From a virus: DNA of 64,000 nucleotides. The position numbers and the translations under genes are program-made. The notes below the pieces were generated by a model, which saw only the letters and a program-made list of their open reading frames with translations, had not been told where the DNA came from and searched no databases. The DNA lies in the IMG/VR virus record IMGVR_UViG_3300025400_000011, positions 44,883 through 108,882 of that record; one strand, written 5' to 3'. Positions 1 through 64,000 of the stretch are shown here, in pieces (positions within the stretch are counted from its first letter, which is position 1; every line of letters starts with the position of its first letter).

Positions 1-738
1 AACTTAATAGAAAAACCTATAAACACTTGGCGTCAAAAGATTAAGACGTGTAAGTTTAACTGTTGGGATTGTGATTACTGTACAAAAGTATGGAGAGCCA
101 AGGGTAATAAAAACAATAAGAAAGTTGAAAAGGTAGCTCAATTATTAATAGACACTGTTAATCAGCCAATAGGAGATACTGTAGAAGGTATTACTTCAGA
201 TAAGATGAAACAGTTGTTAAACGGTATTGGTAAAATATCGACAGGTTACCTCGAAGTGGGTGTGTTAAACGGTGGCACATTTTGCGCTACCATTAAAGAT
301 AATAATCTCAAGGCATATGCAGTCGATCATTGGCAAGAACAAACCAAATCTGCTAATGGTAAGGTAGATCTTGAATCCTCGAAAGAAAAATTTATTGAGA
401 ATGCTAAAAAGTATAAAGGTAATAACACTTTAAAGATATTCAATAGCCATTTTTTACAAGTCGAAAAATCTGATATTGGTAATATAGACTTTTTCTTTTA
501 TGATGCAGATCATAGCGAAGAAGCCAACTATCAAGCTATAATGTACTTTGCAGATAAGCTAGTAGATGAAGCTGTTCTTATATTTGACGATGCAAATTTT
601 GATGGGGTAGTTAGCGGTGCTAAACGCGGTATTGCTGATGCTGGTTTAGAAGTAATATACGATAAGATATTATTAAATGATTTAGAAGATCCTGATATGT
701 GGTGGAATGGTTTTTACCTGGCTATTGTAAAGAAATAA
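1..738 (+). CDS. Class I SAM methyltransferase (Methyltransf_24-like), 5'-truncated by window edge
   Basis: The reading frame is open from base 1, so the gene begins before the window; the ATG at 205 is probably internal. The visible part has two pieces. Residues about 17-32 of the fragment form a cysteine cluster (CKFNCWDCDYC) that looks metal-binding. From about residue 75 follows a small Rossmann-type methyltransferase: a glycine loop YLEVGVLNGG, an acidic strand end AYAVDHW, and the YDADHS and IFDDANFDG segments typical of Methyltransf_24 proteins. These families methylate sugars or other small molecules with S-adenosylmethionine. What the upstream part is cannot be seen; a radical SAM or glycosyltransferase-type neighbour domain is possible. 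The gene ends 14 bases before the next one. Confidence is good for the fold and low for the substrate. Confidence 0.75.
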   Translation, partial: NLIEKPINTWRQKIKTCKFNCWDCDYCTKVWRAKGNKNNKKVEKVAQLLIDTVNQPIGDTVEGITSDKMKQLLNGIGKISTGYLEVGVLNGGTFCATIKDNNLKAYAVDHWQEQTKSANGKVDLESSKEKFIENAKKYKGNNTLKIFNSHFLQVEKSDIGNIDFFFYDADHSEEANYQAIMYFADKLVDEAVLIFDDANFDGVVSGAKRGIADAGLEVIYDKILLNDLEDPDMWWNGFYLAIVKK

Positions 739-752
739 TATAAAATATAGCT

Positions 753-1820
753 ATGAGTGACTTTTTAGACCGTTTTTATCTCGGAGACGAAATCTATCTC
801 TTTGTACTCTTTACTATTATGGTAGTAGCGGGTATTGCCAAAGAGCATAACCTGTTTGGATGTACGTACGGATGGTTAAAATTTAAACTTAAAAGTAACA
901 AGTTAGTTATTGCTGTTATTAGTCTTATTAGCGGTATATTACCTCTAGAAGGTAGAAGTACAGTTAGTGCAGGTATATTAGATACAGCAACAGCTTCAAA
1001 GGAGAAAGATGTAAAAGCACGTCAAAAACTTGGACCTATCGACTTCCTTACCACCCATCACTATTATATGTGGTCTCCTATTGAGAAACCAGTAATACTA
1101 CCAATGGCTGCGTTTGGTATTACATATGCAGTATGGTTAAAAATGTTATGGCCGTTGATAGCTGTTAGTGCTGCATTTATTTTTTACTATTTATTCTTTG
1201 TTATTAAAGAAGACGAAATAGAGATTACACCTCAAGAAAATCTTGGCGCTGGTAATTTTATCAAAAACGTAATACCGTTTATTGCTGCTGTTCTTACGTA
1301 TATGCTACTTGGAGGAGAAGGCCCAGAGTTAGTGTTTCCTATCTTCGGTACTCTATTAGCTTATTATCTGTATATTACTAAGACTTATAGCTGGAAAAAG
1401 ATTAGTAGTTATGTTAATTGGACTACAATCACACTGATTGGTGTCATCTTCTTTACATCTGGTTATATGCAAGAGCATAGAGCTTGGATTGAACACGCTG
1501 TAAGAAACTGGGGCTTGGATCCACATACATTTAGTGGTATGTATATTATTAGTATGTTACTATTTGCTGCTAGCTTTAGTATGGGTAGTGACGGTAAGTT
1601 TGCTGCACTAACAGTATTAGCTACAACAGTATTCGGTAGACAGTATCTACTATGGTTTTTTGCATTAGATTATTGTGGTTATCTTTTAACTCCAATGCAC
1701 GAATGTGTTATGATTGGTAAACGTTACTTTGGTACCCCTCTATCCACATATTATAAAGCATTAGGTACCTGGGCATTTTTACTTTTATTAACTGCAGCTA
1801 TTTTTACTTTTATTAAATGA
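753..1820 (+). CDS. Multi-pass membrane protein, DUF401/ion-transporter-superfamily-like permease
   Basis: This 355-aa protein is very hydrophobic, with about nine or ten predicted membrane segments spread over its whole length. Two conserved-looking stretches resemble the DUF401 family of the ion-transporter superfamily: ILPLEGRSTVSAGILDTAT near residue 62 (the intramembrane PxxGRxxVSA-type loop) and LTPMHECVMIGKRYFGTP near residue 313 (the SPxHxCxxxTxxYF-type loop). Such proteins are thought to be secondary transporters of anions or small organic acids, but the substrate is unknown. It would act in the host inner membrane. The start is the ATG 14 bases after the previous stop; no Shine-Dalgarno site is seen. 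A full-length transporter-like protein is uncommon in phages. The family call rests on remembered motifs and needs a profile search. Confidence 0.6.
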   Translation: MSDFLDRFYLGDEIYLFVLFTIMVVAGIAKEHNLFGCTYGWLKFKLKSNKLVIAVISLISGILPLEGRSTVSAGILDTATASKEKDVKARQKLGPIDFLTTHHYYMWSPIEKPVILPMAAFGITYAVWLKMLWPLIAVSAAFIFYYLFFVIKEDEIEITPQENLGAGNFIKNVIPFIAAVLTYMLLGGEGPELVFPIFGTLLAYYLYITKTYSWKKISSYVNWTTITLIGVIFFTSGYMQEHRAWIEHAVRNWGLDPHTFSGMYIISMLLFAASFSMGSDGKFAALTVLATTVFGRQYLLWFFALDYCGYLLTPMHECVMIGKRYFGTPLSTYYKALGTWAFLLLLTAAIFTFIK

Positions 1821-1856
1821 AAAACTTATTAACAGCATTCTCACGGTTTTGAAGGT

Positions 1857-1905
1857 GGATTCGTCTTTACTTTTTAGCTTTGACAAATCCGTTTATTTTT
1901 TATTT
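1857..1905 (+). terminator. Possible intrinsic terminator after the permease gene
   Basis: GGATTCGTC and GACAAATCC can pair over nine positions with one mismatch around a 16-base loop, followed by the T-rich run GTTTATTTTTTATTTT. The loop is long, so this is only a candidate. The TTGACA at 1880-1885 inside it could instead be a -35 element, but no good -10 follows at normal spacing. Confidence 0.35.
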
Positions 1906-1935
1906 TAAAACTCATACAAACTGTAGTATTTTTTA

Positions 1936-1942
1936 CTAAATA
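1936..1942 (+). promoter_or_regulatory. Late-type promoter box CTAAATA
   Basis: CTAAATA lies 18 bases before the ATG of the first collagen-like fibre gene. It resembles the T4 late -10 box (TATAAATA), and the same box recurs before many structural genes in this window. Confidence 0.6.
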
Positions 1943-1960
1943 TTAACAACCAATACTACT

Positions 1961-2986
1961 ATGGCATATTTTAATCCAGCAAACGCTTACTCAGGTTATT
2001 CAGGCTACGGTGCACAAGGCTTCCAAGGAGCTCAGGGCGCTACAGGTGCTCAAGGTGCACAGGGTTTCCAAGGCCCACAAGGCGTTTCTGGTTACTCAGG
2101 CTTTACTGGCATAAGTGGTTATAGCGGTTTTACTGGTATTTCTGGTTACTCCGGCTTCAGCGGTGTTAAAGGTTCAACAGGTCTTTCTGGTACTTCAGGT
2201 TACTCAGGCTTTACTGGTATTTCAGGCTACTCTGGTTTCTCTGGCCCACAAGGCTTCCAAGGACCTCAAGGTTTTTCAGGTACATCTGGTTACTCAGGCT
2301 TTACTGGTATTTCAGGTTTTAGTGGTCCTGGCGCTAACCAAACATTAAACACAAACAGCACTGTAGTATTCCAAACACTTTCAGCATTTTCAATCAGTGC
2401 AGTTAACTTAATCACGTTAAACGAGTATTTTGCATCTGCATCAAACTTTACTACATATGGTAATACGTTATTAAGTGGTGCTACTACAGTACAAGGTAAC
2501 ATGACTGTAAACGGTGTAGTCTTAGCTTCAGGTAATCTAGGTGTTGGTACAGCTTCACCAAGTTCCACATTAACAGTTAACGGTACATTATCAGCTGCTG
2601 GTGCAGTTGCTGTATCCAATAACACATTTACGATTGATAAGACTGGTAACGTAGTAGCTTTAAGCTATAGTTCAACATCTACAAGACTACAAAAGACTAA
2701 CATCAGAGATTTAGAAGATGTTATTCCTGATGCTTTAGGCGTTACTCAAAACCTACACCCAGTTGTATACGATAGTTTAGTTGATGCATCAAGCAAAGAC
2801 AACATCGGTCTTATTGCTGAAGACGTGTATTCTTTATTACCAAATGTGGTTAACCAATACACTGATGCTAATGGTGACCAAACATTTGTTGGTATTGATT
2901 ACAGCCGTCTAACAGCTATTCTTATTGATAACATTAAAGTGTTATCAAACAAGATTCAAGAGCTTAGTGCAAAGCTGCCACAATAA
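1961..2986 (+). CDS. Collagen-like tail fibre/adhesin with S74 intramolecular chaperone
   Basis: This 341-aa structural protein has three parts. Residues 12-125 are collagen-like, first GAQG/GFQG-type and then GYSGFTGISG-type repeats. Residues about 126-240 look like a beta-rich shaft (NLGVGTASPSSTLTVNG is a common phage-fibre segment). The C-terminus from about residue 240 matches the peptidase S74 chaperone domain: STSTRLQKTNIRDLEDVI, then NIGLIAEDVYSLLPNVV, then a helical tail DYSRLTAILIDNIKVL. S74 domains help trimerise fibres and usually cleave themselves off at a Ser before the domain. The protein probably sits at the tail tip or on fibres and contacts the host surface. It starts a long run of structural genes and has a late-type box upstream. 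Confidence 0.85.
   Translation: MAYFNPANAYSGYSGYGAQGFQGAQGATGAQGAQGFQGPQGVSGYSGFTGISGYSGFTGISGYSGFSGVKGSTGLSGTSGYSGFTGISGYSGFSGPQGFQGPQGFSGTSGYSGFTGISGFSGPGANQTLNTNSTVVFQTLSAFSISAVNLITLNEYFASASNFTTYGNTLLSGATTVQGNMTVNGVVLASGNLGVGTASPSSTLTVNGTLSAAGAVAVSNNTFTIDKTGNVVALSYSSTSTRLQKTNIRDLEDVIPDALGVTQNLHPVVYDSLVDASSKDNIGLIAEDVYSLLPNVVNQYTDANGDQTFVGIDYSRLTAILIDNIKVLSNKIQELSAKLPQ
1994..2335 (+). repeat. Collagen-like G-x-x coding repeat
   Basis: Glycine occurs at every third residue for about 110 residues. The first part uses Gln and Ala (GAQ, GFQ, GPQ) and the second uses Ser (GYS, GFT, GIS, GFS). Synonymous codons vary from copy to copy, so the DNA repeat is imperfect. Confidence 0.85.
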
Positions 2987-2999
2987 CGTAAGTTAGAGT

Positions 3000-3233
3000 G
3001 TGGCTACACTTAAAACAAGCGTATTCAATCTTACCGAAACTCTAATAAACACTATTAGAGTGTATCGACAACAAGGAGCGGTGCTTGCTTCTGAGAGTAG
3101 GCAAGTTGCACGTATGGATTCTTGTTCAAACTGTGAAAAGCTATCTGAAAAAGGCATATGTAATGTATGTGCTTGTTATATGAACTTAAAGGTTCGTCTT
3201 GAAGCAGCTAAATGCCCACTTGGGAAATGGTAA
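3000..3233 (+). CDS. Small zinc-ribbon-like protein
   Basis: This is a 77-aa protein with a GTG start at 3000, just after the fibre gene. It has a cysteine pattern SCSNCEKL, then CNVCACYMNLK, then a terminal KCPLGKW, giving six cysteines arranged as two CxxC knuckles plus a CP end. This is the pattern of small phage and bacterial zinc-ribbon proteins (DUF6171-like, from memory). The N-terminal 35 residues look helical. Its function is unknown. Lying inside the fibre block, it may be expressed late, perhaps as an assembly factor. The start could be a later codon because no ribosome-binding site is seen. Confidence 0.7.
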   Translation: MATLKTSVFNLTETLINTIRVYRQQGAVLASESRQVARMDSCSNCEKLSEKGICNVCACYMNLKVRLEAAKCPLGKW

Positions 3234-3249
3234 AAACGTATTTCTGCTG

Positions 3250-3255
3250 TAAGTA
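3250..3255 (+). promoter_or_regulatory. Late-type promoter box variant TAAGTA
   Basis: TAAGTA ends six bases before the ATG at 3262, the same spacing as the TAAATA boxes elsewhere. TAAGTA is a one-base variant seen at several other starts in this window. Confidence 0.4.
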
Positions 3256-3261
3256 ATAATA

Positions 3262-4296
3262 ATGCCTGTTATTAATATACAGTCCCTTACAAGTCCTACT
3301 ACTTTAGCTGTAGGTACAGATGTAGGTAATCCGTATTCTTTCCAGCAATGGTTACAAAATAATAGCAATATTGATGTTAACTCTCAAGTTAGCCAATACA
3401 ACACGTATTTAAAGACTTGGTACAAGAACAGAGCCAACTCACCGGCTACTATGTCTTTATATGTAAAGAACCTTTACATTAACTTCATAAAACAGCTTGG
3501 ATTATCCACTCGTAATCCAGAAGAACAGGCATTTTTTAGTAGTATAGATTATAACAATGATTTGGATATACAAGGAGCAATAACTTATTATGCTCGTAAA
3601 CTAAAAGACGTATCTAGATATATAGCAGAACAACGTAATAACATAGTTTACTCCAAGATAAAAAATAACTTAATAGGTACTAGTGATTATCTGTCGAGCT
3701 TGTTTTATACCTATATCCTCAATGTTTTTACCATTAAACCAGATCCAAATAATGTGGTCATTACAAATGGTGATTTATTACAATACTTGCCTTCATTAAG
3801 TGCAATAGCGGATACTTTTAGTGTAGAAATAGAAGAGTTATACGACACTGCAAATTACTTAGATAGAGATCCAAGTGTAGATATTTCTCAGTACACCACC
3901 TTTGCTGCTAATACAAGTGCGCAGTTATATGAAACATCTTTTTACGATGTTCCTTCAGAATATATTCTTAACTTAATTATTCAGGCCCTACAATCAGCAA
4001 ATACGTTAAATCCTTGCTATGGTGTATCCGGCTTCGTAGGCACAACTATAAGTAATAATACAAATAACACTTCTACAATGAGTAATGTCTATGTTTATTC
4101 AGGCGACGGTCAAAGCACGTCCTACCCTCTTGCAGGTATCACAAACGGTGATGCCTCTTTATATAGAGTTACTCTTGATGGTTTAGTACAAACACCTGGT
4201 ACAGCTTATACCATAAGTGTTCAGAACGCAAATATACTTTTTAGTGGTATCCCGCCACTTGGTTCAGAAATAGTCATCGTAGCTCCAACCTCATAA
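3262..4296 (+). CDS. Structural protein, probable tail/fibre-attachment component
   Basis: A 344-aa protein. Residues 1-230 are largely helical with many Asn, Tyr and Ser residues and no family I recognise. Residues about 270-344 form a compact beta module (YVYSGDGQSTSYPL, then VTLDGLVQTPGTAYTI, then ILFSGIPPLGSEIVIV), a type that recurs in tail fibres and baseplate-attached proteins of marine T4-like phages. It stops one base before the ATG of the giant fibre gene, so the two are probably co-transcribed and may be assembled together. An adaptor between baseplate and fibre is a reasonable inference but is not shown. Confidence 0.7.
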   Translation: MPVINIQSLTSPTTLAVGTDVGNPYSFQQWLQNNSNIDVNSQVSQYNTYLKTWYKNRANSPATMSLYVKNLYINFIKQLGLSTRNPEEQAFFSSIDYNNDLDIQGAITYYARKLKDVSRYIAEQRNNIVYSKIKNNLIGTSDYLSSLFYTYILNVFTIKPDPNNVVITNGDLLQYLPSLSAIADTFSVEIEELYDTANYLDRDPSVDISQYTTFAANTSAQLYETSFYDVPSEYILNLIIQALQSANTLNPCYGVSGFVGTTISNNTNNTSTMSNVYVYSGDGQSTSYPLAGITNGDASLYRVTLDGLVQTPGTAYTISVQNANILFSGIPPLGSEIVIVAPTS

Positions 4297-4297
4297 C

Positions 4298-7200
4298 ATG
4301 TCGCTAACAACAGTAAACCAACTTAGTCTTATACCTGCAGCCGCTGGGGTTTCAGGCCGTTCTGGTTTTTCTGGCTTCTCTGGGTTTCCTGGAGCACAAG
4401 GAGCACCCGGTGGTGCTTCTGGTTATAGTGGTCAATCAGGTACTTCTGGTTTCTCTGGGTTTACCGGTTTCAGTGGTTTTAGCGGTCTAAACGGTACAGT
4501 AGCATATTCCGGTACTTCTGGTTTCTCTGGGTTTAGCGGTTTTAGCGGTTATTCAGGCGCTACCGGTTTTAGCGGTTTTTCTAGTTTTTCAGGCTTCTCT
4601 GGGTTTTCAAGTTTTAGTGGTTATTCTGGCTACACCGGTCAATCTGGTTTTAGTGGTATATCAGGCTTTAGCGGTATAAGTGGTTTTAGCGGTATATCTG
4701 GTTATAGTGGTATGAGCGGTTTTACAGGTATATCTGGTTTCAGTGGTGCTCCTGGTGCAGCTGCAGCTTCCGGTTATTCTGGTTTTAGCGGTTATAGCGG
4801 TATTTCCGGTTATAGTGGTTTTTCTAGCTTTTCCGGTTACAGCGGTTTTAGTAGCTTTAGTGGTTACTCGGGCTTTAGCAGTTTTTCAGGTTTTTCAGGT
4901 TACTCCGGTTTTAGCAGCTTTAGCGGGTTCTCTGGTTTTAGTAGCTTTAGTGGTTTTTCAGGTACATCAGGTTATTCTGGTCAATCTGGTTTCTCAGGCT
5001 TCACTGGTTTATCAGGCTATTCTGGTACGAGTGGTTTTAGCGGGAATTCAGGTACATCAGGTTATAGCGGGTATACCGGTTTACAAGGCTATTCTGGTTT
5101 AAGCGGTTATTCCGGACAATCAGGTTTTAGCGGCATTTCAGGATGGTCAGGAGATTCAGGTATTAGCGGTTATTCTGGCTTTAGCGGTCAATCTGGTGCT
5201 TTAGGCATTTCAGGTTTTTCTGGTTACAGTGGTCAATCAGGCTACTCTGGTACTTCTGGTTATGTAGGTATTTCTGGTTACAGTGGTTTTAGCGGACAAT
5301 CTGGTTGGTCTGGTTATTCTGGTATAAGTGGTACTAGTGGTTATTCTGGTCAATCAGGTTTTTCAGGCCCGTCTGGTTATTCCGGCTTTACAGGTATTTC
5401 TGGCTACTCTGGCTTTAGTGGTCAAGTAGGTACAACCGGTCAATCAGGTTATTCTGGTTTTAGTGGTCAATCAGGTTACAGTGGTCAATCTGGCTTCTCT
5501 GGTATTTCAGGCTTTAGTGGTTATACAGGTACATCTGGTACTTCTGGTTACTCCGGTATTAGCGGTTATTCAGGCTTTACTGGTATTTCAGGTACCTCAG
5601 GCTATTCCGGTTCAGTAGGTACATCCGGTACTTCAGGTTATTCCGGTACTTCTGGTTATTCAGGGCTTTCTGGTTACTCAGGTACAAGCGGCTATTCCGG
5701 TACTTCAGGCTATTCTGGTACAATAGGTACAAGCGGTTATTCTGGTATTAGTGGTTACTCAGGCTTTACTGGTATTTCAGGCTATTCCGGTTTTACAGGT
5801 ACTTCAGGCTTTACTGGTATATCTGGTTATAGTGGTATTTCAGGCTTTAGTGGCTTTACTGGTATTTCAGGTTATTCTGGACAATCAGGCTACTCCGGTA
5901 CTTCTGGTACGGTAGGTACTTCAGGTTACTCCGGTTATTCTGGCTTGTCTGGTGCTTCAGGTTATTCTGGTTTATCAGGCTTTAGCGGTATATCAGGTTA
6001 TACAGGTATTTCAGGTCATTCAGGCTTTAGTAGTTATTCTGGTTATAGCGGTCAATCAGGTTTTACAGGTATTTCTGGTTTCTCAGGTTGGTCAGGGCCA
6101 ACAGGCGGTTCGGTTTACGGTAGAACGTACTTCTTTAATGAAACTAATAGTGATCAAAACCCAGCAGTATTTGAACAACTAACCTTACAACCAGGTGGTA
6201 TTAGTATAGAAGACGATCAAGTCACTATTACATCTGCAGCAGGTATAAGTGCTATTGGTTGGTACTTAACACCCCCAGGTGAACCTGGTTTAGTATATAT
6301 TGAATCAGGTCTATGGGATATTGAGTTCTACCGTTACGTAACGGGTGGTAGTGCTGGGTTTATATTCAGTATATACACATTCTCGATGGCTACTAGTGCC
6401 ACGAGTACATTTATTTTAAGTGCTGATTCAGGACTTGTTTCTGATACAGTTTCGACATATCAAAAGATAGGCGCTGTTACAAGTAGTATCACCTCTCTAT
6501 CTTCTACAGATCGTATTTTACTACAAGTAGCTGCTTATACTAACAGTGTAACACCAGTAACTGCTGCTTACCAATATAATGGTAGTTCAGTGTACAGTGT
6601 AGTACGTACTCCTATTGGTCAAGGTGTTGCTGGTCAGTCTGGTTATTCTGGCTACAGCGGTTTAGGTTATTCAGGCTACAGTGGTCAATCAGGCTATAGT
6701 GGTTTTACAGGCTTTAGTGGCTTCACTGGTATTAGTGGTTTCACTGGTACTTCAGGTTATTCAGGCTTTACAGGTATTTCTGGTGCTTCAGGCTATTCTG
6801 GTACAGTAGGTATTAGCGGTACTTCAGGTTATTCCGGCTTCACTGGTATATCTGGTTACTCTGGTATCTCTGGTTTTTCAGGCTTTACTGGTATAAGCGG
6901 TACTTCAGGTTACTCTGGCATTTCAGGTTATTCTGGTATTTCTGGTTATAGTGGTTATTCTGGTGCTTCAGGTTATTCTGGTACATCTGGCTTCTCTGGT
7001 ATCTCAGGCTTTACTGGTATTAGCGGTTATTCAGGCTTTACAGGTATTTCAGGTTATAGTGGTACTTCAGGCTACTCAGGTACATCTGGTTACAGCGGTT
7101 ATTCCGGTCAATCTGGTTTCTCAGGTATATCAGGCTATAGTGGTACTTCAGGCTTTAGCGGTATATCTGGTTATAGCGGTTTTACAGGTCAATCTGGTAC

Positions 7201-10200
7201 TTCAGGTTATAGCGGCTTAAGCGGTTATAGCGGTACTTCAGGTTTCTCAGGCTTCACAGGTATAAGCGGTTATTCCGGTCAATCAGGCTTTAGTGGTTTC
7301 ACTGGTATATCTGGTTACTCTGGTACTTCAGGCTTTAGTGGTATATCAGGCTTCTCTGGTTACACCGGTATTTCAGGCTTCTCAGGTATTAGCGGTTGGT
7401 CAGGCTATTCTGGCTTTACGGGTTTATCAGGCTTTAGTGGTTACTCCGGTTTATCAGGCTTTACAGGTATTTCAGGTTACTCAGGCTTTAGTGGTCAAAT
7501 AGGCTACTCTGGTCAATCAGGCTTTAGTGGTTTTACTGGTGTAAGCGGGTTCAGTGGTACATCTGGTATTTCTGGTTATTCTGGCTTTACAGGCATTTCC
7601 GGCTTTAGCGGTATTTCAGGCTTTAGCGGTATAAGCGGTTTTAGCGGTATTTCTGGTTACTCTGGTTTATCAGGGTTCTCAGGTTACACAGGTATAAGTG
7701 GTTTCTCAGGCTTTACAGGCGCTTCTGGTTTCTCTGGTATATCAGGCTGGTCTGGCTATAGCGGCTTTAGCGGTTTTTCAGGCTTTAGTAGCTACTCCGG
7801 ATTTAGCGGCTTTAGTGGTTTCTCAAGCTATTCCGGTTTCTCAGGGTTTAGCGGTTTTTCAAGCTTCTCTGGTTTCTCTGGTTTTAGTAGCTTCTCTGGT
7901 TTCTCAGGCTTCAGTAGTTATTCCGGTTATACAGGTGTTTCTGGTTACTCTGGTTATTCTGGTTTTACTGGCTTCTCAGGCTTTACTGGTTGGTCTGGTT
8001 TTAGCGGTTATCAAGGCTACTCTGGTTTTAGTGGCTTCTCTGGTTTTAGTGGAGCAGGTATAACAAGTACTGCTACTACAAGTTATATACCTAAGATGTC
8101 AAGCTCGACATCTGTAGCTAATAGTTTAGTATATGACAACGGTACTAATGTAGGTATCAATACTACTAGCCCAGCACATACATTACATGTCCAGGGGGAT
8201 ATATATTCTTCTGGTGCTATTATCGGTAGTATCAACAATACACTTAAAACAACTAATGTCGGTGCTACTAGTTCAATATATGTAAGATCAGACGGTAGCA
8301 CAGGCGCATTTAATGATTCTAATACTGCTTTCTATGTAGATAATATCGGTAACTTATCTATTTTCAATCAGCTTTACTATAACTCTTCTACACAAAAGTT
8401 CGTCATTGCTGGTACATTGCAAGCAGCTTCAATAGGTGCAACAAGTGCAATATATATTGCTGCAACAGGTGTTACACCTTCATTTAGTGCATGCAATACA
8501 CCTTTCTATGCTGATAATACTGGTAACTTCTCGTTAGGTAATAAGTTTGCTTGGAACAGTAAGACAAACGTTTTAAATGTTGGTGGTACAATAAATGCTG
8601 CTAATATAGGTGCAACAAGTGCTATATACATTGCTGGTGCAACAGTAACACCTTCATTTAGTGCTTCTAATACACCTTTTTGGGTAGATAGTTCTGGTAG
8701 ATTATCTCTAGGTAGCAAACTTACCTGGGACGGTAATGGTACGTTAAATGTAGGTGGTACTATTAAGACTACAACAGCAGACGCTACAAGTGCAATATAT
8801 GTAAGAGCAGATGGTGGTGTTGGTGCATTTAACGACTCTAATACAGCTTTCTGGGTAGATAATACTGGTAACTTATCTATTTTTAATAAACTTTATTACA
8901 ATGCTTCTACTCAAAAGTTCTGGATCGGTGGGACATTGCAGGCTTCTACAGTAGGTTCTACTAGTGCAATATATGTACGTACAGATGGTAGTGCTGGTGC
9001 ATATAACAACTCAAGCACACCATTCTATGTAGATAATACAGGTCAATTTTCTCTTGGTAATAATGTAACTTGGAGCGGTGGTGCATTAACAGTAAATGGT
9101 ACTGTTACTACTGGTGCATTAACAGCTACAGGTGGTAAAATATCAAACTGGAATATTAATACCAATAGTTTTACATCAACTAATGGTGATATAACTCTTA
9201 ATAGTAGTTCTACCCCTTATATAGGCGTTAATACAACCACATTTGGTAGTGCTGGTATATTCTTAGGTAAGAGTGGTACTAACTACGTATTCTATGCAGG
9301 TAACGGTAGTAATCAAGCTTTAAAATGGGACGGTAGCGCATTAACAGTATCCGGTACTATTGGTGCAACTGCTGGTAATATAGGTGGTTGGGGTATAGGT
9401 AGTACATCTCTTACATCAACTAATATAACTATTGATAGTTCTGCCGGGTCAATAACAAGTACAGATGGTGCTGGTAGTTATGTATATCTTACTTCAAACT
9501 TTGTAAGCGGTTATGGTGGTGCTGTAACTAATAGCGCATCTTACAAGTTATATGCTTTAGGTAATGGTGCATATTTAAATATTTCAAATGCCTCTTTTAG
9601 TGTTGGTGGTGGGGTAGCTAGTAGCTCATTAGCTACGTGGTCGGTTACAGGTGGTGGTGGTACAGTTTCAATGACCCCCGGCAGATTAGATGCAAGTTCT
9701 GCAGTTTCTGGTTTTAGTGGTACTTTCACTCGTCTAGTAGTTGGTAATAACGGTTTTGATGTTACAGGTGGTGGTACAATATCTGGAGATGTAGGACTAG
9801 GTACAGGTGCCAAGATATACCTACATGCAGCTTCAGGTTGGGTAGGAGTTTCAGGCGGTATTGCATTCGGAGATGGTACTACAATGAACACTGCTGGTGG
9901 TTCTACTGGACCACAAGGTGCTTCTGGTACTTCAGGGTGGTCTGGTTTTAGCGGTATAAATGGCTCTAACGGTGCTTCTGGTACTTCAGGGTGGTCTGGT
10001 TTCTCTGGACAAAAAGGTGCAACAGGACCGCAAGGATTAAGAGGCCCAACAGGACCACAAGGGCAAAGAGGTCCTACAGGTTCTCAAGGCTTTAGCGGTA
10101 TTTCAGGTTGGTCTGGCGCAAAAGGTGCTCAAGGTTCACCTGGTTCAACTTCTTATAACCAATCTCTCAACACATACAACTCTGTAACATTTGCAGGTCT

Positions 10201-10855
10201 AACAGTTTCTGATGGTACAGCTAGTGATGTAGTAGCTACATTTAGTGGTTTAGTAAACCTTCAATCAGGTACAGTTGGACCACACGTAATATATACTGCA
10301 GGAGCTGCAGGTACCACTGGTAATGAATACGGTTTAGGTTTATCCGATTCTTCGTATGGTAATCCTGCAAATACTTGGTTAAAAGGTAACGGTGATGCTT
10401 CCTTTGGTGGTGCTGTTTCTAAAGGCTCTGGTTCATTTAAAATTAACCATCCGTTACCCTCGTTAAGTGCTACAAACTATTTAGTACATTCATTTATTGA
10501 AGGTCCAAGAGTAGATCTTATATATAGAGGTACAGCAGCACTTAGTGCAGGTCAAGCTGTTTTAAACTTAGATGAAACAGTAGGTATGACAGAAGGTACG
10601 TTTGTAGCTTTATGTAGAGAGGTACAAGTATTTGTTACAAATCAAACAGATTGGTCTGGTGTGCGTGGTTCAGTTACTGATAATATTTTAACCATAACAT
10701 GTCAAGATCCTTCTGCTACGTCTACTGTTAACTGGATGGTAATAGGTGAACGTCATGACCCACACATTATTAGTACAAGCTGGACTGATGCAAGCGGTAA
10801 ACCTATATTAGAACCAGTTATTCCACCACCAATACCATTATCTGCTATATTATAA
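4298..10855 (+). CDS. Giant collagen-like tail fibre/adhesin, 2185 aa
   Basis: This is the largest gene here. The order is: short N-terminus (1-16); collagen-like tract 1 (about 17-605); a globular beta domain (about 606-772, beginning VYGRTYFFNETNSDQNPA) that may be a receptor-binding or knob domain; collagen-like tract 2 (about 772-1254); five tandem modules of about 57 residues (about 1318-1605) with the core ATSAIYV...NTPFYVDNTGNLSL; a beta-rich shaft; a short third collagen tract with normal GPQG/GPTG triplets (about 1870-1950); and a 235-residue C-terminal domain. Tracts 1 and 2 are almost pure GYS/GFS/GTS/GIS/GQS triplets with very little proline. No S74 domain is seen. It is surely a virion surface fibre; its ligand is unknown. 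The flanking genes overlap or abut. Confidence 0.85.
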   Translation: MSLTTVNQLSLIPAAAGVSGRSGFSGFSGFPGAQGAPGGASGYSGQSGTSGFSGFTGFSGFSGLNGTVAYSGTSGFSGFSGFSGYSGATGFSGFSSFSGFSGFSSFSGYSGYTGQSGFSGISGFSGISGFSGISGYSGMSGFTGISGFSGAPGAAAASGYSGFSGYSGISGYSGFSSFSGYSGFSSFSGYSGFSSFSGFSGYSGFSSFSGFSGFSSFSGFSGTSGYSGQSGFSGFTGLSGYSGTSGFSGNSGTSGYSGYTGLQGYSGLSGYSGQSGFSGISGWSGDSGISGYSGFSGQSGALGISGFSGYSGQSGYSGTSGYVGISGYSGFSGQSGWSGYSGISGTSGYSGQSGFSGPSGYSGFTGISGYSGFSGQVGTTGQSGYSGFSGQSGYSGQSGFSGISGFSGYTGTSGTSGYSGISGYSGFTGISGTSGYSGSVGTSGTSGYSGTSGYSGLSGYSGTSGYSGTSGYSGTIGTSGYSGISGYSGFTGISGYSGFTGTSGFTGISGYSGISGFSGFTGISGYSGQSGYSGTSGTVGTSGYSGYSGLSGASGYSGLSGFSGISGYTGISGHSGFSSYSGYSGQSGFTGISGFSGWSGPTGGSVYGRTYFFNETNSDQNPAVFEQLTLQPGGISIEDDQVTITSAAGISAIGWYLTPPGEPGLVYIESGLWDIEFYRYVTGGSAGFIFSIYTFSMATSATSTFILSADSGLVSDTVSTYQKIGAVTSSITSLSSTDRILLQVAAYTNSVTPVTAAYQYNGSSVYSVVRTPIGQGVAGQSGYSGYSGLGYSGYSGQSGYSGFTGFSGFTGISGFTGTSGYSGFTGISGASGYSGTVGISGTSGYSGFTGISGYSGISGFSGFTGISGTSGYSGISGYSGISGYSGYSGASGYSGTSGFSGISGFTGISGYSGFTGISGYSGTSGYSGTSGYSGYSGQSGFSGISGYSGTSGFSGISGYSGFTGQSGTSGYSGLSGYSGTSGFSGFTGISGYSGQSGFSGFTGISGYSGTSGFSGISGFSGYTGISGFSGISGWSGYSGFTGLSGFSGYSGLSGFTGISGYSGFSGQIGYSGQSGFSGFTGVSGFSGTSGISGYSGFTGISGFSGISGFSGISGFSGISGYSGLSGFSGYTGISGFSGFTGASGFSGISGWSGYSGFSGFSGFSSYSGFSGFSGFSSYSGFSGFSGFSSFSGFSGFSSFSGFSGFSSYSGYTGVSGYSGYSGFTGFSGFTGWSGFSGYQGYSGFSGFSGFSGAGITSTATTSYIPKMSSSTSVANSLVYDNGTNVGINTTSPAHTLHVQGDIYSSGAIIGSINNTLKTTNVGATSSIYVRSDGSTGAFNDSNTAFYVDNIGNLSIFNQLYYNSSTQKFVIAGTLQAASIGATSAIYIAATGVTPSFSACNTPFYADNTGNFSLGNKFAWNSKTNVLNVGGTINAANIGATSAIYIAGATVTPSFSASNTPFWVDSSGRLSLGSKLTWDGNGTLNVGGTIKTTTADATSAIYVRADGGVGAFNDSNTAFWVDNTGNLSIFNKLYYNASTQKFWIGGTLQASTVGSTSAIYVRTDGSAGAYNNSSTPFYVDNTGQFSLGNNVTWSGGALTVNGTVTTGALTATGGKISNWNINTNSFTSTNGDITLNSSSTPYIGVNTTTFGSAGIFLGKSGTNYVFYAGNGSNQALKWDGSALTVSGTIGATAGNIGGWGIGSTSLTSTNITIDSSAGSITSTDGAGSYVYLTSNFVSGYGGAVTNSASYKLYALGNGAYLNISNASFSVGGGVASSSLATWSVTGGGGTVSMTPGRLDASSAVSGFSGTFTRLVVGNNGFDVTGGGTISGDVGLGTGAKIYLHAASGWVGVSGGIAFGDGTTMNTAGGSTGPQGASGTSGWSGFSGINGSNGASGTSGWSGFSGQKGATGPQGLRGPTGPQGQRGPTGSQGFSGISGWSGAKGAQGSPGSTSYNQSLNTYNSVTFAGLTVSDGTASDVVATFSGLVNLQSGTVGPHVIYTAGAAGTTGNEYGLGLSDSSYGNPANTWLKGNGDASFGGAVSKGSGSFKINHPLPSLSATNYLVHSFIEGPRVDLIYRGTAALSAGQAVLNLDETVGMTEGTFVALCREVQVFVTNQTDWSGVRGSVTDNILTITCQDPSATSTVNWMVIGERHDPHIISTSWTDASGKPILEPVIPPPIPLSAIL
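4346..6110 (+). repeat. Long G-x-S collagen-like tract 1
   Basis: About 590 residues have Gly at every third position and mostly Ser at the third place, with Tyr, Phe, Thr, Ile or Gln between. The DNA period is 9 or 18 bases. All six serine codons are used. Confidence 0.9.
6612..8058 (+). repeat. Long G-x-S collagen-like tract 2
   Basis: This second tract of about 480 residues has the same composition as tract 1 and ends in an especially Phe-rich stretch (GFSGFSSFSG-type, about 7760-7920) in which some Gly positions are replaced by Ser. Confidence 0.9.
8250..9113 (+). repeat. Five tandem ~57-residue fibre modules
   Basis: Each module runs roughly ATSAIYV, then a 10-residue variable loop, then NTPFYVDNTGNLSLGNK, then a strand ending in LNVGGTI. 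Modules 1 and 4 are most alike (both contain GAFNDSNTAF), and modules 2 and 3 are most alike, which suggests duplication in pairs. Confidence 0.8.
9908..10146 (+). repeat. Third collagen-like tract with conventional GPx triplets
   Basis: About 80 residues of Gly-x-y. They include GPQGLRGPTGPQGQRGPTG and are richer in Pro, Gln and Arg than tracts 1 and 2. Two copies of GASGTSGWSGFSG precede it. Confidence 0.85.
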
Positions 10856-10858
10856 TCA

Positions 10859-12421
10859 ATGCTTTCTGCAACACAAGTCGACGTTAATACAACATCTGAC
10901 CAGATTAACGCTCAGTTAGTAACCCTATCTGAAAAGTATCTAGGTAATAACGTTATTGTACTATCTGGTACTAATACAGGTTATATAGGTGCAAATATTG
11001 CACCTTTAGCACCATGGGGTAACTTAGCTAATAAGTACTTCCCTACTGTTGCTACATTATCTCAGAGTGGAGACAATATATTAACTAAAGACCAGCTTGG
11101 TGGTTATTTTACACCTAATAATCTTGGTGCTTCTACTTATTTAGCTAAAAACCTTACACCGTTTATTAATATTAACGAGGTCAAACCTGGTGTAATATAC
11201 AAATATGCTGATCCAGCTAAGTTTAACAAAGGTAGTGGTTTATCTGAAAAAGATCAAGATAATATTATAACCCATATACAGGACCTAAGTTGGTTAAAGG
11301 CTACTAACACAGGTACTATATATGATGGTCAGGTTATCGGTACTACTGATTATCAAAAGTTTGTTCCTTATCAATCTGCTTATGAAACTACTAAACTAGA
11401 TACTAACGGAGTAGTAGATGTTCGTAATGATTATGAGTTTTGGACAGGACCGCAGAAAAACATCTGGTTAACCACTAATAAGTTTACGGAAGAAGATTGG
11501 TTAAAGTACCATGATATAGATAACAGGGTACAAAGACTACTCATTAACACCGGACAAGAGCTATACTCTTGGAACACTGATGTGTTTGGTAATCAATATG
11601 CATTATATAAAGCACCGCCTGTAGAAGGGCGTACTATATACCATATGCAAAATGCTTATGGTCCGTTGTGGGTAAGAACAGTAGACGGGATAGTATATTC
11701 AGCTACAGATGCACTTACTGCTATATACAACAAGTACTTAAACGAGCCTGCTATATATGCTCAGTTATCAGCTAATAATATTAAAAATCTTGATGTATTT
11801 TATGATACTCTAGTGTTTGATTTGAGCGGTTATACAATATTCGAAAAGATAACGTTCGATTATAATACTAAGACTATACAAACAACAGATAAAGACTTTT
11901 TATGGTTAGATTATCATCAAAACGTTTCTAGTCGTTTACTTTCCTCTTCTTCTTTAACAGGTATACATGTTAAAGATAGTGCTGCGGTTTATTATGGTGG
12001 TAACTGGTATGATGAAAACAAAAAGACCATTACTTCTTGTTTATTATTGTCTGCTGCAGTTACTACAACAAGTACTACTTCTGCACTAGTAGTGCCTGTA
12101 CTATATCAGTACGATATTAACAACCCTTCAAAGAGAACTAGAATATTCCCTACCAATAATACTGATTTTGATTACTTTACATATAGTAGAGGTATAAGTT
12201 CAGTAAATAGCGATCAAGAGTTATTAACTTATATGGAAGCACCTGTTATTACATATAATAAGGATATTGGTTCTTATATTATAAGTTTTGTTGCTTTTAT
12301 TAATCAAAACTTCAAAATAGTAACTTACAATACTAAGGAAGCTTTACTTGGTAGAATACTAGTTAACGAAGCAGTAATACCAATCGTAACAGATACAGGA
12401 AGCCCAGTAACAGTCGTATGA
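10859..12421 (+). CDS. Virion structural protein of unknown fold, 520 aa
   Basis: A soluble, Asn/Thr/Tyr-rich 520-aa protein with no signal peptide or membrane segment. It contains YIGANIAPLAPWGNLANKYF near the N-terminus and many short beta-type segments, but no motif that I recognise. It starts three bases after the giant fibre stop and its own stop overlaps the next start (ATGA), so it is translated as part of the fibre operon. Composition and position argue for a tail or fibre component, perhaps a fibre-tip or hinge protein. The function is inferred from context only. Confidence 0.65.
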   Translation: MLSATQVDVNTTSDQINAQLVTLSEKYLGNNVIVLSGTNTGYIGANIAPLAPWGNLANKYFPTVATLSQSGDNILTKDQLGGYFTPNNLGASTYLAKNLTPFININEVKPGVIYKYADPAKFNKGSGLSEKDQDNIITHIQDLSWLKATNTGTIYDGQVIGTTDYQKFVPYQSAYETTKLDTNGVVDVRNDYEFWTGPQKNIWLTTNKFTEEDWLKYHDIDNRVQRLLINTGQELYSWNTDVFGNQYALYKAPPVEGRTIYHMQNAYGPLWVRTVDGIVYSATDALTAIYNKYLNEPAIYAQLSANNIKNLDVFYDTLVFDLSGYTIFEKITFDYNTKTIQTTDKDFLWLDYHQNVSSRLLSSSSLTGIHVKDSAAVYYGGNWYDENKKTITSCLLLSAAVTTTSTTSALVVPVLYQYDINNPSKRTRIFPTNNTDFDYFTYSRGISSVNSDQELLTYMEAPVITYNKDIGSYIISFVAFINQNFKIVTYNTKEALLGRILVNEAVIPIVTDTGSPVTVV

Positions 12422-12918
12422 TAACTAACTATACATTTACAACTTCAACAAGTAGTGCAAAACTATATACCCCTACCATTATTGTTTTTAAACCAAGCAA
12501 TATATCATTAACAGGTAACCAGTTTTTAAGCAAAATGGTGTATCAGTTACCAGACGGGGTTATAACTAAAGTAAACACATTTGTACCTAATGGTTACGGT
12601 AATGATGATTGTAGATCGGATTTTGTATACACCGTACCTAACGTTACTACTACTTCAGTTAGCGGTTACACTACAGCTGTTATTAGTATATCTGCCTTTA
12701 TAGGTCCAGGTAACTACTTTAATCCTTCTACATATACATTAAGTTTAACAGGTATACCCCCAAAGTTTACTCGCAATCCTTTAGCTTCTGCTGAAGCATA
12801 TGTATTTGATGAGGTTCATTTAGTTAAAATGAAATCCTGGGGTCCAGATAATAATCAAATACTTGCTTTAGAAGGTAAAAATCCAAACTATTTACTGCTG
12901 AATTATAATGGATTGTAA
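12418..12918 (+). CDS. Small beta-rich structural protein
   Basis: A 166-aa protein overlapping the previous stop by four bases. It reads as a beta-sandwich: alternating Thr, Ser, Val and Tyr residues, an Asn/Asp-rich loop (NGYGNDDCRSDF) and a PSTYTLSLTGIPPKF strand pair. There is no signal peptide and no recognised family. The tight coupling to the 520-aa gene suggests that the two products act in the same tail substructure. Confidence 0.6.
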   Translation: MITNYTFTTSTSSAKLYTPTIIVFKPSNISLTGNQFLSKMVYQLPDGVITKVNTFVPNGYGNDDCRSDFVYTVPNVTTTSVSGYTTAVISISAFIGPGNYFNPSTYTLSLTGIPPKFTRNPLASAEAYVFDEVHLVKMKSWGPDNNQILALEGKNPNYLLLNYNGL

Positions 12919-12930
12919 CATACATAACAA

Positions 12931-12937
12931 CTAAATA
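12931..12937 (+). promoter_or_regulatory. Late-type promoter box CTAAATA
   Basis: CTAAATA ends nine bases before the ATG at 12947 in the 28-base gap between two structural genes. Confidence 0.65.
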
Positions 12938-12946
12938 TTACTACCG

Positions 12947-15900
12947 ATGCCACTTAAAATTACAGATTTACCGCAAGTACCAGCCGGCACAATATCCCAA
13001 AACATTTCTATTCCTGTTTCCCAAAGTGAAACAGATCCAAAGACTTATAAAATGTCTTTAGCTCAGACCGTTGCTTGGTTACAGACCCAGGGCATTGGTG
13101 CAGGTGGTACCGGGCCACGTGGCCCTACAGGTCCTATTGGCCCAACAGGTCCTATTGGCCCAACAGGTGGTATTGGACCAACAGGCCCACAGGGTATTCC
13201 TGGTTCATCAGGTTATTCTGGGTTTGGTGGTAACTCAGGCTTTTCTGGTTTTATTGGTTCATCAGGTTTCTCAGGCTTTCAAGGGGATTCAGGGTTTTCA
13301 GGTTTCCATGGTTCATCAGGTTATTCTGGTGTAAGTGGTCCTTCAGGTTTTTCTGGTTCTGCTGGTTCAAATACCGGTTTACCTGGTCCTGGTCTAGTAT
13401 ATACCGGTTATTATAGAGGTAATAACTATACATATTATAACTCTAACGATCGTAAAGACGTGGTCAGTTATTCTGGTGGTGGTGGTTTAGCTTATTATAT
13501 CGCTAATAGTGAAACTTTAAGTAGTACTGGTTATACCGGCTACACAGGATGGCCAGCACCTGGTACAACAAGTGACTGGGCTTCATTCCAAGAAAACTTT
13601 CAAAGTGTAGCTACAGACTTATTATTAACTAATGACGTAGCAGTAGAAAAGGTTATTACATTAGGTACAGTTGGTAACCTTTCTGCAGGTATTATACGTT
13701 CAGTAAATACCGATTGGGTAGGTACTGAAAATAGTAAAGGTTTTTGGTTAGGTAACGACGTTGATGGTTATCCAAAGTTTTTCATTGGTGATTATTCTCC
13801 GGGCGGTAGTTACCTAATATATGACGGTTCCCCTATAGACGGTTTTACAAATGGTACTATCATATTATCTGGTACTATATTAGCAGATCAAGGTCGTATC
13901 GGTGGTGTGGGTATTGCTAAAGGCCAGCTATATACTGGTAACCCTGGTACAGCTGGCTCTATTACAACTCCGTTCTATGTTAACGGTACCTCAGATGATG
14001 GCATGACTGACCGTACTTATGCAGCAATGGGTAATGCTCTTAAGTTTTACCGACACAACGGTATTAATTATTTTAATCTCTCTGGTGGTATAACAGCCAC
14101 TTATGGTTCTATAGGCGGGGTAGGTATTGCACTAGATAGAATTTATACTGGTAATCCTGAAACAGCTGGTTCCATTACAACCCCGTTCTATATAAATGGT
14201 AGTGCTGATCCAGGTGGTAATACAAATCGTACCTATATGACTATGGGAGATACGTTTAAGTATTACAGAGTAGCTGGTGATTCATCTAATAGTTATACCC
14301 CTATCAACTATATGTGGTTGTCTGGTGGTATTACTGCTACGTACGGCTCTATAGGCGGGGTAGGCATTGATACTGATCACATTTATACAGGTCGCCCTGA
14401 TACTGCTGGAACAATAACAACACCTCTCTTTATTAACGGTAACAATTCTGCAGTAGACGGTTCTAATACTGGTCAAGCTATAATGTACTTGGGAGATTCT
14501 TTTAAATACTATAAACAAGCTGGTGTTTCTTCTCCTACTTATAACTTACTATTAGGTAGTACAGGTTTACAAGCTGATTACACTTTGAGTTCTACAGGAG
14601 ATTACCTCTGGTGGAATGGTAGTACTTTAAAATTAAAAGGTAGTATTGAAGTTACAGGAGACTCTAACTTTGCTACGACAGGTCAAGTACAAGCAGCTTC
14701 AGCAGCTGCATACTCACAATCAATCTCATATGCAGATAAAATTGCAAACGGCACTTATCCAGGTAGTACATTTATTTCACAAAACTCTATCATATCACCG
14801 ATTATCGCTGGTGTAGATGGTTATTTTAACAGCTACTTTAAAGTAGGTTCTGGTGGTATAGTGTTAGACGGTAATAATAAACGTATGTATATCGGCAACG
14901 GTAACTACGGTAACACTGATACAGGGTTTTATGCAAGTTACTCTGGTTGGTTCTCATTAGCTGATAAACTTACATATAACCCTTCTACAGGGCTAGCTAT
15001 TACTGGTGCTATTACAGTACAACCAGGTGGTAATGCGGCTACAGTTGCTAATGTAACAGATGCTTATAATAATGCTTCTGGTGTTGCTGATGCTGTAGCA
15101 AGAGGTAACTACACAGGTGCAGGTACTTCATTTATTAGCGGTAAGTCTATATTCTCTCCTTATATTGCAGGTGCAAGTGGTTATATTGGTGGTACCTTCA
15201 CAGTAGGTCAAGCTCCTAATCACATTTTATTTGACGGTATTAATAAAAAGATGTATATCGGTAATGGTAACTATGCTAATGGAGATACACCTTTCTATGC
15301 TGATGGTACTGGTCAGTTCTCCTTAGGTGCAAGGTTTACTTGGGATACATCTAGTAACTTAACAGTGGGTAACTATATTGGTAATAAATACCTACAATAT
15401 AACTACGGTAGCAATACACTAATACTTAAAGGTGCAGAGTCAGCTGATGGTATTACTATTACATCAAATCAGGGCATGAGGTATGTAAACGATAATGGGG
15501 TATTTACTATTACTGGTGGTTCAGCAAACGGTGTAAATCATGGTGCACAAATCGACTTTGTTGGTACTGGTGGTGCTGGTGCAGGTAGTTACGGTTTATT
15601 AAGCTTAAATGCTGGCTGGCCAGATTCTAATACCAGTGACGGTCGTATACGTTTTGGTGTAGGTAATGCAGGCACTAACGGTTATGGCGAAGGTTTAAAC
15701 TATGAAGCATTTACTATATGGAAAGACGGTTTAGTAGAAGTTGGTAGAGATGGTAGTTTAGCAAATAGCGGTAATTTACAAGTAGACAACGATATACATG
15801 TACATGGTTATATATATGCTACTAAGAGTGCACAGTTCTATCAAAACGTTGCTGTGAATGGTCAAGTAGCTGTTTATAACAACGCAGATTATACTATACA

Positions 15901-16291
15901 AACCGGTACAGGAAATCTTACTTCTGGTGGTACAGTTAACTTCCAAGTAGATTATAACGGTAATGTTAACGCAACAAGCTTTAACCCTACCTCTACAAGA
16001 AAAGTTAAAAACAACATACGCCCTTTAAGTACATTTATTTCTAATCCTTTAAATACTCTTTCAAAACTTGAAGGTATCGTATATGATAGTAGCTTGTTCC
16101 CTAAGGTAACTAATCAAATAGGTTATATTGCTGAAGATGTATATCAAGTTATACCTGAAATCGTGCAGTTAGATGAAAACAACGAACCTAAAGCACTAGA
16201 TTATTCTCGTATTACAGTTGTATTAGTAGAAGCTATTAAACAACTTAACGACAAGATTACATCCTTACAAAACACTATTAACTCCAAGTAA
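12947..16291 (+). CDS. Collagen-like tail fibre with S74 chaperone, 1114 aa
   Basis: The N-terminus (MPLKITDLPQVPAGTI) is of the type that anchors fibres to the tail in marine T4-like phages. Residues about 53-148 are collagen-like, first conventional GPTGPIGP and then G-x-S. Residues about 149-330 are beta-rich. Three repeats of 70-80 residues follow, each beginning GSIGGVGI and containing TAGSITTPFY. More shaft follows, with FYADGTGQFSLGARFTW resembling the modules of the giant fibre. The C-terminus (from about 1010) is an S74 chaperone: TSTRKVKNNIRPL, then QIGYIAEDVYQVIPEIV, then ALDYSRITVVLVEAIKQL. The role is host recognition or the long fibre shaft. Self-cleavage just before TSTRK is expected from the family and not shown here. 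Confidence 0.85.
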   Translation: MPLKITDLPQVPAGTISQNISIPVSQSETDPKTYKMSLAQTVAWLQTQGIGAGGTGPRGPTGPIGPTGPIGPTGGIGPTGPQGIPGSSGYSGFGGNSGFSGFIGSSGFSGFQGDSGFSGFHGSSGYSGVSGPSGFSGSAGSNTGLPGPGLVYTGYYRGNNYTYYNSNDRKDVVSYSGGGGLAYYIANSETLSSTGYTGYTGWPAPGTTSDWASFQENFQSVATDLLLTNDVAVEKVITLGTVGNLSAGIIRSVNTDWVGTENSKGFWLGNDVDGYPKFFIGDYSPGGSYLIYDGSPIDGFTNGTIILSGTILADQGRIGGVGIAKGQLYTGNPGTAGSITTPFYVNGTSDDGMTDRTYAAMGNALKFYRHNGINYFNLSGGITATYGSIGGVGIALDRIYTGNPETAGSITTPFYINGSADPGGNTNRTYMTMGDTFKYYRVAGDSSNSYTPINYMWLSGGITATYGSIGGVGIDTDHIYTGRPDTAGTITTPLFINGNNSAVDGSNTGQAIMYLGDSFKYYKQAGVSSPTYNLLLGSTGLQADYTLSSTGDYLWWNGSTLKLKGSIEVTGDSNFATTGQVQAASAAAYSQSISYADKIANGTYPGSTFISQNSIISPIIAGVDGYFNSYFKVGSGGIVLDGNNKRMYIGNGNYGNTDTGFYASYSGWFSLADKLTYNPSTGLAITGAITVQPGGNAATVANVTDAYNNASGVADAVARGNYTGAGTSFISGKSIFSPYIAGASGYIGGTFTVGQAPNHILFDGINKKMYIGNGNYANGDTPFYADGTGQFSLGARFTWDTSSNLTVGNYIGNKYLQYNYGSNTLILKGAESADGITITSNQGMRYVNDNGVFTITGGSANGVNHGAQIDFVGTGGAGAGSYGLLSLNAGWPDSNTSDGRIRFGVGNAGTNGYGEGLNYEAFTIWKDGLVEVGRDGSLANSGNLQVDNDIHVHGYIYATKSAQFYQNVAVNGQVAVYNNADYTIQTGTGNLTSGGTVNFQVDYNGNVNATSFNPTSTRKVKNNIRPLSTFISNPLNTLSKLEGIVYDSSLFPKVTNQIGYIAEDVYQVIPEIVQLDENNEPKALDYSRITVVLVEAIKQLNDKITSLQNTINSK
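13103..13390 (+). repeat. Collagen-like tract, GPTGP then G-x-S type
   Basis: About 95 residues of Gly-x-y triplets. The first half is rich in proline (GPIGPTGPIGPTGG) and the second is of the GYSGFGGNSGFSG type, so both collagen styles occur in one protein. Confidence 0.85.
13892..14570 (+). repeat. Three ~70-80-residue fibre shaft repeats
   Basis: Copies begin near 13892, 14104 and 14344, each with IGGVGI, then YTGNP or YTGRP, then TAGSITTPFY, then a KYYR/KFYR segment. Copy-to-copy identity is high at the ends and low in the middle. Confidence 0.7.
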
Positions 16292-16329
16292 TATCCAGGT
16301 AAAATAGGTAGTATAACTAATCTTCACTA

Positions 16330-16336
16330 CTAAATA
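16330..16336 (+). promoter_or_regulatory. Late-type promoter box CTAAATA
   Basis: CTAAATA ends six bases before the ATG at 16343. Confidence 0.65.
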
Positions 16337-16342
16337 TTTTAT

Positions 16343-19300
16343 ATGGCGATTGTTAGTACCTACCCAGTTAGCTTAACCTACAAATACGGAGTTAATGTAG
16401 GTACTCCAAACTCTTCATATACAACAAATGACGGAGTTACATTCGCGTTTAATCCGTTACTATCTGGAGCTAAAGATGTTACTTTAAATCAAAGTACGGT
16501 AAGTGTATTAACAAATAACTTTGCACTTTCGGATTGTTTAAGTTCTGAACCTTATTTAAGTAATTTACAATATACAACTCAATCAGTTTTAAGCATTGGT
16601 AGTTATTACTTGTCTGCTTCTACAGCTGTTAATAGTAAAATACAGTTTATCACTGATTCTACTAAAGCTACCTTATTTACATTAAACTTTAATACAGTAC
16701 TTAATACTGTTTCTTTCTCTTATTCGAACTTGTTTGTTACCTGGGTTGATGGTGATAGCTATATTAGAATGGCAGCACCGGTTAATGACAACTCTCAGTA
16801 CTTTACATATAACCTATACAAAAATAATATAAGCCTGTTTGTTGATGCACCAGGAGACTCTAGAGACGGTTATGTCTTATGTAATGTAGATAGCACTTAT
16901 TTAGAAGTAGCCGTATTTGCTGGTTTTAACAATACTATCAATGTTTTTACAATAAACCGTTTATCTGAACCGTCATACAAGTCTTTAGGTAACTCTAGTA
17001 ACATAAAATATGTAAGTGCTCCCAATAGTATCAATGTAGCAGCAACTACATCTGCATTAAAGTATAACTATCTATTAACAGCACCTTATACTAATGTTGA
17101 TCCTACCACTAATGAACTAGGATACAATATAACCCCTCTTAAAAACTATTATTCACCTCAGCACATACAGACTCCTGTATTAAGCGCACAATCTCGTTCA
17201 TATAATAAGATTTTTACAGGTTTAAACACTGAAGATGGTTACGAAAAGATTTATTTGAGTTATTTAGGTAATGAAGTAGCTCAAACATTTTATAAAGATA
17301 CAGACACCTATTTTCACTACCCTGTCAGCGCTGTAAACATTGCTTTATCAGCGAGCACATTAGCTGCAGCAGGTGCTTATGCAAGTTCGTCACCTTGGCG
17401 TTCAGATCGTTTATTTGTAAAGCGTGCCGACTACAGAAAATACACCCCTTGGGGCAATGTTAACGGTTCTCCGCAAAATGGAGTGCTATTCTGTTCTTGG
17501 TTATGGTTATCTTCTGGTGCAGGTACTGCTACTACTCCAGTATGGGTAGATAGGTACTTTGATCCAACTAAAATCAGCACTACAGCGGTGTTAAACACAA
17601 ATGGTGCTGGTCCAAGCAATAATAACTATCCAGACGTCGTGTGGGACACTATTTCAACACAAGTACTAAGTGGTGAAAGTTTATATGTTTATCATAGAAT
17701 AGGAAATAATGATAATCAGCTAGTGGTAGACACACTATCTAGTAACTTAACACATTATATACAAGAATGGGCTAACCCGCTTGTCAATGCAGCTACAGGT
17801 CTGAGTGCAGGGTATGTAAACAACTTTTCTGCAAGTGCTTCTGTAACAACTTATCAAAACACAAGAGAACCTGCACTTAATACAGGTACAAGTTTTGCGG
17901 TAATGAGCATGGACAATAATGACTTTTATTCTCCAGGCATTACATTAGCGTTCCAGGCTTACAATAATGATTGGGCTGCTATAAGAGGGGATCAGATAGT
18001 AGGTAACTATTATAATGGTGGTATTGGGTTCTTTAAGTATAACCCACTATTAACTCCTTTTGTAACTATATTAGGTAATAACTTACAGACATATAATACT
18101 AATATTGTTAGTTTAGCAAATACTTCCACTGCACCAGCAAGTGGTAATAACTTTGCATTAAAGAGTAGCTACGATGAGAGCTATTTTATAGTAGATGTAT
18201 ACTTTAATGTATATGAGTACGATCAGGACGGTGTAAAACTCAATCAATACAACTTAAATGATGGTGGTGCTACAGTTAGCGGGGTTCTATTAGGTGCTCA
18301 CTTAGTAAACTTTAGTAGTGTACGCCGTATAATGGTATTTACAAAGATCGGTACCGCAGTACACTGGTACATGTTTGATACTATTAATAATGCTTTATTG
18401 CTTTATCAAGGCAGTCAAGCTGGTGTTAATAACTATGCTTTAGATATAGAATGTAATCCTTATTTCTATACCGGTACAGGTAATAGTACTGTTGATAATA
18501 ATGACATTATATTCCATTTACAAAACGACGTACTTGTAAAGGGTCTCAACACAAGCTCTCCACAATATATACTTTCTGCTTATAAAGCTGAGTATATTGC
18601 ATGTGACCATGAAAATAATATTTGGTTATTATATGCTGATAACAACTTATGTAAGTTAGATAACTATGGTAGACTACTATGGGATATTAGTTTAACAAAC
18701 AGTCAAGCATTTACCGATGATAAGGGTAATCTAAGAAACTCTAAACGTATTATTAACTTTACAGCCGAGCTTGACTCAAATAGTAATAAAATGCTTTACT
18801 ACGGATTAGTAATCGACGGCAGAACACAGAGTGTTATTAAAGTAGAGCCATTAAGCGGTGGTATTGTAATAAACAATCAACTAACACCTGCTACATATTA
18901 CAGTTTAAGTTCATCTCCATTAAACATACAACCAGCAGGAGATTGTACTGGTTATGATTACCAGCGCAAGTATGTTTACGATGCTGAAAATACTCCAAAC
19001 ATTGTAAGAGTAAAAGCTTTCATTAAAAACATATCAACTCTTGAAGCCCTTGATGTTATTACACTAGATTATGATGTATCTAATCTAACGCCTGGTTGGC
19101 ACCATTTTGCAGTTACTATTACTCCTGGAGACGAGATGAGAATGTATGTAGATGGTAGTTATGTAAACCGTGCACAGTTAGTTACACCTCAGTTCGGTAT
19201 ATACAGAGTTTATAACAATAGAAATAACTCAGATTTAGTTATTGGTACTTCTAGCTTTAAATCTCAAACGTTATATCAATATACCAATCAAAATGTAGAT

Positions 19301-19636
19301 CCTTATAGTTTTAACGGTAGTATAGCAGATGTACGCTTCTATGATACTGCTTTATACATATCTGATATTAAAGCTATACAAAAGAGGTTCTTTACTAATA
19401 GCTTCTCTGATCTTACTTGGTCTGCCCCAGCTGGTCAACGTTATTATATTGAACAAGTAGAACGTTTCTTCCCACATCGTTTACCTGGTGCTAAATCTCA
19501 TAAGTTTAACATTAAAATTAAGAACTCCAACATTATTGATCCAGGTATCAGAAGTATTATAGAGCAAAATATAATCGCAGCTCTAAGTAAAACGACACCT
19601 GTTTACACCGAACTTAATAAGATAATCTGGCAATAA
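16343..19636 (+). CDS. Large structural protein with C-terminal LamG-like lectin domain
   Basis: A 1097-aa protein without a signal peptide, rich in Asn, Tyr, Ser and Thr. Most of it cannot be assigned. Residues about 830-1015 look like a concanavalin A/LamG jelly roll: LTPGWHHFAVTITPGDEMRM, then YVDGSYVN, then DLVIGTS and FNGSIADVRFYDTAL, the classical order of LamG_3 strands. Such domains bind sugars. The last 80 residues (YYIEQVERFFPHRLPGAKSH onward) may attach to a partner. It is probably a virion adhesin or baseplate-associated protein that recognises surface glycans. It abuts the 85-aa gene (one-base gap) and has its own late-type box. Confidence 0.75.
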   Translation: MAIVSTYPVSLTYKYGVNVGTPNSSYTTNDGVTFAFNPLLSGAKDVTLNQSTVSVLTNNFALSDCLSSEPYLSNLQYTTQSVLSIGSYYLSASTAVNSKIQFITDSTKATLFTLNFNTVLNTVSFSYSNLFVTWVDGDSYIRMAAPVNDNSQYFTYNLYKNNISLFVDAPGDSRDGYVLCNVDSTYLEVAVFAGFNNTINVFTINRLSEPSYKSLGNSSNIKYVSAPNSINVAATTSALKYNYLLTAPYTNVDPTTNELGYNITPLKNYYSPQHIQTPVLSAQSRSYNKIFTGLNTEDGYEKIYLSYLGNEVAQTFYKDTDTYFHYPVSAVNIALSASTLAAAGAYASSSPWRSDRLFVKRADYRKYTPWGNVNGSPQNGVLFCSWLWLSSGAGTATTPVWVDRYFDPTKISTTAVLNTNGAGPSNNNYPDVVWDTISTQVLSGESLYVYHRIGNNDNQLVVDTLSSNLTHYIQEWANPLVNAATGLSAGYVNNFSASASVTTYQNTREPALNTGTSFAVMSMDNNDFYSPGITLAFQAYNNDWAAIRGDQIVGNYYNGGIGFFKYNPLLTPFVTILGNNLQTYNTNIVSLANTSTAPASGNNFALKSSYDESYFIVDVYFNVYEYDQDGVKLNQYNLNDGGATVSGVLLGAHLVNFSSVRRIMVFTKIGTAVHWYMFDTINNALLLYQGSQAGVNNYALDIECNPYFYTGTGNSTVDNNDIIFHLQNDVLVKGLNTSSPQYILSAYKAEYIACDHENNIWLLYADNNLCKLDNYGRLLWDISLTNSQAFTDDKGNLRNSKRIINFTAELDSNSNKMLYYGLVIDGRTQSVIKVEPLSGGIVINNQLTPATYYSLSSSPLNIQPAGDCTGYDYQRKYVYDAENTPNIVRVKAFIKNISTLEALDVITLDYDVSNLTPGWHHFAVTITPGDEMRMYVDGSYVNRAQLVTPQFGIYRVYNNRNNSDLVIGTSSFKSQTLYQYTNQNVDPYSFNGSIADVRFYDTALYISDIKAIQKRFFTNSFSDLTWSAPAGQRYYIEQVERFFPHRLPGAKSHKFNIKIKNSNIIDPGIRSIIEQNIIAALSKTTPVYTELNKIIWQ

Positions 19637-19637
19637 T

Positions 19638-19895
19638 ATGACAACATTTCAAACTAATACATATTACGATTATAAGGATGCATATAATGATATTATTGCT
19701 CAAATAGCAGGTAGTGCTGCTTTAAACTCAGCACAGATTGCTGATTGTATTAAAGCTATACAAACTATTGCACCTTATCCAACACCTACTGGTTCAGTTA
19801 GCAACACTCCAGTTACTAACCCTACCCCGACGCCGGTTACTCCGCCTCCAGTATATAACCCACAAACACCTTCTAATTTCGCAGCTCTACCATAA
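19638..19895 (+). CDS. Small structural protein with Pro/Thr-rich tail
   Basis: An 85-aa protein. The first half (FQTNTYYDYKDAYNDIIAQI) is helical; the second half is a Pro/Thr-rich extension (NPTPTPVTPPPVYNPQTP). It starts one base after the LamG protein and its stop shares its last base with the next ATG, so the three genes form one translational unit. A linker or capping role in the same tail structure is plausible; the family is not recognised. Confidence 0.6.
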   Translation: MTTFQTNTYYDYKDAYNDIIAQIAGSAALNSAQIADCIKAIQTIAPYPTPTGSVSNTPVTNPTPTPVTPPPVYNPQTPSNFAALP

Positions 19896-22800
19896 TGGCA
19901 ACTACAGTAACCAATACCCCTGTTACTTTTAACTATACCGGACCAAACGGGTATATTAGTACGGTTACATATAGTTATATACCAAACGGCACTTCACAGA
20001 TTTCATTATCTATTGATGAAAAAGCTGCACCTACCAATCCACCAACCACTGTAAAGCTTTCTCCGTCTAACTTACCTAACGGTCAGTTAACAGTCGCGTA
20101 CAATCAAACCATTACTGCTACAGGCGGTACAGGGCCTTATACATTTGCAGTTAATAGCAGCAATCCTATTTCTACTGCAGATGGTAACAATATATATTTT
20201 GCTAATGTTGTTATAGGTCCTACAACCGCTGGTAAAGTAACTTCTAAAGCAGATTGGGGACCTAAGCACTCTGGTGGTTATTTTGCAGGAGATGTGGTAT
20301 GGTTAGTAGCTACCCCTGCAGCTGGGCACACATTTAATAACTGGGTAGTAGTAAACAGTGATGGTACCACATTTAATGATGTAGATACAAGTATAGCTAA
20401 TCAAATAAGCTTTTATATGCCTCCAAACGGAGTTACTGTTATAGCTAACTTTGACTCGTCTAATATTTCTAGTCAGTATCTATTACCTAATGGTTGGACA
20501 TTATCTCAAAGTGGTGTACTAGCTGGTACACCTACTTCTACAGGTGCTTTTACATTTACAGTAGAAGCTACAGACAGTCTTGGTAATACTGGCAGTCAAA
20601 CATATACCTTAACTGTATTGCCTGCAGCTTTACCTGATTTTACTCAACCATCACCCCCAGCAGGCTTCCCTCCTACTCCTACTGCTGATACGAAGAGCTA
20701 TAGGTATGTACGCGGTATTTCTTACGTATCACCTGGTATTATTACACTAGACGGGGTACCTACTAACAATCAAACAGTAGGTTGCTGGATAACCAATACA
20801 GCTTCCCAACCTGTTGTACTTAAAGTACAAGATATAAGTGTATTTTTAAATCGTGCGCCTCTTAGAAACATACCAGACGGTACAACAGTAACTCTATACG
20901 ATCAATATGGTAATATTTTAGCTGATACAAGCGGTTACACATTAAAGAACATACAGACATTAACTTTATATTATAAGACAACTGCAACAGACCTTATTTG
21001 TACAGCTTTAGTCACTACAAGTAATCAAGGTACAGCTTGGATACCAGTAACAACGTTAAGTGCTACTGGTACTGGCCGTATTATAGAGGGCTCTAATCAT
21101 GCAGCTATATTTGGTCCAGATGTAGGTAATACTGGTAGCGGTTTATTTGCAGGTGGTAATGCAGATAACACATATATAAGAAGCGTTGATTTCCAAGATT
21201 TTATTCGAGTTAGCAACGGTGTAACTGGTTCATTAGTAGGTAATAATAACTTTACATATAGACTGTATGGTCAAGGCTTTAAAAACCCATACTACGGACC
21301 ATTAATAACTAATACTGGTATTCCTACATACGGAGACGAAGTTGGTTTCGGTCAAATAGCTAATAGTACAGCAGGCACTCCTTTTGGTAGTAAAATATTA
21401 GACACGATTTTAGAGTTCACTGTAGTAACACCTGCTTTAATACAAGACACTACACCTTTAAAGCTATATACACCTTACACATATGCTCAAACAGTGCAAT
21501 CGGTTTGGTTTCAAACAGTTTCTGCTTATGCAGTTAATACTGGCGGTTATAGTGGTTATTCAGTTGATTGGGGTGATGGAATCGTAGACAACGTTAGTAA
21601 CCCAAGTGTACCTGGTTCTGATGTATTCTTTGTACATTCTTATTCAACCCCAAGCAACACACCTTATAGTGTTAAAGTAAGTGCATACAATACAGGGGTA
21701 CTTGCTAACTTTAACTCTGGTACTTTATTAGCTAGAGCTTCTCTACCTAATCAGTATTATGTACAAGATAATTTTCCTGAAATAAGTTTAGCAGACTATT
21801 CTAAGACTTTAGGTGGTATTATACCTGTATTGCCTTATGCAAAGACTGACATTGAAGTCGGTTCCAATGAATGGGCAGTAGCCGATAATATTAATGCTGC
21901 TTTACAAAAAGTAGATGCTAACTTTCAGTATTTAAACACTATTTCAAGTACAATAAGAAGAACACCTTCATTTGAACTAGTACAATGGTTGTACGACTTA
22001 ATACGGTACCCAACTTGGAATGATAACCTGTCAGGCTCTAATGCTTACTTTAACCTATCTTCTACATATAACTTTGGTGTAACACCTGGTACAATAGTAG
22101 ACTTTAAATCTTATAAGTCAGCTTATATAGCACCAGATTATTATAACTACATAACATATTCCGCTGCAAGTACATATAGTTTTGTAGAAGTACGTAAAAA
22201 CGATTTCAACAACACCACTGTTTTAACTCTAAGTTCAGTTATACCTAACGGTAATAACATTAATATTATAACTACAGACGTTAGTGCTTCTAACCTTTAT
22301 GTATTAGCTGCAAATACAGGCACTATTAGTCCTGTAACATTATACAGATTTAACTTAGACTATATTAATGGTGCTGCTAACATTATTAATCAAATCGGTG
22401 GTGAGCCAGGTGGTTTAACTGATGCCTATAACTTCTCATCAGGTGAAACAATGAGAGATATACCTAGCGATATACATCTCTTTAATAACCGGGTATATGT
22501 GGGAGATAAAGGCAATAACTGTGTTAAGGTTTACAACTCTGCTTTAACATATGTAGATACCATATATTCACAAGATTTAAGCGCTTATAATGTAGGGCCT
22601 TTCGATGTTGATCCTGCTACTAACAACGTATTTTTATTAGGCACATTAAAAGCACCTAATACACCGGTTATTGTTAATGTACAGCTTTCTGCTCTAGATG
22701 ATGCTACAACTACATATGCTATTACCTGGGATCATGATGGTAACAGACTAGCCAGTGTAAGAAGCGATACTACGGCTAACTTTTTAATATACGGGGAGGT

Positions 22801-25150
22801 AGATGGGGCTGGTGGTAACTACTCTTATATAGATCAGGTATTAAACCCTTATCTATCTTCTGCTAACCCCACCCCACCACCTAACCTCACTCGTTATGCA
22901 TTTAACTCAACCACCCCTTACATAAGGTTCACTGTACAGGCATTAGGTAGAGATCAGGGCTTTAACTCAGGTTATAGTTCGAGCACACCTACACCAAATA
23001 AAGACGTTTTCCCATCACCTTACAAGGTTAACGTTTATAATACTTCAAGTACACTCTTAAGTTCATTAGCTGTTCCAGAAGTACCTGCAGATGCTAATGT
23101 ACGCAAACTTTTAGTAGAAAACACTGGTGTATTTTTCTATATTGTAACAGATTCTTATATATACAAATATACCACAAACGGCTTGTTTGTAAACAGAGTA
23201 AACAACCCAAGCCTTGGTTCTAGTTTCTTAAATGAACCTATAGTAACAGCCTTTATTGATGATAGGAACTACTTCTATGTTGCTACAGCTACGAGAATAT
23301 TTAAGTTTATTGATATCTCTGATACTGCTGACTTGTTTGACATTACAGTAGTACCAACCTATTACAACTTGTTGTCTTCTTATCAAATAGGTGAAAACGA
23401 GCTTATTCAAGATTGGGTTTATAATAAAGCTGTAAACAAAGTGCTTAAAAATCACGACATACTTGCAAAAAGTATAGCCGGAAAGTACGTTTATACTGTA
23501 GATACAAGTAATAACTTAGTATCATTTACTACTCGGGCACTTTCTAGTAAAGATGTTATTAACTCTTTAAGTGCTGATAATAGTTCTTATGTACATAGTA
23601 ATGAAATAGTAAGTTCAGCTGTTGTTAATAGGGTTCTAGATAAGATTTATGACATACAAATAGCAATATTAAATGCTGTAACACCTGAAATAATAGTACA
23701 ACCTTCTTATTATACAAATAACGTATTAGGTAAAGTGTCGTTTGCTGAACAAAATGTGTTTACAGTTTGGCAGTACGTACAGCCACAACCTATCATTATA
23801 GAGCAACCAGCCTCTATTACCAACTTAACACAAGGTCAGAGCGCAACCTTAACATTCAGTATTTCTTCTGTTGTTGCTAGCGCGGTAAACTATCAGTGGT
23901 ACTATGAAGGTACTGTAATACCTGGTGCTTCAGCAAGTACGTATGTACTGTCAGCTGCACAACTTACAGATGCAGGTGGTTACATTTGTGTAGGTAGTGA
24001 TAATGTAGGTTCCTTATTAAGCAATAGCGCTACTGTTAATGTAGTGCTTGAAACGTTGTTCTATTATCTATCTGCTTGTACGGTTGGTAATCTATATAGT
24101 TCAATCTATGGCACTACACCTACTCGTTATGGTAATGATTACACACTAGACTTTAATATATTAAATGCTGCATTATCGTCAAGTCTCGTTATTAAGTTAG
24201 AAGAATCTTACGGCTCCACATTTGGTACTTTTGCTAACCCAATCTACATTACAGTAAAAGAGAATACAGTACCGATTTATTCAACAAGTACTGCAGCAGC
24301 TACAAGCATTACAGTGCCTCTCAGTGCGTATCTTGCAACAGATAGTAGTGGTATACAACCTGATGGTTACCCAGGCACATATACAGATAACTTTAGTATT
24401 ACGTTAAATGTAGGAGCGGTAACTGCAGCAAACCCAAGTATACCTAAGATGACAGTAACTTGTTCTGATGGGGTGTTGTATAATGCTTCATTTACTAATG
24501 CTATAGGTGCAACAAGCGATATGTCAACAAGCACATTAACAGTATCTGCTTTAAGTGGTACTATGACATATGCCGGTGTTACTAATAATAGTTTAGGTGG
24601 TTACATTAACACCAACCCTTATATTACTCATACTTGGAAGATTGACGGTACATCTAATGGTACTAATCCAGTGCTTTATAAAGCTCCTGCTACACCACAT
24701 ACCTATTCTACAATAACAGCAACTCGTACAACAACTCCTGGTGAAACCGAGGTTACATTAGCTTATAGAAGAGATATTCCTACGACACCAACCGCTCCTT
24801 ATTATACTCTAGACACTCAATCTACTATTGAAGGGGTAGGTAATGGATACTTAATCGGTGGTGGTACATATCCTGCAGGTACATTAGTAACAGTGCGGGC
24901 AGTAACAACATATGCTCACCCAGCCGGTGAGTTACCTCCAGGTCTAGGGCCTGATAGCAATAACGGTCCAATTATTATTTCCGGTGCTGGTATATGGGAT
25001 GTAGACACATACGCTCAAGTACCTACTTCTGGTGGTGGTACTATTATTAACTTACAACTAGACCCAACCTCCCATTCAGTATCGGTTATGACAATCTATA
25101 TAGACGGAGATAAGCAAATAATAGGCGTCTTTAAAGCAGCAACTTCTTAA
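19895..25150 (+). CDS. Giant Ig-like virion adhesin, 1751 aa
   Basis: The second largest gene. Recognisable parts include a putative-Ig (He_PIG-like) unit split by an insertion: PTTVKLSPSNLPNGQLTVAY at about 47-66, resuming as LPNGWTLSQSGVLAGTPTST and ending TDSLGNTGSQTYTLTV near 247. The insertion (about 90-185) resembles InlB/Flg_new-type repeats (GHTFNNWVVVNSDG, then PNGVTVIANF). Near residues 610-650 a PKD-like segment occurs (SVDWGDGIVDNVSNP). Near 1300-1385 is an Ig-like domain (QGQSATLTFSI, then YQWYYEGTVIPGAS, then DAGGYICVGSDNVG). There is no signal peptide. Ig and PKD domains on phage tails usually give weak carbohydrate binding. It is probably a baseplate or fibre-associated protein. 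It ends the structural block, abutting a minus-strand gene. Confidence 0.75.
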   Translation: MATTVTNTPVTFNYTGPNGYISTVTYSYIPNGTSQISLSIDEKAAPTNPPTTVKLSPSNLPNGQLTVAYNQTITATGGTGPYTFAVNSSNPISTADGNNIYFANVVIGPTTAGKVTSKADWGPKHSGGYFAGDVVWLVATPAAGHTFNNWVVVNSDGTTFNDVDTSIANQISFYMPPNGVTVIANFDSSNISSQYLLPNGWTLSQSGVLAGTPTSTGAFTFTVEATDSLGNTGSQTYTLTVLPAALPDFTQPSPPAGFPPTPTADTKSYRYVRGISYVSPGIITLDGVPTNNQTVGCWITNTASQPVVLKVQDISVFLNRAPLRNIPDGTTVTLYDQYGNILADTSGYTLKNIQTLTLYYKTTATDLICTALVTTSNQGTAWIPVTTLSATGTGRIIEGSNHAAIFGPDVGNTGSGLFAGGNADNTYIRSVDFQDFIRVSNGVTGSLVGNNNFTYRLYGQGFKNPYYGPLITNTGIPTYGDEVGFGQIANSTAGTPFGSKILDTILEFTVVTPALIQDTTPLKLYTPYTYAQTVQSVWFQTVSAYAVNTGGYSGYSVDWGDGIVDNVSNPSVPGSDVFFVHSYSTPSNTPYSVKVSAYNTGVLANFNSGTLLARASLPNQYYVQDNFPEISLADYSKTLGGIIPVLPYAKTDIEVGSNEWAVADNINAALQKVDANFQYLNTISSTIRRTPSFELVQWLYDLIRYPTWNDNLSGSNAYFNLSSTYNFGVTPGTIVDFKSYKSAYIAPDYYNYITYSAASTYSFVEVRKNDFNNTTVLTLSSVIPNGNNINIITTDVSASNLYVLAANTGTISPVTLYRFNLDYINGAANIINQIGGEPGGLTDAYNFSSGETMRDIPSDIHLFNNRVYVGDKGNNCVKVYNSALTYVDTIYSQDLSAYNVGPFDVDPATNNVFLLGTLKAPNTPVIVNVQLSALDDATTTYAITWDHDGNRLASVRSDTTANFLIYGEVDGAGGNYSYIDQVLNPYLSSANPTPPPNLTRYAFNSTTPYIRFTVQALGRDQGFNSGYSSSTPTPNKDVFPSPYKVNVYNTSSTLLSSLAVPEVPADANVRKLLVENTGVFFYIVTDSYIYKYTTNGLFVNRVNNPSLGSSFLNEPIVTAFIDDRNYFYVATATRIFKFIDISDTADLFDITVVPTYYNLLSSYQIGENELIQDWVYNKAVNKVLKNHDILAKSIAGKYVYTVDTSNNLVSFTTRALSSKDVINSLSADNSSYVHSNEIVSSAVVNRVLDKIYDIQIAILNAVTPEIIVQPSYYTNNVLGKVSFAEQNVFTVWQYVQPQPIIIEQPASITNLTQGQSATLTFSISSVVASAVNYQWYYEGTVIPGASASTYVLSAAQLTDAGGYICVGSDNVGSLLSNSATVNVVLETLFYYLSACTVGNLYSSIYGTTPTRYGNDYTLDFNILNAALSSSLVIKLEESYGSTFGTFANPIYITVKENTVPIYSTSTAAATSITVPLSAYLATDSSGIQPDGYPGTYTDNFSITLNVGAVTAANPSIPKMTVTCSDGVLYNASFTNAIGATSDMSTSTLTVSALSGTMTYAGVTNNSLGGYINTNPYITHTWKIDGTSNGTNPVLYKAPATPHTYSTITATRTTTPGETEVTLAYRRDIPTTPTAPYYTLDTQSTIEGVGNGYLIGGGTYPAGTLVTVRAVTTYAHPAGELPPGLGPDSNNGPIIISGAGIWDVDTYAQVPTSGGGTIINLQLDPTSHSVSVMTIYIDGDKQIIGVFKAATS

Positions 25151-25366
25151 TTAACTAATAAAACCAGTCTTGTAATCAAACTTTACAAGATTGGTTGAAG
25201 CTTCTTTAATTTTAAAGACAGTTTCGTTATTAGCTAGATTGCATTTCCAAAACACAGCCTTATGTGCTTCGTATTGATCCTTAGCTGTAACACTTATTTC
25301 TTTTAACGTTATTTCTTCAGTAGTGGTTTCATCAACCATGCCTAAGACGGCAATATATTTGTTCAT
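25151..25366 (-). CDS. Small hypothetical protein
   Basis: A 71-aa minus-strand frame between the structural block and the small early-type genes. Its stop begins directly after the stop of the 1751-aa gene, so the two genes converge without a gap. The sequence (KYIAVLGMVDETTTEEITL, then AHKAVFWKCNLANNETVF) looks like a compact alpha/beta protein and has normal composition, which is why I keep it. No family is recognised. CTAAAAT lies just before the ATG on this strand and may be a weak late-type box. It could be a chance frame. Confidence 0.55.
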   Translation of the reverse strand: MNKYIAVLGMVDETTTEEITLKEISVTAKDQYEAHKAVFWKCNLANNETVFKIKEASTNLVKFDYKTGFIS

Positions 25367-25432
25367 ATTTTAGTCATTAAATAGTGTTATCTTGGATTGT
25401 ACAAATATTTATAATATTTCTTAATATATCTA

Positions 25433-25461
25433 GTAGAACTTTAGAAAAACTATGTTATACT
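25433..25461 (+). promoter_or_regulatory. Probable sigma70-like promoter with TATACT -10
   Basis: TTATACT (25455-25461) is a good -10; the -35 region at 25433-25438 is weak (GTAGAA). The start codon is 13 bases further on, leaving room for a short leader that carries a ribosome-binding site. Confidence 0.45.
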
Positions 25462-25464
25462 GTT

Positions 25465-25468
25465 GGAG
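25465..25468 (+). promoter_or_regulatory. Shine-Dalgarno site GGAG of the 74-aa gene
   Basis: GGAG lies six bases before the ATG at 25475. This is notable because nearly every other start in the window lacks such a site. Confidence 0.65.
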
Positions 25469-25474
25469 TAAATT

Positions 25475-25699
25475 ATGAACACCATATCAGAAAACGTTAT
25501 CGTTAAGGACATCAATACCCGCACCCTCGGAGACGAAAGTGTAGAGACTCGTATGAATGCCGTGACCCGTCGTTTCAATCCAACTAAGTACCACGTACTT
25601 GGATTCTTGAATCGTTCAAGTCAAGTCATTTTACAACCTCGTTTTTACAACGTTCGCGATTCAAAGGGACGTTGGGCAAAGATCCGTCAGTCACGATAA
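25475..25699 (+). CDS. Small basic protein, stand-alone expression unit
   Basis: A 74-aa basic protein (MNTISENVIVKDINTRTLGD, then many Arg/Lys, ending GRWAKIRQSR). It has a promoter, a Shine-Dalgarno site and a strong terminator of its own. Its codons (many CGT, GTC, ACC, ATC, TTC) differ from the AT-rich neighbours and suggest high expression or recent arrival. The family is not recognised; a small nucleic-acid-binding protein or host-takeover factor is possible from the charge alone. Confidence 0.75.
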   Translation: MNTISENVIVKDINTRTLGDESVETRMNAVTRRFNPTKYHVLGFLNRSSQVILQPRFYNVRDSKGRWAKIRQSR

Positions 25700-25710
25700 T
25701 CGATAACACC

Positions 25711-25751
25711 AAGGAGCCTACTATTGCGAATATATAGTAGGCTCCTTTTTT
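25711..25751 (+). terminator. Strong intrinsic terminator
   Basis: AAGGAGCCTACTAT (25711-25724) pairs perfectly over 14 bases with ATAGTAGGCTCCTT (25734-25747), followed by a T run. It ends the 74-aa gene transcript, 11 bases after its stop. Confidence 0.9.
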
Positions 25752-25758
25752 ATCCACT

Positions 25759-26004
25759 ATGACTGTTAATTTTCTTGATATTGCATTTGAGTGTAAGTTA
25801 GCATCTTTTCAACAAGATGCGGTTAAAGCTTTATTATGTATTGAAAAGGATATAACAATAGACATTAAAACGGTTAAAATGTTTACACCTGATTTTCCAC
25901 GTAGTTTTAGAGAGTGGTTACACATAAATAATCCTGATGCTATATTTTTTAGTGGACCTCCTAAAAAAGTATACGATAATACCGAATACAGAGATTTTAT
26001 TTAA
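25759..26004 (+). CDS. Hypothetical protein, 81 aa
   Basis: A small acidic/hydrophobic protein starting seven bases after the terminator. It reads MTVNFLDIAFECKLASFQQD, then a middle with DITIDIKTVKMFTPDFPRSF, and ends NTEYRDFI. No motif or family is recognised. Because the terminator separates it from the gene upstream, it must have its own promoter or rely on read-through; none is obvious. The frame has normal composition and is closely followed by the next gene (nine bases), which supports it being real. Confidence 0.6.
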   Translation: MTVNFLDIAFECKLASFQQDAVKALLCIEKDITIDIKTVKMFTPDFPRSFREWLHINNPDAIFFSGPPKKVYDNTEYRDFI

Positions 26005-26013
26005 TACAGAAAT

Positions 26014-26265
26014 ATGCAAATAACCATTATTGGTAATATTAACGAGTTTACTGCAAGCGAGCAGAAGACTCTTTACTCAGACGGTGCAGATATGACAACA
26101 GGTATGTATTATCTTGTTGCTGATGCAAAAGACTTCGTTACTCAAGGTAGAGAAGTAATACCTAACTTGCCAGCATTAAGGAGCTTAACAGCTTCGGCTA
26201 ACATTAGTTGGATTATTACTAACTACCGCGGTAATAGAGTAGCGTTTGGTTCAGCTTCAGCTTAA
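26014..26265 (+). CDS. Hypothetical protein, 83 aa
   Basis: A small protein beginning MQITIIGNINEFTASEQKTL and ending VAFGSASA. The pattern of short strands and helices resembles a single small alpha/beta domain. No family is recognised. It is followed by an early-type promoter whose -35 element begins three bases after its stop. Confidence 0.6.
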   Translation: MQITIIGNINEFTASEQKTLYSDGADMTTGMYYLVADAKDFVTQGREVIPNLPALRSLTASANISWIITNYRGNRVAFGSASA

Positions 26266-26268
26266 AGC

Positions 26269-26303
26269 TTGCACTAGTCTAATAAAGTACCATAATAGGT
26301 ACT
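26269..26303 (+). promoter_or_regulatory. Early-type promoter with palindrome around the -10
   Basis: TTGCAC (26269-26274), 16 bases, CATAAT (26291-26296). AGTACC and GGTACT (26286-26291 and 26298-26303) form an inverted repeat around the -10. The ATG follows directly, so the transcript should be leaderless. Confidence 0.7.
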
Positions 26304-26597
26304 ATGAATAAAGCATTCTTACGTAGACAAGCCGCTTCTAAGTGGAAAGACTTACAATGCGGTATTTGGGAACGATGGGACTATCGTTGCTGTTATCTTG
26401 TCATACGTCAACTTGATAACGGTAAGTTCAAACCTATGATCGGTGCTATGGGTGATTTGAGCATGCCCGGTGCAGATCTACCACCAGCTGGTTACCATCA
26501 ACTTAATACATTAGAAGAAGCAAAAAACTTTTTACACAAATACGTTGCCTATATTCGGGAAGTATGGGATAAACAAGTATTAGACGGACGCAAATAA
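26304..26597 (+). CDS. Hypothetical protein, 97 aa
   Basis: A 97-aa protein: NKAFLRRQAASKWKDLQCGI, then WERWDYRCCYLVIRQLDNGK, then a PGADLPPAGYHQLNTLEEA loop and a helical tail. It resembles small single-domain phage early proteins, but no family is recognised. The start is fixed by the early-type promoter that ends at the ATG. It is followed three bases later by the DNA-repair-like gene, so the two are probably co-transcribed. Confidence 0.65.
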   Translation: MNKAFLRRQAASKWKDLQCGIWERWDYRCCYLVIRQLDNGKFKPMIGAMGDLSMPGADLPPAGYHQLNTLEEAKNFLHKYVAYIREVWDKQVLDGRK

Positions 26598-26600
26598 ACT

Positions 26601-27053
26601 ATGCAAACATTCTTACCATACGCTAACTTTCGAGAATCTGCTAAAAGTCTTGATATGAAAAGACTTGGCAAGCAGCGTGTTGAAGTATTACAACTACTTA
26701 ACTCATTTCATAAGCTTGATTATAAAGGCTGGAAAAACCATCCTTGCCGTGAAATGTGGCGCGGGCATGAGAATGCTTTAGCTTTATATGGCATGATTAT
26801 ATGTGAAGTATGGAAAGAACGTGGTTATAAAGATACGTGTTACGATAAAATACGTGTTTACTACGATGAATCCAAAGATACAACGTTTCCTTGGTGGTTA
26901 GGTATGTTAGATGTACATTTAACACATCAATCAATGCTAATAAAGAAATATCCAGATCATTATAAGCAAGAGTTTCCAGATGCACCAGAAGGATTAGAGT
27001 ATATTTGGCCCTCGAGCAATCCCAATACCTTTCAGACTTTAACTAGTAAATAA
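26601..27053 (+). CDS. Pyrimidine dimer DNA glycosylase-family protein (MSMEG_6728-like)
   Basis: A 150-aa protein that matches the MSMEG_6728/Pyr_excise family over its full length. The start MQTFLPYANFRESAKSLD, then KRLGKQRVEVLQLLNSF, then GWKNHPCREMWRGHENALAL, then PWWLGMLDVHLTHQSMLIKK, and the end EGLEYIWPSSNP, are all hallmark segments. T4 DenV (endonuclease V) and relatives of this fold nick DNA at UV dimers; for the MSMEG_6728 branch, activity on DNA is assumed and not proven. A repair role would suit a phage of sunlit water. It probably belongs to an early operon with the preceding 97-aa gene. Confidence 0.85.
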   Translation: MQTFLPYANFRESAKSLDMKRLGKQRVEVLQLLNSFHKLDYKGWKNHPCREMWRGHENALALYGMIICEVWKERGYKDTCYDKIRVYYDESKDTTFPWWLGMLDVHLTHQSMLIKKYPDHYKQEFPDAPEGLEYIWPSSNPNTFQTLTSK

Positions 27054-27059
27054 TAACGT

Positions 27060-27200
27060 ATGAAAACATTAATCATTATTCTCGTTCTCGCAGCAGCTGG
27101 CTTCTTAGCTTATAAGAAATTCTTCGCTAAGAAATCCGCTTCATCAGTAGCTCCTGCAACACCAGCAGCTCCTGATCCAACAAATCAGCAACAACAATAA
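27060..27200 (+). CDS. Small single-pass membrane protein, 46 aa
   Basis: A 46-aa frame seven bases after the repair gene: MKTLIIILVLAAAGFLAYKK gives one membrane helix followed by Lys residues, then an Ala/Pro/Ser/Gln-rich tail ending TNQQQQ. It is N-terminally anchored, with the charged tail probably in the cytoplasm if no signal cleavage occurs. Phages often carry such peptides as inner-membrane modulators (for example lysis or superinfection factors), but nothing specific can be said. Composition, start and position support it as a real gene. Confidence 0.65.
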   Translation: MKTLIIILVLAAAGFLAYKKFFAKKSASSVAPATPAAPDPTNQQQQ

Positions 27201-27212
27201 TAAAAATAGTGC

Positions 27213-27240
27213 TTGATCTTAATCGGTCAGGCACTATAAT
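27213..27240 (+). promoter_or_regulatory. Early-type promoter TTGATC/TATAAT, overlapping a hairpin
   Basis: TTGATC (27213-27218), 16 bases, perfect TATAAT (27235-27240). The same bases hold an 11-bp stem with G-U pairs (27208-27218 with 27225-27235), so the site might also act as a terminator for the genes upstream, although the T tract is poor. Confidence 0.65.
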
Positions 27241-27246
27241 TATTTT

Positions 27247-27440
27247 CGTTCTTTAGACACTTTGTAAGTTTAATCGCTTACATTACAAAGACTCTTTTAA
27301 CCAAAGCCTGATCCCTGCGCGATAACGTATACTTTCGCGGTGCAGCTATAGCAAAAAATACAGGGCTGTAGAGTTTCATAAAGGCATCTATTTTTGTGGT
27401 CATATTCAAACCAAATAAACTTATTAGAAAAGCGTATCCT
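27247..27440 (+). other. Non-coding leader, candidate structured RNA
   Basis: About 190 bases lie between the early-type promoter and the ATG at 27441. CTTTGTAA and TTACAAAG form a nested stem (27259-27291), and a CTGCGCG/CGCGGTGCAG pair can form another near 27314-27345. I see no convincing coding frame on either strand. It shares the decamer GCGATAACGT with the leader at 62356-62447. It may be a regulatory leader or small RNA. No known riboswitch or tRNA was recognised. Confidence 0.35.
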
Positions 27441-27914
27441 ATGATTAACTGGGATACGCTTTCCCTTGTTTATTCTGCAATACTTGATCCTGTATACAAA
27501 GCTAAAAAGAAAAGAAACTTTGTTATCAGGATAAGAGGTGTAAAACATGGTACATGGAACTGGTATAGCTATAATTCAGATGGAGCATACTTTGTTATTG
27601 CACTTAAACTAAGAATAGGTCAGTTTCATAGAGTTATAATACATGAGTTTAGACATTTTATTCAAGATAAGATTCTACACGTACCTATGACTGCAGATTA
27701 TGAAAAGATGTACTACCGTCACCCATTAGAGGTAGATGCTAGATATTTTGAAAATAAAGGTTTGCACTTCGCTAGAAGGTTATATAATCGTATTGAGAAA
27801 CAGAAAAAAACATTCGCAATATTAAATGAATACAGACCAAAAGGTGAAAAAACTAATCGAAATGGGAATACTTCCCGATCCAAACTACGTTCCAAGGGAA
27901 AAGGTAGCAAATAG
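27441..27914 (+). CDS. HExxH metallopeptidase-like protein
   Basis: A protein of 157 aa from the ATG at 27441 (a GTG at 27396 would add 15 residues). IIHEFRHFIQDK at residues 66-77 gives the zinc-peptidase signature H68-E69-x-x-H72, and the downstream YYRHPLEVDARYFE segment supplies a plausible third ligand, E97, as in small metallopeptidases of the gluzincin type. The last 35 residues are basic and low in complexity and overlap the next gene by 89 bases. The substrate is unknown; phage members may process a viral or host protein, or may be inactive zinc-binding proteins. Confidence 0.65.
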   Translation: MINWDTLSLVYSAILDPVYKAKKKRNFVIRIRGVKHGTWNWYSYNSDGAYFVIALKLRIGQFHRVIIHEFRHFIQDKILHVPMTADYEKMYYRHPLEVDARYFENKGLHFARRLYNRIEKQKKTFAILNEYRPKGEKTNRNGNTSRSKLRSKGKGSK

Positions 27915-28053
27915 GTTTGGTGTGATGGTATGGGATCACAAGACTGCAGGTACTTGTCAAGTAATGACTGGTGATAGCTTTAAACAAGCTAAGCAGTATA
28001 TGGCAAGACCAGGACATCGTTCCGGTATACAGAAGCTAGGCTATAGAGGTTAA
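27826..28053 (+). CDS. Small hypothetical protein overlapping the metallopeptidase
   Basis: A 75-aa protein (VKKLIEMGILPDPNYVPREK, then RFGVMVWDHKTAGTCQVMTG, ending GIQKLGYRG). It overlaps the end of the metallopeptidase gene by 89 bases in another frame. Its composition looks natural, and the overlapping tail of the peptidase is low in complexity, so the overlap may have arisen by extension of the peptidase. It could start at the later ATG at 27862. It ends against the minus-strand membrane gene, with a four-base overlap of the stops. No family is recognised. Confidence 0.6.
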   Translation: MNTDQKVKKLIEMGILPDPNYVPREKVANRFGVMVWDHKTAGTCQVMTGDSFKQAKQYMARPGHRSGIQKLGYRG

Positions 28054-29492
28054 AGTTTGCCCATCGGCTTACTGTTAATAGCTTCCTGCTTCTTACGTTC
28101 TTCTATTACCTGTTTTAAAAGCTTAAACTCATCTGGGTTAATAGCTGTTACAGGCATTACTTCAGTCTTATTATCGACTACCGGCTCTGGTTTAGGTTCA
28201 GGCTTAGGCTCTGGCTTTGGTTCTAGTTTCTTAACAGGCTTACTTAATCTATAGTTTTTAACAATAACGTTAAAGCATAGAAGTAAAGAAACTGCTAAAG
28301 GATCAAACACGGACATGATTAACCAAATAAACCAAGTCACTGTTTGATCTAACTGTAAGTTTAATGTTTTAGCTACATATTTAAAAGTACCTACATCTGT
28401 AGTGAGTATTTTTGATTGAAGTATGTTATTAGCTGATTCAAGCTTTTGTATTTCATTTTGATCAGATTTAACTCTAACCTCATTTGACTTAATCTTGTTT
28501 TCTCTCAAAGTCACTAACCCAGCAATGCTAGCTTCTGTAGAGCTCTGTATTTTATCAAAGCCTTGCTTATCTTTAGTTATTTCAGCTTGTATTTGTAGAA
28601 TCTGATCTTCATTAGTTTTAATAGAAGCTAGTAACTCTTTGTTTGTTTCTTCTATTTGCGTTTCACTAATAGCTCTAAGCTTATCAGTACGATCTTGTAC
28701 AGCTTTTATTTGTACATCTATTTGAGCTCTTTCTGCAGCTTGTTGCTCTTTAACTATACGTGCTTTATCAAGACTACTCTTTTTAAAGAACCCACCATCA
28801 TCGTTTTTATCTAACCATGTCTGTATTTCTTTATCTAGTATAGCTAACCTATCGTTATAGAGTTTTATCTGTTCAGAAGTTTTATTAACGCTTGTTTCAA
28901 GCTGAGCTCTATTAGCATTGACTGCATCAATAGCTTTTTTCTTATCATTTTCAATAACAGCTCTAATCTCAGTCACTCGCTGCTCTTTTTGCTTTATTAG
29001 CATATTAAGCTGTTCAACTTGTTTGTCTTTATTAGTATTAACTAAAGCTACGTCTTTATCATTATTAGGTATAACTGAAAACGTTGTTACATCACTTTTA
29101 TATGCTTCAATCTGTCTATTATTGTTGTCTATTTGTTGTTGAAGATCTTTAACTTTTAAAGAAGTAGTGGTATAACCTGAAGCGAGGTATCCGTAAATGC
29201 CTATAGAAGTAATCGCCATCAGTGCAATACAAGCTATAAAAAGGTAGGCCTTTAAAGCAGTATTCATTTTTTCCCAATATTGATGTAAAAATGTAACAGC
29301 CACAAGTTTACCTACCTCTAATGTTGTACCCATTATCAATATAGGGGTACCTGCTCCTACAAATAATAAGCTTAAACCAATAATACTAAAATAAGCTCCA
29401 ACTGATGCTATTGCCAAAGATGCCAACAGCAAGATAAATGCTAATAGTAACATACTTATATTTAGTAGAAAAGAAGTAGACTTATTCGGCAT
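28050..29492 (-). CDS. Coiled-coil integral membrane protein
   Basis: A 480-aa protein with a clear layout. Three to four membrane helices occupy the first 108 residues (including GTTLEVGKLVAVTFLHQYWE between helices). A long heptad-rich coiled coil runs from about 113 to 368, rich in Lys, Glu, Gln and Asn. One or two membrane helices follow (about 383-410, WFIWLIMSVFDPLAVSLLL), then a Lys-Pro-Glu repeat tail. Similar proteins with the same membrane-coil-membrane layout (DUF4407-like) occur in large marine phages; the function is unknown. It is a minus-strand gene, like the other envelope-directed genes in this window. A role in shaping or sensing the host inner membrane is inference. Confidence 0.75.
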   Translation of the reverse strand: MPNKSTSFLLNISMLLLAFILLLASLAIASVGAYFSIIGLSLLFVGAGTPILIMGTTLEVGKLVAVTFLHQYWEKMNTALKAYLFIACIALMAITSIGIYGYLASGYTTTSLKVKDLQQQIDNNNRQIEAYKSDVTTFSVIPNNDKDVALVNTNKDKQVEQLNMLIKQKEQRVTEIRAVIENDKKKAIDAVNANRAQLETSVNKTSEQIKLYNDRLAILDKEIQTWLDKNDDGGFFKKSSLDKARIVKEQQAAERAQIDVQIKAVQDRTDKLRAISETQIEETNKELLASIKTNEDQILQIQAEITKDKQGFDKIQSSTEASIAGLVTLRENKIKSNEVRVKSDQNEIQKLESANNILQSKILTTDVGTFKYVAKTLNLQLDQTVTWFIWLIMSVFDPLAVSLLLCFNVIVKNYRLSKPVKKLEPKPEPKPEPKPEPVVDNKTEVMPVTAINPDEFKLLKQVIEERKKQEAINSKPMGKL

Positions 29493-29511
29493 CCGCTATA
29501 ACTATTGATTG

Positions 29512-29568
29512 GCCGGTAGTTGTATTTAGTGGGTGTGAAATGGGTGTTTAACAACTACCGGCTTTTTT
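29512..29568 (+). terminator. Perfect 12-bp inverted repeat with T run
   Basis: GCCGGTAGTTGT (29512-29523) pairs perfectly with ACAACTACCGGC (29551-29562), and TTTTTT follows. It reads as an intrinsic terminator on the plus strand, though the 27-base loop is large and no plus gene ends nearby. The loop region holds the minus-strand TAAATA box. Confidence 0.55.
29523..29528 (-). promoter_or_regulatory. Late-type promoter box TAAATA (minus strand)
   Basis: On the minus strand CTAAATA lies 30 bases before the ATG of the coiled-coil membrane gene, further than usual. It overlaps the edge of the inverted repeat. Confidence 0.4.
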
Positions 29569-29580
29569 AATGTCTATTTG

Positions 29581-29586
29581 TAAATA
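29581..29586 (+). promoter_or_regulatory. Late-type promoter box TAAATA
   Basis: TAAATA ends five bases before the ATG at 29592. Confidence 0.55.
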
Positions 29587-29591
29587 ATATT

Positions 29592-30581
29592 ATGCCATGG
29601 AACTTTCGTAAAGTAGGTAATAAGACTTGTGCTTATAATAAAGCTACAGGTAAGAAAAAGGGTTGTACAGCTGGCAGCGCTAAAGCCTATAAAGCAGCTT
29701 TATATGCTAATGCTTTAGAAGAAAAAAACACACCTAATAAAATTACTCAAAAGGATGTTATGTCTGGAGTGCGTAAGAGCATGCCACCACCATCTATTAA
29801 ACATAAAGATAAAAAAACTTACGATAGAAAGAAGTTTAAAACTTTTAAAGCATTTTGGGATGAAAACGCAATGGGGTTAGACGGTAGTCAGAAAATTACA
29901 GATGATACTACAGCTACTGCAGAAAGTACAGCTGGTACTTTAGGTTATGGTAGTAGTGATACTACTTATAATACTGAACCAGGTCAAGGCGCACCAAACA
30001 GCCCTATAAAGTATGAAGTTAAAAAGAAAAATGCTGTTATAGACAGTGTAATAGAGTATTTAGAAAAGTTTGTAGATGGGGAAATGCCTAATGAAGGAGA
30101 AGAACTAGAAGCGTTTTTAAGCGATTTAAAACATATGGCTGATGAACTACAAAAAGTAGGTGTTGAGCCAGTAGACATATTAGCTGCTATTGAGTTTCCT
30201 AATATGGCACAGCAGTATCTAATACGCGGACCTTCAGCAAAGGGTAATGCCGGTAAGGGTGCATTAGAAGATCTTAAAGATGTAAGAACTGCTGAAATAT
30301 TAGAAGATGAATCTAATCCAGGCGGTTCAAATGATAATGCTATGCCTTCTCGAGAGATGAGCGAAGATGACGACCCAACTGAACAACAAGCAGGCAATAT
30401 AGGTGAAAACTTTATAGATGGTAAACATCCAGGACGTAAGGGATTAGCAAAAAGATCAGGTGTTAACACTAAAGCTAGTGTAAGCACGCTACGTAATGTT
30501 GCAAAACACTCTTCTGGGGAAAAAGCTCGTATGGCTCATTGGTTAGCTAATATGAAAGCTGGTAAAGCAAAACATCATTAA
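29592..30581 (+). CDS. Phage protein with basic C-terminal KHPGRKGLAKRSG module
   Basis: A 329-aa protein. The N-terminus (MPWNFRKVGNKTCAYNKATG) is short and Cys/Lys-containing. The middle is acidic and probably disordered, with a helical segment around 135-185. The C-terminus (about 275-329) holds GKHPGRKGLAKRSGVNTKAS and ends EKARMAHWLANMKAGKAKHH, a module I recall from many marine phage hypothetical proteins. It has no enzyme motif. A late-type box precedes it, so it is possibly virion-associated or involved in assembly. Confidence 0.7.
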   Translation: MPWNFRKVGNKTCAYNKATGKKKGCTAGSAKAYKAALYANALEEKNTPNKITQKDVMSGVRKSMPPPSIKHKDKKTYDRKKFKTFKAFWDENAMGLDGSQKITDDTTATAESTAGTLGYGSSDTTYNTEPGQGAPNSPIKYEVKKKNAVIDSVIEYLEKFVDGEMPNEGEELEAFLSDLKHMADELQKVGVEPVDILAAIEFPNMAQQYLIRGPSAKGNAGKGALEDLKDVRTAEILEDESNPGGSNDNAMPSREMSEDDDPTEQQAGNIGENFIDGKHPGRKGLAKRSGVNTKASVSTLRNVAKHSSGEKARMAHWLANMKAGKAKHH

Positions 30582-30609
30582 AATATATTGAAGTTACTAC
30601 TCTTCTGGA

Positions 30610-30615
30610 TAAATA
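30610..30615 (+). promoter_or_regulatory. Late-type promoter box GATAAATA
   Basis: TAAATA ends six bases before the ATG at 30622, in the 40-base gap after the previous gene. Confidence 0.6.
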
Positions 30616-30621
30616 GAAGAT

Positions 30622-31809
30622 ATGGGTAAAAAAGTCGCAATGATTGGTATAGGTAAGCTCGGTAAGGACTGTGCTGAAGTTATGGCTTTAGCGGGTCACG
30701 AAGTTTACGGGTATGACACTAATAAAAACATACAATCCGAACATATAAAGATTGTAGATACTATTAGAGAAGTTATAGAAGGTAAAGACATTATTTTTAT
30801 AGCTGTACCCACACCTCACAACCCTGCTTATGGTGGTGAAACACCTACAAGTCGTTTAGAGCCTAAAGACTTTGATTACACTATTGTTAAAAATGTTTTA
30901 AGACAGGTTAACTTGTGGACTATTGATAAACAACTTATCGTACTCATTAGCACTGTATTGCCCGGTACAGTTAGAAGTCAACTCATAAAACTAATACCTG
31001 ATAAACGCTTTGTATATAACCCGTATCTAATAGCTATGGGTACCATTAAAGAAGATATGGTTAAACCAGAGATGGTTATTATTGGTACAGAAAAAGGCGA
31101 GACATCAGATGATGCTAAAGAGTTGCTCGAGTTTTACAATACAGTTATTGAAAAGGACTATAGAGCAGAAATAGGTACTTGGGATGAAGCAGAGTGTATT
31201 AAAATATTTTATAACACGTTTATTTCTACTAAACTAGCTTTAGTTAATATGATACAAGATGTTGCTGAAAAAAATGGTAATATCAATGTAGATGTTGTTA
31301 CTAAAGCATTAAAAAATAGTGATTACCGTATTATGGGCCCGGCATATATGACTGCTGGTATGGGTGATGGTGGAGCATGTCACCCTAGAGATAATATTGC
31401 TTTACGTTGGTTAGCACAGCGTTTAGAGTTAGGCTACGACTTGTTTGATAGTATAATGACTAGTAGAGAAATACAAGCAGAAAACCTAGCTTTACGGTGT
31501 GTAAAAGAAGGAGAAAAAGTGTGTGTTATAGGTAAAGCTTATAAACCAGACGTGCCTTATACTAACGGTTCATATAGCTTATTAGTTGCATATTATATTG
31601 AGAAACATGGCGGTAAAGTAACTTATTACGATCCTAACACTGGAGACTCTACTTTTGATTTCAAAGCTGATGTTTACTTAATAGGTTACTGGAGCTGGTG
31701 GGTAGACGAAATAGATTTTCCGTATGGTAGTGTAGTTATTGACCCTTGGCGCAAAAACAAAAAATACGACTCTAGAATTAAAATAATACATTACGGTAAC
31801 ACAAGGTGA
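30622..31809 (+). CDS. Nucleotide-sugar (UDP-glucose/GDP-mannose-type) dehydrogenase
   Basis: A 395-aa enzyme that oxidises a nucleotide-activated sugar to its uronic acid with two NAD+. The Rossmann start is KVAMIGIGKLGKDCAEVMAL; the AVPTP segment and the LISTVLPGT segment follow the UDP-glucose 6-dehydrogenase pattern. The catalytic cysteine lies in GMGDGGACHPRDN (C253), matching the GFGGSCFPKD motif of the family though with a changed spacing. The C-terminal NAD/sugar domain contains VIGKAYKPDVPYTNGSY. It opens a block of sugar-active genes and overlaps the next gene by four bases (GTGA). The product sugar could feed the glycosyltransferases downstream. Confidence 0.85.
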   Translation: MGKKVAMIGIGKLGKDCAEVMALAGHEVYGYDTNKNIQSEHIKIVDTIREVIEGKDIIFIAVPTPHNPAYGGETPTSRLEPKDFDYTIVKNVLRQVNLWTIDKQLIVLISTVLPGTVRSQLIKLIPDKRFVYNPYLIAMGTIKEDMVKPEMVIIGTEKGETSDDAKELLEFYNTVIEKDYRAEIGTWDEAECIKIFYNTFISTKLALVNMIQDVAEKNGNINVDVVTKALKNSDYRIMGPAYMTAGMGDGGACHPRDNIALRWLAQRLELGYDLFDSIMTSREIQAENLALRCVKEGEKVCVIGKAYKPDVPYTNGSYSLLVAYYIEKHGGKVTYYDPNTGDSTFDFKADVYLIGYWSWWVDEIDFPYGSVVIDPWRKNKKYDSRIKIIHYGNTR

Positions 31810-32027
31810 TCTTAATACGCAGAGCAACTAAAGGTGGTAGAGATTATACCGTTATTATGCTTAAAGGCGAAGAACCTAAGTGGATCTTAACTACTGATTA
31901 TGAACACAGACGTATATTAGAGATTTTTAAACAAGACAAGTTCTATGATGGTATTGAAAATGATTTTTCTGATAAAGATTGGCAAATGTTAATGAGTATA
32001 CCGACCTATAAAAAAGATAAAGAATGA
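31806..32027 (+). CDS. Small hypothetical protein, GTG start
   Basis: A 73-aa protein starting at GTG 31806 inside the stop of the dehydrogenase gene. It reads MILIRRATKGGRDYTVIMLK, then KWILTTDYEHRRILEIFKQD, and ends PTYKKDKE. It overlaps the next start by four bases (ATGA), so it is translationally coupled on both sides. No family is recognised; a small alpha/beta domain is likely. Confidence 0.65.
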   Translation: MILIRRATKGGRDYTVIMLKGEEPKWILTTDYEHRRILEIFKQDKFYDGIENDFSDKDWQMLMSIPTYKKDKE

Positions 32028-32782
32028 AAAACTTAATAGTAGTAGGTGACAGTCAAGCAGCAGGGTTCACTGAAGATAGTGGTACAATGAAGAGTTATGG
32101 GCAGTGGCTAGCTGAGTACAACAACCTACAGCTATTTAACTTTAGTAAACCCGGTGTAGATAATACTTTTATTAAACGTAGTCTGCTCTCAAATATAGGT
32201 AAGTTTAAACAAGAAGAAACATTCGTTATATTTCATACAGCTCCGTTCACAAGAAGATTGTTCTGGTTTGATGAAAACAAACCTATTGATAAAAGCGATC
32301 ATATATGGTATCCAAGCTTTACAGGAAATGATAGTAAAGGATGGTACCGCTCTAAGGGTAACGCTAGAGGCAAAAAAGGAGTGAAGACAGCTGTAAATAT
32401 TACCGATCACAAGAACGTATTCGGTAATCATTACTTTGATGTATATTATCATACATATTTTTCTTTGCTTGAATCTTACGGGGATACATTAGATGCTTTA
32501 TTATCCGTACAGGACTATTTAAACAACAGAAACTACAAGTATCTATTCGTTTTAAACAACAAGAATCTACTTAAAGAAAGTGTACCACACAAAGAAGAGT
32601 TTTGTTATGCTTTAGATAACTTGGATTACACTAAGTTTCTTTTTCAAGATAAAGGATTTGATGATTTTATTCTTATTAACAAATATACTGTTACAGAGAC
32701 AGATTATCATGCTAGTGCAAAAGGGCATGAAGAATATAGCAAGTTAGTTCAAGAACATATTACTAAACATAACTTGATTTAA
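32024..32782 (+). CDS. SGNH/GDSL-like hydrolase
   Basis: A 252-aa protein. Block I is LIVVGDSQAAGF near the N-terminus with the nucleophile Ser in GDS. A Gly/Asn-bearing block (FNFSKPGVDNTF) follows at about 44-55, and a terminal His segment TDYHASAKGHEEYS supplies the Asp-x-x-His pair. These are the marks of SGNH esterases, which often add or remove acetyl or other acyl groups on sugars. Two related proteins are encoded near the right end of the window. Its neighbours (sugar dehydrogenase, glycosyltransferases) suggest carbohydrate modification. An early-type promoter for the next gene lies inside its last codons. Confidence 0.7.
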   Translation: MKNLIVVGDSQAAGFTEDSGTMKSYGQWLAEYNNLQLFNFSKPGVDNTFIKRSLLSNIGKFKQEETFVIFHTAPFTRRLFWFDENKPIDKSDHIWYPSFTGNDSKGWYRSKGNARGKKGVKTAVNITDHKNVFGNHYFDVYYHTYFSLLESYGDTLDALLSVQDYLNNRNYKYLFVLNNKNLLKESVPHKEEFCYALDNLDYTKFLFQDKGFDDFILINKYTVTETDYHASAKGHEEYSKLVQEHITKHNLI

Positions 32783-32801
32783 TAATAATAGTTCTTATAA
32801 T
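32774..32801 (+). promoter_or_regulatory. Early-type promoter TTGATT/TATAAT
   Basis: TTGATT (32774-32779), 16 bases, perfect TATAAT (32796-32801), then seven bases to the ATG at 32809. The predicted transcript starts at or next to the ATG. Confidence 0.65.
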
Positions 32802-32808
32802 ACTACAT

Positions 32809-33111
32809 ATGGCAACTAAAAACAATCCATCTAAACTACACCCTGAAGTTCTAAAGTTATATGGTTCACCTATATACCGTAGGAAGATTAAACGTATTGT
32901 TGAGACTGCAAAGACTTTCCATAATATGATAGGTAAAAAGGTACCTAATCGTGTCAAACTTAATAAGCATAATCCAACTGATAAAGAACTGCAAGATTTT
33001 AATAAAAAAAATGCAATAAAGTTAGATAAAGAATGTCTACATTATTTTGCACAACCTAACGATCCAAGTCAGGAACGTAGACTTGCAAGACCACAAACAC
33101 CTATACAATAA
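32809..33111 (+). CDS. Small basic protein, 100 aa
   Basis: A Lys/Arg/Asn-rich protein (NPSKLHPEVLKLYGSPIYRR, then KKVPNRVKLNKHNPTDKELQ). It is mostly helical, without a motif I know. The start is set by the perfect -10 seven bases upstream. It stands as a single early-type gene, since the next early promoter begins three bases after its stop. Its charge would allow nucleic-acid binding, but that is a guess. Confidence 0.65.
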   Translation: MATKNNPSKLHPEVLKLYGSPIYRRKIKRIVETAKTFHNMIGKKVPNRVKLNKHNPTDKELQDFNKKNAIKLDKECLHYFAQPNDPSQERRLARPQTPIQ

Positions 33112-33113
33112 GC

Positions 33114-33148
33114 TTGCATAACAACAAGTAAGGTACCATAATGTACCT
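33114..33148 (+). promoter_or_regulatory. Early-type promoter with perfect GGTAC palindrome
   Basis: TTGCAT (33114-33119), 17 bases, CATAAT (33137-33142). The -10 is framed by AGGTAC (33131-33136) and GTACCT (33143-33148), a perfect inverted repeat ending exactly at the ATG. It is the clearest copy of this element. Confidence 0.75.
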
Positions 33149-33694
33149 ATGAACATTGATCCTAACATTATTGCCGTATCTAAAGACGGCAAATACGTTT
33201 ATCCGGTAGATCATATCTCTGGACATAAAACGTTTGCTCCTATTGATTACTTCAAAAAGACTGTCACTGAGAAATATGGTGGCAGTGTTGAAAGGTTCGT
33301 TAAAGAGTACATTACAAGAGAAACTAAAAAATATTTAGCAGCTGGCTATACACCGGAACAAATTAAGGATCTTGCTTCTAAATGTAAAGGTAACAAATTA
33401 CCTAAGATTAATGTTAAGCTAAAACCACACCCAAATGCACCTAAAAAAGAAAGACGTAAGCGATTAGCTTCTCATGCAGAGACATCTAAACTAGTAGTTA
33501 ATGAAGACGGGGTAGAAGAAAGAGTTCGTACTTACCCCTGGACTGGTAATCCAGATTATTTTAGAAGTGAAAAATCTTATATAGATTTAGCAGAAACTTC
33601 TAAAGAAGCTTGCTTAATGCCTCATATCTATCTTGATGATGAATGTAACGGTTGTAAGTATTACGAAATTTGCCAATGCCCTCTGAAACAATAA
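33149..33694 (+). CDS. Hypothetical protein with C-terminal Cys cluster
   Basis: A 181-aa protein. The first 55 residues (ISGHKTFAPIDYFKKTVTEK) look globular, the middle is very basic (KPHPNAPKKERRKRLASH), and the end carries CNGCKYYEICQCP, four cysteines that could bind zinc or an iron-sulfur cluster. No family is recognised. The gene overlaps the next by 19 bases. With an early-type promoter and a basic centre, it may act on nucleic acid in early infection; this is inference. Confidence 0.65.
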   Translation: MNIDPNIIAVSKDGKYVYPVDHISGHKTFAPIDYFKKTVTEKYGGSVERFVKEYITRETKKYLAAGYTPEQIKDLASKCKGNKLPKINVKLKPHPNAPKKERRKRLASHAETSKLVVNEDGVEERVRTYPWTGNPDYFRSEKSYIDLAETSKEACLMPHIYLDDECNGCKYYEICQCPLKQ

Positions 33695-34206
33695 ACATAT
33701 TCGTCGATTTAGACGAAACTCTAATTCATACTCTTGGTATGAAAACCATTGCAGGAGATCTTGGTAATGAATCTAATCTTTGCGATACACCTGTAACTAT
33801 AAGCTTAAGCAAAAAAGAACAATACGTAACAATATTGCGACCTGGTGCTAATTATCTGTTATTTGCTTTAAGAGACTTTGGTAAACTTTATATGCTTACA
33901 AGAGCTCATAAAGATTATGCTATAGCAATGAACAAAGCTTTTAACTTTGGTTTTAATGAAGATAAAATATTTGATAGGAAATTTATTGAGAAACCAAAAT
34001 ATAACACACCGACAGGTGTAGCGCATGGTAGAAACTTTCTTATTGATGACTTAGACGTTAAAGATAATTTCGAGAAGATAACCTTTATTAAAAGATTTGG
34101 TAAAAGTGGTTATATTCAAATACCTGCTTTTTACGGTAATAAAGAAGAAGGTATAACACATAGTTTAATAAGCGATATTATAGACGATATTAAATCAAAT
34201 GCCTAA
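33676..34206 (+). CDS. HAD-like phosphatase, FCP1/NIF type
   Basis: A 176-aa protein from the ATG at 33676 (a TTG at 33670 is also possible). FVDLDETLIHTLG carries the DxDxT catalytic loop (nucleophile D11, acid/base D13) of FCP1/SCP-type HAD phosphatases. LYMLTRAHKDYAIA is motif II with its Thr, and NFLIDDLDVKDN gives the motif IV acidic pair. Members remove phosphate from proteins (often a polymerase tail) or from small molecules. Here it lies between a basic Cys-cluster gene and a glycosyltransferase, overlapping both by a few bases, so its target is open. Confidence 0.8.
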   Translation: MPSETINIFVDLDETLIHTLGMKTIAGDLGNESNLCDTPVTISLSKKEQYVTILRPGANYLLFALRDFGKLYMLTRAHKDYAIAMNKAFNFGFNEDKIFDRKFIEKPKYNTPTGVAHGRNFLIDDLDVKDNFEKITFIKRFGKSGYIQIPAFYGNKEEGITHSLISDIIDDIKSNA

Positions 34207-34834
34207 GCTCTCTATATTAGTTTGCACGCTTAACTCCCGTAAACCGTTTTTTGATGTTATTAACAAAAAGATCAAAAGACAGTTAACACCTGATGTTGAG
34301 TGTCTTACATACTGTGATAACGGGGAAATAACTATTGGTGCTAAAAGAGAAGTCCTTAAACATCAAGCAACAGGGGATTATATTGTTTATGTAGATGATG
34401 ATGATCGTATTAGTCGTTATTATGTTCGTAATATATTAGAAGCTATTAATAATAAATACGGGTATCAACCAGATTCAATAGGTATAAGAGGTTTTCAGAC
34501 TTCTGATTTAAAAGACTTAAAGTACTTTGAGTGCTCGTCTTTACATAAAGGTAAAAAGTGGAGCACAGTACATAACGGTATAGTTCTCAAACCTACTAAC
34601 CATATTAACCCAGTAAAAAGAGAAATAGCATTAAAATGTCCTTTTCCTGATTTGTATTACGGAGAAGATAAGTTCTATTCAGAAGCATTAAAACCTTTAA
34701 TAATAACCGAAATAATGGCTGATGGTTGGTTGTATTGGTATGATTATAGACCTAATAACTCTGAATCCGTGAGAATGGATATTATTGATAAGAATAAAGG
34801 TTTAAAGTTATTACACGCTGCTGGATTTGAATAA
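34199..34834 (+). CDS. Glycosyltransferase family 2-like
   Basis: A 211-aa GT-A-fold protein. It begins with LSILVCTLNSRKPFF (nucleotide-sugar strand), keeps a GAKREVLKHQATGDYIVYVD segment and the metal-binding YVDDDDRIS (DxD-type). The acceptor half includes ALKCPFPDLYYGEDKFYSEA, where the E-D pair fits the GT2 catalytic base region. It is shorter than typical GT2 enzymes but complete in order. It overlaps the HAD phosphatase by eight bases. It probably transfers a sugar to a virion or host glycan. Confidence 0.75.
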   Translation: MPKLSILVCTLNSRKPFFDVINKKIKRQLTPDVECLTYCDNGEITIGAKREVLKHQATGDYIVYVDDDDRISRYYVRNILEAINNKYGYQPDSIGIRGFQTSDLKDLKYFECSSLHKGKKWSTVHNGIVLKPTNHINPVKREIALKCPFPDLYYGEDKFYSEALKPLIITEIMADGWLYWYDYRPNNSESVRMDIIDKNKGLKLLHAAGFE

Positions 34835-34854
34835 GAGGTTGAGTAAGTGTTGTT

Positions 34855-35184
34855 ATGAAATCTAAGAATGATAAATTTACAACACCTGAAGCACCTACAC
34901 CGAGGAAAGATTACGACCCTAAAAGCTTTCCAAATCCAGACATGGTACATGTCTTAAAAACTAATAAAGTAGACGTACGCTTTAAAAAAGACGGTCAAGA
35001 TTTGTTGTTATGGTGTAACTATTCAAAACTTAATAAAGATAAGCCTGGTCAAGGTTTAGAGGTTTGGGGTAGATCGCAAAATATTATTGAGCACATCACT
35101 CGTACGGTATTATCATTTTACCCACGAGCTGAGGTTACTTCTCAAAATATGAACGCAAACATAGTTTTTAGATTGAACTCTTAA
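34855..35184 (+). CDS. Hypothetical protein, 109 aa
   Basis: A 109-aa protein: a basic, proline-containing N-terminus (SKNDKFTTPEAPTPRKDYDP), then DVRFKKDGQDLLLWCNYSKL, then a compact C-terminal half. No motif is recognised. It follows the glycosyltransferase by 20 bases with no promoter I can identify beyond a weak GAGTAAGTG. Its composition is normal for this genome. Confidence 0.6.
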   Translation: MKSKNDKFTTPEAPTPRKDYDPKSFPNPDMVHVLKTNKVDVRFKKDGQDLLLWCNYSKLNKDKPGQGLEVWGRSQNIIEHITRTVLSFYPRAEVTSQNMNANIVFRLNS

Positions 35185-35207
35185 TATATCTTAATAAGTC
35201 CTTTATT

Positions 35208-35483
35208 ATGGAAGATACAATTAATCAATCCACCGTTCAGTCAGCAACTAAAAAACGTCGTGCTCCATCCGCTAAAAGAGCCGCTACTAAGGTACAAAAA
35301 GAACAATCTCGCGGATTTCCTCTACCGTTATATCTTACTTGCCCAGTAACGAATAAAACCAACAAATACACATCTTTAGCATATATTCGTAAACTTATTG
35401 CAAAGCATGGCACTATAGAAAACGTTAAAAAAACATACGTTTCTACAGAGGGCAAAAAGCTACAAAATAATAAACAAAGTTAA
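35208..35483 (+). CDS. Small basic phage protein, 91 aa
   Basis: A 91-aa protein with a Lys/Arg/Ala-rich first third (KKRRAPSAKRAATKVQKEQS) and then FPLPLYLTCPVTNKTNKYTS followed by a helix (YIRKLIAKHGTIENVKKTYV). The second half resembles a small DNA- or RNA-binding domain seen in large phages, though I cannot name the family. A histone-like or nucleoid role is possible on charge alone. Confidence 0.6.
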   Translation: MEDTINQSTVQSATKKRRAPSAKRAATKVQKEQSRGFPLPLYLTCPVTNKTNKYTSLAYIRKLIAKHGTIENVKKTYVSTEGKKLQNNKQS

Positions 35484-35505
35484 TGCAGATTTAAGGTCTT
35501 TTGGA

Positions 35506-35511
35506 TAAGTA
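35506..35511 (+). promoter_or_regulatory. Late-type promoter box variant GATAAGTA
   Basis: TAAGTA ends six bases before the ATG at 35518. Confidence 0.45.
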
Positions 35512-35517
35512 TACATA

Positions 35518-35829
35518 ATGAGCTTATCAGCAGTACCAGTAAATAAGGTTGGCAGTCTAGTATGTAACCAACTGGCCTTTTTGTATGATGGTAGCGGTAA
35601 TGTTAATGCTGCCTATTTAAATGCAGGTGATTACACGCCTATTATTATTAATGCAACAGGCGGTACACCTGGTGCAGTTTATACAGTAGTTGCAGGTGTA
35701 AGTGCATCTGTTAACTTAGCGGCTGGTACGTTATCAGCTGGTAATGTAGTAGGTATTTCGGCTTATTACAATCCTACAAAACCAGGTTGGCCAAATTACA
35801 CAAAATACAGCACATACACTGCATCTTAA
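35518..35829 (+). CDS. Small beta-rich structural protein, 103 aa
   Basis: A 103-aa protein low in charge and rich in Gly, Ala, Val, Thr and Tyr (SLSAVPVNKVGSLVCNQLAF, then DYTPIIINATGGTPGAVYTV, ending YTKYSTYTAS). There is no signal peptide. The composition matches the fibre and adhesin genes rather than the enzymes around it, and a late-type box precedes it, so a minor virion protein is likely. It could be a single beta-sandwich used as a decoration or fibre subunit. Confidence 0.6.
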   Translation: MSLSAVPVNKVGSLVCNQLAFLYDGSGNVNAAYLNAGDYTPIIINATGGTPGAVYTVVAGVSASVNLAAGTLSAGNVVGISAYYNPTKPGWPNYTKYSTYTAS

Positions 35830-35834
35830 TTTTG

Positions 35835-35840
35835 TAAATA
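35835..35840 (+). promoter_or_regulatory. Late-type promoter box TAAATA
   Basis: TGTAAATA ends nine bases before the ATG at 35850. Confidence 0.6.
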
Positions 35841-35849
35841 TATACAACC

Positions 35850-36113
35850 ATGGCATCAAATTATACAGTAACTGGACACGGCGATTTAGATACGATCTTT
35901 AACCCGGTCACCGCTACTAATCACGGACCAAATGCCCCTACTACTGGCTTTAAAGTTGGTGCACAAGACTTAGCTGCTCGTTATGCAGGTTCTAATAACC
36001 AATCATTCGACGTTATTACGTACAATACTACCTTTTATTCACAAAGCAAAGCTTTAATCAATGGTAGTCAAACTGGTGACTTAAGGTACATTTTCCAGAA
36101 AATAGGTTATTAA
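35850..36113 (+). CDS. Small structural protein, 87 aa
   Basis: An 87-aa protein (ASNYTVTGHGDLDTIFNPVT, then TTGFKVGAQDLAARYAGSNN, ending DLRYIFQKIGY). It has its own late-type box and lies beside another small virion-like gene. Short proteins with a DLAARYAG-type core are frequent in large marine phages and are usually annotated only as hypothetical. A minor virion protein is the best guess. Confidence 0.6.
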   Translation: MASNYTVTGHGDLDTIFNPVTATNHGPNAPTTGFKVGAQDLAARYAGSNNQSFDVITYNTTFYSQSKALINGSQTGDLRYIFQKIGY

Positions 36114-36119
36114 TATATC

Positions 36120-36159
36120 TTGATCTTTAAGGGCGATAGGTTAATTAACTTTAACCTAT
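36120..36159 (+). promoter_or_regulatory. Possible early-type promoter with palindrome
   Basis: TTGATC (36120-36125), 16 bases, TAATTA as a poor -10, framed by a perfect 9-bp inverted repeat ATAGGTTAA/TTAACCTAT (36136-36144, 36151-36159) just before the ATG. The layout copies the GGTAC elements but with different arm sequence. Confidence 0.45.
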
Positions 36160-36160
36160 T

Positions 36161-38002
36161 ATGAGCGAGAAAACCAGCCCATCCCCATTAACTGATTCTA
36201 GTATTAGTAGTTTAGAGTTAGAACTTTTACAGCCAGCAGAGCCAGTAAAAGAAGTACAGAGAATAAGCAAAGAGGATATTACTTTTGTTATTCCTGTATA
36301 TAAGTTAAAAGCTACAAGGCTTAAAAACTTTATGTTTATACTGCCGTATATTGCGGCAACAAAGTGTAAGGTCATCGTTGCAGAACAAACAGATGAACCA
36401 ACACCATCAGGTATACCTGAGCTTATTAAGTCTTTAGATAATGTAAAGTATGTAATGTGGCCCAAGAAGTTCGATGAAGATGTACCAAAGAGGTTTCATC
36501 GCACTGCTTTAATAAACTACATTACTCAGTTTCATATTGATACTAAATGGGTATGGGTCAACAATGCAGATGTACATTTAAAATGGGAAAAGCTGTTTAC
36601 TTGGTTAGACCCAGTTTATGATTTTATCCAGCCTTACAACGAGTGTAAGATGGTAGATGAAGAAACCACTACAAAGTTAGTTAATGGACAAAAGGTAGAG
36701 CTTCATTTTACTGATCCGTTAGGGGAGTATGAAAACTGCTATGGGGATCATTCTTTCTTATACCGTAAACAACGCTTCTTAGATGAAGGTGGTATGGATG
36801 AGAACTTTATTGGTTCTCGTTATGAAGGCTTAGACCTATACAGGATGATGATTCTTAAGAATATACCTATTCAAAAGATTAAAGCACCTGCTGCTCATCT
36901 ATGGCACGAAATAGATGTAGATGAGTATAATATGATTAGTAGTTTACACTTTGTTAAGTTAGAAGCAAAGTTTAGTAATGAAGCTAAATCATTAGAAACT
37001 ATAGATATTAAGTTCTTAAAAGAGTGGCGTAAAAAGAAACCTACATTGCGTCACCGTAATGATATGGCTGTTATTACAAGTCATTTTAACTGGGCTGGTT
37101 ACAAGCGTCCTAAAGCTAACTTAATGCGGTTTCTACGCTATATGGAATCGCAACAGATTCCAGTATACGGGGTAGAGGTATCATTATCAGATAGCTTTAC
37201 CACGGAAGGTAATGATAACTGGTTACGTATTAAAGGTGACCAAAATAATATCTTATTCCAGAAAGAATGTTTATTAAACTTAGCAGAAAAAATGGTACCT
37301 GAAAAGTACACCAAGATTGCTTGGTTTGATCACGATGTGTTTTTAGACAATAACTCCTGGTATGATGAAACTTCATTTGCACTAGACCACAATCAAATCG
37401 TACAAGTATTTGATACATGTTACTGGACCACTGAAACAGGTACTATTGGTAAATCGTTAGAAGCAATGTGCAAATGTCCTCCAAGGGAAGAACGCTGGAC
37501 CGGGCACCCTGGCTTTGGTATAGCTGCTAAGAGAACAATGTGGCATCCAGAAATAGGCGGGTTATATCCTTATTGTCCATTAGGTCATGGTGATACTACA
37601 TTCATGTATAGTATCTTCGAAGTACCTATAGGTGTTCACACTCAAATAGGTATTGGATTAAATAACTGCCCTGATTACATACCTTATCACAAATGGTATA
37701 ACAATATTATAGACTTTGCTGCAGGAGCACCAATCGGTTCAGGTGAAGGTAAAGGTGCTAAAAAGCTTGTATCATATGTACAGGGTAACTGCTTCCATGA
37801 ATGGCATGGCGATATATTCAATCGTAGCTATGTAGATAGAGCTTTCTTAATGACTTGGTACAATCCTGAAAAACATATCTTTATTAATGAGAAAGGTATA
37901 TTAGAATTACGTAATGTACCTGAAACTTGGTTAAAGATGATACAAAAGTACTTCTTTGATAGACGAGAAGATGGATGCATATTGAAAGGAATTCCACAAT
38001 GA
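36161..38002 (+). CDS. Two-domain glycosyltransferase
   Basis: A 613-aa protein with two GT-A-like halves. Half 1 (about 45-275) contains ITFVIPVYKLKATRLKNFMF, the metal-binding region WVWVNNADVHLKW and the EGGMDENFIGSRYEGLDLYR segment typical of galactosyltransferase-type GT2/GT27 enzymes. Half 2 (about 300-560) starts MAVITSHFNWAGYKRPKANL, has KIAWFDHDVFLDN as its DxD-like region and ends with GLYPYCPLGHGDTTFMYSIF. Such tandem enzymes can add two sugars in turn. The gene's TGA overlaps the methyltransferase start (ATGA). The acceptor is unknown: virion protein, lipopolysaccharide or modified DNA base are all possible. Confidence 0.75.
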   Translation: MSEKTSPSPLTDSSISSLELELLQPAEPVKEVQRISKEDITFVIPVYKLKATRLKNFMFILPYIAATKCKVIVAEQTDEPTPSGIPELIKSLDNVKYVMWPKKFDEDVPKRFHRTALINYITQFHIDTKWVWVNNADVHLKWEKLFTWLDPVYDFIQPYNECKMVDEETTTKLVNGQKVELHFTDPLGEYENCYGDHSFLYRKQRFLDEGGMDENFIGSRYEGLDLYRMMILKNIPIQKIKAPAAHLWHEIDVDEYNMISSLHFVKLEAKFSNEAKSLETIDIKFLKEWRKKKPTLRHRNDMAVITSHFNWAGYKRPKANLMRFLRYMESQQIPVYGVEVSLSDSFTTEGNDNWLRIKGDQNNILFQKECLLNLAEKMVPEKYTKIAWFDHDVFLDNNSWYDETSFALDHNQIVQVFDTCYWTTETGTIGKSLEAMCKCPPREERWTGHPGFGIAAKRTMWHPEIGGLYPYCPLGHGDTTFMYSIFEVPIGVHTQIGIGLNNCPDYIPYHKWYNNIIDFAAGAPIGSGEGKGAKKLVSYVQGNCFHEWHGDIFNRSYVDRAFLMTWYNPEKHIFINEKGILELRNVPETWLKMIQKYFFDRREDGCILKGIPQ

Positions 38003-38613
38003 GTAGACAACCCACATACACGCTAGATACTTTTACTAAACATATACCTACTTGGGAACGAGTATTAGATGAACCATATAGACAGACCTTTATTAATACC
38101 CCTACCAATATATTAGATATTGGTGCAGCAGAAGGGGCAGCAACTATATGGTTCGCTGAAAATCTTATTAGTAACCCTAAGTCAAAGGTTTACAGTGTTG
38201 ATAGTTGGTGGCAAAAAGAACTCGAAAAGAAGTTTGATGCTAATGTTTCAGATAGTGGCCTCTCATACAGAGTAATAAAACAAAAAGGTAGTATACCGCA
38301 CATTCTTAGTGAACTCGTTGTTAAGCAAACAGGCTGGAACAAGTTCGGTGTTATACATTACAACTATAGCACTAACACTATAGATGCTCTTAATATTATC
38401 ACTACATGTTTTAACCTACTTTTAAGGGATGATGGTATTTTAGTTATTAATAACTACGACACCACACATAAAATTAACCTATTAGGCGGTACTGCAGTGC
38501 ATTATAGAGAAGCACTAGAGTTTTTAAAGAGAGTGTATGCAGGTAGATATGAAGTGTTAGTTGCAGATAAGCTTTTGATACTTAAAAAGCTATCACCAGA
38601 ACAAATACTATAA
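37999..38613 (+). CDS. Class I SAM-dependent methyltransferase
   Basis: A 204-aa protein from the ATG at 37999, which overlaps the previous stop; an upstream ATG at 37975 is in frame but would lengthen the overlap. The glycine loop is TNILDIGAAEGAATIWFAEN, the acidic strand end is KVYSVDSWW, and the later VIHYNYS and DGILVINNYD segments fit the Methyltransf_24 type. That family methylates sugars and similar small acceptors. The last base of the stop is shared with the carbamoyltransferase start, so the two act from one transcript, which suggests successive decorations of one glycan. Confidence 0.8.
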   Translation: MSRQPTYTLDTFTKHIPTWERVLDEPYRQTFINTPTNILDIGAAEGAATIWFAENLISNPKSKVYSVDSWWQKELEKKFDANVSDSGLSYRVIKQKGSIPHILSELVVKQTGWNKFGVIHYNYSTNTIDALNIITTCFNLLLRDDGILVINNYDTTHKINLLGGTAVHYREALEFLKRVYAGRYEVLVADKLLILKKLSPEQIL

Positions 38614-40082
38614 TGGAAAATAAAATCATATGGGGTGCATCTGGTTTATCCCACGATGCTGCATTATCTGTAATAAAAGACGGTAAACTTGTATTTGCGT
38701 CTTCATCAGAACGCTATTCTCGTGTTAAAAATGATCTTAACTTTGACCCACTTTTAATAAGAGATGCATTAGAGTTTGGTAAACCAGACGTTATAGTATG
38801 GTACGAAAAGCCTTTTAAAAAGTTCTTAAGACGGTTAGTTGTAGATAAACTTTGGCAACCATATAGTGTAAAAGACGTATTTAAGAAGCACGAAGTACAA
38901 GCACCCATACAGTACGTAGATCATCATTTATCGCATCTATGTGCATCTCTATATACTGCACCATTTAACACGGATAAAACATTAGGATTAGTAGTGGATT
39001 CAGTAGGAGAGTTTGATACACTAACTGTGTGGGACATAGATAACGGTAAATACAAATGCATTGATAAGAGAAAATATCCAAACTCATTAGGTTTGTTTTA
39101 TTCTTCTATTACAGACTTGTTAGGTTTAAAAGCTCAAGAAGAAGAATATATTATGATGGGTATGGCAGCTTATGGTACCAATAACTATAAGAAATACTAT
39201 AACTTTTTTTTAGAAAACTTATTTGATAACGATTGTAACTTAGTTATTGATTTACGTAGAGGTTGTAGAGGTTTATTAACTAAAGAAGAAGTAGAAGCTA
39301 ATAAGTTTGATATTGCTTTAGCTGCTCAAAAAATATACGAAGATATTGTAGTAGACATTACAAAAGAGTATCTTGCTAAAACAGGTTATAAAAAGCTTAT
39401 ACTGTCTGGTGGTTGTGCACTTAACTGTACAGCTAATACTTTTCTATTAGAGTTAGTAGATGATATGTGGATATTTCCTAATCCAGGAGATTCTGGTTCT
39501 GCAGTAGGTGCTGCTCTAGCCTATTACAATCAACCGGTAGAAATGCGCAATCTCTATCTTGGTCATGATGCTCAATCTAGTGTTGATATAGATGAACTAG
39601 TAAACTATTTAGATACTAACAAAATGGCCGGTGTAATATATGGTAAAGCAGAGTTTGGTCCAAGAGCATTAGGACATCGTTCTATTTTAGCAGACCCTAG
39701 AGTACACAATATTAAAGATATTGTTAATGAAGTAAAAGGACGTGAAAAGTTTAGACCGTTTGCTCCTATTGTATTAAAAGAGCATTTTAACGAAATATTC
39801 TATAATAAGGGTACGAGTGATTCTTATCCTTACATGCAGTACACTCATATGTGTAAACGTCCAGATGTATATCCAGGTATAGTACACGTTGATGGTAGTT
39901 CTCGAGTACAAACAGTAGACGTAAACACTCCTTTTATACACCAAGTGCTTAAAAAGTGGTACGATAAGACCGGTTGTCCTATTTTACTTAATACAAGTTT
40001 AAACATAAAAGGTAGACCTTTACTTAATAGTAGAGAAGATATAAAAGAGTTTGGCCATACTAAACTAAAAATATTTGGCTAA
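38613..40082 (+). CDS. NodU/CmcH-type carbamoyltransferase
   Basis: A 489-aa protein matching the family throughout. The start is IIWGASGLSHDAALSVIKDG. The metal-binding histidines lie in YVDHHLSHLCASLY. The nucleotide-binding segments include LVVDSVGEFDTLTVWD, GMAAYG and LSGGCALNCTANT. The C-terminal domain begins EFGPRALGHRSILADPR and ends with CPILLNTSLNIKGRPLL. The enzyme makes carbamoyl-adenylate from carbamoyl phosphate and ATP and places the carbamoyl group on a sugar hydroxyl. It is somewhat shorter than bacterial NodU (about 560-600 aa). It is coupled by overlap to a methyltransferase and followed after one base by a radical SAM gene. Confidence 0.9.
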   Translation: MENKIIWGASGLSHDAALSVIKDGKLVFASSSERYSRVKNDLNFDPLLIRDALEFGKPDVIVWYEKPFKKFLRRLVVDKLWQPYSVKDVFKKHEVQAPIQYVDHHLSHLCASLYTAPFNTDKTLGLVVDSVGEFDTLTVWDIDNGKYKCIDKRKYPNSLGLFYSSITDLLGLKAQEEEYIMMGMAAYGTNNYKKYYNFFLENLFDNDCNLVIDLRRGCRGLLTKEEVEANKFDIALAAQKIYEDIVVDITKEYLAKTGYKKLILSGGCALNCTANTFLLELVDDMWIFPNPGDSGSAVGAALAYYNQPVEMRNLYLGHDAQSSVDIDELVNYLDTNKMAGVIYGKAEFGPRALGHRSILADPRVHNIKDIVNEVKGREKFRPFAPIVLKEHFNEIFYNKGTSDSYPYMQYTHMCKRPDVYPGIVHVDGSSRVQTVDVNTPFIHQVLKKWYDKTGCPILLNTSLNIKGRPLLNSREDIKEFGHTKLKIFG

Positions 40083-40083
40083 T

Positions 40084-41553
40084 ATGCCTGAAAAACCACC
40101 ATTAATACATGATGCAGTACAGAGACTAGTAAATGTCAAGAAAACATTAGACACTACTAGTTCTAGTTTCTGTTTAGCTAAGTGGAATCAAGTAACTATA
40201 CATCTTACTAATGGTACTACACATAGTTGTCATCATTGCCCTGCTCATAAAATACCTTTAGACGAGCTTAAGAACAACGTTTCTGCTTTACATAACACTA
40301 GCGAAAAGAAAGAAAAACGTAAGATGATGCTCGAAGGTAAGCGTCCAGAAGAGTGTAACTTTTGCTGGCGTGTTGAAGATCTTAATAACCCAGACTTGTT
40401 TAGTGATAGAGTTAAGAAAAGTTCTAACCTCTGGAATGACAATACTATAGAGATTATACCCAAGCTACCTTGGGATACTGATGTCATACCTAAGTCGATG
40501 GAACTAGACTTTTCTAATGCTTGTAACTTTAAGTGTTTATACTGTTCACCGGTTTACTCTTCTACTTGGGCTAAAGAAATAAGAGAACATGGTCCTATAC
40601 ATGCAGGTGCATTTATTAACAACTCATTAAAGATGATAGCTATGGAGGAAAAGACTCCTATAGAAGATGAAGACAGTAACCCATACGTACAAGCATTTTG
40701 GAAATGGTTTCCTGATATACTAGAAAGCGGTCAATTAAGAGAGTTGAGAGTTACAGGCGGGGAGCCCTTATTGAGTAAAAATACGTTCAAGTTAATGGAC
40801 TTTTTTATTGAACACCCTCAACCAGAGATGGTATTCAGTGTTAACTCAAATCTTGGTGCACCAGAAGCTTCGATTACTAAGCTTATAGACAAGCTCAATA
40901 AAATAACATCAGCTAAAGCAGCTAAAAGAGTGGCCCTATACACAAGCGGTGAAGGTCACAGTGAAAGAGGCGAATACATACGTTACGGACTTAAATACGA
41001 TACATGGTTAAGTAACGTCGATCGTATACTAAAAGAATGTCCAGAAGTAGAAATGATTTTTATGTGCACATATAATGCACTATCAGTTACTTCGTTTAAA
41101 GGGTTTTTAATGGATGCATATGACTTGATACAGAAGTACACCGATCCTTATGTACGTATGCAGCCTATTATTATTAGTATACCATATCTAAGACAGCCTG
41201 AGTTTTTAAGTGCATGGAACCTTACTGAAGACTTTTTAGGTTATATAGAAGAGTGTACTGAATACATGAAAGAAAAAACTCGTAAAACTAAAAAAGATCC
41301 TGATGCACCAGAAAGATATAGTGTGGTTGAGCCAGGCTTTCCTTTATTATGTACCCAAGAAATGGAAAGAGTGCTTGAGGTCATGAAAAATGCTATAATT
41401 AACAATGTAGGCAGAAATCATGACGTTGCGGTTCTACGTAGAGCGTTTCATCAGTTTATAGATGAATGTGATAGTAGACGTAACACTAGCTTTTTAACTA
41501 CATTCCCAGAAATGGCTGATTTTTATTATTTTTGCAAAAACAACTACCCATAA
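40084..41553 (+). CDS. Radical SAM protein with N-terminal Cys-rich (twitch-type) region, paralogue 1
   Basis: A 489-aa protein from the ATG at 40084 (a TTG at 40075 would add three residues). The radical SAM cluster motif is CNFKCLYC (C147, C151, C154). Before it lies a Cys-rich region (THSCHHCPAH, then ECNFCWRVED) that may hold an auxiliary iron-sulfur cluster, and after it the RVTGGEPLLS segment that binds SAM. These enzymes use a 5'-deoxyadenosyl radical to modify peptides or small molecules. Two paralogues follow at 42171 and 46776. The reaction is unknown; its neighbours suggest sugar or peptide modification. Confidence 0.85.
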   Translation: MPEKPPLIHDAVQRLVNVKKTLDTTSSSFCLAKWNQVTIHLTNGTTHSCHHCPAHKIPLDELKNNVSALHNTSEKKEKRKMMLEGKRPEECNFCWRVEDLNNPDLFSDRVKKSSNLWNDNTIEIIPKLPWDTDVIPKSMELDFSNACNFKCLYCSPVYSSTWAKEIREHGPIHAGAFINNSLKMIAMEEKTPIEDEDSNPYVQAFWKWFPDILESGQLRELRVTGGEPLLSKNTFKLMDFFIEHPQPEMVFSVNSNLGAPEASITKLIDKLNKITSAKAAKRVALYTSGEGHSERGEYIRYGLKYDTWLSNVDRILKECPEVEMIFMCTYNALSVTSFKGFLMDAYDLIQKYTDPYVRMQPIIISIPYLRQPEFLSAWNLTEDFLGYIEECTEYMKEKTRKTKKDPDAPERYSVVEPGFPLLCTQEMERVLEVMKNAIINNVGRNHDVAVLRRAFHQFIDECDSRRNTSFLTTFPEMADFYYFCKNNYP

Positions 41554-41554
41554 T

Positions 41555-42157
41555 ATGAAAGAAAAAACTTTAAAAGAACTACAAAGACAGTATTTTAGTC
41601 CAGAGGGCTTTGCATACGACGAGTTCCTATCTTATAACAAGTATAGAATGAACCCAGTATCATCATTTGATTATGCTGGACCCAGTCGTATTAAAAACAT
41701 ACTTAATCCAGAACAAGACAGCTGTATTGTTATTATAGAAAGAGATTCTGGAACGAACATATCTTTAATGGATGGAGAAATGGGTAGAGGTTTGATAGAC
41801 AAATGTCTAGAAAAAGAATGGAAGCCTAAACTCATTGTACCCGGTAGATCTTTTAGTTTTAACAATACTAAAGCAGAACCAGGAGAGCCTGTAGAGATCA
41901 AGTTTCAGTTTTATAACTCGTTTCCTATAGAAAAAACAGAGGATAATGAAAGTGCTTTAAACCTGGTTGTAGGAGAGATTATATTTGCGTTTAAATCGTT
42001 TTATAACTTTGATGAAATAAACTTTACTCAAGATCTGTTAGAAGCTATACTTAAAAAGGAACCGGCATTTTTTAAAATAGATTTAATAAATGAAAAAACT
42101 CACATGAACGGATTATTTAGTTTAGTACCTCCACCAGTAGCAGAACCACAACAATAA
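41555..42157 (+). CDS. Hypothetical protein between radical SAM paralogues
   Basis: A 200-aa protein, one base after paralogue 1 and 13 bases before paralogue 2. It starts KEKTLKELQRQYFSPEGFAY and has a middle rich in alternating hydrophobics (DSCIVIIERDSGTNISLMDG, then KPKLIVPGRSFSFNN). No family is recognised. Fixed between two related radical SAM genes, it may be their substrate, carrier or partner. It lacks an obvious precursor-peptide shape (short, with a Gly leader), so a partner protein is more likely. Confidence 0.6.
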   Translation: MKEKTLKELQRQYFSPEGFAYDEFLSYNKYRMNPVSSFDYAGPSRIKNILNPEQDSCIVIIERDSGTNISLMDGEMGRGLIDKCLEKEWKPKLIVPGRSFSFNNTKAEPGEPVEIKFQFYNSFPIEKTEDNESALNLVVGEIIFAFKSFYNFDEINFTQDLLEAILKKEPAFFKIDLINEKTHMNGLFSLVPPPVAEPQQ

Positions 42158-42170
42158 GCTAAATTATTAT

Positions 42171-43649
42171 ATGTCACTTAATGGCCAAATGGATGGTACT
42201 CTAAAAACGGTTAAGAATAAGCTTAATGCTGTTAGCCCTAGCTTTTGCTTAGCTAAATGGAATCAGGTAACTATACATTTAAATAATGGTACTACTCATA
42301 GTTGCCATCATTGCCCTTCTCACAAAATACCTTTAGAAGAGCTTAAGAACAATCCGTCTGCTCTACACAATACAAACGAGAAAAAGAACACTCGTAAAAT
42401 GATGTTAAACGGAGAAAGACCTAAAGAGTGTAACTTTTGTTGGCGAGTAGAAGATTTAAAAGATGAAAACATATTTAGTGATAGAGTGAAAAAAAGTTCT
42501 GACCCATGGAATGATGATCGTATCGATACGGTGCCTAAGATGCCATGGGACGTTAATGTTATACCAAAGTATATCGAGTTAGACTTTTCTAATGCATGTA
42601 ACTTTAAATGTTTATACTGTTCCCCTGCTTATTCTACTAGCTGGGTAAAAGAAATAAAAGAACATGGACCTATAGAAGCTGGTAAGTTTCGAGTAAATTC
42701 TTTGCAGGCTTTAGCAGCAAAAGGAGAACTACCTTTTGATGGAGACGAAGAAGATAACCCATACATTCAAGCTTTTTGGAAATGGTTTCCAGACGTACTA
42801 GCAAGCGGAGAGTTAAGAGACATAAGAATCACAGGCGGTGAACCTTTACTCAGTAAAAATACGTTTAAGTTGATGGACTATCTTATAGACCACCCACAAC
42901 CTAATCTTATTTTTAATATTAACTCAAACTTAGGTGCACCTAAACCGTATATTGATAAACTTATTGAATATGCAAATAAACTTCACAACACAAAAGCTGT
43001 TTCTAGGGTAACTCTTTTTACTAGCGGTGAAGGTTATGGGGAAAGAGGTAACTATATAAGAACTGGTTTAGACTATAAACAATGGTATGAAAATGTAGAC
43101 CGTATTATTAGTTCTTGTCCAGCACTATACACAACATATATGTGTACATACAATGCATTATGTGTTACTTCATTTAAAGACTTTCTAAAAGATGCACTCG
43201 CTTTAATGAAAAAGCATGTAAATTACATTGATCGTTGGCATCCGATTTTATTAAGCATACCTTATATGAGAGACCCAGAGTTTTTAGCTGGCTGGGTTTT
43301 AACACCTGACTTTTTAAAGTATATTGAAGAGTGTATAGAGTACATGAAAGAAAACGAGCAGATTATTGGTCCACACCCTTTAAAGGGTACCTTACCTAAA
43401 TACGATCAATGGGAGCAACTTGTCAGGCCTGGATTTACACCATATATTATACACGATATGGAGCGAGTGTTAGAGGTTATGAAAAACGCTATTAATACTG
43501 GAGCGGGTAGAGTAACGGATTTAGCTATATTACGTCAGTCATTTCATAAGTTTATTGACGAAAGCGATAGACGCCGTGGAACCAACTTTGTAGAAACGTT
43601 CCCAGAAATGGCGGGTTTCTATTATATGTGTAAGAATGAGTATCCGTAA
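42171..43649 (+). CDS. Radical SAM protein with N-terminal Cys-rich (twitch-type) region, paralogue 2
   Basis: A 492-aa close paralogue of the protein at 40084, alike across the whole length: SFCLAKWNQVTIHLNNGTTH, CHHCPSHKIPLEELKNN, ECNFCWRVEDLK, the cluster motif CNFKCLYC (C143, C147, C150) and RITGGEPLLSKNTFKLMD. Differences cluster at the N-terminus and around residues 390-420, where this copy has an insertion (HPLKGTLPKYDQWEQ). The duplication seems old because synonymous sites differ widely. Two full, intact copies suggest two related substrates rather than a failing duplicate. Confidence 0.85.
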   Translation: MSLNGQMDGTLKTVKNKLNAVSPSFCLAKWNQVTIHLNNGTTHSCHHCPSHKIPLEELKNNPSALHNTNEKKNTRKMMLNGERPKECNFCWRVEDLKDENIFSDRVKKSSDPWNDDRIDTVPKMPWDVNVIPKYIELDFSNACNFKCLYCSPAYSTSWVKEIKEHGPIEAGKFRVNSLQALAAKGELPFDGDEEDNPYIQAFWKWFPDVLASGELRDIRITGGEPLLSKNTFKLMDYLIDHPQPNLIFNINSNLGAPKPYIDKLIEYANKLHNTKAVSRVTLFTSGEGYGERGNYIRTGLDYKQWYENVDRIISSCPALYTTYMCTYNALCVTSFKDFLKDALALMKKHVNYIDRWHPILLSIPYMRDPEFLAGWVLTPDFLKYIEECIEYMKENEQIIGPHPLKGTLPKYDQWEQLVRPGFTPYIIHDMERVLEVMKNAINTGAGRVTDLAILRQSFHKFIDESDRRRGTNFVETFPEMAGFYYMCKNEYP

Positions 43650-43652
43650 TAG

Positions 43653-43659
43653 CTAAGTA
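43653..43659 (+). promoter_or_regulatory. Late-type promoter box variant CTAAGTA
   Basis: CTAAGTA begins three bases after the radical SAM stop and ends five bases before the ATG at 43665. Confidence 0.45.
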
Positions 43660-43664
43660 TATAG

Positions 43665-43958
43665 ATGAGTTCCTATAAACTATTAGCTGAAAAGTATAGT
43701 CAAGTTCTAGAAGAAGAAGGTAATGATTTAGCAGCTTTATTACATAACCTAGAAAATAATATTAAGACTGTAAACAATAGGGATTTATCAAGCGCGTTTA
43801 ATCAAGTCTTATTAGCTTTAAATGCTTCTACAGATAACAACGTAAAACAAGCAGCTATTACTTTACTGAATCAACAAACTCAAATAGCTTCAGAAGAAGA
43901 TGAAGCTATAGATAATGAAAATGACAACACAACCGGTGTAAATGGTAACGGATATTGA
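43665..43958 (+). CDS. Small helical protein, 97 aa
   Basis: A 97-aa, mostly helical acidic protein (SSYKLLAEKYSQVLEEEGND, then LHNLENNIKTVNNRDLSSAF, ending NDNTTGVNGNGY). There is no motif and no signal peptide. With a late-type box before it and a virion-like gene after it, it may be a minor structural or assembly protein. The Asn/Gly-rich acidic tail is probably disordered. Confidence 0.6.
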   Translation: MSSYKLLAEKYSQVLEEEGNDLAALLHNLENNIKTVNNRDLSSAFNQVLLALNASTDNNVKQAAITLLNQQTQIASEEDEAIDNENDNTTGVNGNGY

Positions 43959-43969
43959 GGCAATTTTTA

Positions 43970-43976
43970 CTAAATA
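43970..43976 (+). promoter_or_regulatory. Late-type promoter box CTAAATA
   Basis: CTAAATA ends nine bases before the ATG at 43986. Confidence 0.65.
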
Positions 43977-43985
43977 ATATTATAT

Positions 43986-44684
43986 ATGGCTACCTACTAC
44001 AATTCTCAAGTAACACAAAATCAAGTTGGCAACAACCCTACCACTTATCAAGGGATTGATTGCAATATCAGCGACACGAGAGCTGCTATACTTTTCAATG
44101 TAATACCTAATCCAGTAAACAGTTTATCAGGTACAGGTAGTGCACAAGCAAACTTTACTTTAAATTACGTGAATACGGCTAATAATACCGGCGTAGAAGG
44201 TCTTTCATCTGGTACAGGTTCCATATTTGTTGACGGTGCTTATCAATGCACTACAGCAACAGGTACAGTATCTTATCTAGCAGGTGGTACATATACACAA
44301 AGCATTAGCGGTGTTGTAATTACAAATGGTGGATTAGGCTATTGGGGTCCAGGTAATGATGGTGCAGTAACTTGTACTTTCTCAGCTCCACAATCCGGTT
44401 CAAATCGCGCAACTGGTGTGCCTATTGTTGGTAACGGTAACATTATTGGCGTACAAATCACTAACACAGGTTCAGGTTATGCTAACCCAGGTTCTGCTAC
44501 AGTAACATTTTCGTCTCCAGTAGCTCACAAAATGTATTTACAAAAGCATGATTATTCTTGCTTTGAATTTACAGTACCTGCTACAGGTAGTAACGGTGGC
44601 GGCGCACAAGCTGTCACATTAACCCCAGTAGGTTATAAAGTAGAAGGTCCAACAAAGCGCCGCAAGTATCTCTTAGGTTACTAA
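43986..44684 (+). CDS. Virion structural protein with GxGY beta repeats
   Basis: A 232-aa protein low in charge. Two related strands occur, VVITNGGLGYWGPGNDGAVT and VQITNTGSGYANPGSATVTF, which is the I-x-N-x-G-x-GY-x-x-P repeat found in many phage tail and baseplate surface proteins. The last 50 residues (KMYLQKHDYSCFEFTVPATG, then KRRKYLLGY) form a separate end. A late-type box precedes it and a strong terminator lies just downstream, inside the convergent cyclase gene. It is probably abundant in the virion. Confidence 0.7.
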   Translation: MATYYNSQVTQNQVGNNPTTYQGIDCNISDTRAAILFNVIPNPVNSLSGTGSAQANFTLNYVNTANNTGVEGLSSGTGSIFVDGAYQCTTATGTVSYLAGGTYTQSISGVVITNGGLGYWGPGNDGAVTCTFSAPQSGSNRATGVPIVGNGNIIGVQITNTGSGYANPGSATVTFSSPVAHKMYLQKHDYSCFEFTVPATGSNGGGAQAVTLTPVGYKVEGPTKRRKYLLGY

Positions 44685-44685
44685 G

Positions 44686-46740
44686 TTATTTCGACGTAGC
44701 TCTATAAACTCCGTCCCAATCAGCTCCAAGGTTAGCTCCTTGGAGCTCTTTTATTCTCTCTAGCATAGCCTCGTAGTACTTTTTGAGTTCAGGATTGTAT
44801 TTCTTTAACGCTGTAGCTAGTTGTATGGCTTCATCCCATTTTTGAGTTCTATAATCTATTAAGAACGCTTCGTGCATTCTGTTTACTTCTGTAACCATCT
44901 CGGTTAAGCTGTTTTCTAATATAGTGTAAATTCTAACACCTTCTTTTTTACCCTTAACTGCTATACAGTCAAGTTCAAAACATTGATAGTCGTTTTTAAC
45001 GTATTTGTGCGTTACCGGTCCAACAATAATACGCACCCCATACGGTTTTGATTGTCCTTCTAGACGAGAAGCCAAGTTGACACCATCCCCTAAGCATGTA
45101 TAATCAAAGCGCTGAGTACTACCCATATTACCTACTACTACAGAAGCAGTATTGATACCTAAACCCATACCAAATGCTGGTATACCTTCTTTAGTTATTT
45201 CTTCATTAAACGTGTCAAGTCTCTTTAGCATTTGCATAGCAGTCTTAACAGCATTACGAGCATGATCTGGATCATCTAAAGGAGCGTTCCAGAAAGCCAT
45301 TTGTGCGTCACCAATATATTTGTCGAGGGTACCGTCGTTATCTAATATGGCTTGAGTCATAGCAGTCATATAACGATTCATTATCATTGTCAGACCTTGT
45401 ACGTCTTTACCATAATGCTCTGATATAGTTGTGAAGCCTCTTACATCAGTAAACATAATAGATAACTCTCTTTCATCTCCACCAAGCTTTAACAAACCTG
45501 GATTTTTTTGTAGTTTCTCTACTAATGCTGCACTTAAATAAGTACCAAATTGCTTCTTGATCTGCTGCTTTAACTTAAACTCCATTACAAATCTAAAGAA
45601 TATAGCACCTACCCAAGGCAGCAATACCGCTAAAGTAGGCCAAGTATAATCCGTAAGATATCCGTAATTAGCAAATAAGCGTAATCCAATAAAATAAGGT
45701 ACACATAAGAATGCTGTGATTAGTAGGCCATTTAGGATATACCCCAAATAACAAGCAGCAACAATAAGAATAATAGCAAGTATAATACCACCTGTAAGCT
45801 CATATAGATCGAATGTTGAGGGCCTTTGTAATCTGCTGCTATCTATCAACATTTGCAAGGTTTGAGCAGATACCTCATACCCTTGGGAAATACCAACAGG
45901 AGTAGCTACAGTATTATTTAGGCCTTCTGCAGTTAAAGCAATGAATACTATCTTATCTTTAACAATGGACCAGTTAGCATCTGCAAATGAAACCGAATCA
46001 AATGTGTATTTAAAGTTTATCCACACTCTACCGTTAGCATCAGTAGCGATAGGTGGCGTGCCTTTAACTCTAATAGCCTGTACTCCAGCTTGATCTACTT
46101 TAGCTTGATAAGACTCTTCTCCACCAAACATTCTTAGTGCTTCTAAAGGTATAGTGGGGTAGGTTTCTTTCTTTACTTGTACTACTAACGGTAAACGTCT
46201 CGTAACTGAGTCTATTTCAGGGGTTGTTAACAACATACCGACACCGCCCGACGACTGACCTATCTCTTTAGTTGGTCCAATAGCGGCAGGGTACGTATAT
46301 AACCAATCACCTAAGTCTCCACCTATTGCTGCTAAACCTCTTGGTACAGGCTGTCCTTTACCTTTTTGTGCTGCTGATTGTGCAGTTATTACTGGATATT
46401 TTTGTAAAGTACTATTAAATATTGTATCACCACCTAATCTATCTTTCTCTGAAAATAGAATAGGCATAACAACTAACTGCGCACCATTATTAAATGCTTT
46501 TTCCAAACCTTCGCTCAATACTGCTCTGGACATCGGCCACTGGCCAAACTTGTCTAACGTCGCCTCGTCTATGGTTACTACAACAATATTATTACTTTTT
46601 ACTTTACTTTGTTGCCTTTGATAATAATCTAATCCTTTTAAGCGGGCTGTTTCAATAAAAAACGGATCCTTTATTCTTAATATAACTAGTCCAGCAAGGA
46701 TAGCAAACCCAGTGAGCATTATCTTATATGTATGTTTCAC
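44686..46740 (-). CDS. CHASE2-domain adenylate cyclase (class III)
   Basis: The gene is 684 aa from GTG 46740, five bases after the minus-strand TAAATA box; the ATGs at 46719 and 46803 are alternatives. One membrane helix (MLTGFAILAGLVILRIKDPF) leads into a periplasmic CHASE2 sensor (LKGLDYYQRQQSK, then VTIDEATLDKFGQWPMSRAV, then DWLYTYPAAI). Three membrane helices follow, then a class III cyclase. LSIMFTDVRGFTTISEHYG and KYIGDAQMAFWNAP hold the two metal aspartates, and GDGVNLASRLEG holds the Asn/Arg pair. The Lys before YIGD and the DYTCLG segment favour ATP, so cAMP is expected. Bacterial CHASE2 cyclases often lie near FecR genes, as here. An intact inner-membrane sensor cyclase in a phage is remarkable. 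Confidence 0.9.
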   Translation of the reverse strand: MKHTYKIMLTGFAILAGLVILRIKDPFFIETARLKGLDYYQRQQSKVKSNNIVVVTIDEATLDKFGQWPMSRAVLSEGLEKAFNNGAQLVVMPILFSEKDRLGGDTIFNSTLQKYPVITAQSAAQKGKGQPVPRGLAAIGGDLGDWLYTYPAAIGPTKEIGQSSGGVGMLLTTPEIDSVTRRLPLVVQVKKETYPTIPLEALRMFGGEESYQAKVDQAGVQAIRVKGTPPIATDANGRVWINFKYTFDSVSFADANWSIVKDKIVFIALTAEGLNNTVATPVGISQGYEVSAQTLQMLIDSSRLQRPSTFDLYELTGGIILAIILIVAACYLGYILNGLLITAFLCVPYFIGLRLFANYGYLTDYTWPTLAVLLPWVGAIFFRFVMEFKLKQQIKKQFGTYLSAALVEKLQKNPGLLKLGGDERELSIMFTDVRGFTTISEHYGKDVQGLTMIMNRYMTAMTQAILDNDGTLDKYIGDAQMAFWNAPLDDPDHARNAVKTAMQMLKRLDTFNEEITKEGIPAFGMGLGINTASVVVGNMGSTQRFDYTCLGDGVNLASRLEGQSKPYGVRIIVGPVTHKYVKNDYQCFELDCIAVKGKKEGVRIYTILENSLTEMVTEVNRMHEAFLIDYRTQKWDEAIQLATALKKYNPELKKYYEAMLERIKELQGANLGADWDGVYRATSK
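44722..44755 (+). terminator. Intrinsic terminator inside the 3' end of the convergent cyclase gene
   Basis: AGCTCCAAGG (44722-44731) pairs perfectly with CCTTGGAGCT (44738-44747), followed by CTTTTATT. It would end plus-strand transcripts coming from the structural gene at 43986 while also being coding sequence of the minus-strand cyclase. Confidence 0.75.
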
Positions 46741-46745
46741 TTGTA

Positions 46746-46751
46746 TATTTA
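46746..46751 (-). promoter_or_regulatory. Late-type promoter box TAAATA (minus strand) for the cyclase gene
   Basis: On the minus strand TGTAAATA ends five bases before the GTG at 46740, which is why that start is preferred. Confidence 0.55.
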
Positions 46752-46762
46752 CAAATAACCAA

Positions 46763-46768
46763 TAAATA
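46763..46768 (+). promoter_or_regulatory. Late-type promoter box TAAATA
   Basis: AATAAATA ends seven bases before the ATG at 46776. It lies 11 bases from the minus-strand box of the cyclase gene, making a divergent promoter pair. Confidence 0.6.
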
Positions 46769-46775
46769 GACTTAC

Positions 46776-48266
46776 ATGTACAAGAGAAAACCAGGCGAAT
46801 CATTAACAGAGTATAGAGATAGAGTTCTTAATACTATTAGTACAAGTTTTTGTGCTGCTAAGTGGTATAATGCTACTATATGGCTTGGTAATGGTACAAC
46901 TACAAGCTGCCATCATCCTCCAGCACAAGATATTCCTTTAGAGGAGATAAAAGACAATCCTTCTGCCATTCATAATACGTCGCATAAAAAGTTGATGCGC
47001 AAGATGATGCTTGAGGGTAAGAAACCAGCTGAGTGTGAGTATTGCTGGAGAGTGGAAGGTATGGGACCTGATAAAGTTAGTGATAGAGTGTTTAAATCTA
47101 TCATCTATGATGAAGAAGACGTACAAAAGTTAGCTACCTTACCTTGGGACGCTAATGTTGATCTTAAAACATTAGAGATTAGTTTTGATAGAACATGTAA
47201 TCTAGCTTGTTCTTATTGTAACTCAAGTTTTTCTACTACCTGGGGTAAAGACATTAAAATTAACGGTCCATATAAAAATCTTGTTAGTGACGGTTCCGGT
47301 ACATACAAGTTAGATGGTAGTTGGGCAGACACATATAAAACTAACCCAGAAGATAATCCTTATTTACAATCTTTCTGGAAGTGGTGGGATGCTAGCTTAA
47401 ACAAGAACTTAGAAGAACTGAGAGTTACGGGCGGAGAGCCTTTATTAAGCCCTGAAACGTGGAAGCTGATGGATAGGTTTGAAACTCAGCAACTAGACAT
47501 GAGATTATCTATTAATAGTAACTTAATGCCTAGAGAAGAGCTTATTACTAAGTTTATTGAGAAGTCTAAAAACATTAAAAATATTCAGGTATATACTAGC
47601 TGTGAAACAGTAGGCGCTCAAGCAGAGTATATTAGAGATGGGTTAAAGTATGATTACTGGAAAGGTAACTTAACACGTCTAATCACTGAAGGTAACTTTA
47701 GAGATCTTAACGTGATGATGACTATCAACAGTCTTTGTTTGTTTAGTATTACTGATTTTCTTGATGAGATGTACGGACTTAAAGAGTTAGCAAAGAATAC
47801 TGATAAACGAAAGCAGTTGTTATTAAGTCTTAATATTTTAAGATTTCCAAGCTTTCAAAGCCCGTTAGCATTACCTGGACATATTAAAGATTATTGCAGA
47901 ACTAGATTACAAACTTGGTATGACGCAAGTAAAACTCGTCCACTATGGCACGTAGATGAACTAGCTAGTATTGAACGTCTTATAGACTACTTAGTAGCAG
48001 TAGATGCACCGCACCGCAGAACAAGCAATAAGATTACCTTATGGAGAGATTTTAAGTCATTCTATAAACAGTATGATCAACGTAGAGGTAAAAGCATATC
48101 AGTATTCCCAAGCATTTTAACAGACTGGTTTGCACAGTTACCAGATACTGATACATCTACTATGACTGATGAGCAAATAGATGAAACAGCTCTTAAAGAA
48201 GGTTGGATCTCACACTCCGAGAACCCAGCTCGTCCAGGATCTAGTCCAGATAACTCTTCTTTATAA
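46776..48266 (+). CDS. Radical SAM protein with N-terminal Cys-rich (twitch-type) region, paralogue 3
   Basis: A 496-aa paralogue, more distant than the pair at 40-44 kb. It keeps SFCAAKWYNATIWLGNGTTT, SCHHPPAQDIPLEEIKDN, ECEYCWRVEG and the SAM-cluster motif CNLACSYC (C141, C145, C148), with LRVTGGEPLLSPETWKLMD behind it. The first Cys-rich element reads CHHPP rather than CHHCP, so one cysteine is lost. It has an extra Asp/Ser-rich tail (TDTSTMTDEQIDE). It is separated from the other two by the cyclase gene and transcribed divergently from it. Substrate unknown. Confidence 0.85.
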   Translation: MYKRKPGESLTEYRDRVLNTISTSFCAAKWYNATIWLGNGTTTSCHHPPAQDIPLEEIKDNPSAIHNTSHKKLMRKMMLEGKKPAECEYCWRVEGMGPDKVSDRVFKSIIYDEEDVQKLATLPWDANVDLKTLEISFDRTCNLACSYCNSSFSTTWGKDIKINGPYKNLVSDGSGTYKLDGSWADTYKTNPEDNPYLQSFWKWWDASLNKNLEELRVTGGEPLLSPETWKLMDRFETQQLDMRLSINSNLMPREELITKFIEKSKNIKNIQVYTSCETVGAQAEYIRDGLKYDYWKGNLTRLITEGNFRDLNVMMTINSLCLFSITDFLDEMYGLKELAKNTDKRKQLLLSLNILRFPSFQSPLALPGHIKDYCRTRLQTWYDASKTRPLWHVDELASIERLIDYLVAVDAPHRRTSNKITLWRDFKSFYKQYDQRRGKSISVFPSILTDWFAQLPDTDTSTMTDEQIDETALKEGWISHSENPARPGSSPDNSSL

Positions 48267-48271
48267 AGTAC

Positions 48272-48303
48272 TTGATTTTGTCATAATAGGTACGATAATA
48301 CCT
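48272..48303 (+). promoter_or_regulatory. Early-type promoter with partial palindrome
   Basis: TTGATT (48272-48277), 16 bases, GATAAT (48294-48299). AGGTA and TACCT frame the -10 (48288-48292, 48299-48303). The ATG at 48309 follows nine bases after the -10. Confidence 0.65.
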
Positions 48304-48308
48304 GTATT

Positions 48309-48497
48309 ATGACATTTTTAGAAAAACTTAAACACATTATTATTGGGTTTGCGTCAGTCATTATTTTAATCAATATACCATTTGGTATATATTTTGGTTT
48401 TAAAGGCATTGTCACTAACAACGATTGGATGTCTACCGCTGGTACTTTTCAAGTATTAACTGGTACATATATGTACCTCTTCTTAACTAAAGAATAA
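48309..48497 (+). CDS. Small two-helix membrane protein
   Basis: A 62-aa protein with two membrane helices: IIIGFASVIILINIPFGIYF and a second around FQVLTGTYMYLFLT. A short Lys-rich N-terminus precedes the first helix. There is no family I know. Early-type promoter and size suggest a host-membrane modulator such as a superinfection or proton-motive-force factor, but this is a guess. One base separates it from another tiny membrane protein gene. Confidence 0.65.
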   Translation: MTFLEKLKHIIIGFASVIILINIPFGIYFGFKGIVTNNDWMSTAGTFQVLTGTYMYLFLTKE

Positions 48498-48498
48498 T

Positions 48499-48579
48499 AT
48501 GGTCGTTTCTTATATAACAGCATTAGTAATAGTTGCTCTAGTAATAGCAGCTTTAATAAAATATCTACCAAGAGATTAA
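48499..48579 (+). CDS. Tiny single-pass membrane peptide, 26 aa
   Basis: A 26-codon frame exactly filling the gap between two genes (one base on each side). MVVSYITALVIVALVIAALI forms one membrane helix, ending KYLPRD. The tight spacing and a complete hydrophobic helix argue that it is translated. Function unknown; it may work with the two-helix protein before it. Confidence 0.5.
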   Translation: MVVSYITALVIVALVIAALIKYLPRD

Positions 48580-48580
48580 T

Positions 48581-49006
48581 ATGAACAATAAAATTACTTG
48601 TACCAGGTATCACGACCTATCAGTTGGACACAGAGTGTGTGGTCAAGGCGGTAAGTGTGAAAATCTTCACGGTCATAACTACCGTATACACCTCACAGTA
48701 GAAGCAGAACAGTTAGATACTGTTGGTCGAGTTATGGACTTTTCTGTTATTAAAGACAAGTTTGTTATATGGTTAGAGCAGCAATGGGATCATAAGTTCT
48801 TGGTTTGGGAAAACGATCCGTTTACAGATACATTAAAAAACTTAAACCCAGAAGGTGTTGTTGTAGTGCCTTTTAACCCAACTGCAGAAAACTTAGGTCA
48901 GCACTTAGTCAACGTTATTGGACCTCAGCAACTTGCTGGTACTAATGTTAAGCTTGTTAAGGTTAATATTGAAGAGACTCGTAAGTGTAGTGTTACTGTT
49001 GAGTAA
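48581..49006 (+). CDS. queD: 6-carboxy-tetrahydropterin synthase (QueD/PTPS family)
   Basis: A 141-aa protein of normal family length. Zinc ligands are H17 (SVGHRV), H30 and H32 (ENLHGHNYRI); the catalytic cysteine is C26 (GGKCENLHG); the DFSVIKD, WDHKFL and EETRKC segments complete the active site. QueD turns dihydroneopterin triphosphate into 6-carboxytetrahydropterin, the first dedicated step to 7-deazaguanines such as preQ0, used in tRNA queuosine and in phage DNA protection. No QueC, QueE, FolE or DNA transglycosylase is visible in the window, so either the rest lies elsewhere or the host supplies it. Its end overlaps the convergent FecR gene by 14 bases. Confidence 0.9.
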   Translation: MNNKITCTRYHDLSVGHRVCGQGGKCENLHGHNYRIHLTVEAEQLDTVGRVMDFSVIKDKFVIWLEQQWDHKFLVWENDPFTDTLKNLNPEGVVVVPFNPTAENLGQHLVNVIGPQQLAGTNVKLVKVNIEETRKCSVTVE

Positions 49007-49943
49007 TATTCATTAACACGCCATCTCCAGAGCCCTGCTTTGCTTTAGCGGTACCGCCTGTGTACTTGTATATAACTTGAGCATTAGTAGTTTTAGGTAC
49101 AGATATATGTAGTACGTTTCCACCTACTGATGACTTTAATATAGCATCAGTGTTTTCTTCAACGAATACAAACTTGTTAGGATCGATAACCTCGATAACC
49201 TTAATATCTTCTGGTTTAATACCGTTATTGTTGAGATTATCTTTTTCGTGGCTATCAGTTTTTTGTTTTGCTACATCAAATACTGGTTTAGGACTATCAA
49301 GTAATAGGTTATTACCAACACCACCCTCATCCATATTAAGAATAACAGGAGGAGAAGGCATTGTTTGAGCGGAAGCTACATAGGTACCTTCAAATGCTTT
49401 ATCTAAAGTAACTTTACCTGCTGCTGTAGATACGTCAATACGACCAACTATGTACTGACCGTTTCTTCTATCTAATGCCGGTAGTAGAATAACCAAGCTT
49501 CTACCCATTTCATCTACAGCGAGACTCACATCAGTACCACGAACAGCTATACTCGCTGTAGGTGTAGTAACTGCAACACTATTGCTATTATGATGAGCTA
49601 ACTTACCTGAAGTATATCTCAATGTACCTAAAGCAGCCTTAAAGCCTATTTTACCGTTACCTGTGGAAGGATCATACACAAACGTATCTATTAAGAGTTT
49701 ACTGTGCTCTGTTACTTTTACTTCTGTATCATCTGCAAACTTTATATTAGTACGAGCTTCAAGTGTCTCCACAGTATCATTCATTTCTACCCCAGTCTTT
49801 AACTCGCACTTAATAAATTCACTACCTCTGGTTATACGGGTAGGTCCTGTAATAGAAGTAATCTGTCCTGCAGCACCAAATGCTACAGCACATGACAATA
49901 CTGTTAGTAGAAAGAATAGTATTGTAAGAGTAACAAGTTTCAT
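48993..49943 (-). CDS. Secreted FecR-domain protein
   Basis: A 316-aa protein with a signal peptide (MKLVTLTILFFLLTVLSCAV, cleavage probably after AFGA). Residues about 30-190 are a FecR-type beta domain: GPTRITRGSEFIKCELKTGV, then IKFADDTEVKVTEHSKLLI, then AALGTLRYTSGKLA, then TPTASIAVRGTDVSLAVDEM, whose TPTAxxAVRGT end is diagnostic. The C-terminal third is Asp/Asn-rich. It lacks the membrane helix of TonB-linked FecR regulators and so belongs to the free periplasmic group often found with CHASE2 cyclases. It lies downstream of the curlin-like gene and its terminator and has its own late-type box. Confidence 0.85.
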   Translation of the reverse strand: MKLVTLTILFFLLTVLSCAVAFGAAGQITSITGPTRITRGSEFIKCELKTGVEMNDTVETLEARTNIKFADDTEVKVTEHSKLLIDTFVYDPSTGNGKIGFKAALGTLRYTSGKLAHHNSNSVAVTTPTASIAVRGTDVSLAVDEMGRSLVILLPALDRRNGQYIVGRIDVSTAAGKVTLDKAFEGTYVASAQTMPSPPVILNMDEGGVGNNLLLDSPKPVFDVAKQKTDSHEKDNLNNNGIKPEDIKVIEVIDPNKFVFVEENTDAILKSSVGGNVLHISVPKTTNAQVIYKYTGGTAKAKQGSGDGVLMNITQQ

Positions 49944-49948
49944 AGTAA

Positions 49949-49954
49949 TATTTA
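49949..49954 (-). promoter_or_regulatory. Late-type promoter box TAAATA (minus strand) for the FecR gene
   Basis: On the minus strand TGTAAATA ends five bases before the ATG at 49943, directly after the terminator of the curli genes. Confidence 0.65.
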
Positions 49955-49956
49955 CA

Positions 49957-49982
49957 TTAAAAAAGCCCGCCTAAGCGGGCTT
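49957..49982 (-). terminator. Intrinsic terminator of the curli-like operon
   Basis: On the minus strand AAGCCCGC pairs with GCGGGCTT around a 4-base loop and is followed by TTTTTT. It lies 20 bases after the stop of the curlin-like gene. Confidence 0.9.
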
Positions 49983-50001
49983 GTGTCTCGAACAAATCCT
50001 A

Positions 50002-50685
50002 TTATGGACTCGACTGAGAGATTGTTACATTGTTGGAACTACCAGTTAAGTTATATTGCAACGTTTGTGTTGTCGTACCGGATTGAGATACGGTCAAGTT
50101 GTTGCTATTACCGTTAACTGTTACTGTCTGGTTATGCCCAGATGTGCCTGTTACTAAACCTGTCTGAGTTAAAGCAAAAGTATTACTATTGCCAGCAACT
50201 GTATAGTCAAGTTTGTTATAGGAACCATTTGCTACACCAATGTCAAATGAGTTACTGTTACCAGCAACGTCAAATGCAAAGGTACCGTGAGCTGTAGTAG
50301 CTTGTGCTGTACCAGTATGTGTTCCGTCATTATTAAATACCATTGAGTTAGAACCACCAGCAAACACTGCACTAAAGTTATTATTAGCACCGTTCATAAA
50401 CAGCTTTTGAGTGTTGCTATCGCCAGTGTTCCATAACTTAAATGTGTAGTTGTCTCCAGTTAAATTGAAGTCAATAGCATTGTTATCACCAATTTGCTTG
50501 ATGTTGAAGGTACCATTATCACCGGTAATGGTGGATTGGGACCCGTTTGCGCCGATCCTGTTAGATGCGCCTGTTTGAGTAACAGTGTCTGTAGCAGAGG
50601 TCGAAATCTGATCCAAGTAGATCTGATTTTGAGCCTTTACCGAGACAGCTAATACTACAAAGAGTAATAGTGTTAAGTATTTCAT
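50002..50685 (-). CDS. Curlin-repeat (CsgA/CsgB-like) secreted protein
   Basis: A 227-aa protein with a signal peptide (MKYLTLLLFVVLAVSVKA). The rest is a chain of about nine degenerate curlin-type repeats of roughly 20-22 residues: TVTQTGASNRIG, NIKQIGDNNAIDFN, KLWNTGDSNTQKLF, DVAGNSNSFDIG, TVAGNSNTFALTQTG, TVNGNSNNLTVSQSG and so on. The Gln-x-Gly-x-x-Asn core of CsgA (SxxxxQxGxxN) is clearest at the two ends. Curlins cross the outer membrane unfolded through CsgG and polymerise as amyloid on the surface. It is Asn/Gly/Thr-rich with almost no charge, as expected. CsgG and CsgF genes lie directly upstream, so this is the likely export substrate. Confidence 0.8.
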   Translation of the reverse strand: MKYLTLLLFVVLAVSVKAQNQIYLDQISTSATDTVTQTGASNRIGANGSQSTITGDNGTFNIKQIGDNNAIDFNLTGDNYTFKLWNTGDSNTQKLFMNGANNNFSAVFAGGSNSMVFNNDGTHTGTAQATTAHGTFAFDVAGNSNSFDIGVANGSYNKLDYTVAGNSNTFALTQTGLVTGTSGHNQTVTVNGNSNNLTVSQSGTTTQTLQYNLTGSSNNVTISQSSP

Positions 50686-50699
50686 AGGGGTGTTGCCAA

Positions 50700-50705
50700 T
50701 ACTTA
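50700..50705 (-). promoter_or_regulatory. Possible late-type box variant TAAGTA (minus strand)
   Basis: On the minus strand TAAGTA lies 14 bases before the ATG of the curlin-like gene, next to the end of the CsgG gene. The spacing is longer than usual, so support is weak. Confidence 0.3.
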
Positions 50706-51533
50706 TTACTTTTTACTATTAAAGTTATTACTTCCGTTAACTTTAAACTTCCATAACCCTTTGTGCTCTCCCTGATGGATAAGTTCTATAACACTTTGAT
50801 CTATAGCGGCTCTCAGTGCTAGATTTACTGGCTCATTACCAGCTGCACCAAGTTCTGCTTCACCATATTTTGTTCCATCACTTGAAAATGCCAATGCATT
50901 ACCACTTATTGTAGCACTATATATTGTTTTGGTAACAGCAACGGATATTAATACTTCTCCGGTGTTAGTGCTTACCAACCTTAAACTTGTTGTAATAACA
51001 TCTTTGGAGTATTGTACATTAGCGCCAATACCTAATATGCTTGCCCCATACCCGCCTGTTTGTACATCTGTATCATAACCTATAATACCACCTTCAGCAA
51101 TAACACCTGCAAATAACATTGGTCTTAGTGCACCAGGGGTCTTGTCACTTAAAAAGTCTTCTCTTGTTTGACGATAAAGAGTTCTCTCTTTAATTAAGTC
51201 GTCAAGGTTAGCTCTTTCTAATACTTTAAACCACTTACCGTAGCTTGCCTGTTGTAAAGAGTCTATAAGCCAACTCTCAGCACCTTGAGTTACAGCAGAA
51301 CTGAACAAAGCTAAATTAGTAGCTGTCTTACGTTGACCGGTTTTATCTTCGAACCTATACACAGCAACTGTCATAGTGGGACCGTCAATAGGCGGTAATG
51401 CCTTTAACTGTAAGGACAAAGGACTCTCTTGTACTTCTGGTTTCTCTATGATACGCTTATGCTGAGCAGCTACTCTTAAAGTAGAGCACCCTGAAGTAAG
51501 GAGCAGCAGAAATGCTAAAACAAAATACTTCAT
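50706..51533 (-). CDS. csgG: CsgG-like outer-membrane curli secretion lipoprotein
   Basis: A 275-aa protein, the same length as E. coli CsgG (277). A lipobox LLLTSGC closes the signal peptide, so it should be lipidated and placed in the outer membrane. The sequence follows CsgG closely: AVYRFEDKTGQRKTATN, then AESWLIDSLQQA, then WFKVLERANLDDLIKERTLY, then AEGGIIGYDTDVQTGGYGAS, then LGIGANVQYSKDVITTSLRL, and the end HKGLWKF. CsgG forms a nine-fold beta-barrel channel for unfolded curlins. The family core is intact, so the pore is probably functional. Its start overlaps the CsgF stop by one base. Confidence 0.92.
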   Translation of the reverse strand: MKYFVLAFLLLLTSGCSTLRVAAQHKRIIEKPEVQESPLSLQLKALPPIDGPTMTVAVYRFEDKTGQRKTATNLALFSSAVTQGAESWLIDSLQQASYGKWFKVLERANLDDLIKERTLYRQTREDFLSDKTPGALRPMLFAGVIAEGGIIGYDTDVQTGGYGASILGIGANVQYSKDVITTSLRLVSTNTGEVLISVAVTKTIYSATISGNALAFSSDGTKYGEAELGAAGNEPVNLALRAAIDQSVIELIHQGEHKGLWKFKVNGSNNFNSKK

Positions 51534-51988
51534 TAACCCCCTCCTGGTACAGTTAGTAGTGTACTAATTGGTATGGTCAACGTTGAAGTTGAGTTAGCAA
51601 CAGGATCAAATATACTTAAAGTAGCACTACCATTATCAACACTCCAATTAACATAAGCCCCGCCTGGTAAGTTAAATGTACCAAACGATGGACCGTTTGT
51701 CTGGAATATTTGATTAGTTAACTGAGCGGCTATTTGAGAATAAATACGAGCATTTAAGTTACCAATAAACTGATTAATAGGGGTGTTTTGTGCCGCTGCA
51801 GCTGCTGTTGCTGCTGTGGCTTCTGCTTGAGCCTGAATGGTTACCTTACGATTATATGCTAAAGATTCTATTGTGAGTTCGTGATTAGAATACCCAACAC
51901 CGCTAAAAGCAGGAGACTTAAATTGGAAAGTCTGTTGTGTTGCGTTGGCAAGACTTGCCATAAATGCTAATAATAGCAGGTATTTCAT
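51533..51988 (-). CDS. csgF: CsgF-like curli assembly factor
   Basis: A 151-aa protein with a signal peptide (MKYLLLLAFMASLANA). The mature start TQQTFQFKSPAFSGVGYSN matches the CsgF N-terminus that plugs into the CsgG channel (TFQFRNPNFGG in E. coli, from memory). A helix with IGNLNARIYSQIAAQLTNQI and a beta C-terminus ending in VPGGG follow. An Ala/Gln-rich stretch (EATAATAAAAAQNTP) replaces part of the E. coli neck. CsgF links the CsgG pore to the growing fibre outside the cell. It is the first gene of the minus-strand operon, five bases after a late-type box. Confidence 0.85.
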   Translation of the reverse strand: MKYLLLLAFMASLANATQQTFQFKSPAFSGVGYSNHELTIESLAYNRKVTIQAQAEATAATAAAAAQNTPINQFIGNLNARIYSQIAAQLTNQIFQTNGPSFGTFNLPGGAYVNWSVDNGSATLSIFDPVANSTSTLTIPISTLLTVPGGG

Positions 51989-51993
51989 ATCTA

Positions 51994-51999
51994 TATTTA
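51994..51999 (-). promoter_or_regulatory. Late-type promoter box CTAAATA (minus strand) for csgFG-curlin
   Basis: On the minus strand CTAAATA ends five bases before the ATG of the CsgF gene. It shares the TTAGCTAA core with a plus-strand CTAAGTA box at 52000-52006. Confidence 0.7.
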
Positions 52000-52006
52000 G
52001 CTAAGT
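52000..52006 (+). promoter_or_regulatory. Late-type box variant CTAAGTA, back-to-back with the csgF box
   Basis: CTAAGTA touches an ATG at 52007 and lies 21 bases before the ATG at 52028. With the minus-strand box it makes a near-palindromic divergent promoter. Confidence 0.4.
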
Positions 52007-52027
52007 ATGTGTACACCCCTAACACCT

Positions 52028-52219
52028 ATGAACGAACAATTCACTAGAACTCTACCTGTATACTTTCCTTCCAAGGACTTTATGACAGTTCTTAAACCAG
52101 ACAATAAAATCTTATTGACTGATATACCAGCAAGCAAGTTACGCTCTAAACAGAACCAAATGTACGTGTTAGCTGATACTTCTGAGGGCTCAGTGCTTGT
52201 ACCAGTAGATAATGGTTAA
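52028..52219 (+). CDS. Small hypothetical protein, 63 aa
   Basis: A 63-aa protein from the ATG at 52028; the in-frame ATG at 52007 abuts the promoter box and would add seven residues. It reads MNEQFTRTLPVYFPSKDFMT, then DNKILLTDIPASKLRSKQNQ, ending SVLVPVDNG. No family is recognised; it seems a small beta-type domain. It is divergent from csgF and overlaps the cyclic-nucleotide-binding gene by eight bases, so it is co-transcribed with it. Confidence 0.6.
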   Translation: MNEQFTRTLPVYFPSKDFMTVLKPDNKILLTDIPASKLRSKQNQMYVLADTSEGSVLVPVDNG

Positions 52220-52874
52220 AGAGAAAAAAGCTAAGAAGATTAAAATTAAGCCCGAAGAGATAATGACTTCGGCGTTATTTGCTGGAGTTAATCCAAAGGT
52301 TATTAAGAAGATAGCTACCTTTCCAAATGCATTAGAACATCAACCTGGAGAGGTTATTATAAAAGAGGGTGATATCGGCAACTTTATGTTCGTAGTATTA
52401 CAGGGACAAGTAGATGTAACTAAAGCTGCAGGTGGTAAAGAGGTCTTCCTTACTACATTAGGGCCTGGCACGTTTGTAGGAGAAGGTGCTTTAGTATCCG
52501 GTGCACCTCGTAACGCTACTGTTAAAGCTAAAACCCCAGTTAAGATTGCATACTTTGATAGAGCTGCTTATAACGCTACAATTTCAGCTGATCCGATTAT
52601 ATCAGATACACTGATGAAAGTGTATAAGGAGCGTGTAAAGGATCAAGTTAAAAAGGTCAATATAGCTAAATCAAAAGCATTTATTATTTCTGCTGCAGTT
52701 GCTTTAATACCGTTGATTCAAACATTTTTGCCTCATATACCTCATATAAAAGATTTATATAATATGCTACCGCCAGGAACAGTCGCGTTATTAGGACCGG
52801 GTGGTGCTGCTTTAGCTTATAAACTACAACAAGGTGATATGGCAAGTTTAGTAGGTAAACTTGATAAACTCTGA
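52212..52874 (+). CDS. Cyclic-nucleotide-binding domain protein with hydrophobic C-terminus
   Basis: A 220-aa protein. Residues about 22-140 form a cNMP-binding domain: NALEHQPGEVIIKEGDIGNF, then MFVVLQGQVDVTK, then GPGTFVGEGALVSGAPRNAT, which holds the phosphate-binding cassette (Gly-Glu, then Arg before Asn-Ala-Thr). The cassette is intact, so cAMP or cGMP binding is likely. There is no DNA-binding domain. Instead, a helix leads to a hydrophobic segment (AFIISAAVALIPLIQTFLPH) and a Gly/Pro-rich end, suggesting membrane association. It lies opposite the curli operon and could be the receptor for the cAMP made by the CHASE2 cyclase. The output is unknown. Confidence 0.8.
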   Translation: MVKEKKAKKIKIKPEEIMTSALFAGVNPKVIKKIATFPNALEHQPGEVIIKEGDIGNFMFVVLQGQVDVTKAAGGKEVFLTTLGPGTFVGEGALVSGAPRNATVKAKTPVKIAYFDRAAYNATISADPIISDTLMKVYKERVKDQVKKVNIAKSKAFIISAAVALIPLIQTFLPHIPHIKDLYNMLPPGTVALLGPGGAALAYKLQQGDMASLVGKLDKL

Positions 52875-52902
52875 TTGATTTCTTAAGGTTTCTTCTTATG
52901 TA
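52875..52902 (+). promoter_or_regulatory. Early-type promoter TTGATT/TATGTA
   Basis: TTGATT (52875-52880) begins directly after the previous stop. After 16 bases comes TATGTA (52897-52902), then five bases to the ATG at 52908. The -10 is weaker than in other copies. Confidence 0.45.
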
Positions 52903-52907
52903 TAGGT

Positions 52908-53672
52908 ATGAAGAAAATCTTAATAATGGGATTACCTGGCGCTGGCAAAACAACTCTAGCAATAGAGTTAGCAAAACTGCTTAACGCTGTACACTTTAAC
53001 GCTGATGAAATACGCAAAGAGATTAATAAGGATCTTAAGTTTTCCGTGGAGGATCGATTGGAGCAAGCCCGAAGAATGGGATTGCTTTGTGATATCGTTA
53101 CTCGTTCTGGGCAATTTGCTGTGGCTGATTTTATTTGTCCTATTCCTGAAACGAGAGCTGCTTTTGGGGACGCATTTATAGTTTGGGTAAATAGAACACC
53201 GGTTAGAGACTTTGCCGATACAACTAAGCTATTTGTACCACCAGATGATCCAGATGTAGTAGTAAATGATGAAGGTTCAGCTCTATACTGGGCTACTAAA
53301 ATTAAAAAACAGCTTATTCCTACCTTTAATTCGAAAGCATCTACAGCATTTATGTTAGGTCGTTATCAACCATTTCACGATGGCCACAAAGCACTTATTG
53401 TAGAAGGTATTAATCGGGTCGGTCAAGTTTGTATTGCTATTAGAGATACTCAGGGCACTGATGAAAAGAATCCTTTCTCGTTTGAAGAGGTAGAAGCTAA
53501 TATACGTAAAGGTATGCTTGATTATGAAGGCAAATACACTATAATACGTGTTCCTAACATTACTAACATATTCTATGGTAGAGATGTAGGTTATAAGATT
53601 GAGCAGATTGATCTCGATAAGAAATTACAAGAAATATCAGCAACTAAAATACGCAACGAAATATTAAAGTAA
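52908..53672 (+). CDS. Bifunctional APS-kinase-like P-loop kinase / NMN-type nucleotidyltransferase
   Basis: A 254-aa fusion. The N-terminal 135 residues are a P-loop kinase with Walker A GLPGAGKTT (8-16) and segments like CysC adenylylsulfate kinase (FNADEIRKEINKDLKFSVED, then GQFAVADFICPIPETRAAFG). Residues about 143-254 are a HxGH nucleotidyltransferase: FMLGRYQPFHDGHKALIVEG with H157 and H160, and ISATKIR at the end, the ISxTxxR motif of NMN and pantetheine-phosphate adenylyltransferases. NadR joins the same two activities in the opposite order for NAD salvage. This protein may therefore act in NAD salvage, or may activate sulfate or another small molecule. Confidence 0.8.
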   Translation: MKKILIMGLPGAGKTTLAIELAKLLNAVHFNADEIRKEINKDLKFSVEDRLEQARRMGLLCDIVTRSGQFAVADFICPIPETRAAFGDAFIVWVNRTPVRDFADTTKLFVPPDDPDVVVNDEGSALYWATKIKKQLIPTFNSKASTAFMLGRYQPFHDGHKALIVEGINRVGQVCIAIRDTQGTDEKNPFSFEEVEANIRKGMLDYEGKYTIIRVPNITNIFYGRDVGYKIEQIDLDKKLQEISATKIRNEILK

Positions 53673-53673
53673 T

Positions 53674-54390
53674 ATGCAAGGTAAGGTCGCCATAGTAATG
53701 CCTTATTATAATGATAAGGAGTTACTCGCTAAAGCTGTAATGGGTATTCTCGGTCAAAATTACTATGACTGGGAACTATTCCTTGTTGATGATGGCTCAG
53801 TACCTGGTAATAGAGCCTGGGACATATTACCAAGCAATATAACTAGTAGAGTAAGAGTAGTACAAAAACCTAATGGCGGGGTTTGTTCAGCTCGTAATGC
53901 AGCGCTTAATATTATACGTCTTGAAAAAAGACATGATTATGTAGCGTATTGTGATGCTGACGATGTATGGGACGAAACTTATTTAGTACAACAACAAGCC
54001 CTATTAGACGAAAATACTGATTTTGTATACTCTGCAGTAACTTGTAAGTTTGTAGATGGTTCACCTGCTTATCCTTTTGGTATACCTTTCTTTGAAGAGT
54101 GGCCCGGTTTAGAAACTTTATTTAAGTGTAACTTTATCTTTATATCTGGTGTAATGCACAAGATAAAATGTTTAGATGTAGGGGACTTTGACCCTACTTT
54201 AAACTCTATTGAAGATTGGGACTATTGGTGTAGAATAGCTAAAGCAGGTTATAATGTAAAGCGTAACAAAAATGCGCATTTTACATACACTGTAAAAGCT
54301 AACGGTAATGGTGGTAGAAGTAATGCTACAATATACAACGCGTTTTTTAAAAAACATGATCTCCTTAATAACACCAACCCACAAGCCTGA
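53674..54390 (+). CDS. Glycosyltransferase family 2
   Basis: A 238-aa GT-A enzyme with AIVMPYYNDKELLAKAVMGI, FLVDDGSVPG, NGGVCSARNAALNIIRLEK and the metal site AYCDADDVWDETYL, in classical GT2 order. The acceptor half includes SIEDWDYWCRIAKAGYNVKR, with the ED catalytic base region. It transfers a sugar from a nucleotide sugar to an acceptor, probably in the host cytoplasm. It starts one base after the kinase fusion and overlaps the next glycosyltransferase by 35 bases. Confidence 0.85.
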   Translation: MQGKVAIVMPYYNDKELLAKAVMGILGQNYYDWELFLVDDGSVPGNRAWDILPSNITSRVRVVQKPNGGVCSARNAALNIIRLEKRHDYVAYCDADDVWDETYLVQQQALLDENTDFVYSAVTCKFVDGSPAYPFGIPFFEEWPGLETLFKCNFIFISGVMHKIKCLDVGDFDPTLNSIEDWDYWCRIAKAGYNVKRNKNAHFTYTVKANGNGGRSNATIYNAFFKKHDLLNNTNPQA

Positions 54391-55570
54391 TTTTTTACTG
54401 AGACTTTACGAGTCTCTTAAAATACAGACATGTAAAGATTTTGAGTGGGTAGTGGTACCTAATAATAACGCTGATGTATCGTTTTTACCTAAAGAAGACT
54501 GGATACGTATTGTACCTTATACTGAAGCAAGTACCTTAATAGGTGCTGTTAAAAACTTCGCTTTTAATCAAGGTAAAGGTGAATGGTTGGTAGAGGTAGA
54601 CCATGATGATGAGTTAACTTCAGATTGTGTAGAAGAGCTAATAAAAGCAGCTAAAGAAAATAAGTGGGATTTTATTTATTCAGACTCTTTAGATATAATG
54701 CCTGATAATACATCTAATATCTTTAACCCGGCTATGAACTGGAAACAATATACATATGTATATAAAGGTGTGCAGTATGTAGTCAATAAAACATTTTCTC
54801 CAATGCCGCAATCAGTATCACGTATCTGGTTTGCACCAAATCATATTAGAGCATGGAATAGAGATTTTTACAAACGCATTGGCGGGCACGATACAACTTT
54901 AAAAGCACTAGATGATCAAGACTTAATGTGCCGTACCTATATAGAGGGTTCTATGTTTAAAATAGAAAAAGTACTCTATGCATATTATTATCATAATAGC
55001 AACTCTTTTGCTTCTCAAGAACTAAACACGTGGATACAACAATATACTATGATACTGTATGAAAAGTATATTGAGCAGTTAATGTTAAAGTGGTGTAAAA
55101 CAAATAACTTAATGGCTGTAGATATCAATAAGAGAGGTACAAGACCAGGGTACACTAAAGTTAATCTTGATACTGATATTTTTATTTTAAAAAATAACTC
55201 TATTGGATTGATAGTAGCAGAGGATGCACTACAGTTGTATAAAGACTCGGAATCGGTTATGTTAAAAATATGGAACATATTAGCTGATGGGGGTATGTTA
55301 CTGTCCAATACTCCTTCTACTGATGGTAGAGGTGCATGGCAAGACCCTAAGCATATATCGTTTTGGAACTCTAACTCATTTTGGTATTACACAAAAAGTC
55401 AATGCGCTAGTATTTTACCCACACCTGTTAAGTTCCAAGCTACACATATAAAGAACTGGTATCCAACAGATTTCCATAAAGAACATAAAATAGATTATGT
55501 TATGGCTCACTTAACTGCTTTAAAAAGTGATATGTTACGTAGTGTGTTACCTGGATTAACTGAGATTTAA
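54356..55570 (+). CDS. Glycosyltransferase fused to a methyltransferase-like domain
   Basis: The gene is 404 aa from the ATG at 54356, which begins MISLITPTHKPDFLLRLYES, a normal GT2 start; the longer frame from 54308 would only add residues from inside the previous gene. The metal site is EWLVEVDHDDELTSD, and the acceptor region includes HDTTLKALDDQDLMCRTYIE. From about residue 280 a second domain follows: VAEDALQLYKDSESVMLKIW, then LADGGMLLSNTPSTDGRGAW and PKHISFWNSNSFWYYT. This reads like the C-terminal half of a Methyltransf_23-type enzyme but without a clear SAM glycine loop. It could be a degenerate or split methyltransferase. Confidence 0.75.
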   Translation: MISLITPTHKPDFLLRLYESLKIQTCKDFEWVVVPNNNADVSFLPKEDWIRIVPYTEASTLIGAVKNFAFNQGKGEWLVEVDHDDELTSDCVEELIKAAKENKWDFIYSDSLDIMPDNTSNIFNPAMNWKQYTYVYKGVQYVVNKTFSPMPQSVSRIWFAPNHIRAWNRDFYKRIGGHDTTLKALDDQDLMCRTYIEGSMFKIEKVLYAYYYHNSNSFASQELNTWIQQYTMILYEKYIEQLMLKWCKTNNLMAVDINKRGTRPGYTKVNLDTDIFILKNNSIGLIVAEDALQLYKDSESVMLKIWNILADGGMLLSNTPSTDGRGAWQDPKHISFWNSNSFWYYTKSQCASILPTPVKFQATHIKNWYPTDFHKEHKIDYVMAHLTALKSDMLRSVLPGLTEI

Positions 55571-55573
55571 ACT

Positions 55574-55579
55574 TAAATA
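55574..55579 (+). promoter_or_regulatory. Late-type promoter box TAAATA
   Basis: CTTAAATA ends five bases before the ATG at 55585. Confidence 0.6.
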
Positions 55580-55584
55580 TTTCT

Positions 55585-56610
55585 ATGCACGAAACTATCA
55601 GCAACATGTTTTTAGGTTACATTGATATTAACGAAAATGTTAGTAACTTTGTAAACGAGTTTAATAAAGATATTAATCCAGAAGGTTTAGGTAAACGTAT
55701 TGAAGGTTGGGCTGTAGACATTTCAACAGATGCTCCATTAACTGCTGGAGACTTTAAAGTAGGTAGTACAGGTAACAAAGAACAAAAAGTTACATTTGGT
55801 GTAACTATGGTAGAAAGACCAGATGTTGCAAAGTTTTATAATAAAAACGAAAACGACAACAACTCATTAAAATATCTTAAGAGTGGGTTTGCTATCACGT
55901 TTGATTTGATACCTGGAGAATATGCTATAGTTATAAGAGAAAAACCAGTGTTTACTATTTCTATAACAAATGATAAAGAAGTAGTCAATATTATAGATGG
56001 TACTTTAAGACTCAATACAAATGCTAAACCTGAGTTAGTAGTTGTAGATAACTTTTACAAAGACCCAGACGCAGTAAGAGAATTTGCTTTAAAACAAGAT
56101 TTTCAAGCTAATGAAAAATATCATAAAGGTTCGCGTACTGTAAAGAGTTTTGTACCAACCTGGCTAAAAGATGAACTTGGTAGGTTATTAAACATGGAAG
56201 TGTCTGAGTTCTATGGTGCTAATGGGGTGTTTCAATATTGTGTTGCAAAAGATCCTATTGTCTATCATTATGATACTCAACATTATGCTGCTATGGTTTA
56301 CTTAACACCAAATGCTCCACTACAAACTGGTACTTGTACATATCGTAGCAAAATAACAGGTTTATACGGAGCTGCTACTGAAGAAGATGCATTACGCCTT
56401 GGCAAAACAACATACGATTTAGATTATGCAAGCTTTAATGGTAACAACTTTTATGATAAACATAATATGGAGCTTGTAGATTCTGTAGCTAACGTTTATA
56501 ATAGATTAGTTATTTTTAATGCACGGTCTTTACATTCAGCTACAAGTTACTTTGGAGATACTAAAGAAAATGGTAGATTGTTTCAACTGTTCTTTTTTAA
56601 TGTAAAATGA
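55585..56610 (+). CDS. 2OG-Fe(II) oxygenase-type protein (DUF6445-like)
   Basis: A 341-aa protein. The first 145 residues are an unassigned beta-rich domain ([20 protein letters not shown]). The rest follows the DUF6445 type: [20 protein letters not shown], then the iron ligands H228 and D230 in [19 protein letters not shown], and H317 in [13 protein letters not shown] followed by [10 protein letters not shown], whose Arg would bind 2-oxoglutarate. Such enzymes hydroxylate peptides, sugars or nucleobases. The gene overlaps the acetyltransferase by four bases. With a late-type box, a target in the virion or on late glycans is possible, but nothing shows it. Confidence 0.75.
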
Positions 56611-57179
56611 AAGTAGGTAGGCATACCTATGGTACAGAGTTTCTTACTGTTCACCCTTTTGGTTCTAATGCTGAACTATATATCGGTAGTTTTTGTAGTA
56701 TAGCAGGTAACGTAAAAATATTTCTAGGTGGTAATCATAGAACTGATTGGATTAGCACTTTTCCTTTTAGTATAATAAAAAAAGAAGAGTTTAAGAAATA
56801 TCAAAATATTGACTTCAATAAAAGCAAGGGCGATGTAATAATAGGTAATGATGTGTGGATAGGGCATAGTGCAACAATCATGTCAGGTGTTACTATTGGA
56901 GATGGTGCAGTAGTTGGAGCAGAAGCAGTTGTAACTAAAGATGTTGCACCATATACTATAGTAGTAGGTAACCCAGCTAAGCCGGTGAAAAAACGTTTCT
57001 CAAGAGAAGTTATTAATACTTTACTCGAAATTAAGTGGTGGGAATGGAGTGATGAAGTTATTAATGAAGTAGTTCCTTATCTTTGTACGAATGATACCGT
57101 TAATATTATTGCTGCAGCTGAAAAATTAAAAGAAATAAAAGCAGAAGTAGATAAAGAGTGGATAAACCCGTTTATCTAA
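56607..57179 (+). CDS. Hexapeptide-repeat acetyltransferase (CatB/Vat-like)
   Basis: A 190-aa left-handed beta-helix acyltransferase. It begins [20 protein letters not shown] and carries [20 protein letters not shown], the [11 protein letters not shown] segment, and coils [20 protein letters not shown] and [20 protein letters not shown], ending in [13 protein letters not shown]. The WIGH histidine region and the GNxAK acetyl-CoA loop are intact, so it should be active. CatB/Vat members acetylate drugs or sugars; in a glycosyltransferase cluster, a sugar O- or N-acetyltransferase is more likely than drug resistance. Confidence 0.88.
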
Positions 57180-57187
57180 AATAAAGC

Positions 57188-57223
57188 TTGATCTTTAAGT
57201 ATAAAGTACCGATAATAGGTACT
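57188..57223 (+). promoter_or_regulatory. Early-type promoter with palindrome around the -10
   Basis: TTGATC (57188-57193), 17 bases, GATAAT (57211-57216). AGTACC and GGTACT (57205-57210, 57218-57223) form a perfect inverted repeat ending at the ATG. Confidence 0.75.
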
Positions 57224-57400
57224 ATGAAACGCATTAAACACATCCCTAACGACGAACTTTATTTTAACTTACGTCAACTTAGTGAAGTAGCTAAAGTTGT
57301 TGCATATGCAGGTAGCAACGAAGAAGCTGAATACTTCACAGTAAATTATTTACGCCCTATAATAGAGAAAACTGAAAAACTTCTCAGTGTAAAGTCGTAA
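57224..57400 (+). CDS. Small helical protein, 58 aa
   Basis: A 58-aa protein from the ATG at 57224, which is fixed by the promoter; an in-frame ATG at 57188 lies inside the -35 and can be excluded. It is helical (IKHIPNDELYFNLRQLSEVA, then EEAEYFTVNYLRPIIEKTEK). No family is recognised. It has its own early-type promoter and a strong terminator, so it is a single-gene early unit. Confidence 0.7.
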   Translation: MKRIKHIPNDELYFNLRQLSEVAKVVAYAGSNEEAEYFTVNYLRPIIEKTEKLLSVKS

Positions 57401-57427
57401 TGGTGGAGGTTAATCCGATTAATCCAG

Positions 57428-57460
57428 AAACCCCTACAGCAATGTAGGGGTTTTTATTTT
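57428..57460 (+). terminator. Strong intrinsic terminator
   Basis: AAACCCCTACA (57428-57438) pairs perfectly with TGTAGGGGTTT (57443-57453) around a four-base loop, followed by a T-rich run. Confidence 0.9.
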
Positions 57461-57503
57461 GACTGTAAAACTTTATTTAAGTAGAGTTTTTACGAAAATA
57501 ATA

Positions 57504-57511
57504 TATAAATA
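57504..57511 (+). promoter_or_regulatory. Consensus late promoter TATAAATA
   Basis: A perfect copy of the T4 late box, ten bases before the ATG at 57522. Confidence 0.75.
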
Positions 57512-57521
57512 TATTTGACCT

Positions 57522-58589
57522 ATGGCAAACACAATTGAATCCTTAGCCGCACGTTTAACTGCGGTAGAAACCAAATTAACCACGCTGGCAGGCCTACAGG
57601 CTCCTGGCGTTGATGCTGCTAGCATCCAAGAACTAGACACTCGTCTTACTATTGTTGAAAAAACAGTAAACGATCTCGTCGCAAAACCAGCTGCTGATGC
57701 AGTTGCTGCTATTGTAGCTGCTCCAGCTACCCAAGCACCAGCTCCAGTTGATGCTGTCGTCGCTTTAAGCCCGTCTGCTGCAGTACCTGCTGCTGCTGAT
57801 ATTGTATCAGATGTAGTTGCTGCTCAAGCCGCTGCACCTGCTGTTGCTAACCCAGATGTTGCTGCAGCTGTTAGTGCCGCAGTTACTGCTGTAGTTACAG
57901 CTGATCCTGCTACAGTACAAGATCCAGTAGCAGTTACAGCTGCTATTACTGATGCAGTTGCTGCTGCTCCTGCTATTACAGATCCTGTTCAAGCTCAAGC
58001 TGCTACTGATGCTGTTGCTGCTGTTGTTACAGCTGCTACAGGCACAGCTCCAAGCGATACTACTACAGCCGCTGTTGCTGACGCAGTTGCTGCTTGTCCA
58101 GTAACTAATACAGTTGCAGATATCGTTGCAGCTGATCCAGTTCCACCTGCTACAGCTCAAGCAGTTGCTGCAAGCGTAGTAGCAGATAGCTCAAGCGCAG
58201 ATGTTCCTGCTGCTGCAACCGTTGTAACTAACGTTGTTGCTGATGTTGCACAAGCACCTGCAGCAGATCATCCTGATGTTGTTGCTGCTGTATCAACAGC
58301 TGTTGCTGCAGTTGTTAATGCAGACCCTGCTACTGTAACTGATCCAGTTGCTGTAACAGCTGCTATCACTGATGCAGTTGCTGCACTACCTGCTCCTGCT
58401 GCAGCAGTACAAGACCAAGTAACAGCTGCTGTTGTTAATGTTGTTGCTTCTGCTACTGGTGTTGATACAGTTGCTCCTGCTGTTGTTGCACAAGTTGCTG
58501 ATGCAGTACAAGCTGATCCAGCACTTGATGCTATTGCTGATCGTTTAACAACAGTTGAAACACAACTCGGTACGTTGGGAAAATCGTAA
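57522..58589 (+). CDS. Ala/Val-rich repeat protein with terminal coiled-coil caps
   Basis: A 355-aa protein of extreme composition, mostly Ala, Val, Asp, Thr and Pro. Short heptad segments cap both ends: SLAARLTAVETKLTTLAGL at the start and IADRLTTVETQLGTLGKS at the end, clearly related to each other. Between them lies an internal duplication: DPATVQDPVAVTAAITDAVA near residue 127 recurs as DPATVTDPVAVTAAITDAVA near 268. It has no signal peptide and no Lys/Arg-rich part. A perfect late promoter precedes it and a terminator follows, so it may be made in quantity. A virion, scaffold or decoration protein is plausible. No known family. Confidence 0.75.
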   Translation: MANTIESLAARLTAVETKLTTLAGLQAPGVDAASIQELDTRLTIVEKTVNDLVAKPAADAVAAIVAAPATQAPAPVDAVVALSPSAAVPAAADIVSDVVAAQAAAPAVANPDVAAAVSAAVTAVVTADPATVQDPVAVTAAITDAVAAAPAITDPVQAQAATDAVAAVVTAATGTAPSDTTTAAVADAVAACPVTNTVADIVAADPVPPATAQAVAASVVADSSSADVPAAATVVTNVVADVAQAPAADHPDVVAAVSTAVAAVVNADPATVTDPVAVTAAITDAVAALPAPAAAVQDQVTAAVVNVVASATGVDTVAPAVVAQVADAVQADPALDAIADRLTTVETQLGTLGKS

Positions 58590-58627
58590 CCAGCGTGGGG
58601 CGTATTGCATCAAATGCAACACGCTGG
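58590..58627 (+). other. Composite hairpin after the Ala/Val gene
   Basis: CCAGCGTG (58590-58597) pairs with CACGCTGG (58620-58627), and inside it TTGCAT pairs with ATGCAA around CAA. A seven-base bulge sits on the 5' side. No T run follows, so it is not a standard terminator; it may protect the mRNA end. Confidence 0.5.
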
Positions 58628-58671
58628 GCTATAAAAATTAATCCGCTCAAAGGTTGGAAGTTTTAATATTC

Positions 58672-58701
58672 AAGAGCTCCAGAAATGGAGCTCTTTTTTT
58701 T
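58672..58701 (+). terminator. Strong intrinsic terminator
   Basis: AAGAGCTCC (58672-58680) pairs perfectly with GGAGCTCTT (58687-58695), followed by eight or more T residues. Confidence 0.9.
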
Positions 58702-58752
58702 GGTTATTGCCAAAGAGTGCAATTTGGAAGTGGAGATATTTTATAAAGCCTA

Positions 58753-58760
58753 TATAAATA
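58753..58760 (+). promoter_or_regulatory. Consensus late promoter TATAAATA
   Basis: A perfect late box seven bases before the ATG of the secreted beta-barrel protein. Confidence 0.75.
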
Positions 58761-58767
58761 TAGTAGT

Positions 58768-61101
58768 ATGAAACAAATCCTAAAACTAATCGCATTAACT
58801 ATATTGACGTTTGCAGTTAGTACTTCACTTATGGCGGGCGGTGGCTCACCAACAGTTGTTAGTACAACAAACGGCACTCCAATAGTAACCGTAACAACTA
58901 CTCCAGTAGATGTAGTTGCAACTAACGCTTACGGTTTCTCTATTGATAATACATATGTTAATACAACTACCACGACGATCCCTACTACAGTCGCTTTATA
59001 TAGTGATAATAGTTCAGTAACAACAAACGGCTCGCCAGTTGTCACTGTAAACCATGGTACAATACCAGTACAGACTGTCACAACAGGTAATGTCACTACA
59101 ACATCAACAGCACCTCGCACTGTTACATCAACAGCTAATGGTGCTACTATTGCTACAACATATCTTGATACAGTAACAACGATTACACCGAAAACTTGGA
59201 CAACTGTTAACGGTGCAACAACATCTGTAACAGGTAACGCTGTCGTAACTACTACACCAGCAGTAACACCTTCTACAGTTGCTACTACGACTAATGCAGT
59301 AGCTGTAACTACATCAAACGGAACACCTATCGTAACATTAGCTAATTCTTATGCCCCTGTTACTACTACAAGTGGTGGTTCAACTATTGTTACTACTAAC
59401 TTAAATGTATTAACAACTACAACAGTACCAGTTGCTACTACTACAGTAACAACCCCTATGACGGTTATTGCAGATAGTACAGGTAATACTATTAGTACAG
59501 TATACGGTACACCAACATCTAATACAAATGTATCATTTGCAGTTTCAACAGCTAATAGCTCTTCTCTTTATACAGTAGCTACTACATCTAACCAGTCATC
59601 TACAGTTACTAAGAACGGTACTGCGGTAGTTGGTGCTACTATTGCTTATTCAACTGCTAATAGCGTTGATGCAAGTAACAATCCAGTAGTTAAGACTTAT
59701 AAGCTGACAACTACAACAACTACTACTCCAGTAGATACAGCTACAACAGTTACACCTGTTACCGTTACTAAAGATGCTAATGGTAATCTTATTAGCACAT
59801 ATTATGGTGCACCAACAACTACAGACAATGTAGTTAACAATGCAGTTGTTACAACAGCTAATGCTTTATACAGCACAGCTACAACAACCCAGAACGTTGC
59901 TAGTCAAACAGTATTTGGTAACCCAACAACCACATATGCAAGTGTAAATGGTACAGCTGCTTCTACTACTGCTTATTCGCAAGCTAAGGCAAAGTCAGCT
60001 GATGCTAAAGTGTTAAACATCGCTAAGACGACTACAGTTACTACTGTTACACCAGTAACAACTACTGCTACAACAACTACACCTGTTACCAATGTAACTA
60101 CTAATACGGCTGTTACTACTACAGTATATGCTGATGGTACTACACCAACACTAGTTACATATAGTTCACCAGTAGTTACAGAAAATACATCAGTATCGAC
60201 TGCTAAGGTAGTTACCAACTCAACACAAACTGCAGTAACTAATGCAGTAGCTAACTATAGCACTCGTATCGATCAGTATTCATATCTACAGGCTGCAAGT
60301 CGTCGTTATAATATGCTTGTTGATTCTAACCCGTTAGATCGCAACTATGGCGGTACTTGGAATGCTAACAAGAATGACGGTTGGAACTCTTATCTAACAT
60401 ACACCCGTACAAGTAGCAATACAGTTGATACGTATAAGACTTCAAGCAACACATTCACTATTGGTGCTGAGTCGTTTGTAACTGCTGACGTACTATTCGG
60501 TATTAAGTACGATTTCGTTAATGCTAATATTAACGGTGATCAAGCTACTGGTACATTACAAAAGCATCACTTAGGTTTGTATAACTTAACCACGTTCAAC
60601 AATCTATTAGTATTAAAGTCTGATCTTGGTTTTGCTTATGACCGTTTTGCTAATACCCACACATTAGCTGCTCTAAACTATGCTAATGCTGGTAAAGGTA
60701 ACGGTAAAGACATCTGGTTAAATGAGCGTTTATATTCAAAGAGCTACTTTGGTTTTGCTCCTTTTGTCGGTGGTCGCTTTGAAACAAGCTCACTTGATGC
60801 TATTGCTGAAACAGGCGATGCTTATACAGCTCAATCATTTACAGCCACTAAAGTAACACGTGCTGCAGCAGAAGGTGGTTTACGCTTTGACTATCAGTTC
60901 GGTGATGCTTTCAGAGTTATTGCTGAAGGTGGTTACTTAACACCTACTAAGTCAAAAGGTATTGACGGTATTACATCATACAAGCTTAACTTGCAAGCTA
61001 CACCAACAAAGACCATTTCTGGTACTATTGGTGCAGGCCAGCAAAAGCAAGCAACGTTAACTGATACTAACCTAACAGCTGACGTCACATTCAAGTTCTA
61101 A
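58768..61101 (+). CDS. Secreted Thr/Val-rich protein with C-terminal outer-membrane beta barrel (autotransporter-like)
   Basis: A 777-aa protein. A signal peptide (KLIALTILTFAVSTSLMAGG) is followed by about 470 residues of Thr/Val/Asn-rich repeats (for example TTVTTPMTVIADSTGNTIST), the kind of passenger that forms a beta-helix or an extended stalk. From about residue 495 the sequence changes to a barrel of alternating aromatic/hydrophobic strands (WNSYLTYTRTSSNTVDTYKT, then VLFGIKYDFVNANIN, then YFGFAPFVGGRFETSS, then VIAEGGYLTPTKSKG) and ends in ADVTFKF, with the C-terminal Phe needed for BAM insertion. This is the layout of type V autotransporters. It has its own late promoter and terminator. 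A virus-coded outer-membrane protein could block receptors or alter the surface. Confidence 0.82.
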   Translation: MKQILKLIALTILTFAVSTSLMAGGGSPTVVSTTNGTPIVTVTTTPVDVVATNAYGFSIDNTYVNTTTTTIPTTVALYSDNSSVTTNGSPVVTVNHGTIPVQTVTTGNVTTTSTAPRTVTSTANGATIATTYLDTVTTITPKTWTTVNGATTSVTGNAVVTTTPAVTPSTVATTTNAVAVTTSNGTPIVTLANSYAPVTTTSGGSTIVTTNLNVLTTTTVPVATTTVTTPMTVIADSTGNTISTVYGTPTSNTNVSFAVSTANSSSLYTVATTSNQSSTVTKNGTAVVGATIAYSTANSVDASNNPVVKTYKLTTTTTTTPVDTATTVTPVTVTKDANGNLISTYYGAPTTTDNVVNNAVVTTANALYSTATTTQNVASQTVFGNPTTTYASVNGTAASTTAYSQAKAKSADAKVLNIAKTTTVTTVTPVTTTATTTTPVTNVTTNTAVTTTVYADGTTPTLVTYSSPVVTENTSVSTAKVVTNSTQTAVTNAVANYSTRIDQYSYLQAASRRYNMLVDSNPLDRNYGGTWNANKNDGWNSYLTYTRTSSNTVDTYKTSSNTFTIGAESFVTADVLFGIKYDFVNANINGDQATGTLQKHHLGLYNLTTFNNLLVLKSDLGFAYDRFANTHTLAALNYANAGKGNGKDIWLNERLYSKSYFGFAPFVGGRFETSSLDAIAETGDAYTAQSFTATKVTRAAAEGGLRFDYQFGDAFRVIAEGGYLTPTKSKGIDGITSYKLNLQATPTKTISGTIGAGQQKQATLTDTNLTADVTFKF

Positions 61102-61122
61102 TCCAACTTACAGTCATAATCC

Positions 61123-61148
61123 AAGGCCCTAGCAATAGGGCCTTTTTT
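61123..61148 (+). terminator. Strong intrinsic terminator
   Basis: AAGGCCCTA (61123-61131) pairs perfectly with TAGGGCCTT (61136-61144) around GCAA, followed by T residues. It ends the beta-barrel gene. Confidence 0.9.
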
Positions 61149-61162
61149 ATGTAATTAAGTTT

Positions 61163-61840
61163 ATGAATATAGGTTTTTTTGGAGATAGTTTCTGCAATAA
61201 TAAAAGCGAAGGAACCTATATTGATATGTTAGTAAAGCAGTACAGTTTAAATGTAGTTAACTTAGGGGTAGGTGGTAGTGGGGTTGAAGATGTATTACTG
61301 TTACAACTTAAACCTTTTCTCGATTCTAAAAACTATCCAGACATATGTGTGTTCTTTTGGACTAATCACGGTAGACTATTTAATAGATATATAAGACATA
61401 TTAATGCTAAGAGTGTAGAGATGTTTAATGACAGCCCTATATGGCTTGCAGCTAAAGAATACTATAAACATTTATACGATTATGAATATACTGAAATACA
61501 ATATAAAGCTTTTCTACAATATGTAGACCTTAATGTACTATCTCAGTTTCCATCTACTACTAAAATAATACACTTGTGGTCATTTGGATCTTTTCATTGT
61601 GATTTCTCTAAAGAAGCTTTAACACCAGATAAAGTTAACTATTTATATAAGTTTAAAAGCGGTGTTGAGATACAACCAGCTCTATTGCCGTTAAGTTTGG
61701 TCGGTCAAAGCTTTGATATGCTACCAAGGGATACACGGTATAATCATCTTGAGGGTTATAAAAACGAAATAGTAACAAGCTGGATTAAAGAAGCTATTGA
61801 TAAGTATGAAGTAGGCAAACTACTAACTTTTAACTACTAA
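61163..61840 (+). CDS. SGNH/GDSL-like hydrolase
   Basis: A 225-aa protein with block I IGFFGDSFCNNKSEGTYIDM (Ser in GDS), block II VVNLGVGGSGVEDVLLLQ, block III-like FFWTNHGRLF and a C-terminal His in DTRYNHLEGYKNEI. The start resembles that of the partial gene at 63792 (IGFFGDSFCGSYGKD), so the two are paralogues; the protein at 32024 is a more distant relative. SGNH enzymes often move acetyl or other acyl groups on glycans. It overlaps nothing and begins 14 bases after a terminator, with no promoter I can name. Confidence 0.72.
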   Translation: MNIGFFGDSFCNNKSEGTYIDMLVKQYSLNVVNLGVGGSGVEDVLLLQLKPFLDSKNYPDICVFFWTNHGRLFNRYIRHINAKSVEMFNDSPIWLAAKEYYKHLYDYEYTEIQYKAFLQYVDLNVLSQFPSTTKIIHLWSFGSFHCDFSKEALTPDKVNYLYKFKSGVEIQPALLPLSLVGQSFDMLPRDTRYNHLEGYKNEIVTSWIKEAIDKYEVGKLLTFNY

Positions 61841-61841
61841 C

Positions 61842-62216
61842 ATGAAGCTTAATATTGCAGTCGAGAATGCAGTAAAGAAATATGCTAATGATATTATCGA
61901 TACTATTAAGCAAGAAAAATACAATGTAGAGGTTGATTTAGATTTTTCTCCAGCAGCAAATTTAAATGAAACAGAAGAAGCCTCCTCTGCCATTATAGTT
62001 TCTGATTTAGGTATTGTAGTGGTGTTTCCAGACTTTAAGAAGTGTTCAGCTAGAGCAGCTGTATTTAAAGTGGGTGAAGCGAAAAGACTTGAGAAGGAAG
62101 GTTTTGATAAAGACTGGATAGAAGAGCACGGTGAGGTTTATGGTGCGTTGTTGCCATACAATGAAAAGAATGTAAATATACTTGGCTATTATTTAACACA
62201 TAAAATATATGATTAA
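61842..62216 (+). CDS. Hypothetical protein, 124 aa
   Basis: A 124-aa protein, one base after the SGNH gene. Its first part is helical (KLNIAVENAVKKYANDIIDT), followed by a beta region (AIIVSDLGIVVVFPDFKKCS) and RAAVFKVGEAKRLEKEGFDK. It looks like one alpha/beta domain. No family is recognised. Its stop overlaps the start of a 38-aa gene. Confidence 0.6.
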   Translation: MKLNIAVENAVKKYANDIIDTIKQEKYNVEVDLDFSPAANLNETEEASSAIIVSDLGIVVVFPDFKKCSARAAVFKVGEAKRLEKEGFDKDWIEEHGEVYGALLPYNEKNVNILGYYLTHKIYD

Positions 62217-62325
62217 AAAGATTTACTCCTTCTTTAACAACAAGTACCAAAACTGGAAACTAAAGCGTAAGCATAAAAAGATGCTTGAAGAGATTCGTAA
62301 ACGCGATCCTTTTATTTATAATTAA
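62209..62325 (+). CDS. Small basic protein, 38 aa
   Basis: A 38-codon frame overlapping the previous stop by eight bases (start ATG at 62209). It reads SFFNNKYQNWKLKRKHKKML, then EEIRKRDPFIYN, and is very basic and helical. The length is short, but it fills the space up to the next early-type promoter and its composition is sensible. Function unknown. Confidence 0.5.
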   Translation: MIKKIYSFFNNKYQNWKLKRKHKKMLEEIRKRDPFIYN

Positions 62326-62327
62326 GC

Positions 62328-62355
62328 TTGACTTAAACAAATAAGGCACTACTAT
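62328..62355 (+). promoter_or_regulatory. Early-type promoter TTGACT/TACTAT
   Basis: TTGACT (62328-62333), 16 bases, TACTAT (62350-62355). Unlike other copies it is followed by a 92-base leader before the ATG at 62448, and the palindrome is not conserved. Confidence 0.5.
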
Positions 62356-62447
62356 TGTATTATCTGGACCGGCGATAACGTCAAAGGACTACGACAACTT
62401 GTGGGTCGGCCGACCACCGCAATAAAAACGGGGCCACTATTTTTTAT
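62356..62447 (+). other. GC-rich leader, candidate structured RNA or coding remnant
   Basis: The stretch is much richer in GC than its surroundings. It holds the perfect palindrome GGTCGGCCGACC (62405-62416) and a later GGGGCC followed by ACTATTTTTT, so it could fold into an attenuator-like hairpin before the phosphoesterase gene. Two frames are open across it but neither has an ATG. It shares GCGATAACGT with the leader at 27247-27440. I cannot name it. Confidence 0.35.
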
Positions 62448-63170
62448 ATGCGTATTGTAAGTATATCTGACACTCATGGTCTTCATGACAAACTCTTATA
62501 CCCAATACCAGAGGGTGATGTGTTAATACACTGCGGAGATATCTGCGGTAAAGGAACTAAAGAAGAAGTAATATGGTTTAGTAAATGGTTTACTAGCCAT
62601 CCACACAAGCACAAGATATTTATAGCTGGTAATCATGACTGGGTTTTTGAAAAAGAACCAGAAACAATAAAAAGTATCTTACAAGAATATATGCCAAACG
62701 TGCATTACTTGCAAGATAGCGAGATAACTATAGACGGGATTAAGTTTTGGGGCTCTCCTGTTCAACCTACTTTTTTTAACTGGGCTTTTAATCGAGATAG
62801 AGGTACAAATATACAACAACACTGGAACCTTATACCAAAAGATATTGATGTACTCATAACGCACGGTCCACCTTATGGTGTATGTGATAAAGCTTTAAAG
62901 CCGGGATTTGTATATAGAGCGTTTCAAAAATATAAAGCTTTTGAAACTGTACATGTAGGGTGTGAAGATTTATTAAAAACGGTTGAGACTGTTAAGCCTA
63001 AACTACATTTGTTTGGGCATATACATTTAAATGGTGGAAGTTACAATAACGCTATGCAGCATACTGTGTTTGCAAACGTGTGTATTATGGATGAAGATTA
63101 TAAGCCTGTAAAGAAACCTCAAGTATTTGAGCTTGATTTAGATAAAAAAGTTACTATTATTAATACTTAA
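62448..63170 (+). CDS. Calcineurin-like metallophosphoesterase
   Basis: A 240-aa enzyme with all metal-binding motifs in order: IVSISDTHG (D8, H10), VLIHCGDICG (D31), FIAGNHDWVF (Asn and His), VLITHGPPYG (His) and LHLFGHIHLNGGS (His-x-His). It resembles class III metallophosphatases acting on nucleotides, 2',3'-cyclic phosphates or phosphoproteins; relatives of this length in phages hydrolyse nucleotide or cyclic-nucleotide substrates. It could remove cAMP, but the distance from the cyclase makes that speculative. It is probably expressed early from the promoter at 62328. The next gene starts with no gap. Confidence 0.88.
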   Translation: MRIVSISDTHGLHDKLLYPIPEGDVLIHCGDICGKGTKEEVIWFSKWFTSHPHKHKIFIAGNHDWVFEKEPETIKSILQEYMPNVHYLQDSEITIDGIKFWGSPVQPTFFNWAFNRDRGTNIQQHWNLIPKDIDVLITHGPPYGVCDKALKPGFVYRAFQKYKAFETVHVGCEDLLKTVETVKPKLHLFGHIHLNGGSYNNAMQHTVFANVCIMDEDYKPVKKPQVFELDLDKKVTIINT

Positions 63171-63635
63171 ATGTCAAAAAGATTAACTAAAGAATGGACC
63201 TCTACAGCTGAAGGTGCCTATGGTGCTAGTGGTAAAAAGGGCCGTAGCGGAGAACTGTTCTTTGCAGAAGTTTACAGAGCAAAGGGATGGCATGTTATCG
63301 ATAGAGAATCGAACAAGCAAGATCAACTCCAGGGTAATGATATTATATTAATAGATAGTAACGGTAATGATTACACTATTGATGTAAAAAACAATTTAAA
63401 AGATAATGGAAACTTTTATGTAGAGGTGCATCCGAGAGGCTGGCTTTTTAATCCAACTAAAAAAAGTGCGTTTATAAGTCATGTTAATACTGACACCAAA
63501 ACTATTGTTACCTATTTACGCACACAAATGGTTAAATTTATTAAAGAAAAGTATGCTGATTACTCGAATGAACTTTTAAAACTTAATATTAAAGAGTTGA
63601 ATTTTATAAAAATAAATAAAGTAGAACATATATGA
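63171..63635 (+). CDS. PD-(D/E)XK nuclease-like protein
   Basis: A 154-aa protein. GRSGELFFAEVYRAKGWHVI gives the family helix with its Glu, and GNDIILIDSNGNDYTIDVKN gives Asp, then Asp-x-Lys (IDVK), the core of PD-(D/E)XK nucleases such as resolvases and restriction-like enzymes. The rest (FYVEVHPRGWLFNPTKKSAF) is consistent with a small alpha/beta fold. The usual N-terminal Glu and the D...DxK order are present, so activity is plausible. The role (DNA repair, host DNA degradation or homing) is unknown. It overlaps the next start by four bases. Confidence 0.65.
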   Translation: MSKRLTKEWTSTAEGAYGASGKKGRSGELFFAEVYRAKGWHVIDRESNKQDQLQGNDIILIDSNGNDYTIDVKNNLKDNGNFYVEVHPRGWLFNPTKKSAFISHVNTDTKTIVTYLRTQMVKFIKEKYADYSNELLKLNIKELNFIKINKVEHI

Positions 63636-63817
63636 ACGGAAAAGGCGACAAACCAAGACCACTAGCTGTACCTTACTCAAAGTACGCTGATAACTATGAT
63701 CAGATTAACTGGGGTAAAAAACCAGCTAAAGATATAAAAGAACTTAAGAGTAAACCTAGTTCTTCTTTGATTAATCCAAGTAATATTAAAGATGATACAA
63801 GAGATACAGACTCCTAA
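63632..63817 (+). CDS. Small hypothetical protein, 61 aa
   Basis: A 61-aa protein beginning GKGDKPRPLAVPYSKYADNY, a Pro-rich start that I recall from many large-phage small proteins (MNGKGDKPRP-type), and ending DTRDTDS. It is basic at the start and probably disordered at the end. The function is unknown. It overlaps the nuclease gene by four bases and the next SGNH gene by 26 bases. Confidence 0.65.
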   Translation: MNGKGDKPRPLAVPYSKYADNYDQINWGKKPAKDIKELKSKPSSSLINPSNIKDDTRDTDS

Positions 63818-64000
63818 AACTATTGGATTTTTTGGAGATAGTTTTTGTGGGAGTTATGGTAAAGATAAACGGCCTTTTTTTAATGACTTTTTTAAAGCTA
63901 ATCCTTTTTATAAAACTTACCTTCAACAGGTTACTGAACATTATAATTTAGAGTGTGTAAATTTTGGTAAAGGTGGTTCATCTATATGGGATAGTGTATT
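63792..64000 (+). CDS. SGNH/GDSL-like hydrolase, 3'-truncated by window edge
   Basis: A frame from ATG 63792 to the window end (69 codons, no stop). IGFFGDSFCGSYGKDKRPF is block I, with Ser in GDS, and CVNFGKGGSSIWDSV is block II, so the first half of an SGNH enzyme is visible. It is clearly related to the protein at 61163. The start overlaps the preceding gene by 26 bases. The rest of the gene lies outside the window. Confidence 0.75.
   Translation, partial: MIQEIQTPKTIGFFGDSFCGSYGKDKRPFFNDFFKANPFYKTYLQQVTEHYNLECVNFGKGGSSIWDSV

Follow-up and report, generated by a model that had tools for sequence, protein, structure and literature searches.

A group of minus-strand genes in the window, the last 64 kb of a linear virus contig of 108,882 b (the record is incomplete), is best explained, with reasonable probability, as a type VIII (curli) secretion cassette that a phage carries and expresses late. 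The terminase of the contig is T4-type, and its best matches, ~33‒36% identical, are found in Sinorhizobium, Rhizobium, and Agrobacterium phages. The earlier note had placed csgF, csgG, and a signal-peptide-bearing curlin-like gene on the minus strand at 50002‒51988, and these open reading frames (ORFs) and their coordinates are exact. That unit is only half of the cassette, to which the genes for a FecR-domain protein and a CHASE2 class III cyclase, lying outside it, also belong (Table 1).

The cassette itself is a variant of a published system, and a receptor gene beside csgF is its new part. A csgF-csgG-curlin-FecR-(second curlin)-adenylate cyclase module has been described in Pelagibacter phages, where podoviruses and HTVC008M-type myoviruses carry this type VIII secretion system (T8SS) (PMC9599517, 2022). 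CsgF and CsgG have also been reported in HTVC008M-type phages (PMC7029224, 2020) and in phage Melnitz (PMC9004378, 2022). The export unit with a linked substrate gene, as earlier proposed, is supported by the profiles, the CsgF and CsgG features, co-conservation (42/42 among the matches listed), and the substrate model, but its implied novelty is lost, since the full CsgF-CsgG-CsgA/B-FecR-AC set is published (PMC9599517).

The order CsgF-CsgG-CsgA/B-FecR with a cyclase is present in the window, with the cyclase set apart from fecR by the insertion of a gene of radical-SAM type, a small ORF, and a QueD-like gene on the plus strand. The cyclase directly follows fecR in the related contigs L005 and L010 and lies ~400 nt from it in L009. 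The cassette region is rich in surface-modifying genes. The stretch 38613‒49006 holds three radical-SAM-like genes (40075, 42171, and 46776), a Nol-like carbamoyltransferase gene (38613), and the QueD-like gene (48581). Rfam and tRNA scans of the window gave no matches.

Table 1 Features of the curli cassette and its surroundings in the window
Feature	Position	Strand	Evidence
CHASE2 class III adenylate cyclase	44686..46740	-	CHASE2 6.7e-40, Guanylate_cyc 7.8e-20
Possible late-type box GTAAATA, 12 nt upstream of cyclase GTG	46746..46752	-	motif
Exported FecR-domain protein	48993..49943	-	PF04773 E 2.7e-7; hydropathy
Possible late-type box GTAAATA, 12 nt upstream of fecR	49949..49955	-	motif
Intrinsic terminator between curlin and fecR	49963..49982	-	AAGCCCGCTTAGGCGGGCTT plus T run
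Curlin-like secreted substrate, 227 aa, predicted all-beta (beta-arch) fold	50002..50685	-	profile, periodicity, model
csgG, outer-membrane lipoprotein export pore	50706..51533	-	PF03783 E 3.2e-47; solved CsgG by phmmer 1.9e-39
csgF, secreted CsgG-pore partner	51533..51988	-	PF10614 E 2.5e-10; alignment with E. coli K-12 CsgF
Late-type box upstream of csgF	51994..52001	-	GCTAAATA; CTAAATAT starts 12 nt before csgF start
63-aa ORF between csgF and receptor gene, start Met 52028 conserved	52028..52219	+	kept in relatives
Cyclic-nucleotide-binding protein (receptor candidate), 220 aa	52212..52874	+	PF00027 E 2.4e-21

CsgG pore and CsgF

CsgG and CsgF both matched, above the Pfam cut-off, the profiles named in the earlier note. 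The csgG start overlaps the csgF stop, and the lipobox of CsgG is TSGC. The predicted mature N-terminus of CsgF is TQQTFQFKSPAFSGVG, and its E. coli counterpart is GTMTFQFRNPNFGGNP. In their alignment, the pore-inserting peptide TFQF-K-S-P-A-F-S-G parallels TFQF-R-N-P-N-F-G-G of E. coli, the pattern common to both being reported as TFQF-K-x-P-x-F-x-G. Alignment of phage CsgG with E. coli CsgG shows that Phe56 is kept and that Tyr51 and Asn55 are not; these three are the constriction residues of the E. coli pore.

A profile search for CsgE (PF10627) found none in the 108.9-kb contig or in five relatives, and CsgE is stated to be absent from the phage and alphaproteobacterial modules (PMC9599517). 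Since two of the three constriction residues are not conserved and CsgE is missing, the gating of phage CsgG seems to differ from that in E. coli. Efficient gated export is not assured, since CsgE was not found and there is only one curlin. An ungated pore, as suggested earlier, is plausible without CsgE; however, the CsgF pore-binding peptide is conserved, and the pore is thus probably fitted with a CsgF ring. CsgB, CsgC, and CsgD were not recognized in the phage cassette. The earlier list of absent csg genes stands for CsgE but is uncertain for CsgB, because one curlin may do both jobs.

Curlin-like substrate

Besides its signal peptide, the 227-aa protein has three stretches that matched PF07012 below threshold (best E 0.0067; 14.3 bits vs the cut-off of 20.7). 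The cut-off is passed by its 59%-identical relative in L010 and by the Melnitz and HTVC008M homologues. The protein contains 12 GxxN turns, compared with 3.6 expected from shuffles, and five successive turns are exactly 11 residues apart (positions 66, 77, 88, 99, and 110). An AlphaFold2 model made with 31 phage homologues is all-beta with successive strands (pLDDT 86, pTM 0.79), and Foldseek matched it to phage models named ‘Curlin associated’ (TM 0.72‒0.83; E 6e-9 at TM 0.83). Against solved structures, Foldseek gave no confident match and no solved curli structure, and the profile alignment with E. coli CsgA/CsgB was weak (probability 6‒7%). Only one curlin gene was found in the window contig. 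The confident all-beta model and its viral curlin matches favor a curlin-like substrate, but the PF07012 score does not reach the cut-off.

Conservation and origin of the cassette

A scan of IMG/VR viruses seeded by the CsgG alignment gave at least 598 confirmed relatives. The kept loci were ranked by CsgG similarity, and the fractions below describe close relatives, not all phages. Among the matches listed, csgF, curlin, and fecR were present in all 42 well-flanked virus loci and the cyclase in 38 of the 42, and a second curlin is common. The order csgF-csgG-curlin-fecR-AC is found in Melnitz, in HTVC008M, and across IMG/VR, and the frames are intact and the order is kept in well over a hundred loci. 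Of the outcomes that the earlier note had named as refuting its reading (no curlin match, no predicted stacked beta-arches, or no co-conservation of the three genes), none was thus seen, although the curlin profile match is below threshold.

These counts bear on a reading already proposed for Melnitz and the pelagimyophages (PMC9004378, PMC7029224), in which CsgG, alone or with CsgF, serves as an open pore of the outer membrane that lets nutrients in or speeds lysis by depolarization, and the curlin is secondary. Although the CsgE gate was not found, as this reading would have it, we consider it unlikely, since every well-flanked locus has a curlin-like gene and fecR along with csgG, a second curlin is frequent (both among the matches listed), and the CsgF pore peptide is conserved. 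Curli genes are missing from the hosts known for cassette phages (PMC9599517), which would suit decaying bacterial cargo without present function. We give that view hardly any credence in light of the intact frames, the conserved order, the at least 598 stretches with CsgG, and the cassette transcripts reported in the sea (PMC9599517).

Comparison of the window with L009 reveals a sharp contrast in identity. The fecR, curlin, csgG, csgF, and receptor genes share 52‒73% protein identity and 42‒55% third-position identity, whereas the cyclase, the 63-aa ORF, a kinase gene, and the gene at 43986 are 94‒98% identical, with 83‒92% at third positions. This contrast indicates that, within flanks of recent common descent, old and divergent alleles have taken the place of the exported genes and the receptor. 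Such allele swapping would be expected for surface-exposed parts.

A 705-kb contig of Hyphomonas sp. TMED17 (L180) holds csgF, csgG, curlin, fecR, and the cyclase in this order between ordinary bacterial flanks. This supports the published alphaproteobacterial origin of the cassette and shows that bacterial curli operons can include FecR and the cyclase; it also argues that the five genes are a working cellular unit. Other apparently bacterial matches were set aside. L176‒L179 and L207, the closest of the apparently bacterial CsgG matches, are 3‒7 kb contigs of metagenome-assembled genomes (MAGs) with phage-type csgF-csgG, and are probably misbinned phage; L182 resembles a T4-like phage contig. 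The affected MAGs are assigned to Pirellulales, Rhodobacteraceae, Pelagibacter, Flavobacteriales, and Sphingobacteriales, and such contigs could mislead surveys of bacterial curli. The csgG fragment of ‘Salmonella phage’ S.Kent 1-2-1 (L003, OR851715.1; 1,499 b) is near-identical to enterobacterial CsgG and is probably host DNA.

FecR protein and CHASE2 cyclase

The FecR protein is homologous to those of the Melnitz and HTVC008M cassettes. It has an N-terminal signal peptide followed by the FecR domain, and hydropathy shows no transmembrane segment beyond the signal peptide. The published reading as an iron-citrate regulator is not supported, since a signal peptide is present and the cytoplasmic sigma-regulating and transmembrane parts are lacking; no sigma-factor partner was seen beside fecR. 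Because these parts of the classical iron regulator are missing, we infer that FecR fits better as a partner of the CHASE2 sensor in the envelope.

The cyclase probably starts at GTG 46740, and the longest ORF extends to 46803. In the numbering of the longest ORF, the metal residues Asp453 and Asp499, together with Lys495 and Arg580, are invariant in seven homologues, and the invariant Lys495 suggests an adenine substrate. The Asn of the class III VN motif is kept in the window phage and is Ser in the Melnitz and L007 cyclases (GDSVSTAAR); given this difference, cyclase activity may differ between cassette groups.

Cyclic-nucleotide-binding protein beside csgF

The receptor candidate is transcribed divergently from csgF and has an intact phosphate-binding cassette, of which Gly90, Glu91, and Arg100 are invariant in eight homologues. 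By Foldseek, its domain groups with those of CRP and cGMP-dependent kinase. For the last 70 residues, the model gives helices at low confidence, and their hydrophobicity is clear in only some members of the family and weak in L010 and L099; membrane anchoring is thus putative. No cyclic-nucleotide-binding protein is mentioned in the published phage-curli descriptions (PMC7029224, PMC9004378, PMC9599517).

Among the matches listed, the receptor gene is back to back with csgF in five contigs, namely the window, L008, L009, L010, and L020, and the next divergent start lies 26‒39 nt from csgF. The 63-aa ORF, which has no Pfam or PHROG match, lies between the two genes in the window, L008, and L009 and is missing in L010 and L020. 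It is 94‒95% identical in L008 and L009 even though both neighbors, csgF and the receptor gene, are swapped for divergent alleles. The receptor family is also present in L098 and L099, where no csg gene was seen in the contig, and in G010 (L259), ~20 kb away from the cassette. Of 50 further virus records, only 4 had a PF00027 protein, two of these being cassette holders, and the Melnitz and HTVC008M genomes have none. Searches of ten bacterial genomes matched essentially the cyclic-nucleotide domain only, leaving the C-terminal part unmatched. Most cassettes among the matches listed have the cyclase without a receptor gene. Pairing of cyclase and receptor is therefore not obligatory, since the receptor family is also present where no cassette was seen.

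Alternatively, the cyclase and a hydrophobic-tailed receptor could form a Pycsar-like switch for killing or exclusion, distinct from the curli genes next to it. PADLOC gave generic matches (cyclase to PycC, 6.8e-25; receptor to PycTIR, 4.6e-13), and PycTM effectors couple a cyclic-nucleotide receptor with a transmembrane domain (PMC11224242). However, these matches cover shared domains only and the receptor candidate has no TIR domain, so membership in Pycsar was not accepted. In addition, the cyclase carries CHASE2 and sits in curli cassettes without the receptor, its active-site Lys495 is invariant, as is typical of adenylate cyclases, and the receptor tail is low-confidence in the model and only weakly hydrophobic in L010 and L099. 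We therefore regard such a switch as very improbable.

Expression signals

The late-type box reported in the earlier note was found 12 nt ahead of the csgF start. Among the matches listed, 38 of 105 loci have TAAATA no more than 32 nt ahead of csgF, compared with 5 of 105 for an equal control stretch, and none of 123 has it ahead of csgG; the motif precedes the cyclase in 23 of 115 relatives (control, 2 of 115) and is not conserved before fecR (2 of 115). Late-type TAAATA boxes are located at 52000, 49955, and 46752 on the minus strand and at 12931, 16330, 43970, 57504, and 58753 on the plus strand, all beginning only 12‒18 nt ahead of a start codon. Late messages would have almost no leader if these boxes are T4-type −10 elements. 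The closing terminator after the curlin gene was likewise found, with a stem at 49982‒49963 of 8 pairs, 6 of them GC. Since the six terminator-like sites in the 12 kb scanned are no more than shuffles give, this call rests on the quality of its own stem. Matches to E. coli-type sigma-70 promoters were at chance level and were set aside.

Proposed function

In the outer membrane of the infected cell, CsgG would assemble into a ring-shaped lipoprotein pore, and the conserved N-terminal peptide of CsgF would plug into this pore. The host Sec system would carry the 227-aa curlin-like protein over the inner membrane, after which the protein would be threaded out through CsgG and fold into a beta-arch fiber unit. 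The exported FecR protein and the CHASE2 cyclase would together act as an envelope sensor making a cyclic nucleotide, probably cAMP, and in the window phage subgroup this signal would be received by the divergent cyclic-nucleotide-binding protein. The surface of the infected cell would probably change at a late stage, so that rival or sister virions would be kept from adsorbing or sibling cells would stay together. The most likely benefit, as we infer it, is a late surface coat that limits superinfection or aggregates cells; superinfection defense and sibling capture have both been suggested in published phage-curli work (PMC7029224, PMC9004378, PMC9599517).

Cyclase and receptor together suggest a phage-encoded second-messenger loop tied to surface-fiber export. 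More specifically, in the T4-like subgroup, a CHASE2-FecR sensor making cAMP and a phage cAMP receptor might time or limit surface-amyloid export during infection, an idea that we put forward only tentatively.

Aggregation of cells belongs to the known biology of curli. In a reading that fits this biology and has been proposed before (PMC7029224, PMC9599517), the fibers make cells stick to one another, which brings progeny to new hosts, and surface blocking is incidental. However, no cell clumping was seen with Melnitz (PMC9004378), and late expression, as judged from the late-type boxes, would leave little time before lysis; we find this reading rather doubtful. A late surface coat is modestly preferred over aggregation or a bare pore, since the curlin is always kept, the exported parts are exchanged, and surface-modifying genes lie nearby.

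A working cassette would mean that a lytic phage equips its host with a secretion system and an extracellular amyloid that may both be new to it, and that the window subgroup also supplies the writer and the reader of a cyclic-nucleotide signal. Given the receptor and the FecR-cyclase pair, export would be expected to follow a cue from the envelope, a prediction that makes the purpose of phage curli testable. Given the spread of the cassette over at least 598 virus stretches with CsgG, the answer is ecologically relevant.

Comparison with known systems

Pycsar systems (PycC with PycTM or PycTIR) also combine a class III cyclase with a cyclic-nucleotide receptor, whereas the window has a CHASE2 sensor domain, no TIR domain, and a secretion-cassette setting. 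The enterobacterial csgBAC/csgDEFG system shares CsgG and CsgF homologues and a repeat-rich substrate; the phage has FecR and the CHASE2 cyclase instead, with CsgE absent and CsgB, CsgC, and CsgD unrecognized. In the Hyphomonas operon, csgF-csgG-curlin-fecR-cyclase keep the same order and strand, but the curlin has 504 aa, the flanks are bacterial, and no receptor of the window family adjoins. The window proteins are 44‒45% (CsgG), 40‒43% (FecR), and 40‒42% (cyclase) identical to those of Melnitz (MZ577098) and HTVC008M (NC_020484), whose cassettes have a second curlin and no PF00027 protein, opposite to the window. The pelagiphage T8SS (PMC9599517) has the same order of CsgF, CsgG, curlin, FecR, and cyclase and likewise lacks CsgC, CsgD, and CsgE. 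The window differs from it in having radical-SAM and QueD genes between the cyclase and fecR, a single curlin, and a csgF that adjoins no histidine kinase gene but a divergent cyclic-nucleotide-binding gene.
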